Assembly (NCBI RefSeq): GCF_000021725.1
Contig: NC_012115.1
Span: 893,001-957,000 of the forward strand
Reading direction: 5' to 3'
DNA: 64,000 nucleotides
From: Nautilia profundicola AmH
GTDB lineage: Bacteria > Campylobacterota > Campylobacteria > Campylobacterales > Nautiliaceae
Part shown: piece by piece, positions 1-64,000 of the stretch
How positions within the stretch are numbered: position 1 is the first letter of the stretch
How the letters are laid out: each line of letters opens with the position of its first letter
Notes under the pieces: generated by a model
The model's database searches: none
Told to the model about the DNA's origin: nothing
The model's input: only the letters and a program-made list of their open reading frames with translations
Made by a program: the position numbers and the translations under genes

Positions 1-490
1 ACAAAAAGCGTCTTTAACAACAATTACACAAGTTATAAGTGCAAGGGTTGAAGAGACGTTTTTACTTCTGAACAAAGAAATCGAAAGAAGCGGTTTAAAA
101 CCGAAACTTGGAGCCGGAATTGTTTTAACAGGAGGATTCACGAACTTCTATAACGTAAAAGAAATCGCATCTCAATTTTTTGACGGACATCCTGTTAGAG
201 TCGGAAGACCTAAAGTAATCAACGGGCTTGTTGAAAATTTACAGGCACCTGAATATGCGACAGTAATAGGCTTACTTTTATACGGTAACGGCGAAAACAA
301 CAAATATGAAAAAGACTCTAATCAACAGTTCAAATCTGAACATGTATTTGATATTCATTTTGAAGAAGAATCTCAAAACGAATCTAAACAAATAGATGAA
401 AAGGAGGAACTTGCAAATATCGCATCACAAAAACCTCAGGGTGTTAATCCATTCAAAAAATTCATCACTTGGTTAAATAATCTATTTTAA
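1..490 (+). CDS. ftsA: Cell division protein FtsA, C-terminal part (5' end outside window)
   Basis: An open frame enters from the left edge in frame 2 and stops at 488-490, ten bases before ftsZ. The translated piece has the phosphate-loop region typical of the FtsA/actin fold (GIVLTGG, about residues 45-51 of the piece), a low-complexity acidic linker, and ends in an amphipathic helix (FKKFITWLNNLF) of the kind that tethers FtsA to the inner membrane. FtsA is the actin-like ATPase that anchors FtsZ filaments and recruits the divisome. The order ftsA-ftsZ is the usual one. The N-terminal domains lie outside the window. Confidence 0.93.
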   Translation, partial: QKASLTTITQVISARVEETFLLLNKEIERSGLKPKLGAGIVLTGGFTNFYNVKEIASQFFDGHPVRVGRPKVINGLVENLQAPEYATVIGLLLYGNGENNKYEKDSNQQFKSEHVFDIHFEEESQNESKQIDEKEELANIASQKPQGVNPFKKFITWLNNLF

Positions 491-499
491 GGGGAGAAC

Positions 500-1606
500 A
501 TGAACGAATTATTCAAAATAAACGAATCAATAGACGGACCGGTAATAAAAGTAATCGGTGTCGGAGGCGGCGGTAATAATATGATAAACTATATCGCAAC
601 TCAAGGAATTAAAGGAGTTGAGTTAATAGCCGCAAACACTGACATACAAGCGCTTAAAACAAGTAAAGCTCATAAAAAAATACAACTCGGTTCACGTCTT
701 ACAAACGGACTTGGTGCGGGAATGAAACCGGAAATCGGTATGAAAGCTGCAGAAGAAACATATGAAGAGCTAAAAGAAGCGCTTCAAGGAGCAGACCTTG
801 TATTTATTTCTGCAGGTATGGGCGGTGGAACCGGAACTGGTGCAGCACCTGTAATTGCAAGAGCTGCTAAAGAAGTAGGTGCTCTTACAATCGGAGTTGT
901 TACTAAACCTTTTCCTTTTGAGGGACCTAAAAGAAAAAAACTTGCAGAAGCAGGTACAACGGAACTTAAACAAGAAGCAAACTCAATCGTAGTAATTCCA
1001 AATGAAAAACTTCTTACAATTATTGACAGAAAAGTCGGAAGAAGAGAAGCGTTTGCACTTGTTGATGATGTTTTATACCAAGCTGTAGGCGGTATTTCAA
1101 ACATGGTTATCAGCTACGGTGAAAACGATATCAACGTTGACTTTAACGACCTTAGAACTGTTATGTCTCATCAAGGGCTTGCTCTTATGGGTATGGGACA
1201 AGATCAAGGTGAAAACGCCGCATTTAACGCCATTAAAAAAGCAATCGAATCACCATTGCTTGATAATCTTTCAATCGACGGTGCTATGGGTGTACTTGTT
1301 CACTTTACATTACATGACGATTATCCTCTTGCGGAAATTGATGAAGGTATGAATATCGTATATGAAAAAGCTGATGAAGACGCTGATATTATATTCGGTA
1401 CAACTACAGACAACAGCTTAGCACCTGATGAAATTAAAGTAACTATTGTCGCTACAGGTTTTGAAAAAGGTAAAACCGAAAAAAAACCGGTTAATGATAT
1501 AAAAGAAGAAATTATGCAATCATTTACTAAAAAAGTTGTAGGCGGAATTGAACTTGACAGTGACGCTCTTGATATTCCGGCATATTTAAGAAGAATGAAG
1601 GATTAA
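500..1606 (+). CDS. ftsZ: Cell division GTPase FtsZ
   Basis: FtsZ is the tubulin-like GTPase that polymerises into the Z ring at midcell. The tubulin signature GGGTGTG is at residues 108-114, the N-terminal GVGGGGNN loop at 20-27, and the C-terminal peptide that binds FtsA and other partners is the last dozen residues (DIPAYLRR near the end). At 368 residues it has a short C-terminal linker, normal for the group. The ATG follows GGGGAG at 491-496 by three bases, and the gene follows ftsA by nine bases, so both are probably co-transcribed. Confidence 0.98.
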   Translation: MNELFKINESIDGPVIKVIGVGGGGNNMINYIATQGIKGVELIAANTDIQALKTSKAHKKIQLGSRLTNGLGAGMKPEIGMKAAEETYEELKEALQGADLVFISAGMGGGTGTGAAPVIARAAKEVGALTIGVVTKPFPFEGPKRKKLAEAGTTELKQEANSIVVIPNEKLLTIIDRKVGRREAFALVDDVLYQAVGGISNMVISYGENDINVDFNDLRTVMSHQGLALMGMGQDQGENAAFNAIKKAIESPLLDNLSIDGAMGVLVHFTLHDDYPLAEIDEGMNIVYEKADEDADIIFGTTTDNSLAPDEIKVTIVATGFEKGKTEKKPVNDIKEEIMQSFTKKVVGGIELDSDALDIPAYLRRMKD

Positions 1607-1612
1607 TTCCTT

Positions 1613-2392
1613 CTAAAAGATTAAATAAAACGCAGATACAATATAATCTGCTACAAAGATTAAAATAGAAGAAATCACAACTGCTTTCGTTGTGCTAACA
1701 CCTACACCTTTAGCACCTCCCCTTGTGTTATATCCAATATATGTACCAACCGCACTTATTAAATAGCCGAATACTATACCTTTAACAATACCTTCAGTAA
1801 AATCACCCAACTCGCCAAACTGTTTTATGTTTTCGATATAAGTATATCCGTTTACGTCCAATGTATAAACAGAAATCAAATATGCACCGATATTTGCAAC
1901 CGCATCAAAAAAAAGTATTAAAAGAGGAAGGGAAATTATAGTTCCTATAATTCTTGGTACAATCAAGTACTGTTTTGAATCGACAGCCATAACATCAAGC
2001 GCGTCTATCTGCTCTGTAACCCTCATACTGCCAAGTTCGGCTGCATAAGCGCTAATTCCCCTACTCACAACCATCAAAGCCGCAAAAACAGGTCCTAATT
2101 CCTTACATATTGATATAAATATCGTATAACCCATAAAATCTTCTACCCCAAATTTATGAAACCCGTTATATAACTGTACAGCTTCTACAAGACCTGTAAA
2201 AAATGAAGTTAAAAATATAACCCCCAAACTTCCGAATCCCATAAAATTTATCTGTTCAAATATCTGTCTGATTCTAAATGGAGGTTTAAGAAAAAGTGGT
2301 AATAGTTTTAACTGAAATATAGTGAATTTACCCAAACCCTCTATAAAATCAATTGCACTTTTACCGATAATATAAAAGAAGTCACTTATCAA
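1613..2392 (-). CDS. mlaE: MlaE-family ABC transporter permease (lipid transport)
   Basis: A 259-residue inner-membrane protein of the MlaE/YrbE family, permease part of lipid transporters that move phospholipids between inner and outer membrane. It shows an amphipathic N-terminal segment, about five hydrophobic helices, and the family stretch KELGPVFAALMVVSRGISAYAAE around residues 92-114 (conserved glutamates and glycine-rich turn). The cognate ATPase (MlaF) and MCE protein (MlaD) are not adjacent: ftsZ lies convergent on the left and fliL divergent on the right. The substrate is inferred from the family only. Confidence 0.9.
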   Translation of the reverse strand: MISDFFYIIGKSAIDFIEGLGKFTIFQLKLLPLFLKPPFRIRQIFEQINFMGFGSLGVIFLTSFFTGLVEAVQLYNGFHKFGVEDFMGYTIFISICKELGPVFAALMVVSRGISAYAAELGSMRVTEQIDALDVMAVDSKQYLIVPRIIGTIISLPLLILFFDAVANIGAYLISVYTLDVNGYTYIENIKQFGELGDFTEGIVKGIVFGYLISAVGTYIGYNTRGGAKGVGVSTTKAVVISSILIFVADYIVSAFYLIF

Positions 2393-2441
2393 AACAAACC
2401 TTTTTTGCTAAAATTATAACAAACTTAAATAAAGGATGAAA

Positions 2442-2963
2442 ATGGCTGAAGAAAAAGAGAATCAAGAAGTTCAAGAAGAGAAAAAAGAAGGCGGCAGTAA
2501 ACTCTTATTAATTGTGATTATCGTATTATTACTTATTTTGCTTATCGTAGGTGGATTGGTTGCTTACTTTTTATTAAGCGGGGGAGATGAAGAACAGGCA
2601 AATCAGCCTCAAGAACCTCAAAAAATTGAGAAAAAGAAAAAAGTTGAAAACATGACTGAGATAGGTCCTATTTATCCGTTAGACCAATTTATTGTAAATC
2701 TTGTTTCAAATAATTCAAGCAGATATTTAAAATGTAAAATTGACCTTGAGCTTGATTCGCCTGAATTACAACAAGAAGTTGATAAAAAACTTCCGGCTAT
2801 TAGGGATTTAATCATTAGAATTCTTTCAAGTAAAACAGTTGAAGAAATTCAAACTGCAAAAGGTAAAGAAAAACTAAAAGAAGAAATAAAAAGAAAAATA
2901 AATGAATTGCTTACAACCGGAGAAATAAGACATGTTTATTTCACGGAGTTTGTAATACAATAA
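2442..2963 (+). CDS. fliL: Flagellar basal body-associated protein FliL
   Basis: FliL is a single-pass inner-membrane protein that surrounds the stator units of the flagellar motor. The protein has a short charged cytoplasmic N-terminus, one strong transmembrane helix (about residues 20-46), a charged linker, and a periplasmic stomatin-like FliL domain (YPLDQFIVNL onwards, ending YFTEFVIQ). An ATG at 2436 is in frame, but AAAGGA at 2431-2436 sits directly on it and is correctly spaced for the ATG at 2442, so I use the latter. The stop overlaps the acpS start (TAATG). Confidence 0.93.
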   Translation: MAEEKENQEVQEEKKEGGSKLLLIVIIVLLLILLIVGGLVAYFLLSGGDEEQANQPQEPQKIEKKKKVENMTEIGPIYPLDQFIVNLVSNNSSRYLKCKIDLELDSPELQQEVDKKLPAIRDLIIRILSSKTVEEIQTAKGKEKLKEEIKRKINELLTTGEIRHVYFTEFVIQ

Positions 2964-3304
2964 TGATAGGCATTGATATTGTTTCAATTTCGAGAATAGA
3001 CGAAATGATCAATAAATTCGGTGAAAAAGCCTTAAAAAGATTTTTAAACGAATCAGAAATCTTATTAACTAAATCTTCTCAAAATGCAGCCGGTTTTTGG
3101 GCTGCAAAAGAAGCTTTTTCAAAAGCGTTAGGTACGGGGATAGGTAGTGAATGCTCTTTTTTAGATATAGAAATATCAAAAGATCAAAAAGGAAAACCTT
3201 TTTTTACTACAAAAACACTTAATAAATTCAACATCAAACAAGCCGATTTATCAATCTCTCACGACGGAGGCTTTGCAATTGCCGCAGTTATACTGTTAAA
3301 ATAA
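2963..3304 (+). CDS. acpS: Holo-[acyl-carrier-protein] synthase
   Basis: AcpS transfers 4'-phosphopantetheine from CoA to a serine of acyl carrier protein, activating fatty acid synthesis. At 113 residues it has the normal length; the N-terminal MIGIDIV strand with the metal-binding aspartate, the FWAAKEAFSKALGTGI motif (residues 46-61) and the late LSISHDG motif are all present. The start codon overlaps the fliL stop, which implies translational coupling, an arrangement I associate with Campylobacterota genomes. Confidence 0.97.
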   Translation: MIGIDIVSISRIDEMINKFGEKALKRFLNESEILLTKSSQNAAGFWAAKEAFSKALGTGIGSECSFLDIEISKDQKGKPFFTTKTLNKFNIKQADLSISHDGGFAIAAVILLK

Positions 3305-3343
3305 TTTACATTTTTGTTTTTTCTTTGTATAATTTCATTCCGA

Positions 3344-3420
3344 GTCCCCGTAGCTCAGCTGGATAGAGCACCACCCTGCGGAGGTGGGGGTCGTGCGTTC
3401 GAATCGCGCCGGGGACGCCA
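3344..3420 (+). tRNA. tRNA-Arg (anticodon GCG)
   Basis: A complete 77-nt cloverleaf: acceptor stem GTCCCCG/CGGGGAC, D arm, anticodon stem CCACC/GGTGG with loop CTGCGGA, T arm with TTCGAAT, discriminator G and an encoded CCA. The anticodon at 3378-3380 reads GCG, decoding CGC and by wobble CGU. A TATAAT-like -10 box (TATAAT, near 3329) lies just upstream. Most bacteria use anticodon ACG (edited to inosine) for these codons, so this anticodon is unusual. Confidence 0.96.
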
Positions 3421-3482
3421 CATATTCTTAATCCCTCTTATTATAATCTTACATATGCTATAATTATTAAAAAAGGCTTACA

Positions 3483-4064
3483 ATGAAACTAAAAATTGCT
3501 TTAATAGTAAGTGCAGGTATGTTATTTATTGGTTGTTCATCAAAAGAAGCTCCAAAACCCCAATCTGCTCCTCAAGTTAGTGGAGAATGTATTATACAAA
3601 ATACCGAGGCTCCAAAATGGGTATGTACCGGAGGTGATATTAAAGATTATATAACAGCCGTAGGAAGTGCAAAACCAACTCCTTTAGGATTTAGCTTTCA
3701 AAGAAGTGAAGCAATTGCAATAGCAAGAGATGAAATAGCAAAACAATTACAAATAAAAGTAAAAAACATGTTTAAAAATTACATGGCTACAACAGGTGCA
3801 AATACCGATTCAGTTGAAAAAGCTACTGAATATGTATCCAAACAGTTAACAAAACAGACTTTGATAGGCTCAAAACAGCTTAATATGTGGATTGCACCTG
3901 ATAAAACACTGTACGTATTAGTCGGAGTTCCGTTAAATGCCCAAAAAGCAAAAGAAGTGATTAAATCTTCTTTGAAAAATGAAGAAGCGTTATGGCAAAA
4001 ATTTCAAGCAGAAAAAGCACAAAAAGAATTAGATGAAGCTATAGATAAAGAGTTTAGCTATTAA
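3483..4064 (+). CDS. LPP20-like outer membrane lipoprotein
   Basis: A 193-residue secreted lipoprotein: hydrophobic signal peptide and a lipobox LFIGC with the lipidated cysteine at residue 18. The mature part matches the pattern of the Helicobacter LPP20 family (PKWVC motif, a GSA segment, then a helix rich in AIAIARDEIAKQL and a C-terminal charged helix). Such proteins often sit in the outer membrane; their function is not settled. It stands alone between the tRNA and a convergent gene, with its own AAAAAGG-type site before the ATG. Two cysteines (residues 36 and 48) could form a disulphide. Confidence 0.8.
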   Translation: MKLKIALIVSAGMLFIGCSSKEAPKPQSAPQVSGECIIQNTEAPKWVCTGGDIKDYITAVGSAKPTPLGFSFQRSEAIAIARDEIAKQLQIKVKNMFKNYMATTGANTDSVEKATEYVSKQLTKQTLIGSKQLNMWIAPDKTLYVLVGVPLNAQKAKEVIKSSLKNEEALWQKFQAEKAQKELDEAIDKEFSY

Positions 4065-4066
4065 AT

Positions 4067-4855
4067 TTACTCTTTTATCCATTTTTTTAAAATTTTTTCT
4101 CTAATTCCGCTTTTATCCATTTTTTCAATTTCTTTATTTATTTTTTGCAACAGTTCTTTTGCTTTAGGATATTTTTTCGAGATAAAAAGTCTGAATTTGG
4201 AAGTTTTTAACTTATCATAAGGAACATATGAGATATCTTCCGGAATCTTACATTTACCAATCATCTGATATCCTAAAATTGCCTCTTTAGAAGCAACCAT
4301 AATATCACACCTATTTGCGGATATTTTTTTCAAAACAGCACATTGACTTGTTGCTTCTTGATTAATTGTTTTATTTTTATCCAAATTAAACACTGTATAA
4401 TAAAATGAAGTGTTATAACCGTTTACGTCACATATTCTTAAAGAATTAATATCATTTTTAACTTTATTAAGTATTTCATCTTTGGTAAATCTTTTTTTCG
4501 AAAACCATATTACTTGGTGAGTTGTATATATTGGTTTTGTAATATATAATATTTTTGCCCTTTCTTTGGAATAAAGACCTGGGAAAATAGCATATTTTTT
4601 TGCTCTGTCATATACTGATACTAAATAAGTACACCTTTTCCATGGAAGAAGATCAAGTTTATATGTAATGTTAAGATCTTTAAACATCACATTATACATA
4701 TCAACCAAAGCACCTACAACCTTACTTTTATCAACTTTACCATTAACTCTTTTATAAAATACAAAAGGCGGCCATTCAGCTCCGTCATCACATATGTACA
4801 ATATATCTTTAGCATATAAACTAAACCCAAGAATTATTGCCAATAATATTTTCAT
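4067..4855 (-). CDS. Periplasmic solute-binding protein, family 3-like
   Basis: A 262-residue protein with a cleavable signal peptide (about residues 1-15, ending SLYAK) and the fold pattern of family 3 extracellular binding proteins: the opening WPPFVFY, the DMYN and PWKR segments, and a C-terminal helix of the type IEKMDKSGIREKILKKW. No permease or ATPase is near, so it is less likely to serve a transporter than to present a ligand to a sensor. It starts ten bases after the end of the SiaA-like phosphatase gene and surely shares its transcript, which suggests it is the periplasmic partner of that membrane receptor. The ligand is unknown. Confidence 0.75.
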   Translation of the reverse strand: MKILLAIILGFSLYAKDILYICDDGAEWPPFVFYKRVNGKVDKSKVVGALVDMYNVMFKDLNITYKLDLLPWKRCTYLVSVYDRAKKYAIFPGLYSKERAKILYITKPIYTTHQVIWFSKKRFTKDEILNKVKNDINSLRICDVNGYNTSFYYTVFNLDKNKTINQEATSQCAVLKKISANRCDIMVASKEAILGYQMIGKCKIPEDISYVPYDKLKTSKFRLFISKKYPKAKELLQKINKEIEKMDKSGIREKILKKWIKE

Positions 4856-4865
4856 TCACACCCCC

Positions 4866-6890
4866 TTATATTTTAAATCCGATTACTGCAATATCATCGT
4901 TTCTCATTTCATCCTTTTGCCATTTTCTCAATTCTTCCAAGAAAAGTTCTTTTTGTAAACTAAAACTGCTGTTATGATATTTTTGTATTAACATCATAAA
5001 TCTTTTTTTACCAAACGGGAATCCGCTTTCCCCTCCCAACTGATCTAAAAATCCGTCAGTCGTGACATAAAATTTCATATCTTCTTTTATATTAATATCG
5101 TATTCGGTGTACTTATAATTAATATCTGTAAACACATCTCCAACTGAGCGTTTATTTCCTCTTATAGTTTTGACCTCTTCATTTTCATCTAAATAAAATA
5201 TCGGTACATTTGCGCTTGAAAATTTAAATATATTTTTTTCTTTGTTGTAATATATAATAGCTCCGTCAAATCCTGCATTTGAAGTTGAGTCTTTATTGTA
5301 TTGTTTCAATATTGATTTAATGGAAACATTAAATTTTTCCAATATTTCAGCAGGAGAAATTTCTTTTTCAGAAAGACTTAATTCGTTTATAATATGCATT
5401 TGCACAGCTTTTACGAGCATTGTCATTAACGCGCCATGAACACCGTGTCCCGTACAATCGATTAACATTAATAAAAATTCATTTTTTCTCACTTCGTCAA
5501 GAAAATATATATCACCGCCGAGTACGTCTTTAGGCTCCCAGATTACGAAATAATCTTTAAAACATTTTGCAAACACCTTTTCAGACGGAAGTATTGATTT
5601 TTGTATTAATGAAGCATATCTGATACTTTCTTCCGTCATATTTAGAAGAGCTTTTATTTTACTTGTTTTTTGTTCTACTAAATCTTCCAAATGATTTTTT
5701 AATTTTTCTAATTCTTTTTTATCTGTAATATTGTATGAAATCATTATATATTTACACTCATCATCAAACATACATTTTTTAGTCATGTGCGAATAAAGCC
5801 AATAATCTTTTCCGTCTTTTGAAACACACTTAACTTCACCGTTCCATATACCGTTTTTGTTAACGTTTTTAATTATTTCGTCTAATTTTATATTTTTAAA
5901 TATATCCAATTTTTTATTAAGAATTTCGTTTTTTGAATATCCGCAAGTCTCGCAAAAAGCTTTTGTAACATCAATTATTTCACCTTTTTCATTGAACTCG
6001 CTGATAATTACGTACTTATCTATTACATTCATAAGCTCAGAAAGCTCTCTATGTAATTTAGAACTAACTGCAATACCTTTATTTGTAAAGTTCGCTATCT
6101 CTCCAAACTCATCTTTTGTGTTTATTCTAATAGGTTGAATTTTTAATTTCGGATTTGCTAAGAAATTGAAAAATCTTTCTAAACCTTTTCTTATTTCTTT
6201 AAGCGGTTTGTTTATGAATTCATTTAATATAAAAATTAAAATTACTATTGTAAACAGTGCGGCAATTACAAAATATAAAAACAGCATTTTCTCTTTTTGT
6301 AATGTAGCGTTATATATTTGATTGAATTTAATATTTACAAGTTTTAATTCGTTTTGTTCCATTTCGTTTAAATGTTGAAGAACAGGTGTCAAATCATAAT
6401 ACACTTTAACGTAACCGATAGGTTCGTTATTGTAAATAAGCTCTTTTTTTATATATTTAAATTTTTTAAATTGCTCCGGTAAATCTTTTGAAGAAAATAT
6501 TTTTTTACCATGGTCTTTATATGCTGAAAGAAAAACTGATTTGGCAACAGTATCATATATAACCACACCTTTTATTACGTCATCTTCCAATAAAACATCA
6601 TCAAGTATTTTTTTTGCCGCTTCTTCTTGGTAATTAAACAATGAATAACTAAAAGTGGTTTTTGAAAAGTTGATTATTTTTTTAAGGTTACAAAGAGTTT
6701 TTTCTTTAGTTTTTTCTTTTTGTTCTTCAATAAAATTAACAACAAATTGTTTCTGCTGGGAATTGAGTGTTTTTAAAATTTCAGCCTGGTGATTTTTAAT
6801 AGAAGTCGCTATCCATATCCATATTATACTTTGAAGAATTATAATTATTATTAAAACTTTGAATACTATACTATTTTTAAATTTTACCAT
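4866..6890 (-). CDS. Membrane PAS/HAMP PP2C-type phosphatase, SiaA-like
   Basis: A 674-residue receptor phosphatase. Order: transmembrane helix at about 5-25, periplasmic sensor to about 205, second helix to about 225, HAMP linker, PAS domain (about 290-400, with a PAC-like end), short coiled coil, and a SpoIIE/PPM phosphatase domain. Catalytic metal residues are visible in VLGGDIYF, DCTGHGVHGAL, TDGFLD and the terminal RNDDIAV. In Pseudomonas, SiaA of this type dephosphorylates SiaC. SiaB and SiaC homologues occur at 23-27 kb, so this is a good candidate for their phosphatase. I chose the ATG at 6890, which has GAGG six bases upstream, over a TTG at 6902. Confidence 0.85.
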   Translation of the reverse strand: MVKFKNSIVFKVLIIIIILQSIIWIWIATSIKNHQAEILKTLNSQQKQFVVNFIEEQKEKTKEKTLCNLKKIINFSKTTFSYSLFNYQEEAAKKILDDVLLEDDVIKGVVIYDTVAKSVFLSAYKDHGKKIFSSKDLPEQFKKFKYIKKELIYNNEPIGYVKVYYDLTPVLQHLNEMEQNELKLVNIKFNQIYNATLQKEKMLFLYFVIAALFTIVILIFILNEFINKPLKEIRKGLERFFNFLANPKLKIQPIRINTKDEFGEIANFTNKGIAVSSKLHRELSELMNVIDKYVIISEFNEKGEIIDVTKAFCETCGYSKNEILNKKLDIFKNIKLDEIIKNVNKNGIWNGEVKCVSKDGKDYWLYSHMTKKCMFDDECKYIMISYNITDKKELEKLKNHLEDLVEQKTSKIKALLNMTEESIRYASLIQKSILPSEKVFAKCFKDYFVIWEPKDVLGGDIYFLDEVRKNEFLLMLIDCTGHGVHGALMTMLVKAVQMHIINELSLSEKEISPAEILEKFNVSIKSILKQYNKDSTSNAGFDGAIIYYNKEKNIFKFSSANVPIFYLDENEEVKTIRGNKRSVGDVFTDINYKYTEYDINIKEDMKFYVTTDGFLDQLGGESGFPFGKKRFMMLIQKYHNSSFSLQKELFLEELRKWQKDEMRNDDIAVIGFKI

Positions 6891-6959
6891 TAAAAACCTC
6901 AATCATTTTCTTTTATTATAGCATATATTGAGGTAGTGATAAAGTGTAAATAATAAATA

Positions 6960-7137
6960 AGACCCGGGAGGGCGTTCACGCAGTGACTTTGGGCTCCGCC
7001 AAGTCACAGATTGAGGATAGGAGGACCGGTTTAGGGGCAGCATAAGCCGCCACACACCCCGGCCCTACCGTCTCCTCTATAAAATTGGTTGTAGGGCCCC
7101 AAAATGTGCGGGTAGCGACACCTCCCAGGTTGAGCGG
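6960..7137 (-). ncRNA. ssrS: Structured non-coding RNA, probable 6S RNA
   Basis: About 180 bases are far more GC-rich than the surroundings and contain no plausible gene. Read on the minus strand, the ends pair (AACCTGGGAGG with CCTCCCGGGTC), a distal helix pairs ATAGAGGAGACGGT with ACCGGTCCTCCTAT, and the 3' side of the open middle holds a strong small hairpin (GTGACTT/AAGTCAC). This rod with a central bubble and a 3'-side hairpin, and the string CGGTCC near the bubble, fit 6S RNA, which binds RNA polymerase. A -10-like TAAAAT lies just before the 5' end and a T-rich stretch follows the 3' end. The strand and the name are inferences. Confidence 0.5.
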
Positions 7138-7207
7138 AATTTTATCAGATTTTTTGAGTAAAATCAAGAAGTTTTGTAGTTTTCAATCAACTTTTATTAA
7201 TTTAATT

Positions 7208-7846
7208 TTAGCGTATTTTTAGGGATTTTGCAAGTTTAATACATTCATTAATTGAAGGTGTAGTAGGCATAAATATTTCTGTAGTAAATTTAGAAAGCTC
7301 TTTTTTAGTTTTATTACCGATAGCTATGGTCACTATGTTTTCAAAAGTTAGTATTTTTGAAAAACATTTAACTGTAGAAGGAGAAGTAAAAATAACTATC
7401 GATGGCTTTTTAAACTGTTCATCAGGCGTATTACAGACCGTTTCATAAATAATTACTTCTTTTAAAGTGTTGTTTATAAATTCTTTTTGAATTTTTGATA
7501 CTAATTTTTTGGCTCTGAAAAAAAGAAAAGTTTTGTTTTTATATATTTGATTAATCTCTTTTGCAAATTCATCTCCGTAAGCTGACTTCGCAATATATTC
7601 AACCTTGCCACCTAATTTTTCTATTTCGTTTGCAGTTGCTTTACCTATAGCTAATGAAGGATAGTTTTTCCATTCGTCTGTAAGATTGTTAACAGCCCGT
7701 ACGCCGTTTTTTGAAGTAAAAATAAGATAGTCGATATTTTCAAAAGAGAAAGAGGGAGAAAGAAAATTAATTTTGATTACCGGGTAATTCTCAACTCCGT
7801 CAATTTTCTGATCAGTTAAAAGATATATAGGTAATTCACTTTTCAC
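7208..7846 (-). CDS. hemD: Uroporphyrinogen-III synthase
   Basis: HemD closes and inverts ring D to make uroporphyrinogen III in haem synthesis. The protein is divergent like all HemD but has the two-domain pattern: YLIFTSKNGVRAV early, IGKATANEIEKLGGKV, and the second-domain IVIFTSPSTVKCFSK followed by IAIGNKTKKEL. The frame stays open back into guaA, so the start is uncertain. The only start-type codon between the guaA stop and the first conserved strand (LPIYLLT) is the GTG at 7846, which lies inside a heptamer repeat with no good ribosome-binding site. It directly follows guaA. Confidence 0.82.
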   Translation of the reverse strand: MKSELPIYLLTDQKIDGVENYPVIKINFLSPSFSFENIDYLIFTSKNGVRAVNNLTDEWKNYPSLAIGKATANEIEKLGGKVEYIAKSAYGDEFAKEINQIYKNKTFLFFRAKKLVSKIQKEFINNTLKEVIIYETVCNTPDEQFKKPSIVIFTSPSTVKCFSKILTFENIVTIAIGNKTKKELSKFTTEIFMPTTPSINECIKLAKSLKIR

Positions 7847-7865
7847 TTTTAACTTTTCACTTAAA

Positions 7866-9401
7866 TTATTCCCACTCGATTGTTGCAGGCGGTTTACTTG
7901 AAATATCATAAACAACTCTGTTGATTCCGTCAACTTCGTTGATAATTCTTGTGCTTACCCTCTCAAGAAACTCATGAGGCAAATGACTGAATGTCGCCGT
8001 CATACCGTCTGTCGAGCTTACGCATCTGATTGCTACGGTATTGTCATATGTTCTGTTATCACCCATAACACCAACACTTCTTACGTTAAGAAGTACCGCA
8101 AAAGCCTGCCATACATCATTGTATAGTCCCCATGCTTTTAGTTCCTGAATTAAAATAGCGTCGGCTTCTCTTAATATGTTTAGATCTTCTTCATTAACCT
8201 CACCCATAATTCTAATAGCAAGTCCAGGTCCAGGGAACGGATGTCTGTATACAAGCTCACTTGGAAGACCAAGTTCGATTCCAAGTTTTCTAACTTCATC
8301 TTTGAAAAGTTCTCTTAAAGGTTCAATAAGTTCGAACTGCATCCAATCAGGAAGTCCGCCAACATTATGATGCGATTTAATTGTTTTAGAAGGGCCTTTT
8401 ACGCTTACGCTTTCAATTACGTCAGGATACAGTGTTCCCTGTGCCAAGAATTTAGCGTCTTTGTGTTTTTTTGCTTCTTCGTCAAACACTTCGATAAACG
8501 TATGCCCGATAATTTTTCTTTTCTCTTCAGGATCCACAACGCCTTTTAGTTTACTTAAGAATTTTTCTCTTGCATCAACTGTAATTAAAGGTACGTGAAG
8601 TACGTTTTTAAATGCATGCTCCACCTGCTCTCTTTCATTTTTTCTAAGAAGTCCGGTATCCACAAAAATAGGTACAAGTTTATCACCTATAGCTTCATGT
8701 AAAAGCGCTGCTGTAACAGAGCTGTCAACTCCTCCGCTTAATGCACATATTACTTTATTGTCACCAACTTGTTCTCTGATTTTTTTAATCTGTTCTTTTG
8801 CGAAGTGCGCCATATCCCATTTGCTTGTTACACCACATACGTTTCTTGCGAAGTTTCTTAAAATTTTCTGACCTTCAACGCTGTGAGTAACTTCAGGATG
8901 GAACTGAATTGCGTAAATCTCTTTTTCTTCATTTACGATTGCAGCATAAGGTGCGTTTGAAGTATGAGCAATTCTTTTAAATCCGGGAGCCAATTTCTCA
9001 ACTCTGTCACCGTGACTCATCCAAACGATTGTAGGATTACTTACATCATCAAACAGTTTATGCGGTTCATCAATAAAAAGCTCGGCTTTCCCGTATTCAT
9101 GATGGTCAGCCCTTACAACTTCTCCTCCGAAGTCAACAGTAATTAACTGCATTCCGTAACATATACCAAGGATAGGAAGCCCTAATTCATATATTTCTTT
9201 ATCAACTCTGTATGCGTCTTTTTCATAAACACTCGCAGGTCCTCCACTGAAAATAATACCTTTAGGTTTTTTTTCTTTTGCAGCTTTTAGACCGTCAAAG
9301 TAAGGTACTATTTCACTGTATATACCCTCTTCTCTTAGTCTTCTTGCTATCAATTGTGTATATTGACTACCAAAATCAAGTATTAGTATTTCAACTTGCA
9401 T
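7866..9401 (-). CDS. guaA: GMP synthase (glutamine-hydrolysing)
   Basis: GuaA converts XMP, ATP and glutamine to GMP. All parts are present in 511 residues: N-terminal class I glutamine amidotransferase ([22 protein letters not shown] nucleophile cysteine near residue 80; HPEVTHS), the PP-loop ATP pyrophosphatase ([10 protein letters not shown] near 220-229), and the C-terminal dimerisation domain ending KPPATIEWE, as is universal in the family. The ATG has TAAAGGAG-type sequence upstream. It is followed immediately by hemD. Confidence 0.99.
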
Positions 9402-9467
9402 TTTACTCCTTTAAATTTTTGCTTATTATTTAATTTCTCAAAATCAAATAATAAACAAAAAAAGGGA

Positions 9468-10778
9468 TTAATAAATCCCTAAAAGTTCGAATTGTACATA
9501 CCAGATTGCAATACTTAGAAAGTATCCAAGTACAACAGTCCATGCATATTTCATATGGCTTCCGAATGTATAAACACCTCTCATTCTACCCATAACACCA
9601 ACACCTGCGGCACTACCGAAACTAATCATACTACCACCGATACCAGCTGTAAGCGTTACAAGCATCCATTCATCAGCTCCCATAGGAGGATTGGCTTTTA
9701 GAATCGCAGCCATTACAGGCACGTTATCTACAATCGCACTGATAAACCCTACACCGATATTTCCATATGTAGGCCCTATTATTTCATAAAGTTTCGTAAC
9801 ATACATCAACCATCCAAGGAAATAAAGCGCTCCTACGGCTGAAAGAATACCAAAGAAGAAAAGCAATGTATCATTTTCTACTTTTGCCATATTGACGAAA
9901 ATATTGATATGTTCTTTATGTTTTCTTTTATGATAAAACGTATAAAGCTGTAAAATAGCCAAACCAAACATCATACCCCACATTGCTGGGAAATGTAAGA
10001 AAATATGTCCGAATACCGCTATTGTAATAGTTAATATACCTAAGTATACAATTGTCATACCACCGGTTTTTATTTCGGTTTTTGGCGTTGTAAGAGCATC
10101 AAAATGCGGTTCGCCTTTTGGAACAAAAAGACTAAGCAGCCATGCAGTTAATAACCACCCTATAATTGATGCCGGAAACAGTGCCAAGAAATCAACAAAT
10201 TCACCCTTACCGGCCGTCCAAGCCATAAGTGTCGTAATATCCCCGAACGGTGACCAAGCACCCCCGGCATTAGCCGCTACAACTATATTAATAGCTCCCG
10301 GAACTAAGAAATTCGTATTGTGCTTATCAATTGTGTATAAAACAGTTGATAATATAAGAGCTGTAGTTAAGTTGTCAGCCACTGGAGAAATCCAGAATGC
10401 CAATGTACCAGTAATCCAGAAAAGTTTTTTATAACTGTATCCTCTTGAGATCAGTCTGTATTTTAGAGCATCAAAAACACCTCTTTCTATCAAACTCTCA
10501 ATATATGTCATTGCCACAAATAAGAAAAAGAATATTTCGGCAATTTCCAAAATAAGCTTTTGCATTTCATGATGCAGAGGCGTAGGATCAAGCCCGTTTA
10601 CCGCAAAATAAATACCGATAAGCATAAAAGAAAAAGTACCGATAAACAGCGCCGGCTTGGCTTTGTTTATTTCAAACTTCTCCTCAGTCGCAATAAAATA
10701 ATAACCTACAACAAATACCAATAATACTAAATACCCAACCCAAGTATGTGTAAAATCATGAATTAATGTTTCATGCAT
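9468..10778 (-). CDS. nhaD: Na+/H+ antiporter, NhaD type
   Basis: A 436-residue polytopic inner-membrane protein of the NhaD/arsenite-permease fold, with about twelve hydrophobic helices and the family stretches SPVADNLTTALILS, NAGGAWSPFGDITTLMAW and SAIVDNVPVMAAI (paired re-entrant half sites with conserved Asp and Asn). It expels sodium in exchange for protons, fitting a marine organism that also has Na+-linked decarboxylase and symporters. I prefer the ATG at 10778, five bases after AAAGGA, over a TTG at 10805. The start lies inside the end of nadB, so the two are coupled. Confidence 0.92.
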   Translation of the reverse strand: MHETLIHDFTHTWVGYLVLLVFVVGYYFIATEEKFEINKAKPALFIGTFSFMLIGIYFAVNGLDPTPLHHEMQKLILEIAEIFFFLFVAMTYIESLIERGVFDALKYRLISRGYSYKKLFWITGTLAFWISPVADNLTTALILSTVLYTIDKHNTNFLVPGAINIVVAANAGGAWSPFGDITTLMAWTAGKGEFVDFLALFPASIIGWLLTAWLLSLFVPKGEPHFDALTTPKTEIKTGGMTIVYLGILTITIAVFGHIFLHFPAMWGMMFGLAILQLYTFYHKRKHKEHINIFVNMAKVENDTLLFFFGILSAVGALYFLGWLMYVTKLYEIIGPTYGNIGVGFISAIVDNVPVMAAILKANPPMGADEWMLVTLTAGIGGSMISFGSAAGVGVMGRMRGVYTFGSHMKYAWTVVLGYFLSIAIWYVQFELLGIY

Positions 10779-12198
10779 GTTCATCCTTTCTATAATGTGC
10801 ACCAAGTGACATTTTTCTATTTAGTGCCGCTTTTACTATTTCACGTGCTGTTAAAAATCTAAGTTTAGCGAGTCTACCAAGTTTTGGAATAGTGTTTTCA
10901 ATAAACTCAAGTGCCTCTTGTAAGCCACTTTCTTTTCGTATTATACCAACATTTTTCCACATTTGCTCCCTTAAAAGATTCTTATAATATTTATCTTTTT
11001 CTTTAAACAATTCCTCATTATTTATATCAAATTCGATATGTTTTGTTTTAAATTTCTCTTTTATAATATTTTCTGCGGCTTTTCTTGCAAACACAAAACA
11101 TTCAAGCAAAGAATTACTCGCAAGTCTGTTCGCTCCATGCACTCCTGTATTTGCTACTTCACCCACGGCATATAAATTTTTAAAATTATCGACTTTTGAA
11201 TTGCAATCGACTGCTATACCACCCATAAAGTAATGAAATGCAGGTGAAATTGGGATTTTTTCATATGGAACGTTTATATCATAGTCTCTAAGTTTATTGT
11301 AAATTGTCGGAAACCTGTTTTTAAAAAACTCTTCATCAAACATACTTACATCCAAAAATACTTTATGTCCTTTTTGCTGATGTTTAAATATTGCTCGGCT
11401 TACAATATCACGTCCTGCAAGCTCTCCTCTTTCATCATATTCGAATACAAACCTTTCACCGTTTTCATCAACTATGTGAGCGCCTTCTCCTCTTAGCGCT
11501 TCTGTAAGAAGCATTTTTTGAGATGTTTTCATTTCAATAAATACAGTCGGATGAAACTGCGTCATCTCCATATCTCTTACTTTTATACCTTTTTCAATCG
11601 CAATACCCTGAATATCACCTGATATCGTTCTTGCATTCGTATCGAATTTATAAAGTGCACCTATTCCCCCACTTGCCAATATTACGTGATCAGCATAAAT
11701 GTTGAATTTTTCATTTTTTCTAAATACAGAAACACCGTATGCGGTATTATTTTTTAAAAGTACGTCAAATACAATCGTTTCATCAAGTAAATAACTTCTG
11801 TCTTTTTTTAATAAAAATTTATGAAGTTCCCTCCCGGTAGCGTCACCTCCGGCATGATAAACCCTACTGACACTGTGAGCGGCTTCTTTGGTGATCTCTG
11901 GATCGAATTTGAAACCGTAATTCATTATTTCTTCTTTAAGTTTTAAAGAAAGTTTACTTAAAATTTCCACCATTTCTTTTTTATTATGAAAAACACCCGC
12001 TTTTAACGTATCTTCAATGTGTACAGGAACGTCTGCTTCGTCAAGAGCCATTGTAACACCGCCCTGAGCATAGAAACTGTTGGCATCCCAAACCTGATTT
12101 TTAGTAATTATTAGCGTTTTATATCCATTGTCATTTAAAAATTTGGCACACCATATACCGGCTATTCCGCTACCTATTATTATTGCATCGAATTTCAT
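10771..12198 (-). CDS. nadB: L-aspartate oxidase
   Basis: NadB oxidises aspartate to iminoaspartate, the first step of NAD synthesis. The 475 residues show the N-terminal FAD-binding GSGIAGIWCA, the YAQGGV segment, the active-site region TQFHPT, GEGAHIV, and the late EVANTGVHGANRLASNSLLE motif. It belongs to the succinate dehydrogenase/fumarate reductase flavoprotein family, but the length and motifs favour NadB. The ATG is preceded by GGAG and lies seven bases after the small lipoprotein gene; nhaD overlaps its 3' end. Confidence 0.95.
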   Translation of the reverse strand: MKFDAIIIGSGIAGIWCAKFLNDNGYKTLIITKNQVWDANSFYAQGGVTMALDEADVPVHIEDTLKAGVFHNKKEMVEILSKLSLKLKEEIMNYGFKFDPEITKEAAHSVSRVYHAGGDATGRELHKFLLKKDRSYLLDETIVFDVLLKNNTAYGVSVFRKNEKFNIYADHVILASGGIGALYKFDTNARTISGDIQGIAIEKGIKVRDMEMTQFHPTVFIEMKTSQKMLLTEALRGEGAHIVDENGERFVFEYDERGELAGRDIVSRAIFKHQQKGHKVFLDVSMFDEEFFKNRFPTIYNKLRDYDINVPYEKIPISPAFHYFMGGIAVDCNSKVDNFKNLYAVGEVANTGVHGANRLASNSLLECFVFARKAAENIIKEKFKTKHIEFDINNEELFKEKDKYYKNLLREQMWKNVGIIRKESGLQEALEFIENTIPKLGRLAKLRFLTAREIVKAALNRKMSLGAHYRKDEHA

Positions 12199-12205
12199 AT
12201 GACTC

Positions 12206-12361
12206 CTATTTTATATTCAGTGTAGAATTTATTTCTATTATTTTTAAATCACTCTGATTAACTTCTTTATTTTGTTCTTTTCCCGGCCACACCGGATCAG
12301 CTTTATATCCGCATCCGATAAGAAAAAACGTTATAATAACAATATGAAAAAAGCGAAACAT
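12206..12361 (-). CDS. Small lipoprotein (51 aa), CGYK motif
   Basis: A short frame upstream of nadB encodes a hydrophobic signal peptide and lipobox LIGC followed by GYKADPVWP, then an acidic, polar tail ending TLNIK. Short lipoproteins with a Cys-Gly-Tyr-Lys start are common next to biosynthetic genes in Campylobacterota. The ATG at 12361 has no well-spaced ribosome-binding site. Its 5' end overlaps the start of the divergent DUF721 gene by about 18 bases, which is odd; either start could be slightly off. Function unknown. Confidence 0.7.
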   Translation of the reverse strand: MFRFFHIVIITFFLIGCGYKADPVWPGKEQNKEVNQSDLKIIEINSTLNIK

Positions 12362-12766
12362 ATAATTAACCATATATTAAGTCCTTATTCGGATAAACTT
12401 GATCAACAGCGTTGTTTAAAAAAAATTATATCATTACTCCCCCCAAAATACAACAAATATATTACATCCTATCAGTTAAAAGGTGAAATTTTATTCATAA
12501 ACGTATCCCATCAAGCTGTTAAACAGGAACTGTACTATAATAAAAACCTGATTTTTTCCATAATAAAAACAATGCACAATGCCGGAATGTGTAAAGATAT
12601 AAATCCGAAAAAAGTAGTTACGAATTACAAATATTCACCAAAACCCAAACCGCCTACTGTTTATAAATTTTATATTAAACCTGCGGGAAATTTTGAAATA
12701 AAAGCAAAGAAAAAAGAGATAAATGAGAAATTTGAAGAAATAAGAAAACTACTCAAAAGAGATTGA
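12344..12766 (+). CDS. DUF721 / DciA-like protein
   Basis: A 140-residue basic protein with the DUF721 pattern (LLPPKYNKYITSYQLKGEILFINVSHQAVKQELYYNKNLI), the N-terminal nucleic-acid-binding fold shared with DciA, the ancestral loader of the replicative helicase DnaB. An upstream ATG at 12272 is in frame, but that segment is the antisense of the small lipoprotein and looks non-conserved, so I start at the ATG at 12344. The 3' end overlaps the convergent ACT-domain gene by 18 bases. The role in helicase loading is an inference from the family. Confidence 0.75.
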   Translation: MKKAKHIINHILSPYSDKLDQQRCLKKIISLLPPKYNKYITSYQLKGEILFINVSHQAVKQELYYNKNLIFSIIKTMHNAGMCKDINPKKVVTNYKYSPKPKPPTVYKFYIKPAGNFEIKAKKKEINEKFEEIRKLLKRD

Positions 12767-13150
12767 ATTTTCTTCAAGTAGTTTTTTTGCTTTATTCAAA
12801 AGAGCGGTATTTATTTTGAAAATAAAACTCCCTTTCATTTCACTATTTAGGGTATAGCAATATTCTATATCTATTCCGTTGTCGCTAAAAAGACTCACTA
12901 CCCTGCTTAATGCTCCTATTTCATCATCAATTTCGACTTTTAACACATCAGTAAGAGTCAGTGAAAACCCGTTTTTTTCAATTGCTTCACAAGCACTGAC
13001 GATATCATCGGTAATAACTCTTAAAAGCCCGAAATCACTTGATTCCACCAAATCTACTGCTTTGATTGAAACGTTCGCATCGGCGAGCACTGATGTTATT
13101 TCTTTAAGCTTTCCAGGTTTTTTTTCCAAAAATATTGATATTTGTTTCAT
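12749..13150 (-). CDS. Tandem ACT-domain protein (probable amino acid sensor)
   Basis: At 133 residues the protein consists of two ACT domains in a row: ISIFLEKKPGKLKEITSVLADANVSIKAV (first) and VEIDDEIGALSRVVSLFSDNGIDIEYCY (second). ACT domains bind amino acids. A stand-alone tandem ACT protein is a regular neighbour of phenylacetate-CoA ligase genes, and here it starts one base after paaK (AAAGGAAATAAA before the ATG). I infer that it senses an aromatic amino acid and adjusts the pathway. No DNA-binding part is visible. Confidence 0.88.
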   Translation of the reverse strand: MKQISIFLEKKPGKLKEITSVLADANVSIKAVDLVESSDFGLLRVITDDIVSACEAIEKNGFSLTLTDVLKVEIDDEIGALSRVVSLFSDNGIDIEYCYTLNSEMKGSFIFKINTALLNKAKKLLEENSISFE

Positions 13151-13151
13151 T

Positions 13152-14447
13152 TTATTTCCTTTTATCTACGATTCTGACCGCTTTACCCATACTTCTCTCA
13201 ATTGTTTTAGGCTCAACCAAAATAATATTCGCATTAATATACAGATTGTTTAGAAGCGCTTGCTGCAAATCTTTTTTAATTTTCTCAAGTGCTGCGATAT
13301 TATCCATCATAATATCATCACTGACTTCCACTAATATTTCAAGCTTGTCAAGATGTCCTTTTTTATCCGCAACTATTTGATAATTAAGAGTCACGCCTTC
13401 CGTGTTGGCAATCACATGCTCAACCTGAGAAGGATATACGTTTACACCATTGATAATCAGCATATCATCAGCACGTCCAAGTACGCTTTCCATTCTTACA
13501 AACGTTCTTCCGCACGCGCACGGTTCTTTATACAATCTTGTAATATCTCCCGTTCTGTATCTGATGATAGGAAGCGCCTGTTTTGTGAGGGTTGTGATTA
13601 CAAGCTCACCTTCTTCCCCGTCAGGAAGCACTTCTCCGGTTTTAGGATCGATTATTTCAGGATAAAAGTGATCTTCCTGGATATGGAGTCCCCTTCCTTT
13701 GTTACAGCTGCAGCTGACTCCCGGACCGATTATTTCACTTAGCCCGTAAACTTCGTAATAATCAATATCCCATGCTTCAGCCACTTCTTTTCTTAATCCT
13801 TCACTTGTAGGCTCGGCTCCGAAAAATCCGCATCTAAGTTTATAGTCCTTTCTGAAATCCGGCCCCGCAGCTCTTGCTTTTTCCGCCAGGTGCAGTGCAA
13901 ATGAAGGTGTTGCGAAAAGCACAGTGGCTCCAAAATCACGCATTAACATAAGCTGTCTATCGGTAAATCCTCCGCTTGCAGGAACAATCGCCGCGCCTAT
14001 TTTTTGAGCAGCTTCATGAAAGCCGAGTCCTCCTGTAAACAACCCGTATCCATATGCATTATGACACACGTCTTTTGAATTTACATCTCCCATAGAAAGA
14101 CATCTCATCATAACTTCATCCCATACTTCCATATCATGCTCGGTATATCCTACAACAGTAGGTTTCCCCGTTGTCCCGGAAGAGCTGTGAATTCTTACAA
14201 CTTCGCTCATTGGAACGGTAAACAGTCCGAAAGGATAATTATCCCTTAAATCCTGTTTTTTAGTAAACGGAAGTTTTTGAATGTCTTCAAGAGATTTGAT
14301 ATCATCCGGTGTAATACCAAGTTCATCAAATTTCTGCTTGTAAAAGGGACTCAGAGCATATACTCTCGTTACCACTTCTTTCAATCTTTTAAGCTGTACT
14401 TTTTCTATGTCTTCTCTTTTTGCACTTTCTATTTTATTCCATATCAT
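13152..14447 (-). CDS. paaK: Phenylacetate-CoA ligase (aryl-acetate activating)
   Basis: An AMP-forming acyl-CoA ligase of the PaaK family, 431 residues. The ATP-binding SSSGTTGKPTVVGYT is near 95-109, the CNKGRGLHI segment and the metal-binding cysteines (CSCNKG; CACGR) typical of this family are present, and the C-terminal half has the RADDMLIINGVNVYPSQVE hinge. It activates phenylacetate or indoleacetate to the CoA ester. In the same transcript as iorAB it can serve aromatic amino acid synthesis from aryl-acetates or the reverse degradation. The ATG at 14447 follows AAGGAG; a GTG six bases upstream is less likely. Confidence 0.93.
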   Translation of the reverse strand: MIWNKIESAKREDIEKVQLKRLKEVVTRVYALSPFYKQKFDELGITPDDIKSLEDIQKLPFTKKQDLRDNYPFGLFTVPMSEVVRIHSSSGTTGKPTVVGYTEHDMEVWDEVMMRCLSMGDVNSKDVCHNAYGYGLFTGGLGFHEAAQKIGAAIVPASGGFTDRQLMLMRDFGATVLFATPSFALHLAEKARAAGPDFRKDYKLRCGFFGAEPTSEGLRKEVAEAWDIDYYEVYGLSEIIGPGVSCSCNKGRGLHIQEDHFYPEIIDPKTGEVLPDGEEGELVITTLTKQALPIIRYRTGDITRLYKEPCACGRTFVRMESVLGRADDMLIINGVNVYPSQVEHVIANTEGVTLNYQIVADKKGHLDKLEILVEVSDDIMMDNIAALEKIKKDLQQALLNNLYINANIILVEPKTIERSMGKAVRIVDKRK

Positions 14448-14486
14448 TTGCACTCCTTTTTGCCCAATTTAATTTTTTAACCGCAA

Positions 14487-14894
14487 CTATATCTCTTCTA
14501 AAACATCTCTTTTTGTTTTATATACCGTACCTGTAAAGAAAGCTATTTTCTTTTCACCGTTTGTAATAATCACCTCATACGTCCCGAGTCTGTTGCTTTC
14601 ATCCACAAGTTTAGCCTCCGCAATAAGCTCATCACCCTCTCTTCCGGCATGAATAAAAGATATTGAAGTGTTTATCGCAAGTGAGACTTTCCCAAATGAA
14701 TTACTCGCAACTGCAAAAGCAAAATCTGCCAAGGTGAATATTGCCCCGCCATGAGCAACACCTGCCTGATTCAGATGAAATTCCTTTATTTTCAGCTTGG
14801 CTTTTGCGAATCCATAATGAACTTCCAAAAGCTCAATTCCTATATTTTTTGAAAAATCCCTTCCTTCAGCGAAAAAGGTTTTAATTTTTTCCAT
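14487..14894 (-). CDS. paaI: Hotdog-fold thioesterase, PaaI family
   Basis: A 135-residue hotdog-fold protein with the PaaI pattern: LNQAGVAHGGAIFTLADFAFAVASNSFG (active-site HGG and catalytic Asp) and ISFIHAGREGD. Such enzymes hydrolyse aryl-CoA esters that stall in phenylacetate pathways. It lies between iorB and paaK and its start overlaps the end of iorB by 14 bases, so it belongs to the pathway as a proof-reading thioesterase. I use the ATG at 14894 rather than a TTG six bases upstream. Confidence 0.88.
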   Translation of the reverse strand: MEKIKTFFAEGRDFSKNIGIELLEVHYGFAKAKLKIKEFHLNQAGVAHGGAIFTLADFAFAVASNSFGKVSLAINTSISFIHAGREGDELIAEAKLVDESNRLGTYEVIITNGEKKIAFFTGTVYKTKRDVLEEI

Positions 14895-15405
14895 ATTCAA
14901 TAGCTTTTTCTAAAATATCAAAGTTTTGAGGTGCGAATTTCGGATTTATTTCCTCAATTGCCTCTTTCACCTCATCCACACTGAAAGGAAAATCTTTTAC
15001 CCTCGCAAGAGTAAGCCCAAGCATAAATACATTAAGCCCCTTAGCGTCAAAAACACCCTCTTCCGCTAATTTATTCGCATCAACCGCAAATACGTTTGCG
15101 TCAATTTCAGGAAACTCATCGGCATTTACTACTACGTTCCCGCCTCTTTTAAGATACGGAAGATTAAGTATTGCTTCATCCTTGTCAAGCCCTATAAGCA
15201 GATCAGCCTGGGCAAGGTCTATTAAAGGATTGTAAAAATCCCCTATTTTGATATGCGAGCTTACACTTCCTCCTCTTTGACTCATTCCGTGGTTTTCTGT
15301 TCCTAAAAATTTATATCCTTTTTTACCAGCACATATACTTAATACCTTAACCAAAAAGACAACTCCCTGTCCTCCGAATCCTGCAACCACTATCTGATAT
15401 TTCAT
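14881..15405 (-). CDS. iorB: Indolepyruvate:ferredoxin oxidoreductase, beta subunit
   Basis: The gamma/beta-type domain of 2-oxoacid:ferredoxin oxidoreductases: the N-terminal GFGGQGVVFLVKVLS and the GTENHGMSQRGGSVSSHIKIG motif are diagnostic; 174 residues is normal for IorB. With IorA it forms the enzyme that interconverts aryl-pyruvates and aryl-acetyl-CoA plus CO2, using ferredoxin. It follows iorA by 62 bases and overlaps the thioesterase gene. Confidence 0.94.
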   Translation of the reverse strand: MKYQIVVAGFGGQGVVFLVKVLSICAGKKGYKFLGTENHGMSQRGGSVSSHIKIGDFYNPLIDLAQADLLIGLDKDEAILNLPYLKRGGNVVVNADEFPEIDANVFAVDANKLAEEGVFDAKGLNVFMLGLTLARVKDFPFSVDEVKEAIEEINPKFAPQNFDILEKAIEYGKN

Positions 15406-15467
15406 ATTATCTTCTCCTTACATTGCTTAATTGATATTATATTCCTCATCCTTCAACCTTCTTCTTA

Positions 15468-17270
15468 TTACTTTTCCCTTGGAATGAATGCGTCTGTCGG
15501 GCATATACCGCTTATACATACACCGCACCCGATACAAAGAAGCGGATCGATTTCAATTTTACCTCTTTCATTATATGCCATAGGAGGACATACGTATTGA
15601 GTCGTACATACGTCACAGGCAACACATTTTTCTTCATCAACGGTAGCGAAAATTCCAGGAAGAAACTGTGTAGCCCTTTCTTTATCAAGTACGCAGTACT
15701 GTCTGCTTACAACCACAAGAGGTCTGTCAGTTTCATCGAATCTTTTTTTAACTTCTTTAAAGAAATTGATCGTTTCGTTAATATCAGGCTTGTAAAAGTA
15801 TTCCATTACCTCAGCCCCGCACCCTTCGGCTACTTTTTTAATATCAACTTCTCCGCTTGTAGCCCTCTCAGGCGTAGTTTGGCGTCCCGTCATTGCCGTA
15901 GTCGAGTTATCAAGTATTACGAGTATGAATTTGGCCTTTTGATATACGGCGTTAATCAGAGGTGCCGTACCTGAATGGAAAAACGTAGAGTCCCCGATAG
16001 TTGCGATTACGGTTTTATTTTTATCCGCTATTGCAAATCCGTGAGCCATTGATACGCTTCCTCCCATACATAAAACCGTATCGATAGCATCAAGATTTAT
16101 TCCGAGCGTATAACACCCTATATCTGAAGGATAAATGGATTTTTTCGGTCTGAAAACTTTTTTGATTGCAAAATATACATCCCTGTGAGGACATCCGGGA
16201 CAAAGATTCGGTTTTCTTGTTTTAGGATTCTCAGGAGTAAATACAGGTTTATAGATATTTTCACCATTATAAAACCCTATTTTGGTCAATGCTTCAAGTA
16301 CTCTTTCTTTATTCATTTCATCAATTTGATGCATATGCCCACTCATTCTGCCGTAAACGTTTTCACTTCTTATCTCTTCTTCTATTACTGGATAAGTCTC
16401 TTCTACAACAAGTACTTTATTATACTTTTTAACAAGATCTTTAAGTTTATCTACCGGCAATGGATACGGCATATCTATTTTTAAAAGGTCAATATCAAGT
16501 CCTAATTCCTCAAGAACTTCTTTTACGTATCCGTAAGCCGTCCCGCTTGATATGATTAAATTTTCCGTGCCTTTAAGCTCCTCAATTTTAGGCTTTATCA
16601 GTTCATTATAATTATATTCTCTTATCTTATCTAATCTATCTAACTGCTCATAAGCCTGTTTAAGTCTTCCGGCTCTCGGAACGGCTGCCCATCTCGGTAT
16701 ATCACGCTCAAAATTTCCTTCAGTATCTTTAAATTCGAAATTACCGTCAATTTCTACGATTTCCCTTGAATGTGAAACCCTCATAACGGTTCTTAACATC
16801 ACGGGAATTTCAAAATGTTTGGAAATTTTGCTTGCTAACTTAGTAAAATCGTATGCTTCTTGCGGAGTAGCCGGATCAACAACCGGAATTCTTGCAAATC
16901 TTGCAAACTCTCTACTATCCTGCTCTGTTTGGGAAGAATTAAATCCGGGATCATCCGCAACTATTAATACAAACGCTCCTTTATTACCTATAAAACTTGC
17001 ACTCATAAGAGCGTCGCTTGCTACGTTTAATCCCACCTGTTTCATAGTTGCCGCTGCGTTTACACCGGCAATAGCACCGGCATAAGCAACTTCAAAGCCG
17101 ACTTTTTCATTTGTGGCCCATTCAGCATATACCGGCAGATCTTTTTTTATTTTCTGTACGGTTGTAAGTATCTCGCTCGAGGGAGTACCCGGATAACCGC
17201 TAACCATTTTAGTATTTGAATGCAAAAGCCCGTATGCTATTGCTTCATTTCCCATTAATGTTAACTTCAT
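15468..17270 (-). CDS. iorA: Indolepyruvate:ferredoxin oxidoreductase, alpha subunit
   Basis: IorA, 600 residues. The N-terminal pyrimidine-binding domain starts GNEAIAYGLLHS with GYPGTPSSEI; the thiamine diphosphate domain has GDSTFFHSGTAPLINAVY and DNSTTAMTGRQ (about 420-460); the C-terminus carries two 4Fe-4S motifs, CVACDVC...C and CIGCGVC...C. It works with ferredoxin, which a hydrogen-driven autotroph can keep reduced, so the carboxylating direction (aryl-acetyl-CoA to aryl-pyruvate) is possible. First gene of the five-gene minus-strand operon. Confidence 0.96.
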   Translation of the reverse strand: MKLTLMGNEAIAYGLLHSNTKMVSGYPGTPSSEILTTVQKIKKDLPVYAEWATNEKVGFEVAYAGAIAGVNAAATMKQVGLNVASDALMSASFIGNKGAFVLIVADDPGFNSSQTEQDSREFARFARIPVVDPATPQEAYDFTKLASKISKHFEIPVMLRTVMRVSHSREIVEIDGNFEFKDTEGNFERDIPRWAAVPRAGRLKQAYEQLDRLDKIREYNYNELIKPKIEELKGTENLIISSGTAYGYVKEVLEELGLDIDLLKIDMPYPLPVDKLKDLVKKYNKVLVVEETYPVIEEEIRSENVYGRMSGHMHQIDEMNKERVLEALTKIGFYNGENIYKPVFTPENPKTRKPNLCPGCPHRDVYFAIKKVFRPKKSIYPSDIGCYTLGINLDAIDTVLCMGGSVSMAHGFAIADKNKTVIATIGDSTFFHSGTAPLINAVYQKAKFILVILDNSTTAMTGRQTTPERATSGEVDIKKVAEGCGAEVMEYFYKPDINETINFFKEVKKRFDETDRPLVVVSRQYCVLDKERATQFLPGIFATVDEEKCVACDVCTTQYVCPPMAYNERGKIEIDPLLCIGCGVCISGICPTDAFIPREK

Positions 17271-17383
17271 ACTTCGCCTTTGTGTAGAATTTAAACAATA
17301 ATAACAAAAAAATTTTTAATTTTTGCTTAATACTCTAAAATTTAGGTAAAATTTAGTTGATATGACAATAAAAAGGAGAAAAA

Positions 17384-17557
17384 ATGTCTCATTTTGACTT
17401 GGGTGTCAGTCTTGCTTTTTGGCTGACGATACTCAGTGCGTTACTATGTGTAGTTTATGGAATAATTAATTGGAACAAAGGTGATGAAGAAAGCAACGAA
17501 GCCCTACTTGCCAAATGGGCTGAAGAAGAAAAAGAAATTAATGAGGAGTTGTTATGA
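17384..17557 (+). CDS. Small accessory protein of a sodium:solute symporter (57 aa)
   Basis: A 57-residue membrane protein starting at an ATG with AAAAGGAG seven bases upstream. It has one transmembrane helix (about residues 8-30: VSLAFWLTILSALLCVVYG) and an acidic cytoplasmic tail rich in Glu and Trp. Its stop overlaps the start of the symporter gene (TTATGAG), so the two are translated together. Short proteins of this type accompany a branch of SSS symporters and probably act as a second subunit. Too short for most ORF filters. Confidence 0.85.
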   Translation: MSHFDLGVSLAFWLTILSALLCVVYGIINWNKGDEESNEALLAKWAEEEKEINEELL

Positions 17558-19197
17558 GTTTTTTAGAAATAGCAATAATCATCCTGTATTTAGTTGCGGT
17601 GGGATGGCTTGGATGGATGGGATATTCAAAAACCAAAACTTCAACGGATTATTTACTTGCAGGACGTGATACACACCCTTTTGTAATGGCGTTAAGCTAC
17701 GGTGCTACATTTATTTCAACCGCAGCAATAGTCGGATTCGGTGGTGTTGCAGCTTGGCTTGGAAATTCTCTTTTATGGCTGACTTTCCTTAACATATTTG
17801 TAGGTGTATTTATTGCATTTGTATTTATCGGAAATCCTACAAGAAAAATGGGGCTTAGACTTGATGCACATACTTTTCCTGAATTTCTTGGAAAAAGATA
17901 TGATTCTAAATTTATTCAGATATTCGCTGCTGTAATAATTTTAGCGTTTATGCCGCTTTACGCAACAGCTGTACTTATCGGAGGTGTTCAGTTTTTAAGC
18001 GTGTATTTCGGTGTTAATTACCATATAGCACTTTTAATATTTTCACTGATTATTACGGCATATGTTCTCGCCGGAGGACTTAAAGGTGTAATGTACACAG
18101 ATGCCCTTCAGGGAAGCATTATGTTTATTGCAATGGTTTTCTTAATTGTTATGGTTGTAAGCTCTCTTGGGGGAATAGACGCAGCGTTTGCCAAACTCGA
18201 TCACGTATGGCAGGTAACTGTAGTAGACAGACTATCAGGAGTGTCTCTAAAAGAACTGGTTCCTGGAAGCGGTGATTTTATGATGAAATTATCACAGCTT
18301 TGGGGATTTGAAGGCTGGAATAAAATGCCTGTATTTATGAGCCCGGGATGGCTATTTGTTATTACAACCATCACTCTTGGCGTAGGTATCGGTGTTCTTG
18401 CTCAACCTCAACTGATAGTAAGATTTATGACGGTAAAAAGTAAAAAAGAACTTAACCGCGCGGTACTTGTCGGAGGTGTGTTTATTTTAGCGATGACAGG
18501 TGTTATTTTTGTAGTTGGAAGCCTTACAAACGCATGGTATTTTGAAAATATGGGTGGAAAAAACGCGCTTGAGGCTGCTGGGGCTATCGGAAAGGTAATT
18601 CCTCACTTCATAAACAGCGCAATGCCGCATTGGTTCAGTTTTATCTTTCTTTTCGCTCTTATTTCAGCGGCAATGTCTACACTCTCAAGCCAGTTCCACA
18701 CAATGGGTACGGCTGTGGGAAGAGATATTTTCGAAAGTCTGGGAGCAGACAAGGAAAAAACAACTCTTTGGACTAAAATCGGTATTGTTATCGTAATTTT
18801 ATTCTCAGTATTCTTAGCTTACAAATTCCAAAAAGCTCCGGCGATTATTGCAAGAAGTACGGCAATATTCTTCGCACTATGTGCATCAATATTCCTTCCG
18901 AGTTTCATATTCGGACTTTTCAGTAAAAGAATCACAAAACCTGCGGCAATCGCAAGTATGCTTGTAGGATTTTTCGCTTCATCATTCTGGCTTCTATTCT
19001 GCCACTTTAAAGAAGCTAAATCTTTGGGTATTGCAAAAGCACTTTTCGGAGTTAATTCAATCTTGGGTCACAGCAAATGGGCATTTGTTGACGCGCTCGT
19101 AATTGCACTTCCACTCTCTACTCTTACCCTTCTAATCGTAACCGCTCTTACAAAACCTGATGAAAACATCATCAAAAGAGCATTCGGAAGAAACTGA
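17554..19197 (+). CDS. Sodium:solute symporter (SSS family)
   Basis: A 547-residue polytopic protein of the SSS family with about thirteen helices. The pattern YLLAGRDTHPFVMALSYGATFISTAAIVGFGG (about 31-62) covers the sodium-binding first helices, and SAAMSTLSSQFHTMGTAVGRDIFE (about 369-392) is the second sodium-site region. The substrate cannot be told from sequence; monocarboxylates or amino acids are usual. It is distinct from the ActP homologue at 40 kb. The start overlaps the small accessory protein gene. Confidence 0.93.
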   Translation: MSFLEIAIIILYLVAVGWLGWMGYSKTKTSTDYLLAGRDTHPFVMALSYGATFISTAAIVGFGGVAAWLGNSLLWLTFLNIFVGVFIAFVFIGNPTRKMGLRLDAHTFPEFLGKRYDSKFIQIFAAVIILAFMPLYATAVLIGGVQFLSVYFGVNYHIALLIFSLIITAYVLAGGLKGVMYTDALQGSIMFIAMVFLIVMVVSSLGGIDAAFAKLDHVWQVTVVDRLSGVSLKELVPGSGDFMMKLSQLWGFEGWNKMPVFMSPGWLFVITTITLGVGIGVLAQPQLIVRFMTVKSKKELNRAVLVGGVFILAMTGVIFVVGSLTNAWYFENMGGKNALEAAGAIGKVIPHFINSAMPHWFSFIFLFALISAAMSTLSSQFHTMGTAVGRDIFESLGADKEKTTLWTKIGIVIVILFSVFLAYKFQKAPAIIARSTAIFFALCASIFLPSFIFGLFSKRITKPAAIASMLVGFFASSFWLLFCHFKEAKSLGIAKALFGVNSILGHSKWAFVDALVIALPLSTLTLLIVTALTKPDENIIKRAFGRN

Positions 19198-19242
19198 TTT
19201 TCTTCCTTTTTTTGTTATAATTATTAAAAACAAGGCATTAAC

Positions 19243-19503
19243 TTGGGAAATAAAGAATATTTACAAAAAGAGCTTGATTTACTGTTAGAAAAATTAAGAT
19301 TTTGGAGATATGTACTTTTTGCCATTGTGTCAGCTATTATAGGAATAATATTCAGTATTTCTCAAAATAAACTAAATGTAAACATTATAGTTTTTGGATT
19401 GGTACTTTCAGGCTTTTTAGGAATAATTCTGTCTATAAAAAGGCTTACATATTTGACACAAGAGTATAAAGAGTATCTTAAAGAATTAAAGGACGCAGAA
19501 TGA
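19243..19503 (+). CDS. Small membrane protein (86 aa), unknown
   Basis: The protein has a charged N-terminal helix, two transmembrane helices (about 22-41 and 48-66) and a charged C-terminal helix. The start is a TTG with AAGG nine bases upstream; no ATG fits. The next small gene overlaps its stop (ATGA). I do not recognise the family. The pair could be a two-component small membrane complex; nothing in the neighbourhood gives a job. Confidence 0.7.
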   Translation: MGNKEYLQKELDLLLEKLRFWRYVLFAIVSAIIGIIFSISQNKLNVNIIVFGLVLSGFLGIILSIKRLTYLTQEYKEYLKELKDAE

Positions 19504-19595
19504 ATTTAGAAATTTTAATATATATAATAGGATTTGCCTCAATAATTGCATTTTTGTATTTTATGTGGACTGACACAAAACCTTTAAACTTTTAG
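19500..19595 (+). CDS. Very small membrane protein (31 aa)
   Basis: A 31-codon frame whose ATG overlaps the stop of the preceding gene (AATGA). It encodes a single hydrophobic helix (ILIYIIGFASIIAFLYFMW) followed by TDTKPLNF. The coupling to the upstream membrane-protein gene and the clean helix argue that it is real; its function is unknown. Confidence 0.55.
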   Translation: MNLEILIYIIGFASIIAFLYFMWTDTKPLNF

Positions 19596-19711
19596 TAACT
19601 ACAAATAAAGTACTTAAAAAAACTTCAAACACTCTCATAATTACAGCCATATAAAAAGAAAATGTAAAAGATTTTGCTTTTTTATTATAATTTCACTAAA
19701 AAAGGTCTGCT

Positions 19712-21547
19712 TTGTCGTTTAGTGAAAAAATAAAATCCCTACCCGATCAGCCCGGAATTTATCAGTATTTTGACGAAAACGGGAAACTTCTGTATATCGG
19801 AAAGGCGAAAAGCCTTAAAAAACGTGTAAAAAGCTATTTTCGTTTTAATCCTTTCAGACCTGCGGATAATCTGTCTCCAAGAATTTACAAAATGATAAGC
19901 GAGGCAAAAGATCTAAATTATATCGTGGTAGAAAGCGAAAACGACGCGCTTATACTTGAAAACTCTCTAATCAAACAGCTTAAACCCAAATACAATATAT
20001 TACTTCGTGATGACAAAACGTACCCGTATATTTATATAGATCTTGACGAACCGTTTCCGATGCCGCAGATTACCCGCAAAGTCGTTAAGGGAAAAAATAT
20101 CAAATATTTCGGACCGTTTAGCAGCGGTGCGTCTGCAATTCTTAAAACAATATACGAAGAAATACCTCTTGTTCAGTCCAAATCATGTCTTAGAAGCGGT
20201 AAGGCGTGCCTGTATCATCAGATAGGAAGATGTTTGGCCCCGTGTGAGGGCAAAGTTACAAGCCGCGAATATATGAAATATGTCGATCAGGCTATAGAAC
20301 TTATACACGACAAAGAAAAAATACTTGAAATACTAAACCAAAAAATGCAAAAATACGCCGAAAACCTGCAGTTTGAAGAAGCGGCGGAAATAAGGGACAG
20401 GATCAAATCGATAGAGAGTGCGGAGATTTATTCCCATGTGGATCTGGCAAAACTGGAAGATTTGGATATATTTGCCGTTGAAATATTCAATAAAAAAGCG
20501 GTTGTTATAAGAATATTCGTACGTCAGGGAAAAGTGGTAGCCAGCAGCAATTCGGTAATCAACTCCCAGACAGTCCCTGAAATAGGAGAAATATACACAA
20601 GGGCGATACTTGAATTTTATTCTACAGAGACGCCTTTTACCTCAAGTAAGATTTTAGTTGGTGACGACTTTGAAGAAAGGGAGTGGCTAAGCCAGGTGTT
20701 AAGCGAAAAATTTGGCAAAAAGATAAGCATAATAACCCCTACCACCAAAGAGAGAAAAAGCCTTATCAAACTTGCCAAACTAAATGCTCTTGAAGTTATC
20801 AAAAACCAAAAAGAAAACACCGTTTTGGATGAGCTGAAAATTCTCTTCAATCTCCAAAACACACCTTATAAAATAGAAGTCTTCGACACATCGCACATGC
20901 AGGGTGAGGCGACGGTCGGAGCGATGGTCGTATGGGAAGACGGAAAGTTTAAAAAGTCTGACTACAGACACTACCATCTTGAAGGAAAAGACGAATATTC
21001 CCAAATGAGAGAGCTTCTTACAAGAAGGGCGCAGAGTTTTGAAAAATCCCCTCCTCCCGACCTGTGGCTCATAGACGGCGGTAAAGCGCAGTTGAATCTG
21101 GCAAAAGAGATTATTGATTCAACCGGAGCCAACATAGACGTACTTGCGATATCCAAAGAAAAAATCGACGCCAAAGCTCACAGGGCGAAAGGTAAGGCGA
21201 AGGATAAAATATATTTTATCAATGAAAAGTTAAAAGTGAAAAGTGAAAAATTAAATATTGACAAACTTGAACTAAGTCAGAGCGATAAGAGACTGCAGTT
21301 TTTACAGATGTTAAGGGATGAAGCACACAGGTTCGCCATAGAATTCCACAGAAAAACAAAACGCAAAAAAGACACCCAAATAGATCTTTTACAGGTAAAA
21401 GGTATCGGAAAGGCTAAAATGACAAAACTTTTGAATTATTTCGGAAGTTTTGATAATATAAAAAAAGCCTCTTTTGATGAGCTTAAAGATGTTTTAAACG
21501 AAAAAGACGCAAAAGCCATAAAGGAATTTTTCAAAGGGCAAAAATGA
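19712..21547 (+). CDS. uvrC: Excinuclease ABC subunit C
   Basis: UvrC makes both incisions in nucleotide excision repair. The 611 residues show the GIY-YIG nuclease (PGIYQYFDENGKLLYIGKAKSLKKRV), the UVR motif that binds UvrB (LQFEEAAEIRDRIKSIE, about 213-229), the RNase H-like endonuclease (FDTSHMQGEATVGAMVVWEDGK; LWLIDGGKAQL) and the C-terminal helix-hairpin-helix pair. Start TTG at 19712. A heptamer repeat (21222-21255) is inserted in frame in the endonuclease domain just before the LQFLQMLRDEAHRFAI motif, adding a few lysine-rich residues (KLKVKSEKL). Confidence 0.97.
   Translation: MSFSEKIKSLPDQPGIYQYFDENGKLLYIGKAKSLKKRVKSYFRFNPFRPADNLSPRIYKMISEAKDLNYIVVESENDALILENSLIKQLKPKYNILLRDDKTYPYIYIDLDEPFPMPQITRKVVKGKNIKYFGPFSSGASAILKTIYEEIPLVQSKSCLRSGKACLYHQIGRCLAPCEGKVTSREYMKYVDQAIELIHDKEKILEILNQKMQKYAENLQFEEAAEIRDRIKSIESAEIYSHVDLAKLEDLDIFAVEIFNKKAVVIRIFVRQGKVVASSNSVINSQTVPEIGEIYTRAILEFYSTETPFTSSKILVGDDFEEREWLSQVLSEKFGKKISIITPTTKERKSLIKLAKLNALEVIKNQKENTVLDELKILFNLQNTPYKIEVFDTSHMQGEATVGAMVVWEDGKFKKSDYRHYHLEGKDEYSQMRELLTRRAQSFEKSPPPDLWLIDGGKAQLNLAKEIIDSTGANIDVLAISKEKIDAKAHRAKGKAKDKIYFINEKLKVKSEKLNIDKLELSQSDKRLQFLQMLRDEAHRFAIEFHRKTKRKKDTQIDLLQVKGIGKAKMTKLLNYFGSFDNIKKASFDELKDVLNEKDAKAIKEFFKGQK
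21222..21255 (+). repeat. Heptamer tandem repeat inside uvrC
   Basis: Units of the type GAAAAGT/TAAAAGT repeat with a seven-base period. The array reads through in frame as lysine-rich KLKVKSEKL. The same unit type is found at 7835-7867 (opposite strand) and related units at 29307-29340, 39598-39650 and 44233-44282. Confidence 0.75.
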
Positions 21548-22047
21548 AAAAACTGTTTTTACTGATTGCAAACCTGCTTTTTGCATTTGAAATATATTCC
21601 CCCGCATTTAAAAACAATACATATATTCCTAAAAAATACACATGCGAAGGAGCCGATGTTTCAATCCCTCTTATAATTAAAAACATTCCGAAAAACACAA
21701 AAAGTTTAGCTTTGATTATGCAGGACCCCGATGCTCCTTACGGAGTGTTTACTCACTGGATTTTATACAACATCCCAACAAACACATCCGAAATACCCGA
21801 AAACCTGCCAAAATCACCTATAACAAAATTCGGCTTTCAGGGCATTAACAGTTTCGGCAAAACTGGATACGGAGGTCCCTGCCCGCCTCACGGCAAACCG
21901 CATCATTATATCATTACAGTACTCGCACTTGATAAAAACCCTAATCTCAAACCCGGCTTAACAATTCAGGAGTTTTTGGATAAAATTAGAGTATATGTAA
22001 TAAGCTACGCTCAATATATAGGACTTTATAAAAGGAGTATAAAATAA
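21544..22047 (+). CDS. YbhB/YbcL family (PEBP-like) secreted protein
   Basis: A 167-residue protein with an N-terminal signal peptide (ends near LLFAFE) followed by the phosphatidylethanolamine-binding-protein fold: PKKYTCEGADVSIPL, LALIMQDPDAPYGVFTHWILYNIP, and GKTGYGGPCPPHGKPHHY, which forms the ligand pocket. Function in bacteria is unclear. Its ATG overlaps the uvrC stop by four bases and its end overlaps the presumed start of the next gene. Confidence 0.9.
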   Translation: MKKLFLLIANLLFAFEIYSPAFKNNTYIPKKYTCEGADVSIPLIIKNIPKNTKSLALIMQDPDAPYGVFTHWILYNIPTNTSEIPENLPKSPITKFGFQGINSFGKTGYGGPCPPHGKPHHYIITVLALDKNPNLKPGLTIQEFLDKIRVYVISYAQYIGLYKRSIK

Positions 22048-22511
22048 TACTGAATGCTATAGGCGGTAATACTTACAACATCACACCGACTCCTACAGAC
22101 AACACTTCCAAAAACCCGCAAACTGACCCTAAAATTCAGCAGGAAATCTCAAAACTTCAGGCGGTTGATACAAAAGTAAAAGCCCACGAAATGGCACATC
22201 AGGCCGCAGGCGGAGGTTTTGCCGGAGCTCCAAGCTATACAAAAGTAAAAGGACCTGACGGTAAAGAATACGCCGTAGCCGGAGAAGTGCCGATAAAAAT
22301 CGTAAAAGGCAAAACACCTGAAGAAACGATAAAAAACATGCAGCAGATAAAAGCTGCGGCCCTTGCACCCGCCGATCCGAGCCCGCAGGATCTTAAAGTG
22401 GCACAAACGGCGGATATGATTGCTGCAAATGCTTCCCAGGAGCTCTCTGAAGAAAAGTCTGAAAATAAAGATTCATCCGATAAAAAATTCAAAATAGACC
22501 TGTACGCATGA
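22044..22511 (+). CDS. SprA-related putative metalloprotease
   Basis: The frame carries the zinc motif HEMAH in the segment VKAHEMAHQAAGGGFAG, followed by GPDGKEYAVAGEVPIK and a Gln/Ala-rich tail, which is the pattern of the SprA-related family (PF12118 type) seen in Campylobacterota. The first in-frame ATG (22191) encodes the Met inside HEMAH and would destroy the motif, so translation must start upstream. No ATG, GTG or TTG exists in frame there. AAAGGAG at 22031-22037 is ideally spaced for an ATA at 22044; ATA at 22047 or CTG at 22050 are alternatives, perhaps by re-initiation at the ybhB stop. About 155 residues. Confidence 0.75.
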   Translation: MILNAIGGNTYNITPTPTDNTSKNPQTDPKIQQEISKLQAVDTKVKAHEMAHQAAGGGFAGAPSYTKVKGPDGKEYAVAGEVPIKIVKGKTPEETIKNMQQIKAAALAPADPSPQDLKVAQTADMIAANASQELSEEKSENKDSSDKKFKIDLYA

Positions 22512-23275
22512 GAGCGGCAATAGGTGGATTCGACGGAATGCATTTGGGCCATCAGGCTTTGATAAAAAGATCTGATATGCTTGTCGTTATAGAAAAAGGC
22601 AGCAATTTAACTCCGGGAAGCGACAGATGTGACTACACTAATCTACCTTGTAAATTTTTTGATTTGAATGATATTAAAGATCTGAGCCCGATTGAATTTA
22701 TCGCTATTTTAAAAGAATTAAACATTACAAAAATAGTCGTAGGCAAAGATTTCAGATTCGGTAAAAACAGAAGCGGTGATTTAGATCTTTTAAATAATCA
22801 TTTTGAAATAGATGCAATAGAAGAGGTAAAAATTGACGGTATAGGAGTTCATTCAAGAATAATAAGGGAATTTATCAAAAACGGAGAAATAACAAAAGCA
22901 AACAGATTTTTAGGACACACATACAAAATAAAAGGAAAACAGATAAAAGGACAAGGATTAGGCGGCAAAGAGCTTGTTCCGACTATAAACATTAATCTTT
23001 TAAAAAACTATCTTATTCCCAAACAGGGTGTTTATATTACTTTAACAAACAAACATCCTTCATTAACTTTTGTAGGAACACGCTCAACTGACGGGAATTT
23101 TTCAATTGAAACGCATATATTAACCAAAAACATGGAATTAAAAATAGAAACTGATATTTTTAAAATTGAGTTTTTAGAATATTTAAGAGAAAACAAAAAG
23201 TTCAATAATTTAAAAGATCTCAAAAAACAAATCAGACAGGATATATTAAAAGCAACTCAGTTTTTTAATATTTAA
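22508..23275 (+). CDS. ribF: Bifunctional riboflavin kinase/FAD synthetase
   Basis: RibF makes FMN and then FAD. The nucleotidyltransferase domain starts AIGGFDGMHLGHQALI (HxGH motif) and has VVGKDFRFGKNRSGD; the kinase domain has GQGLGGKELVPTINI and the late IETHIL segment. At 255 residues it is shorter than most RibF proteins (near 300); the loss is in the loops of the first domain. Start ATG overlaps the stop of the SprA-like gene (ATGA), so uvrC, ybhB, the protease-like gene and ribF form one operon. Confidence 0.93.
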   Translation: MRAAIGGFDGMHLGHQALIKRSDMLVVIEKGSNLTPGSDRCDYTNLPCKFFDLNDIKDLSPIEFIAILKELNITKIVVGKDFRFGKNRSGDLDLLNNHFEIDAIEEVKIDGIGVHSRIIREFIKNGEITKANRFLGHTYKIKGKQIKGQGLGGKELVPTININLLKNYLIPKQGVYITLTNKHPSLTFVGTRSTDGNFSIETHILTKNMELKIETDIFKIEFLEYLRENKKFNNLKDLKKQIRQDILKATQFFNI

Positions 23276-23824
23276 TTATTTAACAGTCTCATTTCTTCCT
23301 ATTACGGCTTTAAATTTAAAAAAACATCTTTCCGCATCAATTGTTTCAAATTCATATTCGATATATTTTGATCTTTTTGCTATTTCATAAAAGCCTATTC
23401 CTCCGCCTTTTTTATGAGAATTCACTCCGCTTCTTCTTATTTCCCTATAAAGCTTTTTTATTTCATCTAAAGAAGACTTTTTAATTAACGACAAAGTCTT
23501 TTCTATTTTTTCCTTGTCTTTTTTTGTAATGATATTTTGGGTATATATATAATAATTATTTTGTTCGTCTTTTCCAACTACAATCACACCTTTCGGATCA
23601 AGTTCGTTATTTTTTTTCTTAGAGTAATTCATCAAGTTTTGAGACAACTCAATAAAAACAATACATATGTTTGTCGCAAGTCTTGTAGATATGAAGAATT
23701 TTTCGGATTCTATTTCCAACGTTTCCGTCATGGCAACAATCAACGGCTGTGTAAAATAACCGCCATAACTTAAAAATATAACCTCGTCATTTTTAAAAAC
23801 ATCGCTAAGAAGTGTTTTAATCAT
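23276..23824 (-). CDS. SiaB-family protein kinase
   Basis: A 182-residue protein with a GHKL-type ATP-binding pattern: an N-box like IELSQNLMNYSKKK (about 58-71) and a G-rich lid KKGGGIGFYEIAKRSKYIE (about 138-156). SiaB kinases phosphorylate SiaC in the Pseudomonas SiaABCD pathway. It overlaps the end of the SiaC homologue by eight bases and is the last gene of the module. Presence of kinase and substrate side by side makes the assignment firm; the upstream signal is unknown. Confidence 0.87.
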   Translation of the reverse strand: MIKTLLSDVFKNDEVIFLSYGGYFTQPLIVAMTETLEIESEKFFISTRLATNICIVFIELSQNLMNYSKKKNNELDPKGVIVVGKDEQNNYYIYTQNIITKKDKEKIEKTLSLIKKSSLDEIKKLYREIRRSGVNSHKKGGGIGFYEIAKRSKYIEYEFETIDAERCFFKFKAVIGRNETVK

Positions 23825-24206
23825 TAAGAGAGTCCTTTTCCACTAATCTAATGTCCATTTCTGGAAAATCTTCCACAAAATCTTCTCCCGCTTCTTTTGC
23901 GTTTTCATTTTCCTTATCATAAATCCAGTTAACGATAACTTTAGACTTATCTCTCATTTCATCCAATATATCCAATAAGTTAAAAAAAAGTTTCGACGTA
24001 CTTGAATTAAAATAAACTATTTCCATATTCACTGTCGTAGTATCTTTAGGGTTCTTACTGTATTCTTTTATCCATTTCATTATAGGTTCGTAAAACTCAA
24101 ATGTATTCTCAGGGTACGATTTACCTTTCAGGCTTATAATGCCTTTATCAGGATCTAAATATATTTCAGGTGTATACCTTGTAGGTTCGATATAAATTTT
24201 TTCCAT
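23817..24206 (-). CDS. SiaC-family regulatory phosphoprotein (DUF1987), copy b
   Basis: A 129-residue STAS-like protein of the SiaC/DUF1987 family. Visible hallmarks are RYTPEIYLDPDKGIISLKGKSYPENTFEFY and the phosphosite loop YFNSSTSK at 65-72, with Thr70 in the place of the threonine phosphorylated in Pseudomonas SiaC. It starts one base after the HD-GYP gene and overlaps the kinase gene. In Pseudomonas, unphosphorylated SiaC activates a diguanylate cyclase; here its direct neighbour is a c-di-GMP phosphodiesterase. Confidence 0.9.
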   Translation of the reverse strand: MEKIYIEPTRYTPEIYLDPDKGIISLKGKSYPENTFEFYEPIMKWIKEYSKNPKDTTTVNMEIVYFNSSTSKLFFNLLDILDEMRDKSKVIVNWIYDKENENAKEAGEDFVEDFPEMDIRLVEKDSLND

Positions 24207-25571
24207 TTAGTTTCCCTTTTTCAATAATTTTATATAATATTCTTCGTCTATTTCGTCAATTTGATCTTTTGCCAAAAACATTTCCGCATATTTTTTATAT
24301 AACTTTGATTTGAGAAACACGATTAATATTTGTTTATCAAGCTCGTTATGCAATGCTTTTTCCACTAATATGTCAATTGCTTCAGAGAGTTTTTTTCTTT
24401 TTTTATAAGGTCTGTCATTAGCGGTCAATGCTTCGAATATATCTGCAATCGCCATAATTCTTGCAGGTATAGGAATTTCATCTCCTTTAAGTTTTCTCGG
24501 ATACCCTTTTCCGTTCAATGTTTCGTGGTGCGCTCCGGCGTATAACGGTACATTTTTGAATTTTTCAGGGAATGGCAGACTTTCCAACATTTTAATCGTC
24601 ATTATTACGTGTTCTTGTATTTTATAATACTCTTCTGGAGTTAAAGTACCTCTTTTAATACTTAAATTATAAATTTCACCGAAGTTATATAAATTCTCAG
24701 GAATTTTAATTTTAAAACCGTTTCTTTTTAATTCCTCAATTTCTTTTTTGGATCTTTTTATAACATGTCGCTTTTTATCAGCTAATAAATACTCTTTAAC
24801 AGGAAGTTTTTGATTTTTTTCCTCTTCGCTTATTCTTTTTAATTCCTCTTTTGAAAGTCCTAACGTATCGTCAAAATGTCTAAGCCACGTTCTTTTTGCG
24901 ATTTTTTTTAGTTTTTCTATTTTTTCATCGTTTACTTCAGCATATCCGTGGTTCATTTCTGCAACGAATTTAAACTCTTCTTGAAGTTTATCAAGTTCTT
25001 TTTTAAGCCATTCGTCCACTTCTTTTTCATCTTCCCCGTTTAATTTTCTCTGTTGCGCCTCAATAATCAAATCCCTGTAAACAATTTCAAATCTTGCTCT
25101 GATTTCATGTATTCTGTTATACAGTGTTTCAAGTTTAACGGCTTTATCCATTACAAAATCAGGTGTAACTATTTTCCCACTGTCATGCAGCCATGCAGCC
25201 GTAGATATTTCTTTTTCTTCGTCTTTATTTTTAATCTCAAAATCTATACTGTCGTCTTTACTGACTTCTTTTGCAAGTAAAATCGTAAGAATCGGAACAC
25301 GTTCACAATGTGCACCGATATATTCATTTTTTGCGTCAATTGCACTCGCAATCATTTTGATAAAAGAATCAATTAATTCCTGCTGCTCTTTTTGAAGCTT
25401 TTTTACCTCTTCAAACTTTCTTTCTAATTCATCATATTCTTTTTTTTGTCTTTTATCGGATAATAATAAAATCTTCTCTTCTCTTTTAAGATTTCTTATC
25501 AATTTATCCATTAATTTGTCAAAATCTTTTTTCGACTGTTCTATTTGAGAGATTAATTCGTGATTAAGCAT
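24207..25571 (-). CDS. HD-GYP domain cyclic-di-GMP phosphodiesterase, copy b
   Basis: A 454-residue cytosolic protein. N-terminal coiled coil (about 1-70) includes LLLSDKRQKKEYDEL, a linker motif common in regulated cyclases and phosphodiesterases. The HD-GYP domain has HCERVP (88-93), catalytic AAWLHDSGK (125-133), then about 160 extra residues before EHVIMTIKMLE, GAHHETLNGKGYPRKL and ADIFEALTANDRPYK. All metal-ligand motifs are kept, so c-di-GMP hydrolysis is likely. The insertion is conserved in copy a. It has its own promoter-like region upstream (25572-25686) and is followed at once by SiaC copy b. Confidence 0.88.
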   Translation of the reverse strand: MLNHELISQIEQSKKDFDKLMDKLIRNLKREEKILLLSDKRQKKEYDELERKFEEVKKLQKEQQELIDSFIKMIASAIDAKNEYIGAHCERVPILTILLAKEVSKDDSIDFEIKNKDEEKEISTAAWLHDSGKIVTPDFVMDKAVKLETLYNRIHEIRARFEIVYRDLIIEAQQRKLNGEDEKEVDEWLKKELDKLQEEFKFVAEMNHGYAEVNDEKIEKLKKIAKRTWLRHFDDTLGLSKEELKRISEEEKNQKLPVKEYLLADKKRHVIKRSKKEIEELKRNGFKIKIPENLYNFGEIYNLSIKRGTLTPEEYYKIQEHVIMTIKMLESLPFPEKFKNVPLYAGAHHETLNGKGYPRKLKGDEIPIPARIMAIADIFEALTANDRPYKKRKKLSEAIDILVEKALHNELDKQILIVFLKSKLYKKYAEMFLAKDQIDEIDEEYYIKLLKKGN

Positions 25572-25686
25572 ATTAAACTACGCTCCTTTTTAGATTTAAA
25601 CTGAAATACAATACATTATATATAACCTTACAATATTTTATACCAATTATAAAAAATTATCAAGTTAAATAAAACAAATCTTGTCT

Positions 25687-27114
25687 TTAATTCGTTTTAT
25701 TTCCCTTCGTAAAATAATCAACATATGCATTTACATCAACATCGTCAATTTGTTCCGGTTTAAGATATTTTTTTGCATATTCCAAATAAATTCCACTTGT
25801 TAAAAACAACAAAAACAAATCTTTATCCAATTCCCCTTTTTTTACCATATCGGCCAATATATCAATGGCTTCAGAAAGTTTTTTAGGATGTTTATAAGGT
25901 CTGTCACTTGCGGTCAGCGCTTCGAATATATCTGCAATCGCCATAATTCTTGCAGGTATAGGCAAATCTTTTTCTGTCAGTTTTCTCGGATATCCTTTAC
26001 CGTTAAGTTTTTCATGATGTGCTCCTGCGTATATAGGAACATTTTTTAAATAATCTGGAAACGGTAGCTGTTCAAGCATTTTGATTGTCATCATTGCATG
26101 TTCTTGAATTTTAAAAAATTCTTCTTTTGTTAAAGTTCCCTTTTTTATACTTAAATTATAGACTTCTCCATAGTTGTACAAATTTTCCGGTATTTCGACT
26201 TTAAATCCGTATTTTTTATATTCTTCAATTTCCTCAGCAGGTCTTTTTATTTTATGTCTTTGTTTATCTGAAATTAATTTTTCCCTTACCGGCAATTTTT
26301 GGTTGAAATCTTCTTCAGGTATTCGTTCAATTTCTCCCTTGCTTAATCCCTTTGTATCGTCGAAATATCTAAGCCATTCTCTATTTGCTATATTTTGTAA
26401 TCTTTCTAACGTACTTTCTTCAATACTTTCGCTTCCGACATTTAGTTTGGCAATAAAATCAAAATCGTCTTGTAACTGTTTTTGTTCTTTTTTTAACCAT
26501 TCATCCACTTTCTTTTCATCTTCACCGTTCATTTTCCTCTTTAAAGCTTCTATAATAAGATCTCTGTTTATTACTTCGAATCTTGTTCTAATTTCGTGTA
26601 TTCTGTTATAAATTGTTTCTAATTTTACGGCTTTATCAACAACATACTCAGGTGTTACGATTTTTCCGCAATCATGAAGCCATGCTGCTATTGAAATTTC
26701 CGTTTCTTGCTGTTCGTTTTTGATTTCGAATTCAAACTTCTCACTCTGACTTGCCGCTTTAGCCAGTTCAATTGCAATTTCAGGAACCCTTTCACAATGT
26801 TTCCCGGTATAACTGCTTTTCGTATCTATCGCTTCTGCAATGATTTTAATAAAAGAATCTATTAATTTTTTCTGAGCTTTTTGAAGTTTTTCAACTTCTT
26901 CGAGTCTTTTTTGTAATTCGTCATACTCTTTTTTCTGTCTTTTATCCGAACGTAGCATAATTTTTTCATGACGTTTCAGGTCTTTGACAAATTTTTCCAT
27001 TAATTTTATAAAATTCTCTTTTTCCTCTTCCTCATGGATATATTGAGAATATTTCTCTTTTGCTTTTTCTATTTCTTTAATTAATTCATTTTCCGCCATT
27101 TTATTCTTCTTCAC
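25687..27114 (-). CDS. HD-GYP domain cyclic-di-GMP phosphodiesterase, copy a
   Basis: A 475-residue paralogue of the neighbouring gene, alike over its whole length: N-terminal coiled coil with MLRSDKRQKKEYDEL, HCERVPEI, AAWLHDCGK, the same long insertion, EHAMMTIKMLE, GAHHEKLNGKGYPRKL and ADIFEALTASDRPYK. The N-terminus is about 20 residues longer, with a Lys/Glu-rich helix. It overlaps the end of SiaC copy a by 14 bases. The pair SiaC-a/HD-GYP-a and the pair HD-GYP-b/SiaC-b arose by duplication, with the second pair in swapped order. Confidence 0.88.
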   Translation of the reverse strand: MKKNKMAENELIKEIEKAKEKYSQYIHEEEEKENFIKLMEKFVKDLKRHEKIMLRSDKRQKKEYDELQKRLEEVEKLQKAQKKLIDSFIKIIAEAIDTKSSYTGKHCERVPEIAIELAKAASQSEKFEFEIKNEQQETEISIAAWLHDCGKIVTPEYVVDKAVKLETIYNRIHEIRTRFEVINRDLIIEALKRKMNGEDEKKVDEWLKKEQKQLQDDFDFIAKLNVGSESIEESTLERLQNIANREWLRYFDDTKGLSKGEIERIPEEDFNQKLPVREKLISDKQRHKIKRPAEEIEEYKKYGFKVEIPENLYNYGEVYNLSIKKGTLTKEEFFKIQEHAMMTIKMLEQLPFPDYLKNVPIYAGAHHEKLNGKGYPRKLTEKDLPIPARIMAIADIFEALTASDRPYKHPKKLSEAIDILADMVKKGELDKDLFLLFLTSGIYLEYAKKYLKPEQIDDVDVNAYVDYFTKGNKTN

Positions 27115-27490
27115 TCTTTTTTATTAAATTAATATTTAATTCAGGGAAATCTTCTTTAAAATCTTCTCCGGCTTCTTCGGCACTTTCATTTTCTTCATCG
27201 TAAATCCAGTTTATCGTAATATTATTTTTCTCTTTTGCTTCTTGTAGGATGTCAAACAAATCAAACAATACTTTTGAGCTGCTTGAATTAAAATATATTA
27301 TTTCAAAATTTACCACCGTATTATCTTTTGCACAGCAATTAAAGTACTCTTCTATCCATTTTAACACCGGTTCATAAAAGTCAAACGTATTTTCAGGATA
27401 TGATTTCCCTCTTATTTCAATTATCCCCTTTTCCGCATTTAACGATATTTCAGGCGTATATTTTGTTGCGGGTATATACAAATTTTCCAT
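27101..27490 (-). CDS. SiaC-family regulatory phosphoprotein (DUF1987), copy a
   Basis: A 129-residue paralogue of the SiaC protein at 23.8 kb: KYTPEISLNAEKGIIEIRGKSYPENTFDFY and YFNSSSSK at 66-73. The residue matching Thr70 of copy b is Ser71, so it may still be phosphorylated but could be recognised differently by kinase or phosphatase. It heads the transcript with HD-GYP copy a. AAAAGGAATAGG lies just before the ATG. Confidence 0.9.
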   Translation of the reverse strand: MENLYIPATKYTPEISLNAEKGIIEIRGKSYPENTFDFYEPVLKWIEEYFNCCAKDNTVVNFEIIYFNSSSSKVLFDLFDILQEAKEKNNITINWIYDEENESAEEAGEDFKEDFPELNINLIKKSEEE

Positions 27491-27662
27491 CCTATTCCTT
27501 TTCCCTTTTATAAAACTTTATAATTATTATAATAAAAAAAATTAATAGAAACAAAACAAAAAATCCCAAAAAGACAAAGAAAAAACAAATCGTGTAAAAC
27601 ATATACAAATTTCAATTTGGTATTATTTCGTTTAGCTTAAATATTTAATTATAAGGAAAAAA

Positions 27663-29603
27663 ATGGCTCTGATTGATCTACTTGATGTTTCTAAAAAATT
27701 TGAAGCTCAAACAATACTATGTAATGTGGAATTCCATCTTGATGAAGGTGAAAGGGTTGCTCTTATCGGCAAAAACGGAAGCGGTAAATCAACCCTGATG
27801 AAAATAATCGACAAAACAATTGAACCGGACAGCGGAGAAGTAATAACCAAAAACGGTATAAAAATCAAAAGACTTCTTCAAACACCTAAATTCAAAGAAA
27901 ACCTAACAGTCAGAGAAGCTATCGAGAATGAACTTACCGAATTTAAAGAAGCTTATAAAAAATACCTGAGACTTACGGAAGAGTTCGCAAACAATCCTGA
28001 AAACAAATCCATTCAAAGTGAAATGGATAAAATTTCAAAATTTTTAGATTTCCACAACGCATGGAACCTTGACGACAGGATTGAAAGAATTATGCAGGAG
28101 TTCGATTTAAAAAAATACGAAAATAAAGACATTTCTCTGCTTAGCGGAGGAGAACAAAGAAGAGTTGCGCTTGCCAGCCTTCTTTTACAAAAGCCCGATG
28201 TACTTTTACTTGACGAGCCGACAAACCACCTGGACGTTTATATGACTGAATTTTTAGAAGAAATGCTACTCAAAGAAAAATATACGTTTATCGTCGTAAG
28301 CCACGACAGGTATTTTATAGATAGAATCGCCACAAGGGTAGTTGAACTTGAAAACTGTAAATTAAGAAGCTTTAAAGGTGGATATGCCGATTACATCCGT
28401 CAAAAAGAAGAGCTGTTAAAAGCCAAAGAAAAAGAGTTCGAAAATGAACTGAGACTTCTAAAAAGAGAAGAAGAATGGCTAAGACGCGGCGTAAAAGCCA
28501 GACTTAAAAGAAACGAAGGCAGAAAAAAAAGAGTATTAGAGCTGCGTGATAAAGTTAAACAGGATAAAAGTGAAATTCGCCAGATTGAAATGCAACTTAA
28601 ACGTGAGCTACTCTCAAAAGAAGAAGAAAAAATAAACCGCAAAAAAGTGATGTTTGAAATAGAACATTTAACCAAATCCATCGGAAACAAACTTTTGATT
28701 AAAGATTTTACTACAAGAATACTTCAAAAAGACAAAATTGCAATTGTAGGTAAAAACGGAAGCGGTAAATCCACTCTTTTAAAAATTCTTATCGGCGAAG
28801 AAAAACCAGATAGCGGAATTATCAAAATAGGAGAAAACGTAAAAATCGGGTATCTTGATCAAAGAAAATCAATGCTGAGCGATGATAAAGATCTTATCGA
28901 AACATTCTGCCCGCAAGGCGGAGATCACGTAAATGTAAGAGGAAGAAACATTCATGTATACGGTTATTTAAGAGAGTTTTTATTTCCTCCTGAATATCTG
29001 ACAAAAAAAATAGGTGTTTTAAGCGGAGGAGAAAAAACGAGAGTCGCACTTGCACTTTTATTTACAAAAGATTATGACGTATTGATTCTTGACGAGCCTA
29101 CGAACGATTTGGATATTCCGACTATCAATATTTTAGAAGAGTACCTTATGGATTTTGAAGGAAGTGTGATATTCGTCAGCCACGACAGATATTTCGTGGA
29201 TAAAATAGCAAAAAAAATGTTTATTTTCAAAGGTGAAGGTGTTGTGGAAGAGAGCCACATACCATATACTGAATACCTTGAAATAGAAAAAGAGCTTAAA
29301 TTAATTGAAAATGTAAAATGTAAAATGGAAAATGAAAAAAAAGAAAAGCCTAAACAAAGGAAACAAAAAAAGCTCAGCTACAAAGAACAAAGAGAACTTG
29401 ACGAACTGCCAAAACTGATTGAAGAGCTCGAAATTACAATAGCCCAAATAGAAGAATGTCTGGCAGATCCGGAGTGTTATCAGGAAAAAGGTCTTGTTAG
29501 CTTAAGCGAAGAACTTGAAGAAATTAAAAAAATATACGATAATAAGGTTGAAAGATATCTTGAGCTTGAAGAAAAAAGGGAAATTTTAGAAACGGACAGT
29601 TAA
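27663..29603 (+). CDS. ABC-F family ATPase (Uup-like)
   Basis: A 646-residue soluble protein with two ABC ATPase domains: Walker A GKNGSGKST twice (about 36-44 and 363-371), signatures LSGGEQRRVALA and LSGGEKTRVALA, and Walker B LLLDEPTNHLD and LILDEPTNDLD. A charged linker of the ABC-F type joins them and a C-terminal coiled coil (about 570-646) follows, as in Uup. ABC-F proteins act on the ribosome E site. A heptamer-type repeat at 29307-29340 lies in frame just before the coiled coil (VKCKMENEK). Confidence 0.92.
   Translation: MALIDLLDVSKKFEAQTILCNVEFHLDEGERVALIGKNGSGKSTLMKIIDKTIEPDSGEVITKNGIKIKRLLQTPKFKENLTVREAIENELTEFKEAYKKYLRLTEEFANNPENKSIQSEMDKISKFLDFHNAWNLDDRIERIMQEFDLKKYENKDISLLSGGEQRRVALASLLLQKPDVLLLDEPTNHLDVYMTEFLEEMLLKEKYTFIVVSHDRYFIDRIATRVVELENCKLRSFKGGYADYIRQKEELLKAKEKEFENELRLLKREEEWLRRGVKARLKRNEGRKKRVLELRDKVKQDKSEIRQIEMQLKRELLSKEEEKINRKKVMFEIEHLTKSIGNKLLIKDFTTRILQKDKIAIVGKNGSGKSTLLKILIGEEKPDSGIIKIGENVKIGYLDQRKSMLSDDKDLIETFCPQGGDHVNVRGRNIHVYGYLREFLFPPEYLTKKIGVLSGGEKTRVALALLFTKDYDVLILDEPTNDLDIPTINILEEYLMDFEGSVIFVSHDRYFVDKIAKKMFIFKGEGVVEESHIPYTEYLEIEKELKLIENVKCKMENEKKEKPKQRKQKKLSYKEQRELDELPKLIEELEITIAQIEECLADPECYQEKGLVSLSEELEEIKKIYDNKVERYLELEEKREILETDS
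29307..29340 (+). repeat. Heptamer tandem repeat inside the ABC-F gene
   Basis: Units GAAAATG/TAAAATG repeat with a seven-base period and are read in frame as VKCKMENEK between the second ATPase domain and the C-terminal coiled coil. Related to the arrays in uvrC and before hemD. Confidence 0.65.
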
Positions 29604-29605
29604 AA

Positions 29606-30406
29606 ATGGAAATTGAAAAATTAAAAAACATAATAAAAAAAATCAACTTTAAAGAATTAAAAAAAATAACCAATGAAATTACACTTTACTCGGCGGCTTT
29701 GAGCTTTTATACTATATTTTCCTTAGTACCTCTAATTTTAATAGTTTTGACAATTTTTGCAAACACTCCTTTTTTTGCGGAGTTTTATTCAAAGCTTGAA
29801 CATTTTATCAGTTCTAATTTACTCCCTACAAATCAAGAAGTTATATCTACATATCTTAAAAATTTTCTTACAAACTCAAGTAAAATGGGAGTCATGGGAG
29901 GGTTTTATATTTTATTTACATCTATCCTTTTCTTTGACAACTACGAAACTATTATCGCAAAAATATTTTCCCAGGAAAAAAGAAATTTATGGGAAAAAAT
30001 AAAACTTTACTGGACAATGCTGACCCTTTTTCCGATTATGTTTGCCGCTGCAATGTTTATGTCTATTAAATTACAGTTTTTCTTAGACAAATCATCTTAC
30101 ACTTCATGGATAAACTTTGCAAAACTTGCCCCGTTTTTAATTATATGGCTTACTTTTTTCCTCTCATATAAAATGACGCTTCAAAATGAAAAAACAAAAT
30201 CAGCGCTTATCGCATCATTAATGGTTACCGCAACGTTTTTTGTATCAAAAAATATCTTTATTTATTATGTACTGATAAATAAAACTTATACCACTATTTA
30301 CGGTTCAATTTCATTATTAATGTTTTTATTTTTATGGATTTACATAAACTGGGTTATTTACGTCGCCGGAATTTATATAATAAAATATTTAGACGAAAAA
30401 ATTTAA
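29606..30406 (+). CDS. YihY/BrkB family inner-membrane protein
   Basis: A 266-residue polytopic protein of the YihY (formerly RNase BN) family: six helices, with the family features LYSAALSFYTIFSLVPLILIV near 28-48, MGVMGGFYILFTSILFFDNYETII near 95-118 and a final helix LFLWIYINWVIYVAGIYI. Function unknown; older claims of RNase or serum resistance do not apply to the family as a whole. It starts three bases after the ABC-F gene. Confidence 0.88.
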   Translation: MEIEKLKNIIKKINFKELKKITNEITLYSAALSFYTIFSLVPLILIVLTIFANTPFFAEFYSKLEHFISSNLLPTNQEVISTYLKNFLTNSSKMGVMGGFYILFTSILFFDNYETIIAKIFSQEKRNLWEKIKLYWTMLTLFPIMFAAAMFMSIKLQFFLDKSSYTSWINFAKLAPFLIIWLTFFLSYKMTLQNEKTKSALIASLMVTATFFVSKNIFIYYVLINKTYTTIYGSISLLMFLFLWIYINWVIYVAGIYIIKYLDEKI

Positions 30407-30493
30407 TAAAAAAAACTTATATTTGTTGTATTAATGTTCCATTCATATTAAAATTAAAAAGTTTTTCTTACAAACTCCTAAAAAAGGATTTCA

Positions 30494-32023
30494 ATGAAAG
30501 TAACAATAGATCCGGTAACACGTATTGAAGGTCACCTTAAAGTCGAAACGGTGATTGAAGATTCAGTCATTAAAGAGGCTAAATGCAGTGCCGACATGTA
30601 CAGAGGAATTGAAAAAGCTTTAAGAGGCTATGATTATCTAACAGCAATACAAATTACACAAAGAACATGCGGATGCTGTCCTTACGCTCATGCTGAAGCT
30701 GCCGCACTCGCAATCGAAAACGCCTTGCAAATTGAACTTAACAAAAACGGTAAACTTTTAAGAAATATGGTAATCGGTGCCTATAAATTAAAAGATTACG
30801 TTTTGCATTTTTACACTTTAAGCGCATTGGATTTTATAAATATATCCGATATTTTAAATTATAACGGTAATGATTTTGACATGTTGGAATTAAAAAAATA
30901 CGTTCTTAAAGAGATCTCATCAAAAAAAGTTTTTCCAAATCCTCTTTTTTCACAAAAATACAAAAACGCATATATTAAAAACAAAGATTTAAATATAACT
31001 TTAATAAATCATTATCTGAAAAGTTTTGAAGCTATGAAAAAAATGTCTGAAATGGTTAAAATTTTCGGTTCAAAATCAACGCACATGGTAACCATTGAAG
31101 CCGGCGGAGTCACTACAAGACCTACAGCTGAAAGACTTGTTAAATATATTTCATTGGCAAAAGAATCACAACACTTTATAGAACACTGCTATATACCTGA
31201 TGTTTTGGAAGTAGCTAAACGGTTTAAAGAATATTTTAAAATAGGTAAAGGCGTAGACAACTTCTTAACCTTCGACACTCTTTTAAATCTTGACGGAAGT
31301 TATTTGTTTACCGGAGGATTTAGCAAAGATTTTGAATATGAAGAAGGTATTGAGCCTTATAATATAATTGAATACAACAACTACGCATATTATAAGGAAA
31401 ACGGAGGATATAAGCCGTTAGAACTTACTGAATTAACTCCCCTAACCTTTGACGAGTTTAAACAAAACCATACAAAATATTCATGGTCAAAAGCTCCGAG
31501 GTACAAAGGTCATGTTGTGGAAGTAGGACCTGCAGCGATAGTAATTAACAATTATTTAAGAGGAAAAGACGAAAAACTGATTTCTCTTGTTGATAAATTC
31601 AACAGAGAACTCGGAATTGATATAAAAGATTATAATTCGGTTATGGGAAGACATCTTTCAAGAGCGATAATCAGTAAATTAATAATCGATAAAATTATTG
31701 AAGATTCTTTAATGGTGGAGGAAGGAAAGTTAGGTTTTATTCAGTTAAAAAAACCTCCGTCAAACGTAAAAGGTATTGGACTTACGGAAGCTACAAGAGG
31801 AGCGCTTGCTCATTTTATCGATATTGGTGAAAACGGATATATAAGAAACTATGAAATGATTGTACCTACAACATGGAATATTTCACCAAAAGACAACCAA
31901 AACATCCCAGGTGCACTTGAAAGTATGTTAATCGGTACTGAAATCAGAGATATCAACAACCCTGTAGAAATAGCAAGAATTATAAGAAGCACAGACCCGT
32001 GCCTTGCTTGTGCGGTGCATTAA
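30494..32023 (+). CDS. NiFe hydrogenase large subunit without C-terminal extension (probable H2 sensor)
   Basis: A 509-residue catalytic subunit of an NiFe hydrogenase. The four nickel-binding cysteines are in RTCGCCPYAH (Cys59, Cys62) and DPCLACAVH (Cys503, Cys506); DPVTRIEGHLKVE near the start is typical. The stop codon follows directly after the last histidine of the second motif. Ordinary enzymes carry about 15 extra residues there that an endopeptidase removes; their absence is known from H2-sensing hydrogenases (HupV/HoxC type). It is the first gene of a tight operon with the small subunit and a haem-binding chemoreceptor, which supports a sensory role. AAAAAGGA precedes the ATG. Confidence 0.93.
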   Translation: MKVTIDPVTRIEGHLKVETVIEDSVIKEAKCSADMYRGIEKALRGYDYLTAIQITQRTCGCCPYAHAEAAALAIENALQIELNKNGKLLRNMVIGAYKLKDYVLHFYTLSALDFINISDILNYNGNDFDMLELKKYVLKEISSKKVFPNPLFSQKYKNAYIKNKDLNITLINHYLKSFEAMKKMSEMVKIFGSKSTHMVTIEAGGVTTRPTAERLVKYISLAKESQHFIEHCYIPDVLEVAKRFKEYFKIGKGVDNFLTFDTLLNLDGSYLFTGGFSKDFEYEEGIEPYNIIEYNNYAYYKENGGYKPLELTELTPLTFDEFKQNHTKYSWSKAPRYKGHVVEVGPAAIVINNYLRGKDEKLISLVDKFNRELGIDIKDYNSVMGRHLSRAIISKLIIDKIIEDSLMVEEGKLGFIQLKKPPSNVKGIGLTEATRGALAHFIDIGENGYIRNYEMIVPTTWNISPKDNQNIPGALESMLIGTEIRDINNPVEIARIIRSTDPCLACAVH

Positions 32024-32032
32024 GGAGAAAGG

Positions 32033-32953
32033 ATGGATAGAAGAGAGTTTTTAAAAAATGTTCATAATTTATTGGTTGCAATAGGTGGAAGCAGCTTTTT
32101 TACGATGGAAGAACTTGAAGCCTTTGACGAGACAGATGACAGACCGGATATAATATGGCTACAGGCACTTAGCTGTGACGGGTGCAGTGTAAACTTTTTA
32201 AATGCTGAAATACCGGTGACTGAAATATTAAACAGATTTGCAAACATTGTGTTTCATCCGACGATAATGGCATCAGACGGCAAGGAAGCTATGGATATAT
32301 TAATGAATTATAAAAGCGACAACATGATACTTGTCGTAGAAGGAGCAATTCCTACCGCAATGCCTCATGCATGTATGATGGGTGAAATGTTTGTAAACGA
32401 TATAATTTTAAAAAAAGCAAAAGAAGCAAAAGCAATCGTAGCAGCCGGAACTTGTGCGACATTTGCCGGAATATGCGATATGAAAAATATGTACACCAAA
32501 GCCGGAAGCGTAAAATATTTTCTTGAAACCAATAATATAAACACCCCTGTAGTCAACCTTCCAACATGTCCTATGAAACCGAAACACCTGCTTTATACAC
32601 TGTTTTATTATATTAAACACAAATCTTTACCGCCTCTTGATATGTCACACCGCCCTATTAAATTCTTCTCAAACACAATACACGAAAGATGTATTTACTA
32701 CAATGATTACCAACAAAACATTTTCGCTAAAAAAATCGGAGACAGGGGCTGTCTATTTAAATTAGGATGTCAAGGTCCTGTAACAAAAAATGACTGTGTA
32801 AAAAGTACAGGCGAATATGACAAGTATAACTGTATTAAATCCGGGCATCCGTGCGTAGGATGCGGCAGTGAGAATTTCCCGAGAACAATCATGTTTAAAA
32901 GAAGCGACGATAAAAGAGAGATAGAAAAATATAAAACCTTTAAAAGGATTTAG
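32033..32953 (+). CDS. NiFe hydrogenase small subunit with Tat-like signal
   Basis: A 306-residue electron-transfer subunit. The start [19 protein letters not shown] resembles a twin-arginine signal (RREFLK), pointing to export of the folded dimer. Proximal-cluster cysteines are in SCDGCSVN (48, 51), GTCATFAG and LPTCPM; the middle and distal clusters are served by [22 protein letters not shown] and [12 protein letters not shown]. It ends without a membrane anchor. It follows the large-subunit gene by nine bases (large before small, the reverse of the usual order) and precedes the chemoreceptor by two bases. Confidence 0.92.
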
Positions 32954-32955
32954 TT

Positions 32956-34719
32956 ATGAATGATTTTTTTAAATCCAGAATGTTTATTGAAAACATACTT
33001 ATACCTTTTTTATTAATGAGCGTATTAATAGGAGCTTTTTTTTATGTTAGTAAATTATTTGCAACTAAATATGAAAAAGAAAAACTCAATCAGTACGTCT
33101 ATGAAATTATGAAAACTTATAAAACTTTTTCAAAAAGCTCCCTTGAAAAAGGACAAAGAGAACCGTTTATAGAAGTGATCAGAGGAATAAAAGACATTGC
33201 GGGTGTTAAAAATGTTTACGCATATAATAATAACGGTTTGATGTTATATAAAAATACGGAAAAAACCGTCGGTTTGCCGTTTGTTAAAAAAGACGGACAG
33301 TTTTATAATCCAAATATTCCGTATTATGACAAATCTAACGGCTTATGGTTAAGGGATGACTGGTTTTATACCGATCTGAAAAATTCCAAAATAACTAAAG
33401 AATGTATGAAAAAACATAATATAAACAATAAAAACTGTGCAAAATGCCACTACTCCTTGCCTAATAATCTTCATTTTAAAAACAATTACGCTGTTGTAGA
33501 TAAAAAAAACCTCATTTCATCGTTTTATAAAATACCTGTACAAAACAGCTGTATCAAATGCCATACACACTGGCATAAAGGTGACACGGCCGGATATTTA
33601 AGAGTGGATATAGACCCGACCGGTAAGATAAAAGAAATAAATTCACTGCTTACAAAAGTAAATATAGGAATAATTATAATAATCGCATTGGTTTATTTAA
33701 TTAACATCGCGAATATTTTGCGACTAAGACAAAAACTTGTTTTATTTAAAACTATTTCCCAGCATTTATCGGAAGGTGAAGGAGATTTAACAAAAAGAGT
33801 AGAAATCGATACTAAAGACGAAACACTTCAAAGCGTTGCAAAATATTTGAACCTTTTTATTGAAAAAACCCATGATATTGTAAGCAATATCAAATCATCC
33901 ATTGAAATTTCTCTTTCAACTGCAAATGAAGTGGAAAAAGCAAGCGAAACAATTAAAAAAGTAATAGACGACCAGGTGAAATTAATAGAAAAAAACAAAA
34001 AAATCGGTGAAAAAATCAATGAAGACGTATTAATAACCAATAATGCTATTACAGAAGCGACAGATGAAATAAAAAAATCTTACGAGTTATTAAACAATAC
34101 ATTTGAAGAACTGAATAAAATGGTGGAAGATATTCAAAACGAGTCTAACAACGAATTAACCCTCGCAGAAAAAATCACCGATCTTGTAAATCAAAGCGAA
34201 CAAATCAAATCCATACTGGAAATAATTAAAGAAATTGCCGACCAGACAAACCTATTAGCTTTAAATGCCGCTATTGAAGCCGCAAGAGCCGGCGAACACG
34301 GAAGAGGATTTGCAGTTGTCGCCGATGAGGTAAGAAAATTAGCTGAAAGAACACAAAAAAGTTTAGGAGAAATTGAATCCGTCAGTACATTAATCGTACA
34401 AGGAATTGAAAACATACAAATCGAAATACAAAACAATGCAAAATTTGCGCTTAATAATTCAGAAAAAACACAAGAATTGGCACAAAAAACCAACATCGTT
34501 ATGGATAACCTTTCAAAAAGTGTGCAAAAAGCCGAAATGGCTACAAAAGAAACAAAAAATATTCAAACCAGTGTAGATGAGCTTGCCGAAGCTTCAAAAG
34601 AACTTACAAAACAAGCTAAAATCAGTGAAGAAATAGGTAAAAAACTTGCCAGAATTTCTCTTACATTAAAAAGAGTGATGAATAATATTCAAACTATTGC
34701 AAATAAATTTAAAACATAA
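32956..34719 (+). CDS. Methyl-accepting chemotaxis protein with periplasmic di-haem c domain
   Basis: A 587-residue chemoreceptor: transmembrane helix about 12-34, periplasmic domain to about 235, second helix about 237-256, HAMP (GEGDLTKRV), and a full signalling domain with the hairpin tip [29 protein letters not shown] at about 426-454. The periplasmic domain has two covalent haem motifs, CAKCH (161-165) and CIKCH (199-203). It starts two bases after the hydrogenase small subunit. I infer that electrons from H2 oxidation by the exported hydrogenase reduce these haems and so change kinase output, giving taxis toward hydrogen. Haem-c chemoreceptors are known (DcrA of Desulfovibrio, Geobacter sensors), but not with a hydrogenase as partner to my knowledge. 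Confidence 0.93.
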
Positions 34720-34749
34720 TGATATAATTTCACAAAAAAAGGAGATTTT

Positions 34750-35268
34750 ATGGATATCACTAAAATTAAACCGGGAAATCCTGAAGAATATGTTAATGCT
34801 GTAATCGAAATACCTCAAGGTAGCAATATTAAATATGAACTTGACAAAGACAGCGGTGCAATTTTTCTTGACAGAATACTATACGGCAGCCAATTCTACC
34901 CTGCAAATTACGGATTTGTACCAAATACGTTAGCGGATGACGGAGATCCGATTGATATATTAGTGCTTTCAAGCGAAAGTGTTGTACCGGGAACAGTAAT
35001 TAAAAGTAGAGTTATAGGTGTATTAATTATGGAAGACGAAAGCGGAAAAGATGAAAAAATAGTTGCTGTTCCGACTATTAAACTTGATCCGAAAATGGCA
35101 AAAATTAACGATTTAAGCGATTTACCTGAAATAGAACTAAATCAAATCAAACACTTCTTCGAAACATATAAAGACCTTGAGCCTGGCAAATGGGTAAAAG
35201 TTACAGGATATGAAGGAAGAGAAAAAGCAATCGAACTTATCCAAAAAGCAATCGACAACTACAAATAA
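34750..35268 (+). CDS. ppa: Inorganic pyrophosphatase
   Basis: Family I soluble pyrophosphatase, 172 residues. The active-site pattern is complete: EIPQGSNIKYE, DRILYGSQFYPANYGFVPNTLADDGDPIDILVL (three metal-binding aspartates), then KDLEPGKWVKVTGY. It drives biosynthesis by removing pyrophosphate, including that made by the acetyl-CoA synthetase downstream. AAAAAAAGGAG precedes the ATG, and GATATAAT at 34721-34728 serves as -10 box. A hairpin follows the gene. Confidence 0.96.
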   Translation: MDITKIKPGNPEEYVNAVIEIPQGSNIKYELDKDSGAIFLDRILYGSQFYPANYGFVPNTLADDGDPIDILVLSSESVVPGTVIKSRVIGVLIMEDESGKDEKIVAVPTIKLDPKMAKINDLSDLPEIELNQIKHFFETYKDLEPGKWVKVTGYEGREKAIELIQKAIDNYK

Positions 35269-35287
35269 GCAGACAAGTAAGTAAACT

Positions 35288-35310
35288 GTGAAGGATAATT
35301 TTTCCTTCAC
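35288..35310 (+). terminator. Hairpin after ppa, possible terminator
   Basis: GTGAAGGA and TCCTTCAC form a perfect eight-pair stem with a seven-base loop, 20 bases after the ppa stop. No clean T tract follows, so it may be a weak terminator or protect the 3' end. Confidence 0.45.
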
Positions 35311-35343
35311 AACTTCACCACTTAACTACTTAACAACTTACAT
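35309..35343 (+). repeat. Short degenerate octamer array downstream of ppa
   Basis: ACTTCACC, ACTTAACT, ACTTAACA and ACTTACAT follow each other with an eight-base period. No gene is seen in 35269-35459 apart from this, the hairpin before it and the acs promoter. Confidence 0.5.
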
Positions 35344-35400
35344 TGTGTAATGTTACTAATCTACACATCATCCTTAATCAAAAATTAAATCTTAATTTAT

Positions 35401-35433
35401 TGCTACGTTTATGCTGCTTTTTTAGACTATTAT
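35401..35433 (+). promoter_or_regulatory. acs promoter with TGCTAC direct repeat
   Basis: TGCTAC (35401-35406) and TGCTGC (35412-35417) are 11 bp apart, one helical turn. The -10 box TATTAT begins at 35428, 16 bp after the start of the second repeat. The same layout occurs before the DUF485-actP and oadGAB genes. The tandem, same-face arrangement is how OmpR-type response regulators bind, replacing a -35 box. Confidence 0.7.
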
Positions 35434-35459
35434 AAATAAAAAAGCCTAAAGGAGCATAA

Positions 35460-37415
35460 ATGTTACAAGAAGTATATTATCCTAAAAAAGAAATGTTTAA
35501 AGACCCTGCATTTAAAAATATGTGTGAATATCATGAATTAGTGGAAGAGTTTGAAAAAGACTATGAAGGAACATGGGCGAAATTTGCAAGAGAAAAAATC
35601 ACTTGGTTTGAAGATTTCAAACAAACTCTTGATACTTCAAACGCGCCTTTTTATAAATGGTTTGTAGGCGGAAAATTAAATGTTGCATATCAGTGTATCG
35701 ACAGACATTTAGAAAACAGAAAAAACAAAGCTGCAATAATATGGGAAGGTGACAACGGAGAAAAAAGAATAATCACTTATCTTGAACTTTACAGGGAAGT
35801 CAACAGATTTGCAAACCTTCTTAAAAGTTTGGGAGTTAAAAAAGGAGACAGGGTTGTAATTTATATGCCGATGATTCCTGAAGCGGCTTTTGCAATGCTT
35901 GCATGTGCAAGAATCGGTGCGATTCATAGTGTCGTATTCGGAGGATTTAGTGCAGAAGCACTTAAAGACAGAATTCTTGACGCAGAAGCAAAAGTAGTGA
36001 TAACTGCTGACGGTGCGTTTAGAAAAGGCAGCCCTTATATGTTAAAACCTACAGTAGATATAGCGCTTGAAGGCGTTGATATCGTAGAAAAAGTAATAGT
36101 TGTTGAAAGAAACAATGAAGATATTGAGTGGGTAAGCGGAAGAGATATAAGCTATAACGATTTAATAGTAAATCAAAGCGATGAATGTCCTGCTGAAATT
36201 ATGGACAGTGAAGATCCGCTATTCTTGTTATATACATCTGGTAGTACCGGAAAACCAAAAGGTGTGCAACACGCACAAGCCGGATATATTCTTTGGGCAC
36301 AGCTTACAATGGAATGGGTATTTGATATAAAAGACAACGACACATACTGGTGTACGGCCGACATCGGCTGGATTACCGGACATACATATATCGTATACGG
36401 ACCTCTTGCAGCCGGTGCGACGACTCTTATGTTTGAAGGTGTGCTAACATATCCTGACAGCGGAAGAGCATGGAAAATGGTTGAAGAATATAAAGTTAAC
36501 CAATTCTATACAGCACCTACGGCAATCAGACTTCTTAATAAAATGGGACCTGATGAGCCTAAAAAATACGATTTAAGCTCATTAAGAATTTTAGGAACAG
36601 TTGGTGAGCCTATCGATCCTCCTGCATGGAAATGGTATTACGAAGTTGTAGGTGGTGGTAGATGTTCAATCGTTGATACATGGTGGCAGACTGAAACCGG
36701 AGGACATATGATAACACCTCTTCCGGCAGCGACACCTGTAAAACCTGCAAGTGCAACATTCCCTCTTCCGGGAATATTTGCGGAAATTATCGATGAAACA
36801 GGTGAAAGAATGCCAGCACACGAAAAAGGTCTTTTATGTATTACAAAACCGTGGCCGAGTATGATTAGAACTATCTGGGGAGATCCTGAAAGATTTGTAA
36901 AAAGTTATTTCTCAACTGCCAAAAAAATGGGAGAACCGGTATACTTCTCAGGTGACGGTGCTATGTATGACGAAGACGGATATATCTGGATTACAGGTAG
37001 GGTTGATGATGTTATAAACGTTTCAGGGCACAGACTCGGAACTGCAGAAATCGAAGCTGCAATTAAAAAACATCCGTTAATTGCCGAAGTTGCTGTTGTC
37101 GGAAGACCTGATGAAATTAAAGGTGAAAGCGTATTTGCTTATGTTGTTTTAAAAGGTGAAGACACAGTAGCTGAAGAAATGGAAATTATTAAAGAAATCA
37201 ACGAAATAGTAAAAGAGGAAATCGGTGCGATTGCAAAAGTTGACACAGTGGCGTTTGTTCCGGGACTTCCTAAAACAAGAAGCGGTAAAATTATGAGAAG
37301 AATCCTTAGAGCGATAGCAAAAGGTGAAGCAATTACACAAGATACTTCAACACTTGAAGATCCTAAAGTTGTTGAAGCAATCATTGAAGTAGTAAACAGC
37401 TGTATTTTAAAATAA
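35460..37415 (+). CDS. acs: Acetyl-CoA synthetase
   Basis: Acs activates acetate with ATP to acetyl-CoA through acetyl-AMP. At 651 residues it is full length: [21 protein letters not shown] (about 256-276) is the ATP-binding loop, [16 protein letters not shown] and [17 protein letters not shown] form the acetate/AMP pocket, and the C-terminal [13 protein letters not shown] holds the lysine often controlled by acetylation. GGAG lies six bases before the ATG. The two-component system follows directly, and the acetate transporter gene is 2 kb downstream. Confidence 0.97.
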
Positions 37416-37416
37416 A

Positions 37417-38781
37417 GTGAAAACCTTATCATTAAATAAAATATATCTCGGAGGGGTTTCCCTTCTATTTATTTTATCGGTTATTTTTACATCATTAGCT
37501 ATCTTCGAAGAATACAGGGACTTTGAAAGAGAAACTGTAAAAATTAAACAGGAATTTATTCAAAAAACAAATCAAAAACTGCAACTGACCGCACATAAAA
37601 TTGATCAAATATTAAAAATATCTCCTAATAATTACATACAAATTTTAAACATTATTTTGGATAAATCGATATATGTTGAAATTAAAAAAAATAACAAAAC
37701 TATTTTCATACACTCAAACCCTCCTAAAAAACCGATTTCATATACACTTAATGACAATAACTTCATTATAACCCTTCAAGATTCTTTTTCTAAAATAGAA
37801 AAACTGATTAAAGAAAAGAAAAAAGCTCTCATACACAAACTGACTAAAACAATGCTAAACTTTTTAACTTTAGCATTCATAATATACATGTCGGCACTTG
37901 GAGGATTTTATCTTCTGAACGAATTTTTAAAAGAAGAAATAAATATATTCGTAAAATTTTTCCAAAAAGCTTACCAGGAACATATATACATTAAATTCAG
38001 TGATATTAAAATAAAAGAATTTTTAAATATTGCCGTATATGTAAATAAAATGCTAAAAGAAATCAACTCTCAAAACAAAAAATTAGAAAGATTAAATTTA
38101 ACACTTGAAGAAAAAGTACGTCAAAAAACAAGAAAACTTCAAAACCTAATAAATGAACAGGAAAATTTCATCAAAACAGCTATACATGAAATAAATACAC
38201 CGCTTGCTATAATCCTGACATCTCTTAATTTTCTTGATAAAAACGACAAAAATGTTCAAAGAATAGAATCCGCAGTGCTTATGATAAACAATATTTATGC
38301 TGATTTAAGTTTTGTTTTAAAATATAAACACAAAGACTACCCTTTACAGATCATAAATATAAAAGATGTATTAACCGAAAGAATACAATTCTTCGAAACA
38401 ATAGCAAACGCAAAGAAATTAAAATTCGAATATGAAATTAATGATTTTAACGTATGTATCAATAAAGAAGAATTAATCAGAATAATAGACAACAACCTTT
38501 CAAACGCTATTAAATATTCAATTCCGAACTCTACAGTAAAAATTAAAACCGGCAACAATACTTTAATTTTTGAAAACAAAACAAATGAAATAAACAATAT
38601 AGATAAATTTTTCGAACCTTTTTATAAGGAACACGAAAATACTTCAGGTTTTGGACTTGGACTTTATTTAGTCAATGAAATATGTAAAAAATACAATATT
38701 AAAGTCACAATATCACATAAAGATAATATAATAATGTTTGAATATCAATTTAAGGAATGTAATGAAAATAGTCTTGGTTGA
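37417..38781 (+). CDS. Membrane sensor histidine kinase
   Basis: A 454-residue kinase: helices at about 9-29 and 146-170 enclose a small periplasmic domain of about 115 residues, then a coiled coil, the phospho-acceptor box AIHEINTPLAIIL (His257), the N box NNLSNAIKYS and the G box FGLGLYLVNEIC. The start is a GTG one base after the acs stop and the end overlaps the response regulator gene by 20 bases, so acs and the two-component pair form one transcript. The signal is probably acetate or another short carboxylate, judging only by the neighbours. Confidence 0.9.
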   Translation: MKTLSLNKIYLGGVSLLFILSVIFTSLAIFEEYRDFERETVKIKQEFIQKTNQKLQLTAHKIDQILKISPNNYIQILNIILDKSIYVEIKKNNKTIFIHSNPPKKPISYTLNDNNFIITLQDSFSKIEKLIKEKKKALIHKLTKTMLNFLTLAFIIYMSALGGFYLLNEFLKEEINIFVKFFQKAYQEHIYIKFSDIKIKEFLNIAVYVNKMLKEINSQNKKLERLNLTLEEKVRQKTRKLQNLINEQENFIKTAIHEINTPLAIILTSLNFLDKNDKNVQRIESAVLMINNIYADLSFVLKYKHKDYPLQIINIKDVLTERIQFFETIANAKKLKFEYEINDFNVCINKEELIRIIDNNLSNAIKYSIPNSTVKIKTGNNTLIFENKTNEINNIDKFFEPFYKEHENTSGFGLGLYLVNEICKKYNIKVTISHKDNIIMFEYQFKECNENSLG

Positions 38782-39412
38782 GGATGAATACTCTCTAAAC
38801 GAAATAATCACCGAATATCTTGAAAAAGAAGGATATTTTGTAAAGTCGTTTATTGACGGTAAAGACGCCTATGAATATTTGAAAAAGGAGAATTTCGATA
38901 TTCTTATATTAGATATTCACCTTCCGAATATTGACGGATTTTCCATCTTAGAAGCACTGCAAAAAGAAAAACTCTCACCACCAACAATATTCATCAGTGC
39001 CATGAACAGTATTGAACATATTACGAAAGCTTATGATTTAGGATGTTTCGATTATTTTAAAAAACCTTTTTATCTTCAAGAATTACATATTAAAATAGAA
39101 AGATTGGGAAGCCAGCTAAATCCAAACGAAAAAAATTTCATCAAACTGTCTAAAAGATATAAATTCGATGTACAAAACAACGAATTATTATTTGATAATT
39201 CTCAGGAAATATTAAGCAACATACATAGAAATATAATAAAACTACTTGCTCTGAATAAAGGCAAAAGTGTAACTTTTGAGATGTTAAGAGACGACATATG
39301 GGAAGGGGAAGTAGACAATGCCACTATAAGAGCGGAAATCAGCCGTCTTAAAAAATCTCTTAAAGAAGACTTCATTCAGAATATAAGAGGAGTCGGATAC
39401 ATTATCAAATAG
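38762..39412 (+). CDS. OmpR-family response regulator
   Basis: A 216-residue regulator: receiver domain starting KIVLVEDEYSLNE with phospho-acceptor Asp51 in LILDIHLPNIDGF and the switch lysine in FDYFKKPF, then a winged-helix DNA-binding domain ending SRLKKSLKEDFIQNIRGVGYIIK. The ATG at 38762 has AAGGA upstream; a farther in-frame ATG at 38738 is less likely. OmpR-type proteins bind direct repeats about 11 bp apart, which is exactly the spacing found before acs, DUF485-actP and oadGAB, so this is their likely regulator. Confidence 0.92.
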   Translation: MKIVLVEDEYSLNEIITEYLEKEGYFVKSFIDGKDAYEYLKKENFDILILDIHLPNIDGFSILEALQKEKLSPPTIFISAMNSIEHITKAYDLGCFDYFKKPFYLQELHIKIERLGSQLNPNEKNFIKLSKRYKFDVQNNELLFDNSQEILSNIHRNIIKLLALNKGKSVTFEMLRDDIWEGEVDNATIRAEISRLKKSLKEDFIQNIRGVGYIIK

Positions 39413-39709
39413 TTAGTGAGGTTAGTTAAGTTATTAGGGTTGTTATTGTTAATTGGTATATTAGTTATTAGTAGATTGGTTATTAAAGTTTTTATGTTTT
39501 TAAGATTAGATAAATTAAAAAATCATTAAACTTGATTCTGAGACTATACGTATCTAAATTTCATTTAATTCTCAATTTTTCACAGACTTCGTTCACTTCA
39601 TTTCATTACATTTTCCATTTTACATTGTTCATTTTTCATTTTTCATTATTTGTTACTTTTCTACCCACAAATTAATTTTTATTTAACTTTTTATACCCTA
39701 ACATTCAAA
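39413..39709 (+). repeat. Gene-free region with low-complexity and heptamer repeats
   Basis: 39413-39500 is made of degenerate TTAGTTA-like units. 39598-39650 carries heptamers of the TTTTCAT/TTTTACA type, the opposite-strand form of the repeats in uvrC and the ABC-F gene. No gene or clear terminator is seen. Confidence 0.6.
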
Positions 39710-39742
39710 TGCTACTTTTATGCTACGAAAAAGTTTTATCAT
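39710..39742 (+). promoter_or_regulatory. DUF485-actP promoter with TGCTAC direct repeat
   Basis: Two perfect copies of TGCTAC (39710-39715 and 39721-39726) are 11 bp apart. The -10 box TATCAT starts at 39737, again 16 bp after the start of the second copy. Same arrangement as upstream of acs and oadGAB. Confidence 0.72.
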
Positions 39743-39772
39743 AAAGTTGTAAAAAATTCAAAAGGAGACTTA

Positions 39773-40105
39773 ATGACTAAAGAAGCGATTGAGCTTATCA
39801 AAAGCAATCCGGATTATCAGCGCTTAGTTAAAACGAGAAGTAAATTTGCATGGACACTTACGTTTGTATTGCTTGCAATTTACTATTCGTTTATTTTAAC
39901 TATCGCTTTTGATCCGCAAATTCTCGGAACTCCTATTTCACAAGGTTCTGTGATTACTATCGGTATTCCTATCGGTTTACTTATTATTGTTGCGGCATTT
40001 ATACTTACAGGTATTTATGTAAACAAAGCAAACAAAGAGTTCGATGACTTAACAAAAAAAGTAAAAATCGAACTTGAAAAAGAACTTGAAAAAGGAGCAC
40101 AATGA
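39773..40105 (+). CDS. DUF485 small membrane protein, partner of ActP
   Basis: A 110-residue protein of the DUF485/YjcH type with a soluble N-terminal helix ([22 protein letters not shown]), two transmembrane helices (about 24-44 and 59-80) and a charged C-terminal helix. The family is regularly encoded just before acetate symporter ActP, as here, with a four-base overlap. AAAAGGAG precedes the ATG at 39773; the frame is open further upstream but that part is repeat sequence. Confidence 0.92.
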
Positions 40106-41748
40106 AAAAGCTATTAATTTTGGCACTATCTTTCGGTTCGTTGTTTGCAGCTGGAGCAATAACGGGAGAAGTGCAAAGACAACCGTTAAACGTTTCCGCT
40201 GTTGTAATGTTCTTAGTTTTCGTTCTTGCAACGCTTGGTATTACTTACTGGGCGGCAAAAAGAACAAGAACGGCTAAAGATTTCTATACAGCAGGCGGTG
40301 GTATTACAGGATTCCAAAACGGACTGGCTCTTGCAGGTGATTACATGTCTGCAGCATCGTTTTTAGGAATTTCAGGTTTGGTATATTTAAAAGGTTACGA
40401 CGGACTGATTTATTCAATCGGTTTTTTAGTTGGTTGGCCGTTTGTACTTTTTTTAATTGCTGAAAGACTGAGAAACCTTGGTAAATACACATTTGCAGAT
40501 GTTGTATCTTTCAGACTAAAACAAGGTCCGATCAGAACACTTGCTGCATTTGGTGGTATCGCTACTGTTTTACTGTATCTTATCGCTCAGATGGTTGGTA
40601 GTGGTAAACTTATTCAGATTTTATTCGGACTTCCATATTCATATGCTGTAATAATTGTAGGTGTTTTAATGATTCTTTACGTAACATTCGGTGGTATGCT
40701 TGCAACTACATGGGTACAGATCATTAAAGCCACACTTTTACTACTTGGTGCAACATTTATGGCACTTGCTGTTATGGTGCATTTCGGTTTTAATTTTGAA
40801 GAATTCTTCAGAAAAGCTATTGAAGTACATCCTCTTCATGATAAAATCATGGCACCTGGCGGTTTAGTCAGTGATCCATATTCGGCAATAAGTTTAGGAA
40901 TTGCACTTATGTTCGGTCTTGCTGGACTACCGCACATTCTTATGAGATTCTTTACTGTTGCAGATGCTAAGGAAGCAAGAAAATCAGTATTTTTCGCTAC
41001 AGGTTTTATCGGATATTTTTACATGCTGACATTCATTATCGGATTCGGTGCAATCGTATTCGTATCAACTAATCCTGAATATCTTGATGCGGCAGGTAAA
41101 TTAATCGGTGGTAACAACATGGCTGCAATTCACTTGGCACATGCTCTTGGTGGTAACCTGTTCTTAGGATTTATCTCAGCAGTTGCATTTGCTACTATTT
41201 TAGCGGTTGTATCAGGGCTTACTCTTGCAGGTGCAAGTGCAATAAGCCATGATTTATACGCAAACGTTGTAAAAAAAGGTAAAATCGACGAAAAACAAGA
41301 GATGAAAATTTCTAAAATAGCTACACTTGTAATCGGTGTACTTGCTATTATTTTAGGTATTGCGTTTGAAAAACAAAACATTGCATTTATGGTTGGACTT
41401 GCGTTTGCAATCGCCGCAAGTGCAAACTTCCCTGTACTTTTCTTATCAATGTATTGGAAAAACCTAACAACAAGAGGTGCGGTAATAGGCGGAAGTATCG
41501 GTCTTGCTACAGCAGTTTTATTAGTTATTTTAGGACCGACTGTATGGGTGTCAATCTTCGGATTCGATAAACCTATATTCCCTTCAAAATACCCGGCGCT
41601 TGTAAGTGTTACAGTTGCGTTTGTTGCAATATGGTTCTTTTCAATTACAGATAAAAGTGAAGATGCAAAAAAAGAAAGAGAAGCGTTTGAAGCCCAACTT
41701 ATCAGATCAGAAACTGGAATCGGTGCAGAAGGTGCCGCAAAACATTAA
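40102..41748 (+). CDS. actP: Cation/acetate symporter ActP
   Basis: A 548-residue SSS-family symporter with an N-terminal signal-like helix (as usual for ActP) and about thirteen further helices. Characteristic stretches are [36 protein letters not shown] (about 57-92) and [23 protein letters not shown]. The first covers sodium-site residues. With Acs, it provides uptake and activation of acetate. It is translated with the DUF485 protein and followed after eight bases by the DUF294 gene. Confidence 0.95.
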
Positions 41749-41756
41749 GGATATTT

Positions 41757-43496
41757 ATGCAAGAAACCAAACAATATCTATCATCTATACCTCCTTTCGA
41801 TTTACTTACGGAGGAGGAACTCTCCTCCGTTGTAAATAACACGGATATAGTCTATTACACACCCGGAAGTAAAATAAAAGCTGAAAATTTACTGATTATC
41901 ATAAAAGGTAAAATAAAAAGCGAGAATGAAGTGTTTACTTCTGAAGATGTTGTTTTTGCAAAAGAAATTATTGAAAACAAAGCATCTGAATTTGAAATAT
42001 TGGAAGAGTGTCTTTGTTATGAAATAAAAAGAGATATTTTTCTTGAAGTTTTAAACAAAAATCATAAATTTAAAAATTATTTTCTCCAAGACATTGCAAG
42101 CAAACTTCAGACTTTAAGAAAAAAATCTCTTGAAAACCAGTTTAGCAGTTTTCTATCAGCCAGGGTTAAAGATTTAATTATACATCCCGTAACTTTCGTA
42201 AGCGGAACCGATTCAATAAAAAGTTCCGTTATTAAAAAAGAAAAAGAAAATTCTTCAGCCATTATTATAGATAACACCGCAATAGTTACGGATTCAAATT
42301 TGAGAAAAGTAATTACAGAAGATATTCCTTCCTCAAATCCGATAAAAAATATAGCAACCAATAATATAGTAACCATAGAGGACGAAGACTTTTTATTTAA
42401 CGCCCTGCTTCTTATGACAAAACACAATATAAAAAGATTAATAGTTACAAATGAAGACAAAATAATCGGCTCTATCGAACAGATTGATTTGTTAAGCTAT
42501 TTTTCAAATCATTCGTATTTGATCAGTGTTAAAATAGAAAAAGCAAAAAATATTGACGATCTCAAAGAGATTACAAACGGACTTGTGGATTTAACAAATC
42601 TTCTTTTCAATAAAGGACTTAAAGCCAGATACATTGCAAGAATAATTAGTGAACTTAACCGTAAAATCTTCAGCAAAGTCAGCGAATTTGTTTTTGATGA
42701 AACATATAAAGAAAATATTTCATTAATCGTAATGGGCAGTGAAGGCAGGGGTGAGCAGATTATAAGAACAGATCAGGACAACGGAGCGGTTATAAACGAT
42801 ACATTTAACTATGATATAAAAAAATTTGAGAAATTTTCCGAATATTTAAAGACACTCGGCTTTCCTGAGTGTCCGGGTAAAGTAATGGTAAACAATCCTT
42901 TTTGGTCAAAACCTCTTAAAGAATTTAAAAAAGATATTTTCGAGTGGCTTGACACCCCTACTCAGGAAAATATGATGAATCTTGCAATACTTCTTGACGC
43001 AAATGTCGTATGGGGAGATGAAAAATATTTAAATGAACTTAAAAAGTACCTTTTTGAACATATAAGCGACAATGCTACGCTTCTTAGTTCTTTCGCATCA
43101 TTTGTTGACCAGTTTGAACTGCCTATCGGCATATTGGGACTTAAAGAAAAAGTCGATATGAAAAAAATAAGATTTATTATAGTACACGCCGCAAGGGCTT
43201 TTGCACTTGAATATAAAATACAAAAAACATCTACTGTTGAAAGAATAAAAGAACTTAATAATATAGGCATTATCAATAGACAGTTTGCAACTGAACTTAT
43301 CGAAAGCTTTGATGTTATACTTACATTAACACTTAAAAGCAAACTTGAGCAGATAAATAACGCAAAGCCGGCAACCAATATACTCAATATAAAAAATTTA
43401 AGCAAAATTGAAAAAGATATGTTAAAAGACAGCGTGAAAGTTATTGCCGAATTTAAAAAACTCACAAAACATCACTTTCATTTAAGTGTGCTTTGA
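41757..43496 (+). CDS. Cyclic-nucleotide-binding-like / CBS / DUF294 nucleotidyltransferase-like protein
   Basis: A 579-residue cytosolic protein: N-terminal cNMP-binding-like fold (about 8-115), two CBS motifs (about 140-255), then a DUF294 nucleotidyltransferase domain with MGSEGRGEQIIRTDQDNGAV (about 325-344), and a helical C-terminal domain. The GS...D.D pattern resembles GlnD-type uridylyltransferases. Such proteins regularly sit beside actP and a DnaQ-like exonuclease in proteobacteria; a role in controlling carbon use is suspected but not proven. The stop overlaps the next start (TGATG). Confidence 0.88.
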   Translation: MQETKQYLSSIPPFDLLTEEELSSVVNNTDIVYYTPGSKIKAENLLIIIKGKIKSENEVFTSEDVVFAKEIIENKASEFEILEECLCYEIKRDIFLEVLNKNHKFKNYFLQDIASKLQTLRKKSLENQFSSFLSARVKDLIIHPVTFVSGTDSIKSSVIKKEKENSSAIIIDNTAIVTDSNLRKVITEDIPSSNPIKNIATNNIVTIEDEDFLFNALLLMTKHNIKRLIVTNEDKIIGSIEQIDLLSYFSNHSYLISVKIEKAKNIDDLKEITNGLVDLTNLLFNKGLKARYIARIISELNRKIFSKVSEFVFDETYKENISLIVMGSEGRGEQIIRTDQDNGAVINDTFNYDIKKFEKFSEYLKTLGFPECPGKVMVNNPFWSKPLKEFKKDIFEWLDTPTQENMMNLAILLDANVVWGDEKYLNELKKYLFEHISDNATLLSSFASFVDQFELPIGILGLKEKVDMKKIRFIIVHAARAFALEYKIQKTSTVERIKELNNIGIINRQFATELIESFDVILTLTLKSKLEQINNAKPATNILNIKNLSKIEKDMLKDSVKVIAEFKKLTKHHFHLSVL

Positions 43497-44107
43497 TGTT
43501 TGGGAAATTTTTTAAAGAATTAGAAAAGAAAAAACTTAAAGATAAAAATTTTGAATTTCTGTTTGATGAATACGAAGGCGATGAAGTTGTCGTGGTTGAC
43601 ACCGAAACCACGGGACTTGACAGAAAAAAAGACGAAATCATTTCAATAGGTGCCGTAATTGTTAAGAACAACAGAGTCCTTTTAAGCCGAAAATTTCACA
43701 TTTTTGTCAAACCTTCAAAAGAACTCAGTATTGAAAGTATCAAAATTCACAAAATAACGCCCGATATGCTTAAAAACGCTCTTGAGCCGGAAACAGCTAT
43801 AAAAATGTTTTTAAACTTTATAAAAAACAGGCCTCTTGTCGGATATTACCTCGAATTTGACGTAGCAATGCTTAATAAACTTACAAAAAGATACCTCGGA
43901 ATTAAGCTTCCTAACAGACAAATAGAAGTTTCAGCCGTTTATTACGATAAAAAAATAGGCCTTATTCCTCAAAAACATATCGATTTAAGGTTTGATTCTA
44001 TTATGAAAGATCTGAACCTTCCAATAATTGGAAAACATGATGCGCTAAACGATGCAATAATGACCGCCTTGATGTATATTAAACTTCAAAACTGTAAAAA
44101 AATATAA
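43496..44107 (+). CDS. DnaQ-like 3'-5' exonuclease
   Basis: A 203-residue DEDDh exonuclease: motif I VVVDTETTGLDRKKDEIISIG (Asp and Glu), motif II LVGYYLEFDVAMLN, motif III KHDALNDAIMTALMY with the catalytic His and Asp. It resembles the epsilon proof-reading subunit, but this stand-alone type accompanies the DUF294 gene in many genomes, so it is probably not the main polymerase subunit. The ATG at 43496 overlaps the upstream stop; a TTG three bases before is less likely. Confidence 0.88.
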   Translation: MFGKFFKELEKKKLKDKNFEFLFDEYEGDEVVVVDTETTGLDRKKDEIISIGAVIVKNNRVLLSRKFHIFVKPSKELSIESIKIHKITPDMLKNALEPETAIKMFLNFIKNRPLVGYYLEFDVAMLNKLTKRYLGIKLPNRQIEVSAVYYDKKIGLIPQKHIDLRFDSIMKDLNLPIIGKHDALNDAIMTALMYIKLQNCKKI

Positions 44108-44232
44108 TCTACCCTTCTGAAAAATATCATTTTGAGAAAACATCTGCAGCGTAATGGTCGAAATTTCTGAGAATTTTCGGGTACCATAGCGAAGCCGTTT
44201 GAAAAAACGATATATTTCAAAGAACACAATTG

Positions 44233-44282
44233 TAATTTTCACTACTCATTTTTAATTTTTCACTTTACATTTTTCATTTTCA
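44233..44282 (+). repeat. Heptamer array before oadG
   Basis: TTTTCAC, TTTTAAT, TTTTCAC, TTTACAT, TTTTCAT-like units with a seven-base period, the opposite-strand form of the arrays in uvrC and before hemD. The rest of 44108-44339 has no gene; the oadG promoter follows at once. Confidence 0.65.
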
Positions 44283-44283
44283 A

Positions 44284-44316
44284 TGCTATATTGTTGCTAC
44301 ACTTATTTGTTAGTAT
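44284..44316 (+). promoter_or_regulatory. oadGAB promoter with TGCTAY direct repeat
   Basis: TGCTAT (44284-44289) and TGCTAC (44295-44300) are 11 bp apart. The -10 box TAGTAT starts at 44311, 16 bp after the start of the second copy, matching the acs and DUF485-actP promoters. Confidence 0.68.
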
Positions 44317-44339
44317 TTGCAAAATTTTAAGGAGACGCC

Positions 44340-44564
44340 ATGATACTCGAAGCTCTCAAATATATGGTACTCGGAATGACGGTGGTTTTCGCATTTCTCT
44401 ACTTATTGACCGTTATTCTTGAATTTCAAAGAAAAATAATTGAAAAATATTTCCCCGAGGATGAACCCCCAAAACAAAAACCGAAATCAAAAAAAGACAA
44501 ACTAAAAAAAGTGGCGGCAATTGCGGCGGCAATACATCATAAAAGGACTCAAAATGGCAACTAA
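44340..44564 (+). CDS. oadG: Oxaloacetate decarboxylase gamma-like subunit
   Basis: A 74-residue protein with one N-terminal transmembrane helix (LKYMVLGMTVVFAFLYLLTVILEF) and a Lys/Pro-rich cytoplasmic tail, the layout of OadG, which holds the alpha and beta subunits together. It overlaps the start of the alpha-subunit gene and is preceded by AAGGAGACGCC. Low sequence conservation in the family means the call rests mainly on topology and position. Confidence 0.85.
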   Translation: MILEALKYMVLGMTVVFAFLYLLTVILEFQRKIIEKYFPEDEPPKQKPKSKKDKLKKVAAIAAAIHHKRTQNGN

Positions 44565-46320
44565 ATATATTGATGTTATGGATACGACTTTCAGGGACGG
44601 CTTTCAGTCTGTATTTGGAGGCAGGGTTTTAATGAAAGATTTCCTGCCTGCTGTTGATGCCGCGGTCGAAGCCGGAATCAAACATTTCGAATTCGGAGGA
44701 GGAGCGAGGTTTCAGAGTCTGTTTTTCTATCTTCAGGAAAATGCGTTTGATATGATGGATGAGTTTGCAAAACGTGCTAAGGGAGCAAACCTTCAGATCC
44801 TTGCAAGAGGTATAAACACGGTGATGCTTGATACCGGAAGCCGTGAGATGATAGATCTTTTTGCAAAGCTTTTTGCAAAACACAACACTACTACGGTTAG
44901 AAATTTTGATGCTTTAAATGACGTAAACAATCTGATATACAGCGGTCAGGCAATTAAAAATGCAGGAATGAAACATGAAGTTGTCGTAACAATTATGGAC
45001 CTACCGCCAGGGTGCAGTGGTGCTCATACCGTAGAATTTTATGAAAAGATATTAAGAGATATTATTGAAAATGTAGAATTTGACTCTGTCGCTTTCAAAG
45101 ACGCTACGGGCACGGCGAATCCTAATAAAATATATGAAACCGTAAAAATGGCGAGAAAGCTTTTAGGTAGAGACGTTCATATAAGACTGCACACACATGA
45201 AACGGCGGGAATCAGCGTAGCAAGTTATCTTGCCGCACTAGAAGCGGGAGTTGACGGGATAGATTTGGCAGCGGCACCTGTTAGCGGAGGTACGAGTCAG
45301 CCCGATATCATAACCTTACTTCATGCCGTAAAAGGCAAACCGTACAACCTCGGTAATTTGGAAATCGATAAAATAGTTGAATATGAAGAAACACTTAAAG
45401 AATGTCTTAAAGATTATTTCCTCCCGCCTGAAGCCACACAGGTAAATCCTATAATTCCCCTCTCACCAATGCCGGGCGGTGCTCTTACCGCAAATACGCA
45501 AATGATGAGGGATAATAATATTCTTCATAAATTTAACGACGTTATTAAAGCTATGAGAGAAGTTGTTGAAAAGGGAGGATTCGGAACAAGTGTAACACCG
45601 GTGAGCCAATTTTACTGGCAACAGGCATTTAACAATGTAATGTTCGGACCTTGGAAAAAAATAGCACCGGGATACGGAAAAATGGTACTTGGGTATTTTG
45701 GAAAAACACCCGTTAAGCCTGATGAAGAGATTATAAAACTTGCAAGCGAACAGCTCAATTTAGAACCTACAAACGAAAACCCTCTTGATATTGCAGACAG
45801 AGATGAAAGAAAAACAATTAAATATTGGCAAAGTTTGCTTGAAAAAGAAGGCATCGAAACTACTGAAGAAAATATATTTACAGCAGCTTCTTGTCAGGAA
45901 AAAGGTATAGCGTTTTTAAAAGGCGAGAGTCCTCTGATGATTAGAAAAAAAGGAGAAGAAATGAGTAAATCTAACGGAGTTTATACTGTCATAGTCGACG
46001 GTGAAGTATTCAATGTAGAAGTGAAAGAAGGAAAAGTTGAAATTAAAGAAACAAAACCTGTAGAAAAAAAACCTACAACTATTGAGCCTACATCTGATGA
46101 TGTTGTAGAAGTAGAATCACCGGTTCCGGGAAATGTATGGAAAATACTTGTAAATCCGGGAGATAAGGTAAAAGCCGGAGATAAACTTATGATTATAGAA
46201 TCAATGAAAATGGAAATTGACATCCCTTCACCCGTAAACGGAATTATTGCGCATATTCCGGTAAAAGTTAACGATTCAATTAACGAATGTGATGTTTTAG
46301 TCACAATTGAGGAGGATTAA
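44554..46320 (+). CDS. oadA: Biotin-dependent oxaloacetate decarboxylase alpha / pyruvate carboxylase subunit B
   Basis: A 588-residue carboxyltransferase plus biotin carrier. The N-terminal TIM barrel opens VMDTTFRDGFQSVFGG, with DATGTANPNKIY and RLHTHETAG (metal-binding His pair); the carrier domain is at the C-terminus with ESMKMEID and the biotinylated Lys552. Between OadG and OadB it should work as the sodium-pumping decarboxylase, exchanging oxaloacetate and pyruvate. Pyruvate carboxylase subunit B has the same architecture and cannot be excluded by sequence alone. I chose the ATG at 44554 after AAAAGGA. Confidence 0.93.
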   Translation: MATKYIDVMDTTFRDGFQSVFGGRVLMKDFLPAVDAAVEAGIKHFEFGGGARFQSLFFYLQENAFDMMDEFAKRAKGANLQILARGINTVMLDTGSREMIDLFAKLFAKHNTTTVRNFDALNDVNNLIYSGQAIKNAGMKHEVVVTIMDLPPGCSGAHTVEFYEKILRDIIENVEFDSVAFKDATGTANPNKIYETVKMARKLLGRDVHIRLHTHETAGISVASYLAALEAGVDGIDLAAAPVSGGTSQPDIITLLHAVKGKPYNLGNLEIDKIVEYEETLKECLKDYFLPPEATQVNPIIPLSPMPGGALTANTQMMRDNNILHKFNDVIKAMREVVEKGGFGTSVTPVSQFYWQQAFNNVMFGPWKKIAPGYGKMVLGYFGKTPVKPDEEIIKLASEQLNLEPTNENPLDIADRDERKTIKYWQSLLEKEGIETTEENIFTAASCQEKGIAFLKGESPLMIRKKGEEMSKSNGVYTVIVDGEVFNVEVKEGKVEIKETKPVEKKPTTIEPTSDDVVEVESPVPGNVWKILVNPGDKVKAGDKLMIIESMKMEIDIPSPVNGIIAHIPVKVNDSINECDVLVTIEED

Positions 46321-47628
46321 ATGAGAATAAAAGCATTTATTTTAGCGCTTTTTTTATTGTTTTCTCCTTTAGTTTTATCTGCAAGCAATGCAGAATCTAA
46401 CACTACTAAAACAATACAAGTACACCATGAAAAAAGTATAAGCGAGCTTTTAGTGGGCTTTTACAAACAAACGGGAATTTATGCGTTTTTAAACCCGCAG
46501 GATAATGTAAAAAACGCTCTCGGAGAAAAAGTTAGTAAATTTCACCAAAGTTTCGGAAGAATTATTATGATTCTTATTTCTTTTTTACTCTTCTACCTCG
46601 CAATCAAAAAAGGGTTTGAACCGCTTTTACTCATACCCATAGCATTCGGAGGGCTTCTTGCAAACATACCTCTTGCAAACATTATAGGTGACGGAGGATT
46701 TATAGGAGAGCTGTATAAAGCCGGAATTGCAAACGAACTTTTTCCAATACTCATTTTTATGGGTGTGGGAGCAATGACGGATTTCGGACCACTTCTGGCC
46801 AATCCTAAAACTGCGCTTTTAGGAGCTGCCGCACAGTTTGGAATTTTCGGTACATTAGTCGGTGCCGTAGCTCTTACTCAAATGGGAATATTTGACTTTT
46901 CCCTTCAAGACAGTGCGGCTATTTCAATTATCGGAGGGGCGGATGGTCCTACTTCAATTTTTATAGCATCTAAACTTGCTCCGGATCTACTCGGAGCCAT
47001 TGCTGTAGCGGCTTACAGTTACATGGCTCTTGTACCTTTAATCCAACCGCCTATTATGAGAGCTTTAACAACCGAAGAAGAAAGAAAGATTAAAATGAAA
47101 GCCGCAAGAAAAGTCTCTAAACTTGAAAAAATGCTCTTTCCTCTTGTGGTATTAGTACTTACCATTTTAATTATTCCGGAATCAAGTCCGCTTATCGGTG
47201 CACTTACATTCGGAAACTTTATAAGAGAAAGCGGTGTGGTTGAAAGACTAAGCAAAACATTGCAAAACGAACTTATTAATATTACTACCATTTTCTTAGG
47301 ACTTGCAGTCGGTTCTAAACTCGCGGCTGAGAAATTTTTAGTACCGGAAACACTTGGCATATTAATATTAGGACTTGTCGCATTCGGAATAGGAACTGCT
47401 GCAGGAGTTCTGATGGGGAAAATTATGAATAAATTTTCAAATGAACCTATCAATCCTCTAATAGGTGCCGCAGGTGTTAGCGCAGTACCTATGGCTGCGA
47501 GAGTTGCGAACAGAGAAGCCACAAAAGAAGATCCTACAAATGTTCTATTAATGCATGCAATGGGTCCAAACGTTGCAGGGGTTATCGGAAGCGCAATAGC
47601 AGCAGGTGTACTTCTTTCAATTTTTTAG
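46321..47628 (+). CDS. oadB: Sodium-translocating decarboxylase beta subunit
   Basis: A 435-residue polytopic membrane protein: signal-like first helix, a periplasmic stretch, then about ten helices. Family motifs are [29 protein letters not shown], the re-entrant [23 protein letters not shown] with its functional aspartate, and [18 protein letters not shown]. It pumps Na+ as biotin-bound CO2 is released, making a sodium gradient that NhaD and the symporters use. The ATG directly follows the oadA stop. Confidence 0.95.
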
Positions 47629-47631
47629 GGG

Positions 47632-48384
47632 TTAAAATTTATATAAAACCCCTATTCCCAAATACTGATTTCTCGTGAAACTCTCAGGTTCAACAATATA
47701 AGTCGTTGTACCGTTTAAAACAACACTGGCCGGATCGCTTCTATTAATATGCCAAAACTGATATCTGTACATTAAACTAATCATAATTCTACTGTTATAT
47801 TTAAAATAACTTGCAATCTGGAATTTAAGACCTTCCGTTGTACCCAAATCAAGTGTCGTACCACTTCCTATATGCGCGTCAAGTTTGGGATTTATGGCAA
47901 GCTGATACTGAAAATCAGTTGTTAAAAAAACTTTTCTGATTTTAAAAATATAAAAATACCCGAAACTAAAATAAGACCAGTAATATTGTTCGTCATAATC
48001 TCCTGGATAATCACTTTTTCCTCTGTTCCAATATCTGTAACCAAATGCCAAATAATAAGGATTTCTAAACGGATGAATTCCGCCTTCTAAATTTATTAAA
48101 TACACACCGTCTTTTGTAAGGCTAAGCGGAGTGCCTCCCCATGTGCTTCCGTCATAATGCGTTGAGCCGTATGCATACTCACCTTTTAAATAAAAAGGAA
48201 GTGAAGTTCTATCAGAATACTTGACTCCTATTCCGTTTAAAGAACCGAAGTTGCTGCTTTCTCCATCTAAATAAACACCGCTTGAACTATATTCTTTATA
48301 ATCGAAATTAATGGAATATAAATAGTATTCAATATTTGAAGCGTGTATAAAAACAAATGAAAGTAATACTAATAACTTCTTCAT
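47632..48384 (-). CDS. Outer-membrane beta-barrel protein
   Basis: A 250-residue secreted protein: short signal peptide (MKKLLVLLSFVFIHA), then alternating hydrophobic/aromatic strands with many Tyr and Gly, such as YLAFGYRYWNRG and YYWSYFSFGYFYIFKI, and a C-terminal strand ending LGIGVLYKF, the terminal aromatic needed for barrel assembly. Function unknown. Its start overlaps the end of the HD-domain gene, so both are one transcript. Confidence 0.82.
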   Translation of the reverse strand: MKKLLVLLSFVFIHASNIEYYLYSINFDYKEYSSSGVYLDGESSNFGSLNGIGVKYSDRTSLPFYLKGEYAYGSTHYDGSTWGGTPLSLTKDGVYLINLEGGIHPFRNPYYLAFGYRYWNRGKSDYPGDYDEQYYWSYFSFGYFYIFKIRKVFLTTDFQYQLAINPKLDAHIGSGTTLDLGTTEGLKFQIASYFKYNSRIMISLMYRYQFWHINRSDPASVVLNGTTTYIVEPESFTRNQYLGIGVLYKF

Positions 48385-49526
48385 TCGAAAAAGCCTTTTT
48401 GAAAATATTTTGACAAATCTATATTGTAAATTTTTTTGTTTTTATACTTTTCGGTAAGCATTTTGACAGCATTGATTAATTCAATTGATTTAATACCGTG
48501 GCTGATACTCATATACGCTTCGGTAAATGCTGCAAAATGATCCGCAGCTTTTATCAAACTTCCGTCAATTCCTTTCATTCCTAATAAGTCTTCAGCAACA
48601 TCCACTTTTTTTACCTGATTGTCAATAATCAATTTATTTGCGAATTCGTCCGTAATCAATATTTTAAGTTCATCTCTTATATTTTTAGGCACGAGAGGCA
48701 ATATTTTTTCATCTATTAAAAAATTTTCATACGTTTTAAGTATTTCGTCAAGTCCTTGCACATTATGCTTAACCGGTGCTATTATATCTCTCGTTAGAGC
48801 TTCAGGCAGATCATGAAAAAGTCCTGTGAAAAAATTGTAGTAAATTTTGTGATTATTACCTCCGTATTCTTTAGTAAATAAAAAAGCAACAATCGCTACA
48901 AAAAGCATATGACCAAGAACAGACGTTTCAGGTACCCTTGGAGTGTTTGCCCATCTTTTTTGAAATCTCAAATTACCGCATAAAGAGATAAAATCATAAC
49001 TTTTTTTCTTAAGTGAAAGAACTTTAACCCCTTCTAAGTCATAATAATCTTCAAGCTCGTTTTCAATATTTTCTTTAATTTCCCTCATTCCGTAAATATC
49101 CGGTGCGAAATTATATATCATGTCAAATTCCCATTTACTTGCAAGATAACTTGAAGCTGAAAGAACACGCTTTTCTTTAGAATTGTCAGAGTTAAATATC
49201 TTAACGTAATATTCTAACTCCTCATCAATCAAACCTTTAAGATTGTTTAATACAAATTCATCTAATTCTTTACCTTTTTTCTTTCTCAAAAAATGATAAA
49301 CCGGCGATTTTAAATCAGTTAAAACCGCTCTGTATAATATACCGGCAATTCCCAAATGTATCAGTTTATAAAAATCTATATCATCTTCAAAATGAGCTAA
49401 AACATACGCAATAATCATTCTATGAGCTTGTTTGTCAAGTTCAATAAATTTTACCGGGCGAGGTAAGTCGTTCCATCTTTCAATTGATGCGGTAGAAAAA
49501 AGCAGCTTTATCAATTCTTTATTCAT
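48381..49526 (-). CDS. HD-domain phosphohydrolase (YfbR-like)
   Basis: A 381-residue protein with two HD-like halves. The second has the clear YfbR/HD pattern: GHMLFVAIVAFL, then FFTGLFHDLPEALTRDIIAPVKH with the HD pair near the middle of the chain, and a later DVAEDLLGMKG/ADHFAAFTEAYMS helix. This group hydrolyses nucleotide phosphates in known members. Homologues are common in Campylobacterota; the substrate here is not known. AAAGGATAAAC before the ATG is the ribosome-binding site. Confidence 0.82.
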   Translation of the reverse strand: MNKELIKLLFSTASIERWNDLPRPVKFIELDKQAHRMIIAYVLAHFEDDIDFYKLIHLGIAGILYRAVLTDLKSPVYHFLRKKKGKELDEFVLNNLKGLIDEELEYYVKIFNSDNSKEKRVLSASSYLASKWEFDMIYNFAPDIYGMREIKENIENELEDYYDLEGVKVLSLKKKSYDFISLCGNLRFQKRWANTPRVPETSVLGHMLFVAIVAFLFTKEYGGNNHKIYYNFFTGLFHDLPEALTRDIIAPVKHNVQGLDEILKTYENFLIDEKILPLVPKNIRDELKILITDEFANKLIIDNQVKKVDVAEDLLGMKGIDGSLIKAADHFAAFTEAYMSISHGIKSIELINAVKMLTEKYKNKKIYNIDLSKYFQKGFFE

Positions 49527-49577
49527 AGTTTATCCTTTAATGACACTCCTTTAACTTAACTCTACATTAATTGACGA

Positions 49578-49853
49578 TTATGCTTTAATATCAAGAAGTG
49601 TCTTTGTCATTTCGTCTTGTGTTTTTATTGCCGGAACTTGAGCTTTAAATCCTTTTTCAATAACAATTTGATCAGTTAATTCTTTCGTTAAGTTCGTTCC
49701 TGCATCAGAAATATTTGCACTTATCTCCAATTTGTCCACAATATGTGCGTCTGTCGCTTTAAAATCTTTAGTGTTGACATTAGCGACATTATTGGCGTTT
49801 ATATCCATTAGAATTTGATGTGCTTGCATAGACTTTGCATTTATTCCAATCAT
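49578..49853 (-). CDS. FlgC-like flagellar rod/hook family protein, short
   Basis: A 91-residue protein with the N-terminal motif of flagellar axial proteins, [31 protein letters not shown], and a C-terminal helix with [20 protein letters not shown] that matches the C-terminal part of FlgC-type proteins, but with nearly no middle domain. It is too short to be the regular FlgC (about 140-160). The ATG at 49853 follows GGAG; an ATG 12 bases upstream is too close to it. Function uncertain. Confidence 0.75.
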
Positions 49854-49929
49854 AATACTCTCCATTTTTTTATTGATTCTAAAAACAGATAACGTTTATA
49901 GTATAATTCTACCAAAAAAAGGAATTCAT

Positions 49930-51306
49930 ATGAAATTATGGGGAGGCAGATTCTCTAAAGGTGCCGCAAAACTGCTTGATGAATTTAATGCATCCATTAT
50001 GTTTGACAAAGAACTCTATATTGAAGATATAGAAGGTTCAATAGCCCATTCTCAAATGCTGGCTGAACAGGGAATTATAACCCAGGATGAAGCGGATAAA
50101 ATCAAAGAAGGCCTGCTAAAGATTAAAAAAGAAATTGAAAACGATGAATTTATATGGGATATAAGCGATGAAGATTTACATATGGCAATTGAAAAAAGAC
50201 TTATCGAGCTAATCGGTGATACAGGAAAAAAACTGCACACCGCAAGAAGCAGAAACGATCAGGTTGCGGTGGATTTCAGAAGATGGAGTTTAAAAAGAAA
50301 CCTTGAAATAGCTCAAAAGATAAAAGAACTTATCGAAACATTCGTAAACATCGCAAAAGAGCACAAAAACACCCTGCTTCCTGGAATGACACACCTTCAG
50401 CATGCACAGCCGATAAGTTTTGCATATCATATGCTTGCATATGCGAATATGTTTAAAAGGGATTATGAAAGATTTATTGAAAGCTACAAAAGAAACAACA
50501 AAAACCCTTTAGGATGTGCGGCTCTTGCAGGAACTCCCCACCCTATCGACAGAAACAAAACGACTAAAGCCTTGGGATTTGACGAACCGACAGTAAACTG
50601 CCTCGATACGGTAAGCGACAGGGATTTTGCACTTGAACTGTTATTTAACATCTCAATGCTTATGATGCACGCAAGCAGAATTTCTGAAGAGCTTATTATC
50701 TGGTCTACAAGCGAGTTCGGATTTATTACTCTTAGTGACGAATACTCAACAGGAAGCTCAATTATGCCTCAAAAGAAAAACCCTGACGTTCCGGAACTTA
50801 TAAGAGGTAAAACAGGAAGGGTTTACGGTAACCTTGTGGCACTTCTTACGGTTATGAAAGGACTCCCTCTTGCATACAACAAAGATACCCAGGAAGATAA
50901 AGAAGGTGTATTTGACAGCGTTAAAACCGCTCTTATTTCCGTAACAATCCTAAATGAAGCACTAAAAACAATGACGGTAAACAAAGACAAAATGTATGCC
51001 GCTTGTAAAAAAGGACATCTTACTGCAACAGACCTTGCGGATTATCTCGTAAATAAAGGTATTCCGTTTAGAGAAGCACATCATATAACAGGAAGAGCGG
51101 TAGCTTTAGCTGAAGAAAAAGGCGTGGATTTAAGCGATTTAAGCATTGATGAGCTTAAAAGCATTGATGAGAGAATCGGGGACGATGTGGATTTAAGCCT
51201 CGAAAACTCTATGAATTCAAGAAAAAGCCTTGGAGCTACGGCACCTGAGAGGGTTGAAGAACAGATAAGATATTTTGAAAACTTTTTAAAGGAGAATAAT
51301 GATTAA
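49930..51306 (+). CDS. argH: Argininosuccinate lyase
   Basis: ArgH splits argininosuccinate to arginine and fumarate. The 458 residues start [21 protein letters not shown], as is typical, and hold [30 protein letters not shown] and the catalytic loop [23 protein letters not shown]. The ATG at 49930 follows AAAAAAAGGA; an in-frame ATG at 49873 is farther than the family start. The osmC-like gene overlaps its 3' end by eight bases. Confidence 0.98.
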
Positions 51307-51772
51307 AATAAGACACCTAAACGATCATTTATATGAAGCCTCCAACGGCAAAGATATTATTATCGTAGATCCGAAAAAATATACACCGATTGATTTTTTT
51401 ATTACAGGTCTTGGAAACTGTTCGGCATATGACGTTGTGGAAATGGCTAAAAACAAAGGCTATGAACTCTCAAACTTCGAACTTGACATCGAATATAAAA
51501 GAAAAGACACGTTCCCGAGAATCTTTACCGAATTTCATTTTATATACAAATTCAACTCAAACGCCGATGCTATGACGGCAAGAAGATGGGTTTTGAGCTC
51601 ACTTGAAACATACTGTTCGACTATTAATACTATCAGAAACACAAGTAAAATATATTATTCTATTTATAACAACGGTGAAACAATAGCTTTTAAAGAAAGC
51701 ATCATTTCAGGTGAAGTAACACACACCCATGAATTTGACGATGACGATGACGGCTTCGGCTGTGTAGCTTGA
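51299..51772 (+). CDS. OsmC-family protein
   Basis: A 157-residue OsmC/Ohr-fold protein: [36 protein letters not shown] has the first redox cysteine, and [22 protein letters not shown] the second. The family reduces organic hydroperoxides, though many members are of unknown use. The C-terminus has an acidic run ([12 protein letters not shown]). Translation is coupled to argH. Confidence 0.85.
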
Positions 51773-51784
51773 GGCTAAAATCAG

Positions 51785-51807
51785 CTCCGGGGTCCGGAGA
51801 CACTTTT
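51785..51807 (+). terminator. Probable terminator after osmC-like gene
   Basis: CTCCGG-GGT-CCGGAG forms a tight GC-rich stem, then ACACTTTT. It is 12 bases after the stop. The tract of T is short, so termination strength is unsure. Confidence 0.5.
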
Positions 51808-51835
51808 GATATAATAACTCAAAAAAAGGATAACA

Positions 51836-52240
51836 ATGAAAAAAATATTATTTATGGTACTACTTTTAACTGTTTCTGTATTTGCTGCAAAACACGGCAC
51901 AACCAACGATCCCGATTTACAATTGGCTCTTGAGGGGAAATATGATAAAGCCATTAAAGGTTTCGAAAAAAGATGCGAAAAAAACGAAGCCTACGCCTGC
52001 GGTATGGTTGCATATTTTTACAATAAAGGTTTCGGTGTAGAAAAAGACAATAAAAAAGCATTAAAATATTACGAAAAAGGCTGTAATTTAAACGATTCTG
52101 ACAGTTGCACAATTTTAGGATATTATTATTATAAAGGTATTTTAGTAAAACAAGATGTTAAAAAAGCTTTAACACTTCTTAAAAAAGCTTGTAAACTTGG
52201 TAATAAAGACGCTTGTAACTATATAGAAAAACTTCACTAA
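51836..52240 (+). CDS. Secreted Sel1-repeat (Hcp-like) protein
   Basis: A 134-residue protein with a signal peptide (ends VFAAKH) and about two and a half Sel1/SLR repeats, each with cysteines seven residues apart (CEKNEAYAC; CNLNDSDSC; CKLGNKDAC), the disulphide-linked form known from Helicobacter cysteine-rich proteins. Probably periplasmic and involved in protein-protein contact. Its stop overlaps the start of the phosphoesterase gene by one base. Confidence 0.88.
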   Translation: MKKILFMVLLLTVSVFAAKHGTTNDPDLQLALEGKYDKAIKGFEKRCEKNEAYACGMVAYFYNKGFGVEKDNKKALKYYEKGCNLNDSDSCTILGYYYYKGILVKQDVKKALTLLKKACKLGNKDACNYIEKLH

Positions 52241-52929
52241 TGACATACGTAATTTACGGAGATATTCATGGATGTCTTGAGGAATGGGAAGATCTCAGAT
52301 CTCTCATTCCCAAAAATTCCTTTGAAATTTGCGTAGGTGATATCTTAGACAAAGGTCCGTATGCTGTAGAAGCCCTGCGATATGCTCAAAAAAACCGTAT
52401 ATTTTCTATCATGGGAAACCATGAATATAAACACTTAAGAAAACATTGGGGCAGAAATGTTATACTTGACGATGATCAGCAAAGAATATACCCACAATTA
52501 AAAAAAGAAGACTTTGAATACATAGAATCAATGCCGTTTTTTTTGAAAATGAATCATCTAACGGTTATTCATGCGGGAATAAGTAATAAATTATATCTTA
52601 ACAATCCTAAATTAAACTTAATGACTCTGCTTTTATTTATGCGGGATGTTGATGAAGAAGGAAAATTTTTGCCTTTAAATCATAATAATCCTAATGCCTC
52701 TTTTTGGGCCGATGTATACAACGGTCATGAAGGATTTATTGTTTACGGTCATTCTCCTTTTCAAGAACCATATATTAAAAGAAATTCGATAGGAATAGAT
52801 ACAGGATGCGTATATGGAAACAAACTATCTGCAGTTGTTATTCCAAATACACTCAAACCTTGGGAAAATGAAATAATACAGGTAAACGCTCGGCAAAAAT
52901 ATGCCGAGCCGCATGTACCTTTGCGTTAA
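52240..52929 (+). CDS. Calcineurin-like metallophosphoesterase
   Basis: A 229-residue cytosolic phosphoesterase with the complete motif set: GDIHGCLEEW, GDILDKGPYAVE, GNHEYKH, then HAGIS and GHSPFQEP plus IDTGCVYG. This order is that of the PrpE/ApaH group (dinucleotide tetraphosphatase or Ser/Thr phosphatase). The exact substrate cannot be told. Its end overlaps the convergent yfdX gene by four bases. Confidence 0.88.
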   Translation: MTYVIYGDIHGCLEEWEDLRSLIPKNSFEICVGDILDKGPYAVEALRYAQKNRIFSIMGNHEYKHLRKHWGRNVILDDDQQRIYPQLKKEDFEYIESMPFFLKMNHLTVIHAGISNKLYLNNPKLNLMTLLLFMRDVDEEGKFLPLNHNNPNASFWADVYNGHEGFIVYGHSPFQEPYIKRNSIGIDTGCVYGNKLSAVVIPNTLKPWENEIIQVNARQKYAEPHVPLR

Positions 52930-53807
52930 TTTTCTTTTTTATCTTTTTCTTTTTCCGCTTGTGGCATTTGTGTAGGTGCTTTTGCTTTATTGAATCCGCT
53001 CATAAATGAGCTAAGTTTAGTTTTAAGGTTTTCAAATATACCTTTAGTACCCTCATCACCTTTAAGTTTGTTTTCGATTTTTTCAATTTCTTCAAACAGA
53101 TCCTTGTAATCTGTTTCAATTTTACCGTATCCTAAAGCCTGTGCAAGCAGTAACTGTTCTTTTGCATATTCAAGAAGTTTTGAAAGTTCTTCTTTATTGG
53201 CTTTATCATCGTCTTTTGTCATTTCACTTGCTTTTATTATAGTTTTTTCAGCCCTTAAGATTGGTAATGGAATCACTACTTTTTCAATTATTAAAGTTTC
53301 AAGCGCTTCAACGATCAGTGCTTTTGCCTCTTTGAATTTACCTTCTTCCACTAAAGGAATAATTGCTTTTATTACAACTGGATATGTCCCTATCGGTAAA
53401 GCGGTAATGTAAATATCAAGCTCGCTTGCAAGGTTTAACATAATATCTCTTGCAAGAGCAACTTCACCTTTTTTAATCAATGCAACAACTTCGGTTTTTG
53501 CAAGTTCAACATCTTCTACAGTTCCAGGGAAATCAACTACTTCTTCTCTTACGCCAATTGGCACAGCTTGCAGCGTAGGATCTTTTGCTACTAATACTTC
53601 AAGCTTACCAAGTACTTTTTCAATCTGTTTTAAAACCTCTTCTTTATTTTCTTTATCTAAAAGTTCAACAACTTTTACAACAGCGTTTATTGCATCAGTA
53701 GCTTCTTGTGTTATTTGTTTTACTCTTTCATCTACATAATTTTCTTTTGCTTCCTCTACATTTTTTGTAACTTCTTTGTTTTCTGTTACTTTTTTTTCTT
53801 CTGCCAT
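52926..53807 (-). CDS. YfdX-family protein
   Basis: A 293-residue helical protein with the YfdX pattern (EATDAINAVVKVVELLDKENKEEVLKQIEKVLGKLEVL; QAVPIGVREEVVDF; ALPIGTYPVVIKAI; VVIPLPILRAEKTI). Charged Lys/Glu-rich ends flank it. Classical YfdX is periplasmic with a signal peptide; none is visible here, so it is probably cytosolic. YfdX in enterics is linked to acid and antibiotic stress; the role here is unknown. It has a near-consensus promoter with an operator-like palindrome and AAGGAGG before the ATG, so it may be highly expressed when derepressed. Confidence 0.82.
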   Translation of the reverse strand: MAEEKKVTENKEVTKNVEEAKENYVDERVKQITQEATDAINAVVKVVELLDKENKEEVLKQIEKVLGKLEVLVAKDPTLQAVPIGVREEVVDFPGTVEDVELAKTEVVALIKKGEVALARDIMLNLASELDIYITALPIGTYPVVIKAIIPLVEEGKFKEAKALIVEALETLIIEKVVIPLPILRAEKTIIKASEMTKDDDKANKEELSKLLEYAKEQLLLAQALGYGKIETDYKDLFEEIEKIENKLKGDEGTKGIFENLKTKLSSFMSGFNKAKAPTQMPQAEKEKDKKEN

Positions 53808-53832
53808 TTTTTCCTCCTTAAAAGTTTTGATA

Positions 53833-53862
53833 ATTATACAACATTGACATACTATTTGTCAA
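53833..53862 (-). promoter_or_regulatory. yfdX promoter with operator-like palindrome
   Basis: On the minus strand TTGACA (53862-53857) and TATAAT (53838-53833) are 18 bp apart, an almost perfect sigma-70 promoter, rare in this genome type. The -35 box is one arm of the inverted repeat TTGACATACTATTTGTCAA at 53844-53862, which suggests a repressor site. Confidence 0.65.
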
Positions 53863-53975
53863 GTTATTTTAGTGTTTACATTTATTAATTCTAAATTATA
53901 TGATTTAACTTTTATGCATAAACTGCCCGTTATAAGGAGAAAAAAGAAATTTAAAAATTATTTATATTTAAATGT

Positions 53976-54566
53976 TTATAAAGAAAGAAAAGCTTTGTAA
54001 GCAGTATAAAAAAGACTAAGAGCAAAAAACAAAAAGAGTGCTGAAGATATTTTATTTACAGCATTCATAATTTTTTCTTCAATATTAAGTTTAGAACTAA
54101 AATAAGCAGCAATTATAAATGCAAATGTTATTCCTATATAAAGACTTATTAAGCTCAACATAACATTTTTACTCATAAACGGTGTAATAACAACAGCAAA
54201 GAAAATCATAGCCTTAGGATTTGAAAGATTTAAAAAAAGAGCCTCTTTATAAATATCAAATTTACGCAGGTTATCACAGCTTTTTTCAATATGTACTTTT
54301 TCGTTAAACACTGCTTTTGCGATCCTCAAAAGATAAATACCACCGGCAATACCGACAATCATCTGAAAATATGGATTATGCCCTATACTCCCGAGTCCTA
54401 TTCCCACAAGAGTCAAATATACGATATTTCCCGTAAGAATTCCAGCAACAGCCAAAAACGCGGAAGTTTTACCTTTGCAAAGCCCCTGCCTTATAATATA
54501 AAATATATCAGGACCCGGCGTCAATGCGGCAAAAAACCCCATACTCGCCAAAATAATATATTCCAT
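53976..54566 (-). CDS. LysE-family amino acid exporter
   Basis: A 196-residue membrane protein of the LysE/RhtB family with six helices. The N-terminal FFAALTPGPDIFYIIRQGLCKGKTSAFLAVAGILTGN (about 12-48) is diagnostic, and LFLNLSNPKAMIFFAVVITPF follows in the middle. Such proteins export amino acids such as lysine, threonine or homoserine; the substrate here is unknown. It is divergent from the aminotransferase gene with about 40 bases between. Confidence 0.9.
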   Translation of the reverse strand: MEYIILASMGFFAALTPGPDIFYIIRQGLCKGKTSAFLAVAGILTGNIVYLTLVGIGLGSIGHNPYFQMIVGIAGGIYLLRIAKAVFNEKVHIEKSCDNLRKFDIYKEALFLNLSNPKAMIFFAVVITPFMSKNVMLSLISLYIGITFAFIIAAYFSSKLNIEEKIMNAVNKISSALFLFFALSLFYTAYKAFLSL

Positions 54567-54607
54567 TTACACCCTTTTTGATAAAATTATACAAAAAAGG
54601 CATATTA

Positions 54608-55687
54608 ATGAAACCGTTTATCGTAATGGACGTCTTAAAAAAAGCAAGAGAACTCGAAGACGTAATACATCTTGAAATAGGCGAACCCGACCTGCTGCCC
54701 TCTCCAAAAGTCAAACAAGCCCTTGAAAATGCTCTTAAAAACAACAACTTCTTCTACACCGAAGCCAAAGGACTTGAAAGTTTAAGAAAAAAAATTGCAG
54801 CCCATTATAAAAGCATGTACGATGTTAACGTAAATCCCAAAAACATAATTATCACCACAGGTACTTCGACTGCGTTTTTAATTGCCTTTTATTTCAGTAA
54901 AACTATCGCAACCCCTACCCCGGGATATCCATGCTATGAAAACTTTGCGGAACTTGAAAACAAAAAATTTATAAAAATCCCGACTTCTTTTCCCGAATAC
55001 AAAATAAACATAAACGAACTCAATAAATACAATTTCGATACTCTTATGATTTCATCACCCAACAACCCAACAGGAACCATATACTCTAACGAAGATTTGA
55101 AATACATCTGCAGTTACTGTGAAGAAAACGGTAAACTTCTCATAAGCGACGAGCTTTATCACGGTCTCGTATATTCGGATGATTACACAACCGCACTGAA
55201 ATACAACAAAAACGCCATCGTTATTAACGGGTTTAGCAAATATTTCTGCATGCCGGGTCTGAGAATTGGATGGATGATCGTACCGGACGCTCTTGTAAGG
55301 GATGCGGAGATAATCGCACAAAATATCCTAATATCCGCCCCTACGCTTTCCCAATACGCCGCACTTGAAGCGTTTGATTATGAGTATTTAAGCAGTGTAA
55401 AAGAGGAGTTTCAAAAACGAAGAGACTTTTTGTATGAAGAGTTAAAAGATCTGTTCCCTATAGCCAAACCTGACGGAGCTTTTTATTTATGGTGCGATAT
55501 CAGTAAATATTCAGACAATTCACTTGAATTTTGCAACACTCTGCTTGAAGTTGCTAAAGTCGCCGCTACTCCGGGAGTTGATTTCGGTGATTTTAATACA
55601 TATATCAGAATTGCTTACACCAAAAATATTAATGAACTTGAAACTGCGGCAAAAAGAATGAGAAATTTTTTAAAAAATATTAAATAA
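54608..55687 (+). CDS. PLP-dependent aminotransferase (class I/II)
   Basis: A 359-residue fold-type I aminotransferase: LEIGEPDLLPSPKVKQAL, TTGTSTAFLIAFYF, SSPNNPTGTIYSNED, ISDELYHGLVY and the PLP-lysine in VINGFSKYFCMPGLRIGWMI, then RIAYT with the carboxylate-binding arginine. Close relatives act on aspartate or aromatic/branched substrates; I cannot choose. The ATG at 54608 is seven bases after AAAAAGG; an in-frame ATG at 54578 is less likely. Confidence 0.92.
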   Translation: MKPFIVMDVLKKARELEDVIHLEIGEPDLLPSPKVKQALENALKNNNFFYTEAKGLESLRKKIAAHYKSMYDVNVNPKNIIITTGTSTAFLIAFYFSKTIATPTPGYPCYENFAELENKKFIKIPTSFPEYKININELNKYNFDTLMISSPNNPTGTIYSNEDLKYICSYCEENGKLLISDELYHGLVYSDDYTTALKYNKNAIVINGFSKYFCMPGLRIGWMIVPDALVRDAEIIAQNILISAPTLSQYAALEAFDYEYLSSVKEEFQKRRDFLYEELKDLFPIAKPDGAFYLWCDISKYSDNSLEFCNTLLEVAKVAATPGVDFGDFNTYIRIAYTKNINELETAAKRMRNFLKNIK

Positions 55688-55708
55688 CTGTTAATATTTC
55701 CGAAAATT

Positions 55709-55797
55709 TTGGTTATAATTTCAATGCGTTACGTGTTAAGTAGGGATACGCAAGCCGAACGGACGTGGCGTAATAAAATATCACAAAAGGAAGAAAA
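55709..55797 (+). promoter_or_regulatory. atpE promoter and structured leader
   Basis: GGTTATAATTT near 55709-55719 holds a TATAAT -10 box. The leader after it has TTACG and CGTAA arms that can close a stem around a GC-rich middle (GGGATACGCAAGCCGAACGG), unlike the AT-rich surroundings. It may set the high translation of atpE. AAAAGGAAG precedes the ATG. Confidence 0.45.
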
Positions 55798-56103
55798 ATG
55801 AAAAAAATCGTAGCTCTTATGGCAATTTTCGCAGCATTTGCTTTCGCAGCAGATGGTGACACAATGATTAAAGCGTACAGCGTAATCGCAGCTGTAGTAG
55901 GTCTTGGTCTTGCAGCACTTGGTGGTGCAATCGGTATGGGACACGCTTCTGCGGCAACTATCGCTGGTACAGCAAGAAACCCTGGTATGGGTGGTAAACT
56001 TATGGGTACAATGTTCATCGCATTAGCGATGATCGAAGCGCAAGTTATTTACGCACTTGTACTTGCACTTATCGCACTTTACGCTAACCCATTCTTAGGT
56101 TAA
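55798..56103 (+). CDS. atpE: F0F1 ATP synthase subunit c
   Basis: The 101-residue ring subunit of the ATP synthase rotor. It starts with a signal-like segment (MKKIVALMAIFAAFAFAADGD), as in other Campylobacterota, then the two-helix hairpin: GLGLAALGGAIGMGHASAATIAGTARNPG with the polar loop, and ALAMIEAQVIYALV with the ion-binding Glu80. The residues next to the glutamate do not form the known Na+ set (no ES pair), so protons are the probable ion. As in this phylum it is encoded alone, away from the main atp operon. Confidence 0.96.
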   Translation: MKKIVALMAIFAAFAFAADGDTMIKAYSVIAAVVGLGLAALGGAIGMGHASAATIAGTARNPGMGGKLMGTMFIALAMIEAQVIYALVLALIALYANPFLG

Positions 56104-56104
56104 T

Positions 56105-56128
56105 AAAAAGCCCTTTTTCGGGTTTTTT
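56105..56128 (+). terminator. Intrinsic terminator after atpE
   Basis: AAAAAGCCC and GGGTTTTTT pair around a TTTTTC loop, and the 3' arm doubles as the U tract, followed by ATTTT. One base after the atpE stop. Confidence 0.8.
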
Positions 56129-56144
56129 ATTTTAACCTATACTT

Positions 56145-56159
56145 GGTGTCTGGCACTGT
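56145..56159 (+). repeat. REP-like palindrome copy 1
   Basis: GGTGTCTGGCACT, with GGTG/CACT arms. The core TGTCTGGCACTG is repeated exactly at 56563-56574, on the other side of the tRNA-Leu gene. Confidence 0.5.
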
Positions 56160-56281
56160 TTTGTAATGTGACTTATTCTTGTAATTCTTACCTATAAATT
56201 GCTATATGCTTATATAAACAATAAAAACCTTTCAATGGTATTGAATACCTTGAATCATTTTGTTATAATTTCAGTCTCCAA

Positions 56282-56368
56282 GCGACGGTGGTGGAATTGG
56301 TAGACACGCAAGGTTGAGGGCCTTGTGGGCGTTAGCCCGTGAGGGTTCGAGTCCCTCCCGTCGCACCA
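56282..56368 (+). tRNA. tRNA-Leu (anticodon GAG)
   Basis: An 87-nt class II tRNA: acceptor GCGACGG/CCGTCGC, D arm, anticodon stem CAAGG/CCTTG with loop TTGAGGG (anticodon GAG), a long variable arm (TGGGCGTTAGCCCGT), T arm TTCGAGT and encoded ACCA. TTATAATTT upstream is the -10 box. The last 16 bases recur with two changes at 62999-63014, so it is a candidate attachment site for the island to its right. Confidence 0.97.
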
Positions 56369-56562
56369 CTGAAATGCTTTCTAACCTTCTAAATTTCAGA
56401 TTTTCAAAGCAATTTTAGAAATAAAAAGCGACCCACAAAAATAACTTTCGAGCAAAATTTTTGCAAATTTTAAAACTTAACAATATTTTTGATTAATTGT
56501 TAAATAACTAAACATATTTGTTTTAGAGCAGTAAAGAATAAAAGATAAATTGTTATGAATAA

Positions 56563-56574
56563 TGTCTGGCACTG
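56563..56574 (+). repeat. REP-like core copy 2
   Basis: TGTCTGGCACTG, identical to 56147-56158, 416 bp apart. A related palindrome GGTGCCCCACACC is at 56849-56861. Confidence 0.45.
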
Positions 56575-56575
56575 A

Positions 56576-56782
56576 TTAGAGTTAGAGATAGTTGAAAAAA
56601 ATATAGAAGAGGAAAGAAGAGATTATTTAATATTACAGTATTTTGATACGTTTTTTATTTTTCAACTATTATGTAGTATACAGTTTTCAAAAAAAATTTT
56701 TGAGGATTACAATAAAAATAAGAAAAATAAGCAAACTTTTATGTATTCACATAAAAAATTCAAAGATACATGGTTTTTTTAG
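56576..56782 (+). pseudogene. Possible gene remnant (68 codons, no start)
   Basis: An open frame between stops has a protein-like composition (EIVEKNIEEERRDYLILQYF; FSKKIFEDYNKNKKNKQ) but no ATG, GTG or TTG before its middle, so it can only be the tail of a lost gene or chance. It starts right after the REP-like core. The remainder of 56369-56913 contains no gene that I can see. Confidence 0.25.
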
Positions 56783-56837
56783 GTGTGTATTCGCTTTGTA
56801 TTCTTTACTTATATTCATATAATTTTTTGTATTCTTT

Positions 56838-56904
56838 TCTCTATTCATGGTGCCCCACACCTAAGTGGGAGACGTGCCCTCCTCTCCCGCGAAAGCAGAG
56901 AAAA
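56838..56904. repeat. GC-rich hairpin cluster at the end of the KAP operon
   Basis: An outer stem TTTTCTCT/AGAGAAAA encloses GGTGCCCCACACC, CCCAC/GTGGG and CCCGCGAAAGC, all GC-rich inside very AT-rich DNA. It lies just downstream of the minus-strand KAP operon. It could be a REP/BIME-like repeat, a terminator or a small RNA; the look is closest to REP-type repeats. Confidence 0.45.
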
Positions 56905-56913
56905 TTAAAAATA

Positions 56914-58593
56914 TTAGTCTTTTGTTTTTAATTTAGATAAAATAGTTTCGATGACTGTTTTAACTTCTTTATTAGTTTCATTTTTATATATTTTAGTTAA
57001 TTCTTCAGTAAAATATGTGTTATTCTTAGTAATTTGTCCGTACTCGATTAATACTTTTAGCAAGTTGAATCCATTTTTCTCAGAAATAACTTTATCAAAA
57101 ATTTTTTTAATTTCATCTTTATTGAAATATTTAGAGGAAAATTCTTTTGATAATATTAATTTTAAAATTATTAATTGATATTCATTTATATTACTTACAT
57201 TTCCTTTAACATTTTCTAAAATATTATTCATTAAAGTATCTAAAGTCTCTTTTTTTAAAAGATATTTTAAATTTTTGAAAGCATATTTTAAATGTTCATT
57301 ATCTTTTTTTAAATTTTTAAATTCTTTAAATAATATTTCTCCAACTTCATCATGATAACCAAAATTAAATCTATATTTTTTATTAATAAGATTTTTAACT
57401 ATATTAAAAATATAATTCTTTGATAACAAATGCTTGTTATTTTTATTTATAAATTCAATAATCTCTTGTTTAATTTCTTCATCATCCTGCCAGTTATTTA
57501 TAAAATTCAAAAATAATAATGTCTCTTTATGTAAAATTTCATTATCACTTTTAATATTATCTATTACAAATTTTTTATACCAATATTTGTTTTCTTTATT
57601 TTTATTTTTTATGACTTTTTTATATTCTTCTAAAACTTTATTTGAAAATAATATATAATAATCAATTAACAATTTATCTTGAAAATCTCCAGCTCCTATT
57701 TTTTTTAAAATACTTTTTAAAATTATAATTGTATATTCATTATTTATTTTTTCTAAATTTTGTTCTATATTGTTTAGAAAATCATATAACAGATTAAATT
57801 CATTTATTTCATTGATATACATATCAAAATCTTTTATAAGCTCATCATCTTTAATTATTAATTCAAATATTTCTTTAGTATTAACCTGGGTTCCAATCTT
57901 TAATCTAACTATGATGTTAAAAGTATTTGTAAAAATGGATACTAATGATAAAGGTAATAAAACTTCTTTATTATTTATTTTTTTAGAAGTTAATATATAT
58001 ATAGCTAACAAATTTAACAACTTAGTTCGAATTTGATTATCTTTAATGTAATTTTCAAAAGCCTTATCATCATCTTTTATAAAATTTAGTATATTGAAGA
58101 AAAATATTTTTATTAATACAGTTCCTTTAAATATAGTTAAAAGAACTTTATTGGTAATTAAATTAACATTAATAATACTTTGAATCTTAGTATTATTATA
58201 ATTATTAATTAAATGTAATATTCTATTTATAAAATCTTTAGTTATAGCTATTTTATTTTTTTCATCCAAAGCATTCGGAGTTAAAAAAGATATCTTATAT
58301 AAAATTATATGTTCTTTTTTTATATCTATAATATTGTTCTCATTATCGTTTATTCTATTATTAATGTTTTTTATTATTTCTTCTATATTAAATATTTCAA
58401 AAGATATAAGTTTTTGCAAAAATTGGATATTGTCTTCTGATGATTTTATAAAATCGAGAAGAATTATTTCATTGTTTTTTATATTATGATCTACTTTGTT
58501 TTTTAATTGTTCAAAGAGTAAATCTTCTATATCCATTTTTTCGGTAAGTTTAATTAAAACCTTTAAAAAATTAATTTTATTTTTATGCTTCAT
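56914..58593 (-). CDS. Unknown helical protein, partner of the KAP NTPase
   Basis: A 559-residue protein that I do not recognise. It is almost entirely predicted helix, rich in Lys, Asn, Ile and Leu, with repeated patterns like FLNFINNWQDDEEIKQEIIEFIN and no cysteine-rich, nuclease or membrane motifs that I can see. The helices could form a HEAT-like solenoid. The ATG at 58593 follows GAGGAAAAAG; a more distant in-frame start at 58629 is less likely. The first 11 bases overlap the KAP gene, so the two are made together and probably act as one system. Confidence 0.75.
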   Translation of the reverse strand: MKHKNKINFLKVLIKLTEKMDIEDLLFEQLKNKVDHNIKNNEIILLDFIKSSEDNIQFLQKLISFEIFNIEEIIKNINNRINDNENNIIDIKKEHIILYKISFLTPNALDEKNKIAITKDFINRILHLINNYNNTKIQSIINVNLITNKVLLTIFKGTVLIKIFFFNILNFIKDDDKAFENYIKDNQIRTKLLNLLAIYILTSKKINNKEVLLPLSLVSIFTNTFNIIVRLKIGTQVNTKEIFELIIKDDELIKDFDMYINEINEFNLLYDFLNNIEQNLEKINNEYTIIILKSILKKIGAGDFQDKLLIDYYILFSNKVLEEYKKVIKNKNKENKYWYKKFVIDNIKSDNEILHKETLLFLNFINNWQDDEEIKQEIIEFINKNNKHLLSKNYIFNIVKNLINKKYRFNFGYHDEVGEILFKEFKNLKKDNEHLKYAFKNLKYLLKKETLDTLMNNILENVKGNVSNINEYQLIILKLILSKEFSSKYFNKDEIKKIFDKVISEKNGFNLLKVLIEYGQITKNNTYFTEELTKIYKNETNKEVKTVIETILSKLKTKD

Positions 58594-60496
58594 TTTCTTT
58601 TTCCTCTGTAATTGTTGTAGATATTTCAATACTTTTATTTATAAAAAGTTTTTTTATTTCTTCATTTTGTTTTAAAATAGAACTCAAAATTTCTAGATTA
58701 GAATCATTTAATTTAGAAAGCACTTCACTATTATTAATATCTTCTTTTAATAAGTTAACCAGTTTTCTAATATAATCTTTATAAATAATAGAATATTTTT
58801 TTATATCTGATTTTTCTAATACAAAAAATAAATTTAAAAGTAAATTTATATCTTGTTTACATTCATCTTCAAGTCTTGTTATAGATTCTTTTAATAGATT
58901 ATCAATTTTACTTTCTTCATTTATAATTTTAATTATTTTATTTATTTCTTTTATATCTTTTTCTTTTACAAGTCTATTAAATTTTTCAATATAGATACTA
59001 TATATCTCTACTACTTTATAAAATTGTTTTAATATATTACTTTCAATTCCAATAGGATCATTTTCAATATCATTAATTAATTCTAATAATTTTTGAAATT
59101 TCAAATCTTCTTTAAGCGATTCTGAAAGTCTTTTTCCATTTTCAATTTCTTTAATAATTTTGTCAAACTTTTTCTTTTCTAAAAAGTTTTTTAATATAAT
59201 ATACACCGCTTGCACTTTTATATCTATTTTATTTTTCCAAAATAAATAATTTTGCACTAAGTTATTAATAAAATTTTTAATTTCTCTTGGAGTTAAATTA
59301 TTATCGGTTTTTTTGATTATTTCCTCAAAAAATCTTCTAATAAACAATATATCTTGTTCTTTTAAACTATTGTTAAAAGCTTTATTTAGATTATCATTAA
59401 AAAATTTTCTCCAATCACAGTGAGTTATATTTGGAATTTCTATTTTATAAGGAAAAACTTTTTCTAAAAAATCTTTAACAAATTTTTTTGGATTTTCTTC
59501 ATCTTCATTTATAATGCTTTTTATTGTTTTTTCAAGTCTTTCTTTATCTATAGGTATTAAAAAATAAATATTATTTAAATTTTCTTTTTTTATTACTTCA
59601 TTATTTAATTGAATAAGTGATAATGTGTCTAAAACAGTACCATCATCAACTCTGTCTAAATTATCAAAAATTATTATAAATGGTTCTTCATTATTTCCAT
59701 TATTTTCTTTATTATTCTTTTCATGTTTTTTTGTAAAAATATATTTAAAGTAATTAGCATAATCATAAGTAGTAAATTCTAAATCTTCCTTTGTCGTATG
59801 TGATTCAGTTACATCTATTTTCTTAAAAAAATAAAATTTTATAAAATCATCTAATTTTTCAATGGAAAAAATTCCTATAAAAAACAAAAATAAAATTAAA
59901 ATACCTTTTATGAAAAGCTTTGAATCTGCCTCAAGAGAAAAAAATTTAAGAATTAACGGTAATACTAAGTAATCAACTATTTTTGATAAAGCAACTATAA
60001 TCAATGAAAATAATAGTATATAGAATATAAATTTTATAGAATTGTTTAAGTCTACAGAAGGTTCAGAATCTATAATACGACTTACAACTTTTTTAGATAA
60101 CACATCTTTTATAGTTAAACTTTTTTTAGTTTTATAAGAATTTTCTTTAGTTTCATTGGAATTTTTCTCATAATTTTCATTTTCTACTTTTAGTTTTTTT
60201 GCTAATTCTAATAAAAATGCCCTTTTTAAAAAATCTCCTTTATGAGACCAAGAATCAAAAATAAAAATATTATCTTCTTTGAAAAAACCTTTTTCGTTAT
60301 CTTTTAGAATTTCAACTATTGTAGATTTTCCAGACCCCCAACTCCCAAATAATCCTATAACTTTATTTTTATTATCTTTAATTAAAAAGATAGTGTCCTT
60401 AATAAGTTTTGCAATTTTATTATGTAAATTTAATTCATCTTTTGCTAAAGGTTTTTCATCTAAGAAAGTAACTTCAATAATTTGATTTTTATCCAA
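58583..60496 (-). CDS. KAP-family P-loop NTPase, membrane-anchored
   Basis: A 637-residue STAND-like NTPase of the KAP family: Walker A GLFGSWGSGKSTI (48-60), DSWSHKG after it, two hydrophobic segments between Walker A and B (about 151-185 and 193-215) that place it in the membrane, Walker B FIIIFDNLDRVDD (about 285-297), sensor region FLIPIDKERLEKTI, and a long helical C-terminus. KAP NTPases are found in phage-exclusion and other defence loci and on plasmids. In this AT-rich island with a coupled unknown gene, a defence role is a reasonable guess but not shown by the sequence. Confidence 0.85.
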   Translation of the reverse strand: MDKNQIIEVTFLDEKPLAKDELNLHNKIAKLIKDTIFLIKDNKNKVIGLFGSWGSGKSTIVEILKDNEKGFFKEDNIFIFDSWSHKGDFLKRAFLLELAKKLKVENENYEKNSNETKENSYKTKKSLTIKDVLSKKVVSRIIDSEPSVDLNNSIKFIFYILLFSLIIVALSKIVDYLVLPLILKFFSLEADSKLFIKGILILFLFFIGIFSIEKLDDFIKFYFFKKIDVTESHTTKEDLEFTTYDYANYFKYIFTKKHEKNNKENNGNNEEPFIIIFDNLDRVDDGTVLDTLSLIQLNNEVIKKENLNNIYFLIPIDKERLEKTIKSIINEDEENPKKFVKDFLEKVFPYKIEIPNITHCDWRKFFNDNLNKAFNNSLKEQDILFIRRFFEEIIKKTDNNLTPREIKNFINNLVQNYLFWKNKIDIKVQAVYIILKNFLEKKKFDKIIKEIENGKRLSESLKEDLKFQKLLELINDIENDPIGIESNILKQFYKVVEIYSIYIEKFNRLVKEKDIKEINKIIKIINEESKIDNLLKESITRLEDECKQDINLLLNLFFVLEKSDIKKYSIIYKDYIRKLVNLLKEDINNSEVLSKLNDSNLEILSSILKQNEEIKKLFINKSIEISTTITEEKENEA

Positions 60497-60604
60497 TTTT
60501 ATACACCCTTTTTAAAAAATTATATCAAAAATTAATTACTTATTAATTTATATTAAAGAATAAATTAATATTATTACTTTTTAATGCTAAAAAAAGAAAA
60601 AAGA

Positions 60605-60823
60605 CTAAAAGTCTTCATCTTCGTTTTCTTCTTCATCTTCATCAATAATTTTAATCTCGTAAGCGTCAACAAAATCCCAAAAGCTGCAAGTGTATGCAAT
60701 TTCATCAACTTTTTTTAAAACGTAAAAAGGATAATATTCTAAGTTTACGATTTTTATAACACCTTGTTCATCAAACATTTCATCATATAATTCATCCGCT
60801 CTTTCTTCTGTTACTCTCATCAT
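60605..60823 (-). CDS. Small acidic protein (72 aa), unknown
   Basis: Starts with AAAGGAG six bases before an ATGATG. The protein opens VTEERADELYDEMFDEQG, has an aromatic middle (YYPFYVLKKVDEIAYTCSFWDFVDAYEI) and ends in a run of Asp and Glu. I do not recognise it. Small acidic proteins near island genes can be antirestriction-like or antitoxins, but nothing here proves that. About 100 bases separate it from the KAP gene. Confidence 0.65.
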   Translation of the reverse strand: MMRVTEERADELYDEMFDEQGVIKIVNLEYYPFYVLKKVDEIAYTCSFWDFVDAYEIKIIDEDEEENEDEDF

Positions 60824-61083
60824 TTCAAGCTCCTTTTAATTTTTTTAAGTTTTCGATAATCGAAGAGACACAATCCCGACCAACGGGAAGACAACTAACT
60901 CATGTAAAACGAGAAATCCTCTCTAATTATCAAAAAACTTTTTTCTCTTTTGCCTACGACAAAATAAACAAACAACGCACTATTAAACGAAAAAGTCAAC
61001 AATTTAGTAGAAACACGGAAAAATTTTTTGAAGGGCTTGTTGTTTACTTTTTTGTAAGTGCTTGTAGAAGTTTATTTTAAGAA
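60824..61083. other. Leader region without a gene
   Basis: On the way to the 72-residue gene the minus strand has two small hairpins, CCCG/CGGG at 60874-60888 and TTCGAT/ATCGAA at 60852-60864. They may belong to a 5' untranslated leader. No gene is visible. Confidence 0.35.
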
Positions 61084-61308
61084 TTAACTATTAGTTGTAG
61101 AATAAAAAAATTTTGTTACATATTTCTTTAATTTATTATAGATTTTATCTATTTGAAATGATTGTGATTTATAAATATTTTTTTTGATCTTCAAGACTCC
61201 CACATCAAAAACAAAAGAACACTGAAATGCTCCCATACTCCCAAAGAAATCATATTTTAAAAAGCCTCTATAGTTTCCCCTCCAGATAATAATGAATGCT
61301 ACTTTTCT
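61084..61308 (-). pseudogene. C-terminal gene remnant
   Basis: An open frame of about 74 codons that reads like protein (AFIIIWRGNYRGFLKYDFFGS; GAFQCSFVFDVGVLKIKKN) but follows an in-frame stop and has no ribosome-binding site. It is probably the end of a broken gene. It may be a further part of the decayed gene at 61361-61727, in another frame. Family unknown. Confidence 0.4.
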
Positions 61309-61360
61309 TAATTAAACTTGGAAGTGTTAAATTATCATTATTAGTTAATAAATAAATTAA

Positions 61361-61727
61361 CTAATGATCTTGTAAATTTAGAAAATTTAAACATTTCGAA
61401 ATTGTATCATGAGTATAATCTACACTTACATTTAATGCTTGAAAAACTAAAATTTTTGCTAATAAAAATATTTAGATATCTCTATTTGTATGAATTGTTT
61501 TATGAAAAATAGCTATTGTATAATCTTTTTCTGTTTTAGATAAATTTTTCAAAAATTCAATTACATCATCAAAATCTTCTTCCCTATATATTATCAATTT
61601 TTCAATTTCATTTTTTAAATATATTTGATGATTATCTGATATAAAATCTATAAATGATTTTATCTTTGGAATTGTTAAAAAATCTTAAGCTAATTAATAA
61701 AAACTTTTTTTTATCAGTTTCTTTCAT
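61361..61727 (-). pseudogene. Frameshifted and nonsense-mutated gene, coupled to the membrane protein gene
   Basis: The ATG at 61727 overlaps the stop of the membrane protein gene (TAATG). Codons run MKETDKKKFLLISL, then the frame must shift at a run of six T to continue as DFLTIPKIKSFIDFISDNHQ to HKTIHTNRDI, where a TAA interrupts; the same frame goes on for about 36 more codons (IFLLAKILVFQALNVSVDY to LNLQDH) before the real end. One frameshift and one nonsense codon mean it is dead unless recoded. Family unknown. Confidence 0.6.
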
Positions 61728-62563
61728 TATTCTACTTTTATATTTGAAATAACGCATTCAATAAAAATTGAAATCATTTTGATCGAAATTTTAAAGAAAT
61801 CAGGAAAACAATTTATAACCATGAATATTATGAATATTAAAATATAAAAAAATATTTTTTTTACATTATTATTATTAAGAAAAACGTATTTATTTCTTTT
61901 ATGTTTTTTATAAAGTATTTTATTTATATAAATAAATCCAGTAAAACCAACATAGAATAAAAGAAAAAATATAATTATTTCTACATTTTTTAAAAATAAA
62001 ATACTTTTATTTAATGCAAAAAGCAATATAAAAATAAGTATAAGAACAAACACAGTGTTAAATATAAAATAAGAAATCTTTTTGTAAATTTTCCTTCTTA
62101 AGCAGATTAAAATTTTCCTTGAATTTAAAGACACCAATATTACTAAAAATATTTCTATAAAATAAAAAAAATATGTAACAAAAGAAACATTAGGATTTAT
62201 ACTACATTTATTAAATAAAATTGAAATACTTTTTAGTAAGCCGATTATTGCCATAATTATTAATGGCGTTAATATATAAAAGTCTTTAAATTCATTAAAT
62301 CTAGAAGGTCTATCAGTATCTTTAATTATCATTGGATTTTGAATGATTAATTTAACAAAATAAATATAACTAACTATAAAGATAATTGATAAACCTAAAA
62401 AAATAAACATAAATATTTCATTAATTTTAAATAATCCTGATTTTTTTAAACAATCAATAAAATTGATATTTAATCCATATAATAAAATAAAAATTAAAGA
62501 GAATACTGTAGCAAAATTATTAATATAAGCAAATTTAAAAAAATTAAAAAAGAATTTCTCCAT
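61727..62563 (-). CDS. Polytopic membrane protein (278 aa), unknown
   Basis: About eight hydrophobic segments without charged loops of any known signature; Phe, Ile, Lys and Asn dominate. The ATG follows AAGAGGGAAAAGA. It is coupled to the decayed downstream gene, so the unit may once have been a two-gene system. I do not recognise the family. Confidence 0.7.
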   Translation of the reverse strand: MEKFFFNFFKFAYINNFATVFSLIFILLYGLNINFIDCLKKSGLFKINEIFMFIFLGLSIIFIVSYIYFVKLIIQNPMIIKDTDRPSRFNEFKDFYILTPLIIMAIIGLLKSISILFNKCSINPNVSFVTYFFYFIEIFLVILVSLNSRKILICLRRKIYKKISYFIFNTVFVLILIFILLFALNKSILFLKNVEIIIFFLLFYVGFTGFIYINKILYKKHKRNKYVFLNNNNVKKIFFYILIFIIFMVINCFPDFFKISIKMISIFIECVISNIKVE

Positions 62564-62668
62564 TCTTTTCCCTCTTATTTAAGATGATTAATTTTTACAA
62601 ATTTTTAATATTTATAAATCTTATTTCATATTTTTTAAAATCATTTTCAAAACATAATATTGATCATT

Positions 62669-62776
62669 TTATATTTTGTGTTTATTGTATTCTAAAAATC
62701 TTTCAAGATTATTTGCAACTTGTATTAATTCGTTTTTTCCGTTCCATTTCAGTTTTTTAATTTCTCTTATATTCAT
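62669..62776 (-). CDS. Very small protein (35 aa), unknown
   Basis: ATG preceded by AAAGGA six bases upstream; the peptide MNIREIKKLKWNGKNELIQV continues as an amphipathic helix with ANNLERFLEYNKHKI. The site and codon use look genuine. It could be a fragment, an antitoxin-like peptide or the start of an older gene. It is preceded by a long inverted repeat. Confidence 0.45.
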   Translation of the reverse strand: MNIREIKKLKWNGKNELIQVANNLERFLEYNKHKI

Positions 62777-62792
62777 TTAGTATCCTTTTTGT

Positions 62793-62831
62793 TTTTTGAG
62801 GGTACTTTTTTTTTAAAAGTACCCTCAAAAA
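62793..62831. repeat. Perfect 17-bp inverted repeat
   Basis: TTTTTGAGGGTACTTTT and AAAAGTACCCTCAAAAA flank a five-base loop. It lies 17 bases before the 35-residue gene on the minus strand. Bases 62832-62937 show nothing that I can name. Confidence 0.6.
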
Positions 62832-62937
62832 GTAACCCGCCAACATAATTTTATCATTATACAAAAATGCCTATATCCAAGCAAATTTTATATATTTTAT
62901 TTGTTACTGTTTAGAAAAGCCGAAATTATAAGTTTTA

Positions 62938-63014
62938 TGAGATGATATAGATTTATAAAAAAGTAAGTAATGAAATGTAGTTAAAGTAAAGTTTATTCCC
63001 CTCCCATCGCATCA
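62938..63014 (+). repeat. Degenerate tRNA-Leu 3' end or decayed tRNA, right edge of island
   Basis: CCCTCCCATCGCATCA (62999-63014) matches the tRNA-Leu 3' end with 14 of 16 bases. At 62938-62944, TGAGATG could pair with CATCGCA with one mismatch, so an eroded tRNA of 77 bases is also possible. The centre no longer forms arms. Confidence 0.45.
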
Positions 63015-63177
63015 TAAACATGATTACAGAAATAAGCGTCTGTCATCATTTAGTTAATCCGTATCATCATTTTTATTACATTATTTACAAAAAAACAACC
63101 AAATGTTTAAATTAAAAAAACTGAAAAATATGAAAATTTACACACTCATATATTTAAAAAAAGAAAACAACATTTAT

Positions 63178-64000
63178 TTAAGCCGACAGTCTCTGTCTTA
63201 AAAATCTGACTTCTTCTAAGATTCCTTCTTCCGGAAGATTCATTTCTATAAAGTTTAGCATTCTGTTTACAATATTTTGTATACCTTTTGACTCTTTTAT
63301 ATAATCCATTTCTTCATCAATTCTTTCAAGCAATGCTAAAACAAAAGGTATATTTCTAATTTCTCTTTTTAATATAATTTCCAAATTCGGATATTTTTCA
63401 TCATAAATGTATGCAAATTTCCTCTTTTCTTTGCTTAATTGTTCTTGTTCAAAATCAATTACTTTATTTTTATCTAATGAATATTCAATATAACGTTTAT
63501 TTTTATAACTCGGCCTTCTTCTTAGCTCATCAAAAATTTTTTTTGCTTTTTCTATATTTCTTAAATCAAATTCTTCAGTATCAAATACCACTTTAAAAAC
63601 TTCAACATCGTCAAATTCACCTGTTTGAGGATTAAAAAACGGTATTTCATTAAGTTCTTTTATTTTTTTCAACTGTTCATTGTCAAGTATTCCTATTATT
63701 TTATTATCAGAGAAAGCAAAAAAAGGAGAAATTTTATTAATCAAAAAACCAATAACGAATTTTCTTTTGTCTTCATTCATATGACCATCAATAATTACTA
63801 AAAAACCTTTATTTATATTTTTGGCAATATCTATAAAACTACTATATTTTAAAGCATTGTTTTCATCATAAAAAGAGTTTATTTTTTTAACATCCAAATT
63901 GGATAAAACAGAAACCAGTTCAAGTTTAAATTTACTTTTCTTTTCTTTCGGAATTTTACATTCTTTAAAAAGCTCTAAAATTTTTTCTTTCGCAAAACTG
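63178..64000 (-). CDS. Unknown protein, 5' end outside window
   Basis: The frame runs to the right edge without a stop, so the gene is cut; at least 273 residues. It opens (in the window) SFAKEKILELFKECK, has a segment GFLVIIDGHMNEDKRKFVIGFL and a charged second half (FDELRRRPSYKNKRYIEYSLD), and ends EEGILEEVRFLRQRLSA, a helical tail. I do not recognise the family. A TTG within the frame at 63897 is not needed as a start. It lies beyond the presumed right end of the island. Confidence 0.75.
   Translation of the reverse strand, partial: SFAKEKILELFKECKIPKEKKSKFKLELVSVLSNLDVKKINSFYDENNALKYSSFIDIAKNINKGFLVIIDGHMNEDKRKFVIGFLINKISPFFAFSDNKIIGILDNEQLKKIKELNEIPFFNPQTGEFDDVEVFKVVFDTEEFDLRNIEKAKKIFDELRRRPSYKNKRYIEYSLDKNKVIDFEQEQLSKEKRKFAYIYDEKYPNLEIILKREIRNIPFVLALLERIDEEMDYIKESKGIQNIVNRMLNFIEMNLPEEGILEEVRFLRQRLSA

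Follow-up and report, generated by a model that had tools for sequence, protein, structure and literature searches.

The closest described system is the SiaABCD pathway of Pseudomonas aeruginosa (PMC8457831, PMC7647112), which comprises the PP2C phosphatase SiaA, the kinase SiaB, the phosphoprotein SiaC and, encoded beside SiaC, the effector SiaD with its GGDEF domain. SiaC has the fold of a STAS-like anti-sigma antagonist and is phosphorylated at Thr68 (PMC7647112). In the SiaC–SiaD structure, SiaC grips two repeated motifs on the SiaD stalk through contacts with R74, K77, V78, R80, I81, S82, D83, R84, Y85, Q86, M88, R90 and D91, and Thr68 of SiaC inserts between two stalk helices beside S82 and Q86; docking of unphosphorylated SiaC activates SiaD via a stalk dimer, the only solved case of its kind, and DUF1987 (SiaC) proteins were suggested to modulate adjacent proteins generally (PMC8457831). 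The HsbA–HsbD and BgrV–BgrR pairs cited in the same paper similarly have a STAS-type partner that modulates a c-di-GMP enzyme, although these are other proteins with cyclase targets and are not known to have the docking helix in question. Response-regulator HD-GYPs of the RpfG/PA4781 type also have an HD-GYP domain driven by an N-terminal helix; the Nautilia HD-GYPs described below differ in having no receiver domain and in bearing on the stalk the predicted docking site of a separate protein, SiaC, which would stand in the receiver's role.

A 2022 paper in mBio (PMC9239204) proposed, on the basis of gene neighbourhoods in Campylobacterota, pathways that run through a STAS protein to a c-di-GMP turnover enzyme, the controlling proteins being a STAS kinase and a PP2C phosphatase equipped with a periplasmic sensor; a figure legend takes its example pathways from N. 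profundicola AmH. These were likened to SiaABCD, are of the same kind as the locus analysed here and probably involve the same genes, but in the sections of that paper on which we draw, neither an HD-GYP output nor a docking site, a phosphosite or the sign of regulation is named. On the strength of those sections, the pathway from SiaC to a c-di-GMP enzyme is, in its general form, prior work; new here, as far as checked, are the docking motif, a correction of the phosphosite to Ser, the synteny-based assignment of SiaA and the variety of outputs. A search of the open-licence literature found no paper tying SiaC to an HD-GYP enzyme.

The window, that is, the whole stretch of 64,000 nucleotides that was analysed, comes from the deep-sea vent bacterium Nautilia profundicola AmH, whose genome is a single contig of 1,676,444 bases. 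The locus occupies the minus strand from 27490 to 23276 and is transcribed in the order SiaC1–HD-GYP1, a gap, and HD-GYP2–SiaC2–SiaB; the features of the window used below are as follows.

27101–27490, minus strand: SiaC1, SiaC/DUF1987 phosphoprotein (PF09345, 150.7 bits)
25687–27099, minus strand: HD-GYP1, 470 aa, N-terminal stalk and HD-GYP domain with a large insert (HD_5, 151.7 bits)
26920–26973, minus strand: predicted SiaC-docking motif of HD-GYP1, RHEKIMLRSDKRQKKEYD (from the SiaD contacts and genome-wide pattern matches)
25572–25686, minus strand: intergenic gap between HD-GYP1 and HD-GYP2, 115 bp
24207–25571, minus strand: HD-GYP2, 454 aa, same architecture as HD-GYP1 (HD_5, 159.2 bits)
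25431–25484, minus strand: predicted SiaC-docking motif of HD-GYP2, REEKILLLSDKRQKKEYD (from the SiaD contacts and genome-wide pattern matches)
23817–24206, minus strand: SiaC2 (PF09345, 142.3 bits)
23276–23824, minus strand: SiaB-family protein kinase, DUF6272/HATPase type (NF038262, 122 bits, cut-off 85)
4866–6902, minus strand: SiaA-like membrane PP2C/SpoIIE phosphatase, candidate for phosphorylated SiaC (best PDB match P. aeruginosa SiaA-PP2C 6k4e, E = 7.5 × 10−46)
4067–4855, minus strand: periplasmic solute-binding protein adjoining SiaA (SBP_bac_3)

The matches to PF09345, HD_5 and NF038262 confirm the gene content read by a first-pass annotation, which had described two SiaC-like genes, each paired with an HD-GYP gene, and one SiaB-like kinase. 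For HD-GYP1, an ATG start at position 27099 is more likely than the listed GTG at 27114, which would overlap siaC1; the first base of siaC2 directly follows the HD-GYP2 stop codon, and siaB overlaps siaC2 by 8 bp; a promoter scan of the operon region stayed at chance level, as did a promoter-like match at 25663–25635. Each SiaC gene adjoins one HD-GYP gene, an arrangement that is not due to chance because it is kept in relatives. The two SiaC copies are 60% identical and the two HD-GYPs 64% identical; the closest matches of SiaC1 and HD-GYP1 are in a congener (G028), namely its SiaC (78% identical) and one of its HD-GYPs (70%), and SiaC2 and HD-GYP2 are nearest to the sole SiaC/HD-GYP pair of another family member (G039; 78% and 75%). 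From these nearest matches, each SiaC therefore seems to have its own HD-GYP partner, and the doubling of the pair probably predates the split of N. profundicola from the species of G028 and G039.

Both SiaC copies score well above the PF09345 cut-off and have, where Pseudomonas has Thr68, a residue that can be phosphorylated, while their 103–112 bits lie under the NCBI equivalog cut-off of 150 for Pseudomonas SiaC. In the alignment to Pseudomonas SiaC, the equivalent of Thr68 is Ser69 in SiaC1 (codon 27286–27284) and Ser68 in SiaC2 (codon 24005–24003), within the motifs Y-F-N-S69-S-S-S and Y-F-N-S68-S-T-S, respectively, as against Y-L-N-T68-S-S-I in Pseudomonas. The earlier claim that the copies differ at the phosphosite (Thr70 versus Ser71) was rejected: these residues occupy the position of Pseudomonas Ser70, two residues past the phosphosite, and the Thr68 column is Ser in both. 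Ser was found in this column in 115 of the 121 SiaC sequences aligned and Thr in the other 6, so Ser is the rule and differs from the Thr of Pseudomonas. Among the SiaC residues that contact SiaD, Y65, N67, S69, D79 and D114 are kept in the Nautilia copies, T68 and E110 are changed conservatively (to Ser and Asp) and R103 and L107 are not conserved.

SiaB is placed in the SiaB kinase family by its NF038262 score, and its Glu59/Asn63 and GGGIGF glycine motif align with PDB 6kko_A (E = 2.3 × 10−9); its 65 bits do not reach the Pseudomonas SiaB equivalog model (225). Unlike in SiaABCD, the SiaA-like phosphatase is encoded outside the operon, ~16 kb from siaB, and its tie to this SiaC therefore comes from synteny: the relative G039 has a single operon with HD-GYP, SiaC, SiaB, a PP2C 66% identical to that of the window and, in the gene after SiaA, a solute-binding protein 73% identical to the window's, a possible input partner. 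A second pair of PP2C and binding protein lies near 1,097 kb of the genome (46% identical; 6k4e, E = 1.4 × 10−48), and either PP2C could serve as the phosphatase of phosphorylated SiaC. As judged by homology, the SiaA/B/C set is complete once the PP2C at 4866–6902 is counted.

The effector side was compared with the SiaD contacts. The N-terminal helix of both HD-GYPs carries a SiaD-type motif, R..K[IV]...SD..Q (here R..KI...SD..Q); the motifs of SiaD itself are RLERIARISDGFQSMAREQ and RLEKVARISDRYQQMMRDL. SiaD residues R74, K77, S82, D83, Q86 and D91 are identical in both HD-GYPs, V78 is replaced by I and R84 by K, and R80, Y85, M88 and R90 are not conserved. In both systems the effector is encoded next to SiaC and bears this motif on its stalk; the Nautilia locus differs in having two SiaC proteins and two effectors with one motif per stalk, versus two in SiaD. 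Searching solved structures for ordinary sequence similarity to the HD-GYP2 stalk returned coiled-coil noise only; the contact-residue pattern alone recovered SiaD from the structure library, with both its motifs. A degenerate six-residue DNA pattern, derived from SiaD and hence independent of SiaC neighbours, had three sites in the whole 1.68-Mb genome, one in each HD-GYP gene and a third that contains an in-frame stop, leaving no further intact ORF with this motif. Of 46 HD-GYP proteins, 41 have a distance of 46 residues from the motif Q to the first catalytic His, four have 39 and one has 53; these spacings always differ by multiples of seven, and 46±7 in 46/46 is as expected of a coiled coil in fixed register. 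In motif-bearing histidine kinases the spacing was 53 (seven proteins) or 46 (one), with one exception at 71.

The distribution of the motif was then determined across 397 Campylobacterota genomes, 21 of which encode SiaC and 180 HD-GYP proteins (160 of these without SiaC). The HD-GYP form of the motif occurred in 11 genomes, all SiaC-positive, at 13 sites that each lie within 1.7 kb of SiaC (Fisher P = 4 × 10−16 over all 397 genomes); among the 180 HD-GYP genomes, it was present in 11 of 20 with SiaC versus 0 of 160 without (P = 1.4 × 10−12), P-values that overstate independence because the sampled genomes are related. Because SiaC-linked HD-GYPs supplied the pattern, the result shows that HD-GYPs of the motif-bearing kind accompany SiaC, and does not mean that the search could pick up any HD-GYP. 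Within the surveyed loci, 52 of 210 ORFs near SiaC carried the motif versus 13 of 733 elsewhere, an adjacency that is partly built in since both the profile and the HD-GYP-form pattern were drawn from SiaC neighbours. The SiaD-type motif on both stalks, the confinement of its HD-GYP form to SiaC-bearing genomes and the intact catalytic residues described below support the proposal that SiaC is wired to the HD-GYPs. By sequence criteria, SiaC very likely docks on their stalks. A model of a read-through SiaC–HD-GYP chain from a relative, a related short form, shows the two expected folds joined by one 80-residue motif-bearing helix with good local confidence; the relative placement of SiaC and HD-GYP is uncertain (pTM 0.54), and the model is therefore no demonstration of docking.

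Taken together, we propose that the locus probably encodes a SiaA/B/C partner switch with HD-GYP phosphodiesterases as its output. SiaB would phosphorylate each SiaC on Ser68/Ser69 at the N-terminus of helix alpha2, and the SiaA-like PP2C would strip the phosphate; unphosphorylated SiaC would dock on the N-terminal coiled-coil stalk of the neighbouring HD-GYP via R..K[IV]...SD..Q, as on SiaD. Docking would stabilise a parallel dimer of stalks that is in register with the catalytic domain, and its most likely effect would be to turn phosphodiesterase activity on. That the phosphostate of SiaC controls the HD-GYPs is likely, if a little less so than docking itself. The docking motif and its spacing reveal the coupling and not its sign, and docked SiaC might instead inhibit or sequester the enzyme, with phosphorylation by SiaB freeing an active phosphodiesterase. 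We consider this unlikely, as SiaD is activated by docked unphosphorylated SiaC (PMC8457831) and a fixed register to the catalytic domain would, by analogy, suit an active dimer; given docking, there is a good chance that the effect is activation. Under activation, dephosphorylation of SiaC would lower c-di-GMP, opposite to Pseudomonas, and an exchange of just the enzyme that follows the docking helix would invert the sign of this well-studied biofilm switch.

The proposed output further depends on what the HD-GYPs hydrolyse. In an alignment of 15 HD-GYPs, H88, H129, D130, K133, H321, H348, H349, the GYP at 356–358 and D377 are invariant, and the Nautilia proteins have all the metal-binding H/D residues and the GYP. 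Two types of HD-GYP share the stalk, a short form of 260 aa and a long form of 450 aa with an insert of ~150 residues; five short HD-GYPs are 47–60% identical to HD-GYP2 in the stalk and 28–32% in the remainder, and a sixth (L110) is 33% and 30% identical. The best match of the HD-GYP2 sequence among solved structures is the Vibrio cholerae 3'3'-cGAMP phosphodiesterase V-cGAP3, which would fit HD-GYPs whose substrate is a different cyclic dinucleotide, such as 3'3'-cGAMP, or which serve mainly as binding platforms, c-di-GMP breakdown then not being what is controlled. This appears improbable in view of the intact metal-binding residues and GYP, the best fold matches of the read-through chain (SiaC and, for its enzyme part, the c-di-GMP HD-GYPs 4mcw and 4r8z) and the 31 GGDEF and 16 EAL domains encoded in the genome; a model of HD-GYP2 itself, for which six sequences were used, was of poor quality (pLDDT 67). 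HD-GYP1 and HD-GYP2 are predicted to hydrolyse c-di-GMP, which would make the Nautilia effector a phosphodiesterase where SiaD has a GGDEF domain. The first-pass view that the switch acts on these enzymes instead of a cyclase stands for this operon, which has HD-GYP neighbours and no GGDEF gene, but does not extend to the genome with its many GGDEF and EAL domains, for which SiaC control was gauged by motif search only. HD-GYP1 and HD-GYP2 are the only HD_5 proteins in the genome, and the proposed switch would place both under one kinase.

The suggested survey of DUF1987 neighbours for HD-GYP genes showed that the SiaB–SiaC–HD-GYP block with the motif recurs in relatives among Sulfurimonas, Arcobacter and Sulfurospirillum, in Gammaproteobacteria (Colwellia, Vibrio sp. 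Of7-15, Pseudoalteromonas, Marinobacterium, Thiomicrospira and Methylococcaceae) and in Mariprofundaceae; HD-GYP partners are over-represented here because similarity to Nautilia SiaC determined how the surveyed loci ranked. For 75 of 120 distinct SiaC genes, a docking-helix gene lies no more than 1 kb away in the same orientation, with none detected adjoining the other 45. These 45 and the STAS-like anti-sigma antagonist fold of SiaC (PMC7647112) would suit a SiaB/SiaC target elsewhere, such as a sigma factor or a distant cyclase, with the HD-GYP genes as mere neighbours, a reading made very improbable by the restriction of the SiaD-type motif in this genome to the two HD-GYPs and by its following SiaC across the phylum.

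Beyond HD-GYPs, the docking-helix profile matched a close homologue of SiaD encoded next to SiaC (L238, E = 1.3 × 10−14), and the helix was found before GGDEF cyclases (L238, L252, L254, L255 and, with PAS, L027), histidine kinases (L038, L106) and a hybrid kinase (L159), HATPase-CheX proteins (L128, L031), class III nucleotide cyclases (L134, L140) and SpoIIE-type PP2C proteins (L121, L241); some of the weaker matches, those of L140, L121, L241 and L255, have E = 0.04 to 0.9 and were accepted partly for their position beside SiaC. Its occurrence before such varied output domains suggests SiaC as a general adaptor. We lean towards SiaC being a general detachable regulatory subunit, in which a short, portable helix (R/K..K-hydrophobic...S/A/G-D..Q) before HD-GYP, GGDEF, class III cyclase, histidine kinase, HATPase-CheX or PP2C domains would put each under one Ser/Thr phospho-switch, the Nautilia HD-GYPs being one case. 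If so, the docking helix, readable in sequence, would predict SiaC-controlled cyclases, phosphodiesterases, kinases and phosphatases across bacteria, and the idea that DUF1987 proteins act on their neighbours (PMC8457831) would become checkable by the helix. On a partly resolved SiaC tree (128 columns), the HD-GYP partnership was clustered, requiring 15 changes versus 38 when shuffled.

Helices of the SiaC-docking type, or resembling it, recur in further SiaC neighbours among the surveyed loci (L numbers, coordinates within each locus):

L128:6389-8542, docking helix followed by HATPase and CheX-like domains
L134:3643-4665, class III nucleotide cyclase directly 3' of SiaC, docking-like helix
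L140:6467-7495, class III nucleotide cyclase directly 3' of SiaC, docking-like helix
L121:855-1847, PP2C phosphatase adjoining SiaC, weak docking-like helix
L241:4991-6001, PP2C phosphatase adjoining SiaC, weak docking-like helix

The HATPase-CheX type is spread over several phyla, with similar 717-aa genes also neighbouring SiaC in L135, L138, L143, L150, L154 and L158. In the congener genome G028, two HD-GYP genes flank a single SiaC (L031), and the same locus holds a HATPase-CheX protein with the docking helix and, further along, a SiaB; one SiaC may serve three effectors. The cyclases would tie SiaC to cAMP/cGMP, and the PP2C phosphatases possibly form a feedback loop.

On the input side, a SiaA-like PP2C gene was paired with a periplasmic solute-binding protein gene three times in Nautiliaceae, which suggests that the input is solute sensing:

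window 4067-6902
L256:5746-8525
L029:4629-7458

The genome of the window also encodes a row of three consecutive genes, which agrees with the second pathway of PMC9239204:

L257:4374-7362, REC-PP2C-HATPase protein, STAS protein, chemoreceptor

In the HD-GYP domains of the window (24207-27099), an insert of ~150 residues separates the HD motif from the catalytic His that follows it; the insert is common to relatives in L147, L109, L126 and L105.

Follow-up and report, generated by a model that had tools for sequence, protein, structure and literature searches.

Why should a hydrogenase be encoded in one tight run with a haem-bearing chemoreceptor? In the window (the whole 64,000-nucleotide stretch of DNA that we analyzed, from the deep-sea vent bacterium Nautilia profundicola AmH), three co-directional plus-strand genes encode the large and small subunits of a [NiFe] hydrogenase and a chemoreceptor (MCP), and the original prediction had read them as a single hydrogen-sensing unit. 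Evaluating its descriptive claims, we found the trio with its gaps of 9 and 2 bases borne out by the open reading frame coordinates and Pfam matches, the Tat-like small-subunit start present as MDRREFLK with invariant arginines, and both receptor CxxCH motifs (residues 161-165 and 199-203) in place between predicted transmembrane helices. We interpret the trio as probably forming one H2-chemosensory unit, in which hydrogenase electrons would reach the receptor haems and then CheA to drive hydrogen taxis. The odds seem to us about even that a dedicated periplasmic [NiFe] hydrogenase feeds electrons to the chemoreceptor via the added haem, as an enzyme-wired form of hydrogen taxis.

Features of the hydrogenase-chemoreceptor trio, in window coordinates
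Feature	Coordinates	Strand	Evidence
[NiFe] hydrogenase large subunit, 509 aa	30494..32023	+	PF00374 (NiFeSe_Hases), E 5.6e-126
Hydrogenase small subunit, 306 aa	32033..32953	+	PF01058 (Oxidored_q6), 5e-23; PF14720 (NiFe_hyd_SSU_C), 4e-19
Twin-arginine codons R3 R4 of Tat-type signal MDRREFLK	32039..32044	+	RR in 14/14 clade members
Cys 255, 267, 274 and 277, expected medial [4Fe-4S] ligands	32795..32863	+	Conserved 14/14; alignment to NiFeSe enzyme
Chemoreceptor (MCP), 587 aa	32956..34719	+	PF00015 (MCPsignal), E 2.8e-35
Insertion, about residues 100-170, in haem-Cache-like domain	33253..33465	+	Alignment and profile-profile comparison
CxxCH 161-165 (CAKCH), putative extra haem site	33436..33450	+	Invariant in 12/12 sensors
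CxxCH 199-203 (CIKCH), haem-Cache position before last strand	33550..33564	+	Invariant in di-haem and one-haem sensors
MCP signalling domain, residues 405-553	34168..34614	+	Pfam MCPsignal

Scans for promoters and terminators gave no informative result. Other signalling genes lie near the trio. These include a SiaC-family phosphoprotein gene paired with an HD_5-domain protein gene (window 25687-27490, minus strand) and, 2.7 kb downstream of the receptor, a histidine kinase gene with a response regulator gene (window 37417-39412); L043 alone among the trio loci viewed outside the window has a similar response regulator close by.

Assessing the hydrogenase first by its closest relatives, we found best matches to group 1 and NiFeSe enzymes, with the D. 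vulgaris [NiFeSe] small subunit (2wpn, 5e-44) as the best solved relative of the small subunit. Both NiFe-site CxxC pairs of the large subunit are present (C59/C62 and C503/C506), its C-terminal active-site cysteines are encoded by TGC and TGT rather than TGA, and the curated NiFeSe models scored below their cut-offs (481.8 against 600, 367.5 against 780 and 209.9 against 470). With cysteine codons and no selenocysteine, the NiFeSe label for 30494-32023 was rejected. The available portion of the 2009 genome paper annotates these genes as NiFeSe, a soluble periplasmic uptake hydrogenase, and in that portion draws no link between the hydrogenase and the adjoining chemoreceptor gene (PMC2628731); its reading as a plain NiFeSe uptake hydrogenase is corrected here.

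A feature missed by the original prediction is that the large subunit stops at the final His of DPCLACAVH and has no C-terminal (cleavable) extension. The motif DPC[LI]AC[AS]VH forms the C-terminal end in 15/15 large subunits of the clade, and the extension is present in 63 of 66 outgroup large subunits, often with a putative maturation-peptidase gene alongside (judged from protein starts only). Because clade members that have no receptor also end in this way, we do not take the missing extension as proof of sensing. The outgroup large subunits of L083, L085 and L093, from Dehalococcoidia and actinobacterial MAGs, likewise end at the last His, so that the extension seems to have been lost on more than one occasion.

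The small subunit bears on where the electrons might go. With four cysteines conserved around its medial cluster it has, to judge from sequence, ligands for three [4Fe-4S] clusters, and its RR motif, together with a TatC encoded in the N. profundicola genome, makes it a candidate Tat substrate. Since the RR start is invariant, no C-terminal anchor or transmembrane segment is predicted in any small subunit of the clade and none of the trio loci viewed has a cytochrome gene next to the three genes, the receptor stands as the one electron acceptor adjacent to the hydrogenase.

This receptor has what identifies an MCP, namely an MCPsignal domain (with a canonical signalling tip), two transmembrane helices predicted at residues 14-32 and 237-255, and Che proteins in the same genome, where CheW-domain proteins of CheA, CheW and CheV size are encoded along with a cytochrome c assembly protein. 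The helices flank a domain that is predicted to be periplasmic, which runs against the cytoplasm-facing arrangement that the original prediction had named as incompatible with its proposal. N. profundicola is described as highly motile and as having 11 MCPs in the available portion of its genome paper (PMC2628731).

To place the sensor domain, we compared its profile with that of a one-haem sensor family that occurs in other chemoreceptors and in GGDEF-EAL proteins of Campylobacterota, and found the two to match at 98% probability (E 1e-13). Alignment and profile-profile comparison agreed that the insertion bearing the first CxxCH is missing from the one-haem relatives, and in the searched Campylobacterota the trio receptor family was the only one found to have the extra CxxCH. 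In an AF2 model (mean pLDDT 76.5, with the inserted segment at low confidence; a second model with one-haem relatives added reached 74.2 and was not better), a helix at 197-200 is followed by a strand at 211-219, such that a short helix preceding the last strand is modelled as the place of CxxCH 199-203; the motif of sCache_heme domains is described as lying in the element that precedes the final strand (PMC12889525). Foldseek ranked WalK sCache domains at the top and placed the known haem domains GSU0582, GSU0935 and Tll0287 (3b47, 3b42 and 5b82) further down, with no match significant at E<=0.001. Searching the sequences of solved structures by means of the sensor profiles gave no match, and Pfam did not place the domain in any family: 9/12 sensors matched PF11845 (DUF3365/Tll0287), with a best E of only 0.087 that did not reach the cut-off. 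We conclude that the domain likely has a Cache fold, that its assignment to PF11845 is unsupported by Pfam score, and that it is probably a haem-Cache-like sensor, related to the common one-haem sensors, with an inserted second haem site. One-haem periplasmic sensors that PF11845 did not report are also carried by L130, L134 and L148 (MCP-type) and by L131, L140 and L144 (GGDEF-EAL).

The original prediction had proposed looking for the same trio in other genomes, and a survey of 100 genomes from the order and 397 from the phylum, together with a peptide-pattern search of 84,980 species genomes, revealed that it recurs, in identical order, tightly spaced and with exactly two sensor CxxCH motifs, in 11 Campylobacterota species from Nautiliaceae, Sulfurimonadaceae and one further family (the window, G048, L043/G591, L045/G336, L044/G009, L049/G239, L050/G545, L052/G527, L046/G529, L051 and G290, with loci paired to genomes by matching contig coordinates; L048 is truncated by a contig end). 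These 11 species contradict the possibility, raised by the original prediction against itself, that homologous hydrogenases never sit beside haem receptors. The flanking genes differ between most trio loci. At L043 they are the same as in the window with the trio inverted, and at L050, L052 and G290 the trio lies beside hydrogenase maturation genes (hypA, hypE-type and hypX-type).

Within the 397 Campylobacterota genomes, the hydrogenase clade occurred in 8, the di-haem receptor in 7 and both in 6. Sulfurimonadaceae (200 genomes) had both parts in the same 5 genomes and Nautiliaceae (21 genomes) in the same 4, so that, taking the two families together, the receptor stood directly beside the hydrogenase in 9/9 carriers and neither was found in the other 212; the p-values for these associations (Fisher p 4e-11 for the phylum and p 3e-16 for the two families) overstate independence, as the genomes are related. 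Each family shows a patchy distribution, with hydrogenase and receptor present or absent together. Co-occurrence, which the original prediction had proposed to test, held almost perfectly. Co-evolution, proposed for testing alongside it, showed poorly within Nautiliales: sensor and hydrogenase distances correlated at r of about 0.97 across all 11 trios, mostly reflecting a two-clade split, and at only a weak r of 0.25-0.42 within Nautiliales, and we therefore do not claim residue-level co-evolution. Columns specific to receptor-linked hydrogenases numbered 10 in the large subunit, where several are lysines in the trio, and 4 in the small subunit, and we do not rely on them, as there are only three receptor-less members for comparison and two of these are closely related.

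The departures from this pairing are few. Two Sulfurospirillum-type genomes and one SAR324 genome carry the hydrogenase but not the receptor, and one genome (G023) has a di-haem receptor without a detectable hydrogenase of the clade. In the large-subunit tree the receptor-less members nest inside the clade, which means that either these members lost or replaced the receptor or it was acquired at least twice. The G023 receptor gene (L153:8269-10041) has the start of an IS110-like transposase just upstream, at the contig edge. In the Sulfurospirillum-type loci (L040:4751-10803 and L047:6408-12476), the extension-less hydrogenase directly follows a set of genes for a molybdopterin oxidoreductase with a twin-arginine start, its multi-cluster Fe-S subunit and a TorD/nitrate-reductase-delta-type chaperone; this unit is possibly an H2-fed periplasmic reductase. 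Such a reductase in place of the receptor suggests that the clade hands electrons to different periplasmic partners.

With a hydrogenase predicted to be exported, a low-potential relay, no other outlet in the operon and a near-constant neighbour that has acquired an extra haem site, an electron path from enzyme to receptor is the simplest reading. Both hydrogenase subunits would mature in the cytoplasm, leave folded via Tat and dock on the periplasmic face of the receptor. There the NiFe site would oxidise H2, and the electrons would pass through three [4Fe-4S] clusters to the haem of the inserted segment and on to the canonical Cache-like haem, whose reduction would alter haem ligation and domain shape and send a signal across the second transmembrane helix, shifting CheA activity such that cells gather where H2 is available. 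The H2 couple lies at about -414 mV at pH 7. Periplasmic haem-c receptors of Geobacter have potentials of -156 and -251 mV (PMC8396549), so that electron transfer to haems of this type would run downhill. What the analysis shows directly is the three genes, how they are conserved and linked, their topology features and cofactor ligands, and the kinship of the receptor to one-haem sensors; from these we infer the complex, the electron path, the effect on CheA and the attraction to H2; the single H2-sensing unit of the original prediction accordingly came through the genomic tests (recurrence, co-occurrence and a predicted periplasmic domain), with its relay and its taxis standing as interpretation.

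The main rival to H2 sensing, which we hold to be unlikely, is a reductive priming in which the hydrogenase keeps the haems reduced and the true signal is a haem ligand or oxidant (NO, O2, or a sulfur or metal acceptor), such that the receptor binds the ligand or reports its oxidation and the cell tracks redox balance rather than H2. Related haem-Cache domains on signalling modules do show NO-sensor properties (PMC12889525), and Geobacter haem receptors have been interpreted as redox sensors (PMC8396549), but sensing of NO or another oxidant leaves unexplained why the extra haem occurs only in hydrogenase-linked receptors, and many one-haem receptors manage without an adjoining hydrogenase. 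It is improbable, in our estimate, that H2 binding at the NiFe site is instead relayed by a change of shape while the haems serve another role: the regulatory hydrogenase is found in complex with its kinase and has no known electron acceptor, yet the two invariant haem sites and the full three-cluster relay seen here favour electron transfer. More doubtful again is an uptake enzyme for which the receptor is mainly a membrane anchor and an outlet to periplasmic cytochromes, with signalling as a by-product (energy taxis); the soluble periplasmic uptake hydrogenase named in the available portion of the genome paper (PMC2628731) would fit this, but the trio receptors that we aligned retain a signalling domain with a canonical tip. 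Finally, that an uptake hydrogenase merely came to lie beside an unrelated chemoreceptor by chance, as the one orphan receptor (G023) and the three receptor-less clade members might hint, is very improbable and was rejected, being strongly disfavoured by conservation of the trio in eleven species and by the 9/9 co-occurrence in two families.

Returning to hydrogen sensing through electron transfer, we compared the trio with known systems. NiFe regulatory hydrogenases pass their signal to histidine kinases; the large subunit of the regulatory hydrogenase has no C-terminal extension (PMC7294309), and it and the [NiFeSe] enzymes have three [4Fe-4S] clusters each (PMC5665086). The trio resembles HoxBC/HupUV (group 2b) with HoxJ in its sensor role (proposed here), its lack of an extension and its three [4Fe-4S] clusters (here by ligand prediction), whereas HoxBC/HupUV belongs to group 2, is cytoplasmic with no export signal and is partnered by the PAS histidine kinase HoxJ, and the trio hydrogenase is group-1-like, has the invariant RR start and is partnered by a haem-bearing MCP. 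It may thus work like a regulatory hydrogenase without being one, given its different ancestry, location signal and partner. The closest solved relatives of both subunits are the Desulfovibrio periplasmic [NiFeSe] and [NiFe] hydrogenases (2wpn and 1e3d), from which the trio differs by its cysteine codons with no selenocysteine, its missing extension and the receptor partner in its operon. On the receptor side, GSU0582, GSU0935, DcrA and sCache_heme resemble the trio receptor in MCP output and in a periplasmic sensor of Cache type (likely for the trio) whose CxxCH precedes the final strand (as modelled for the trio), and the trio differs by a second CxxCH in an insertion and a hydrogenase in the operon. 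HydDB labels [FeFe] group C2 'Chemotactic (putative)', and this too is a hydrogenase linked to a methyl-accepting chemotaxis protein, but it is an unrelated protein with an H-cluster, in contrast to an exported-type NiFe enzyme whose receptor is a separate protein with two haem sites. The original statement that no such relay was known therefore needs qualifying by these [FeFe] C2 and NiFe regulatory precedents, while our partial literature search found no description of a NiFe hydrogenase with a haem receptor; as far as we found, the pairing is new for NiFe hydrogenases. Swimming toward H2, as proposed here, has a likeness in the hydrogenotaxis of Methanococcus maripaludis, an archaeon (Brileya 2013, via the available portion of PMC4266047), for which no receptor was named in the literature searched.

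To summarize the biology, many vent and sediment bacteria draw their energy mainly from H2, and H2 taxis has been reported, with its receptor not named in the literature that we searched. The trio offers a concrete, conserved candidate for an H2-taxis receptor in a sequenced isolate that has been called highly motile. If this is true, it would represent a new kind of H2-taxis receptor, one that is driven by the electrons of an enzyme rather than by a bound ligand.
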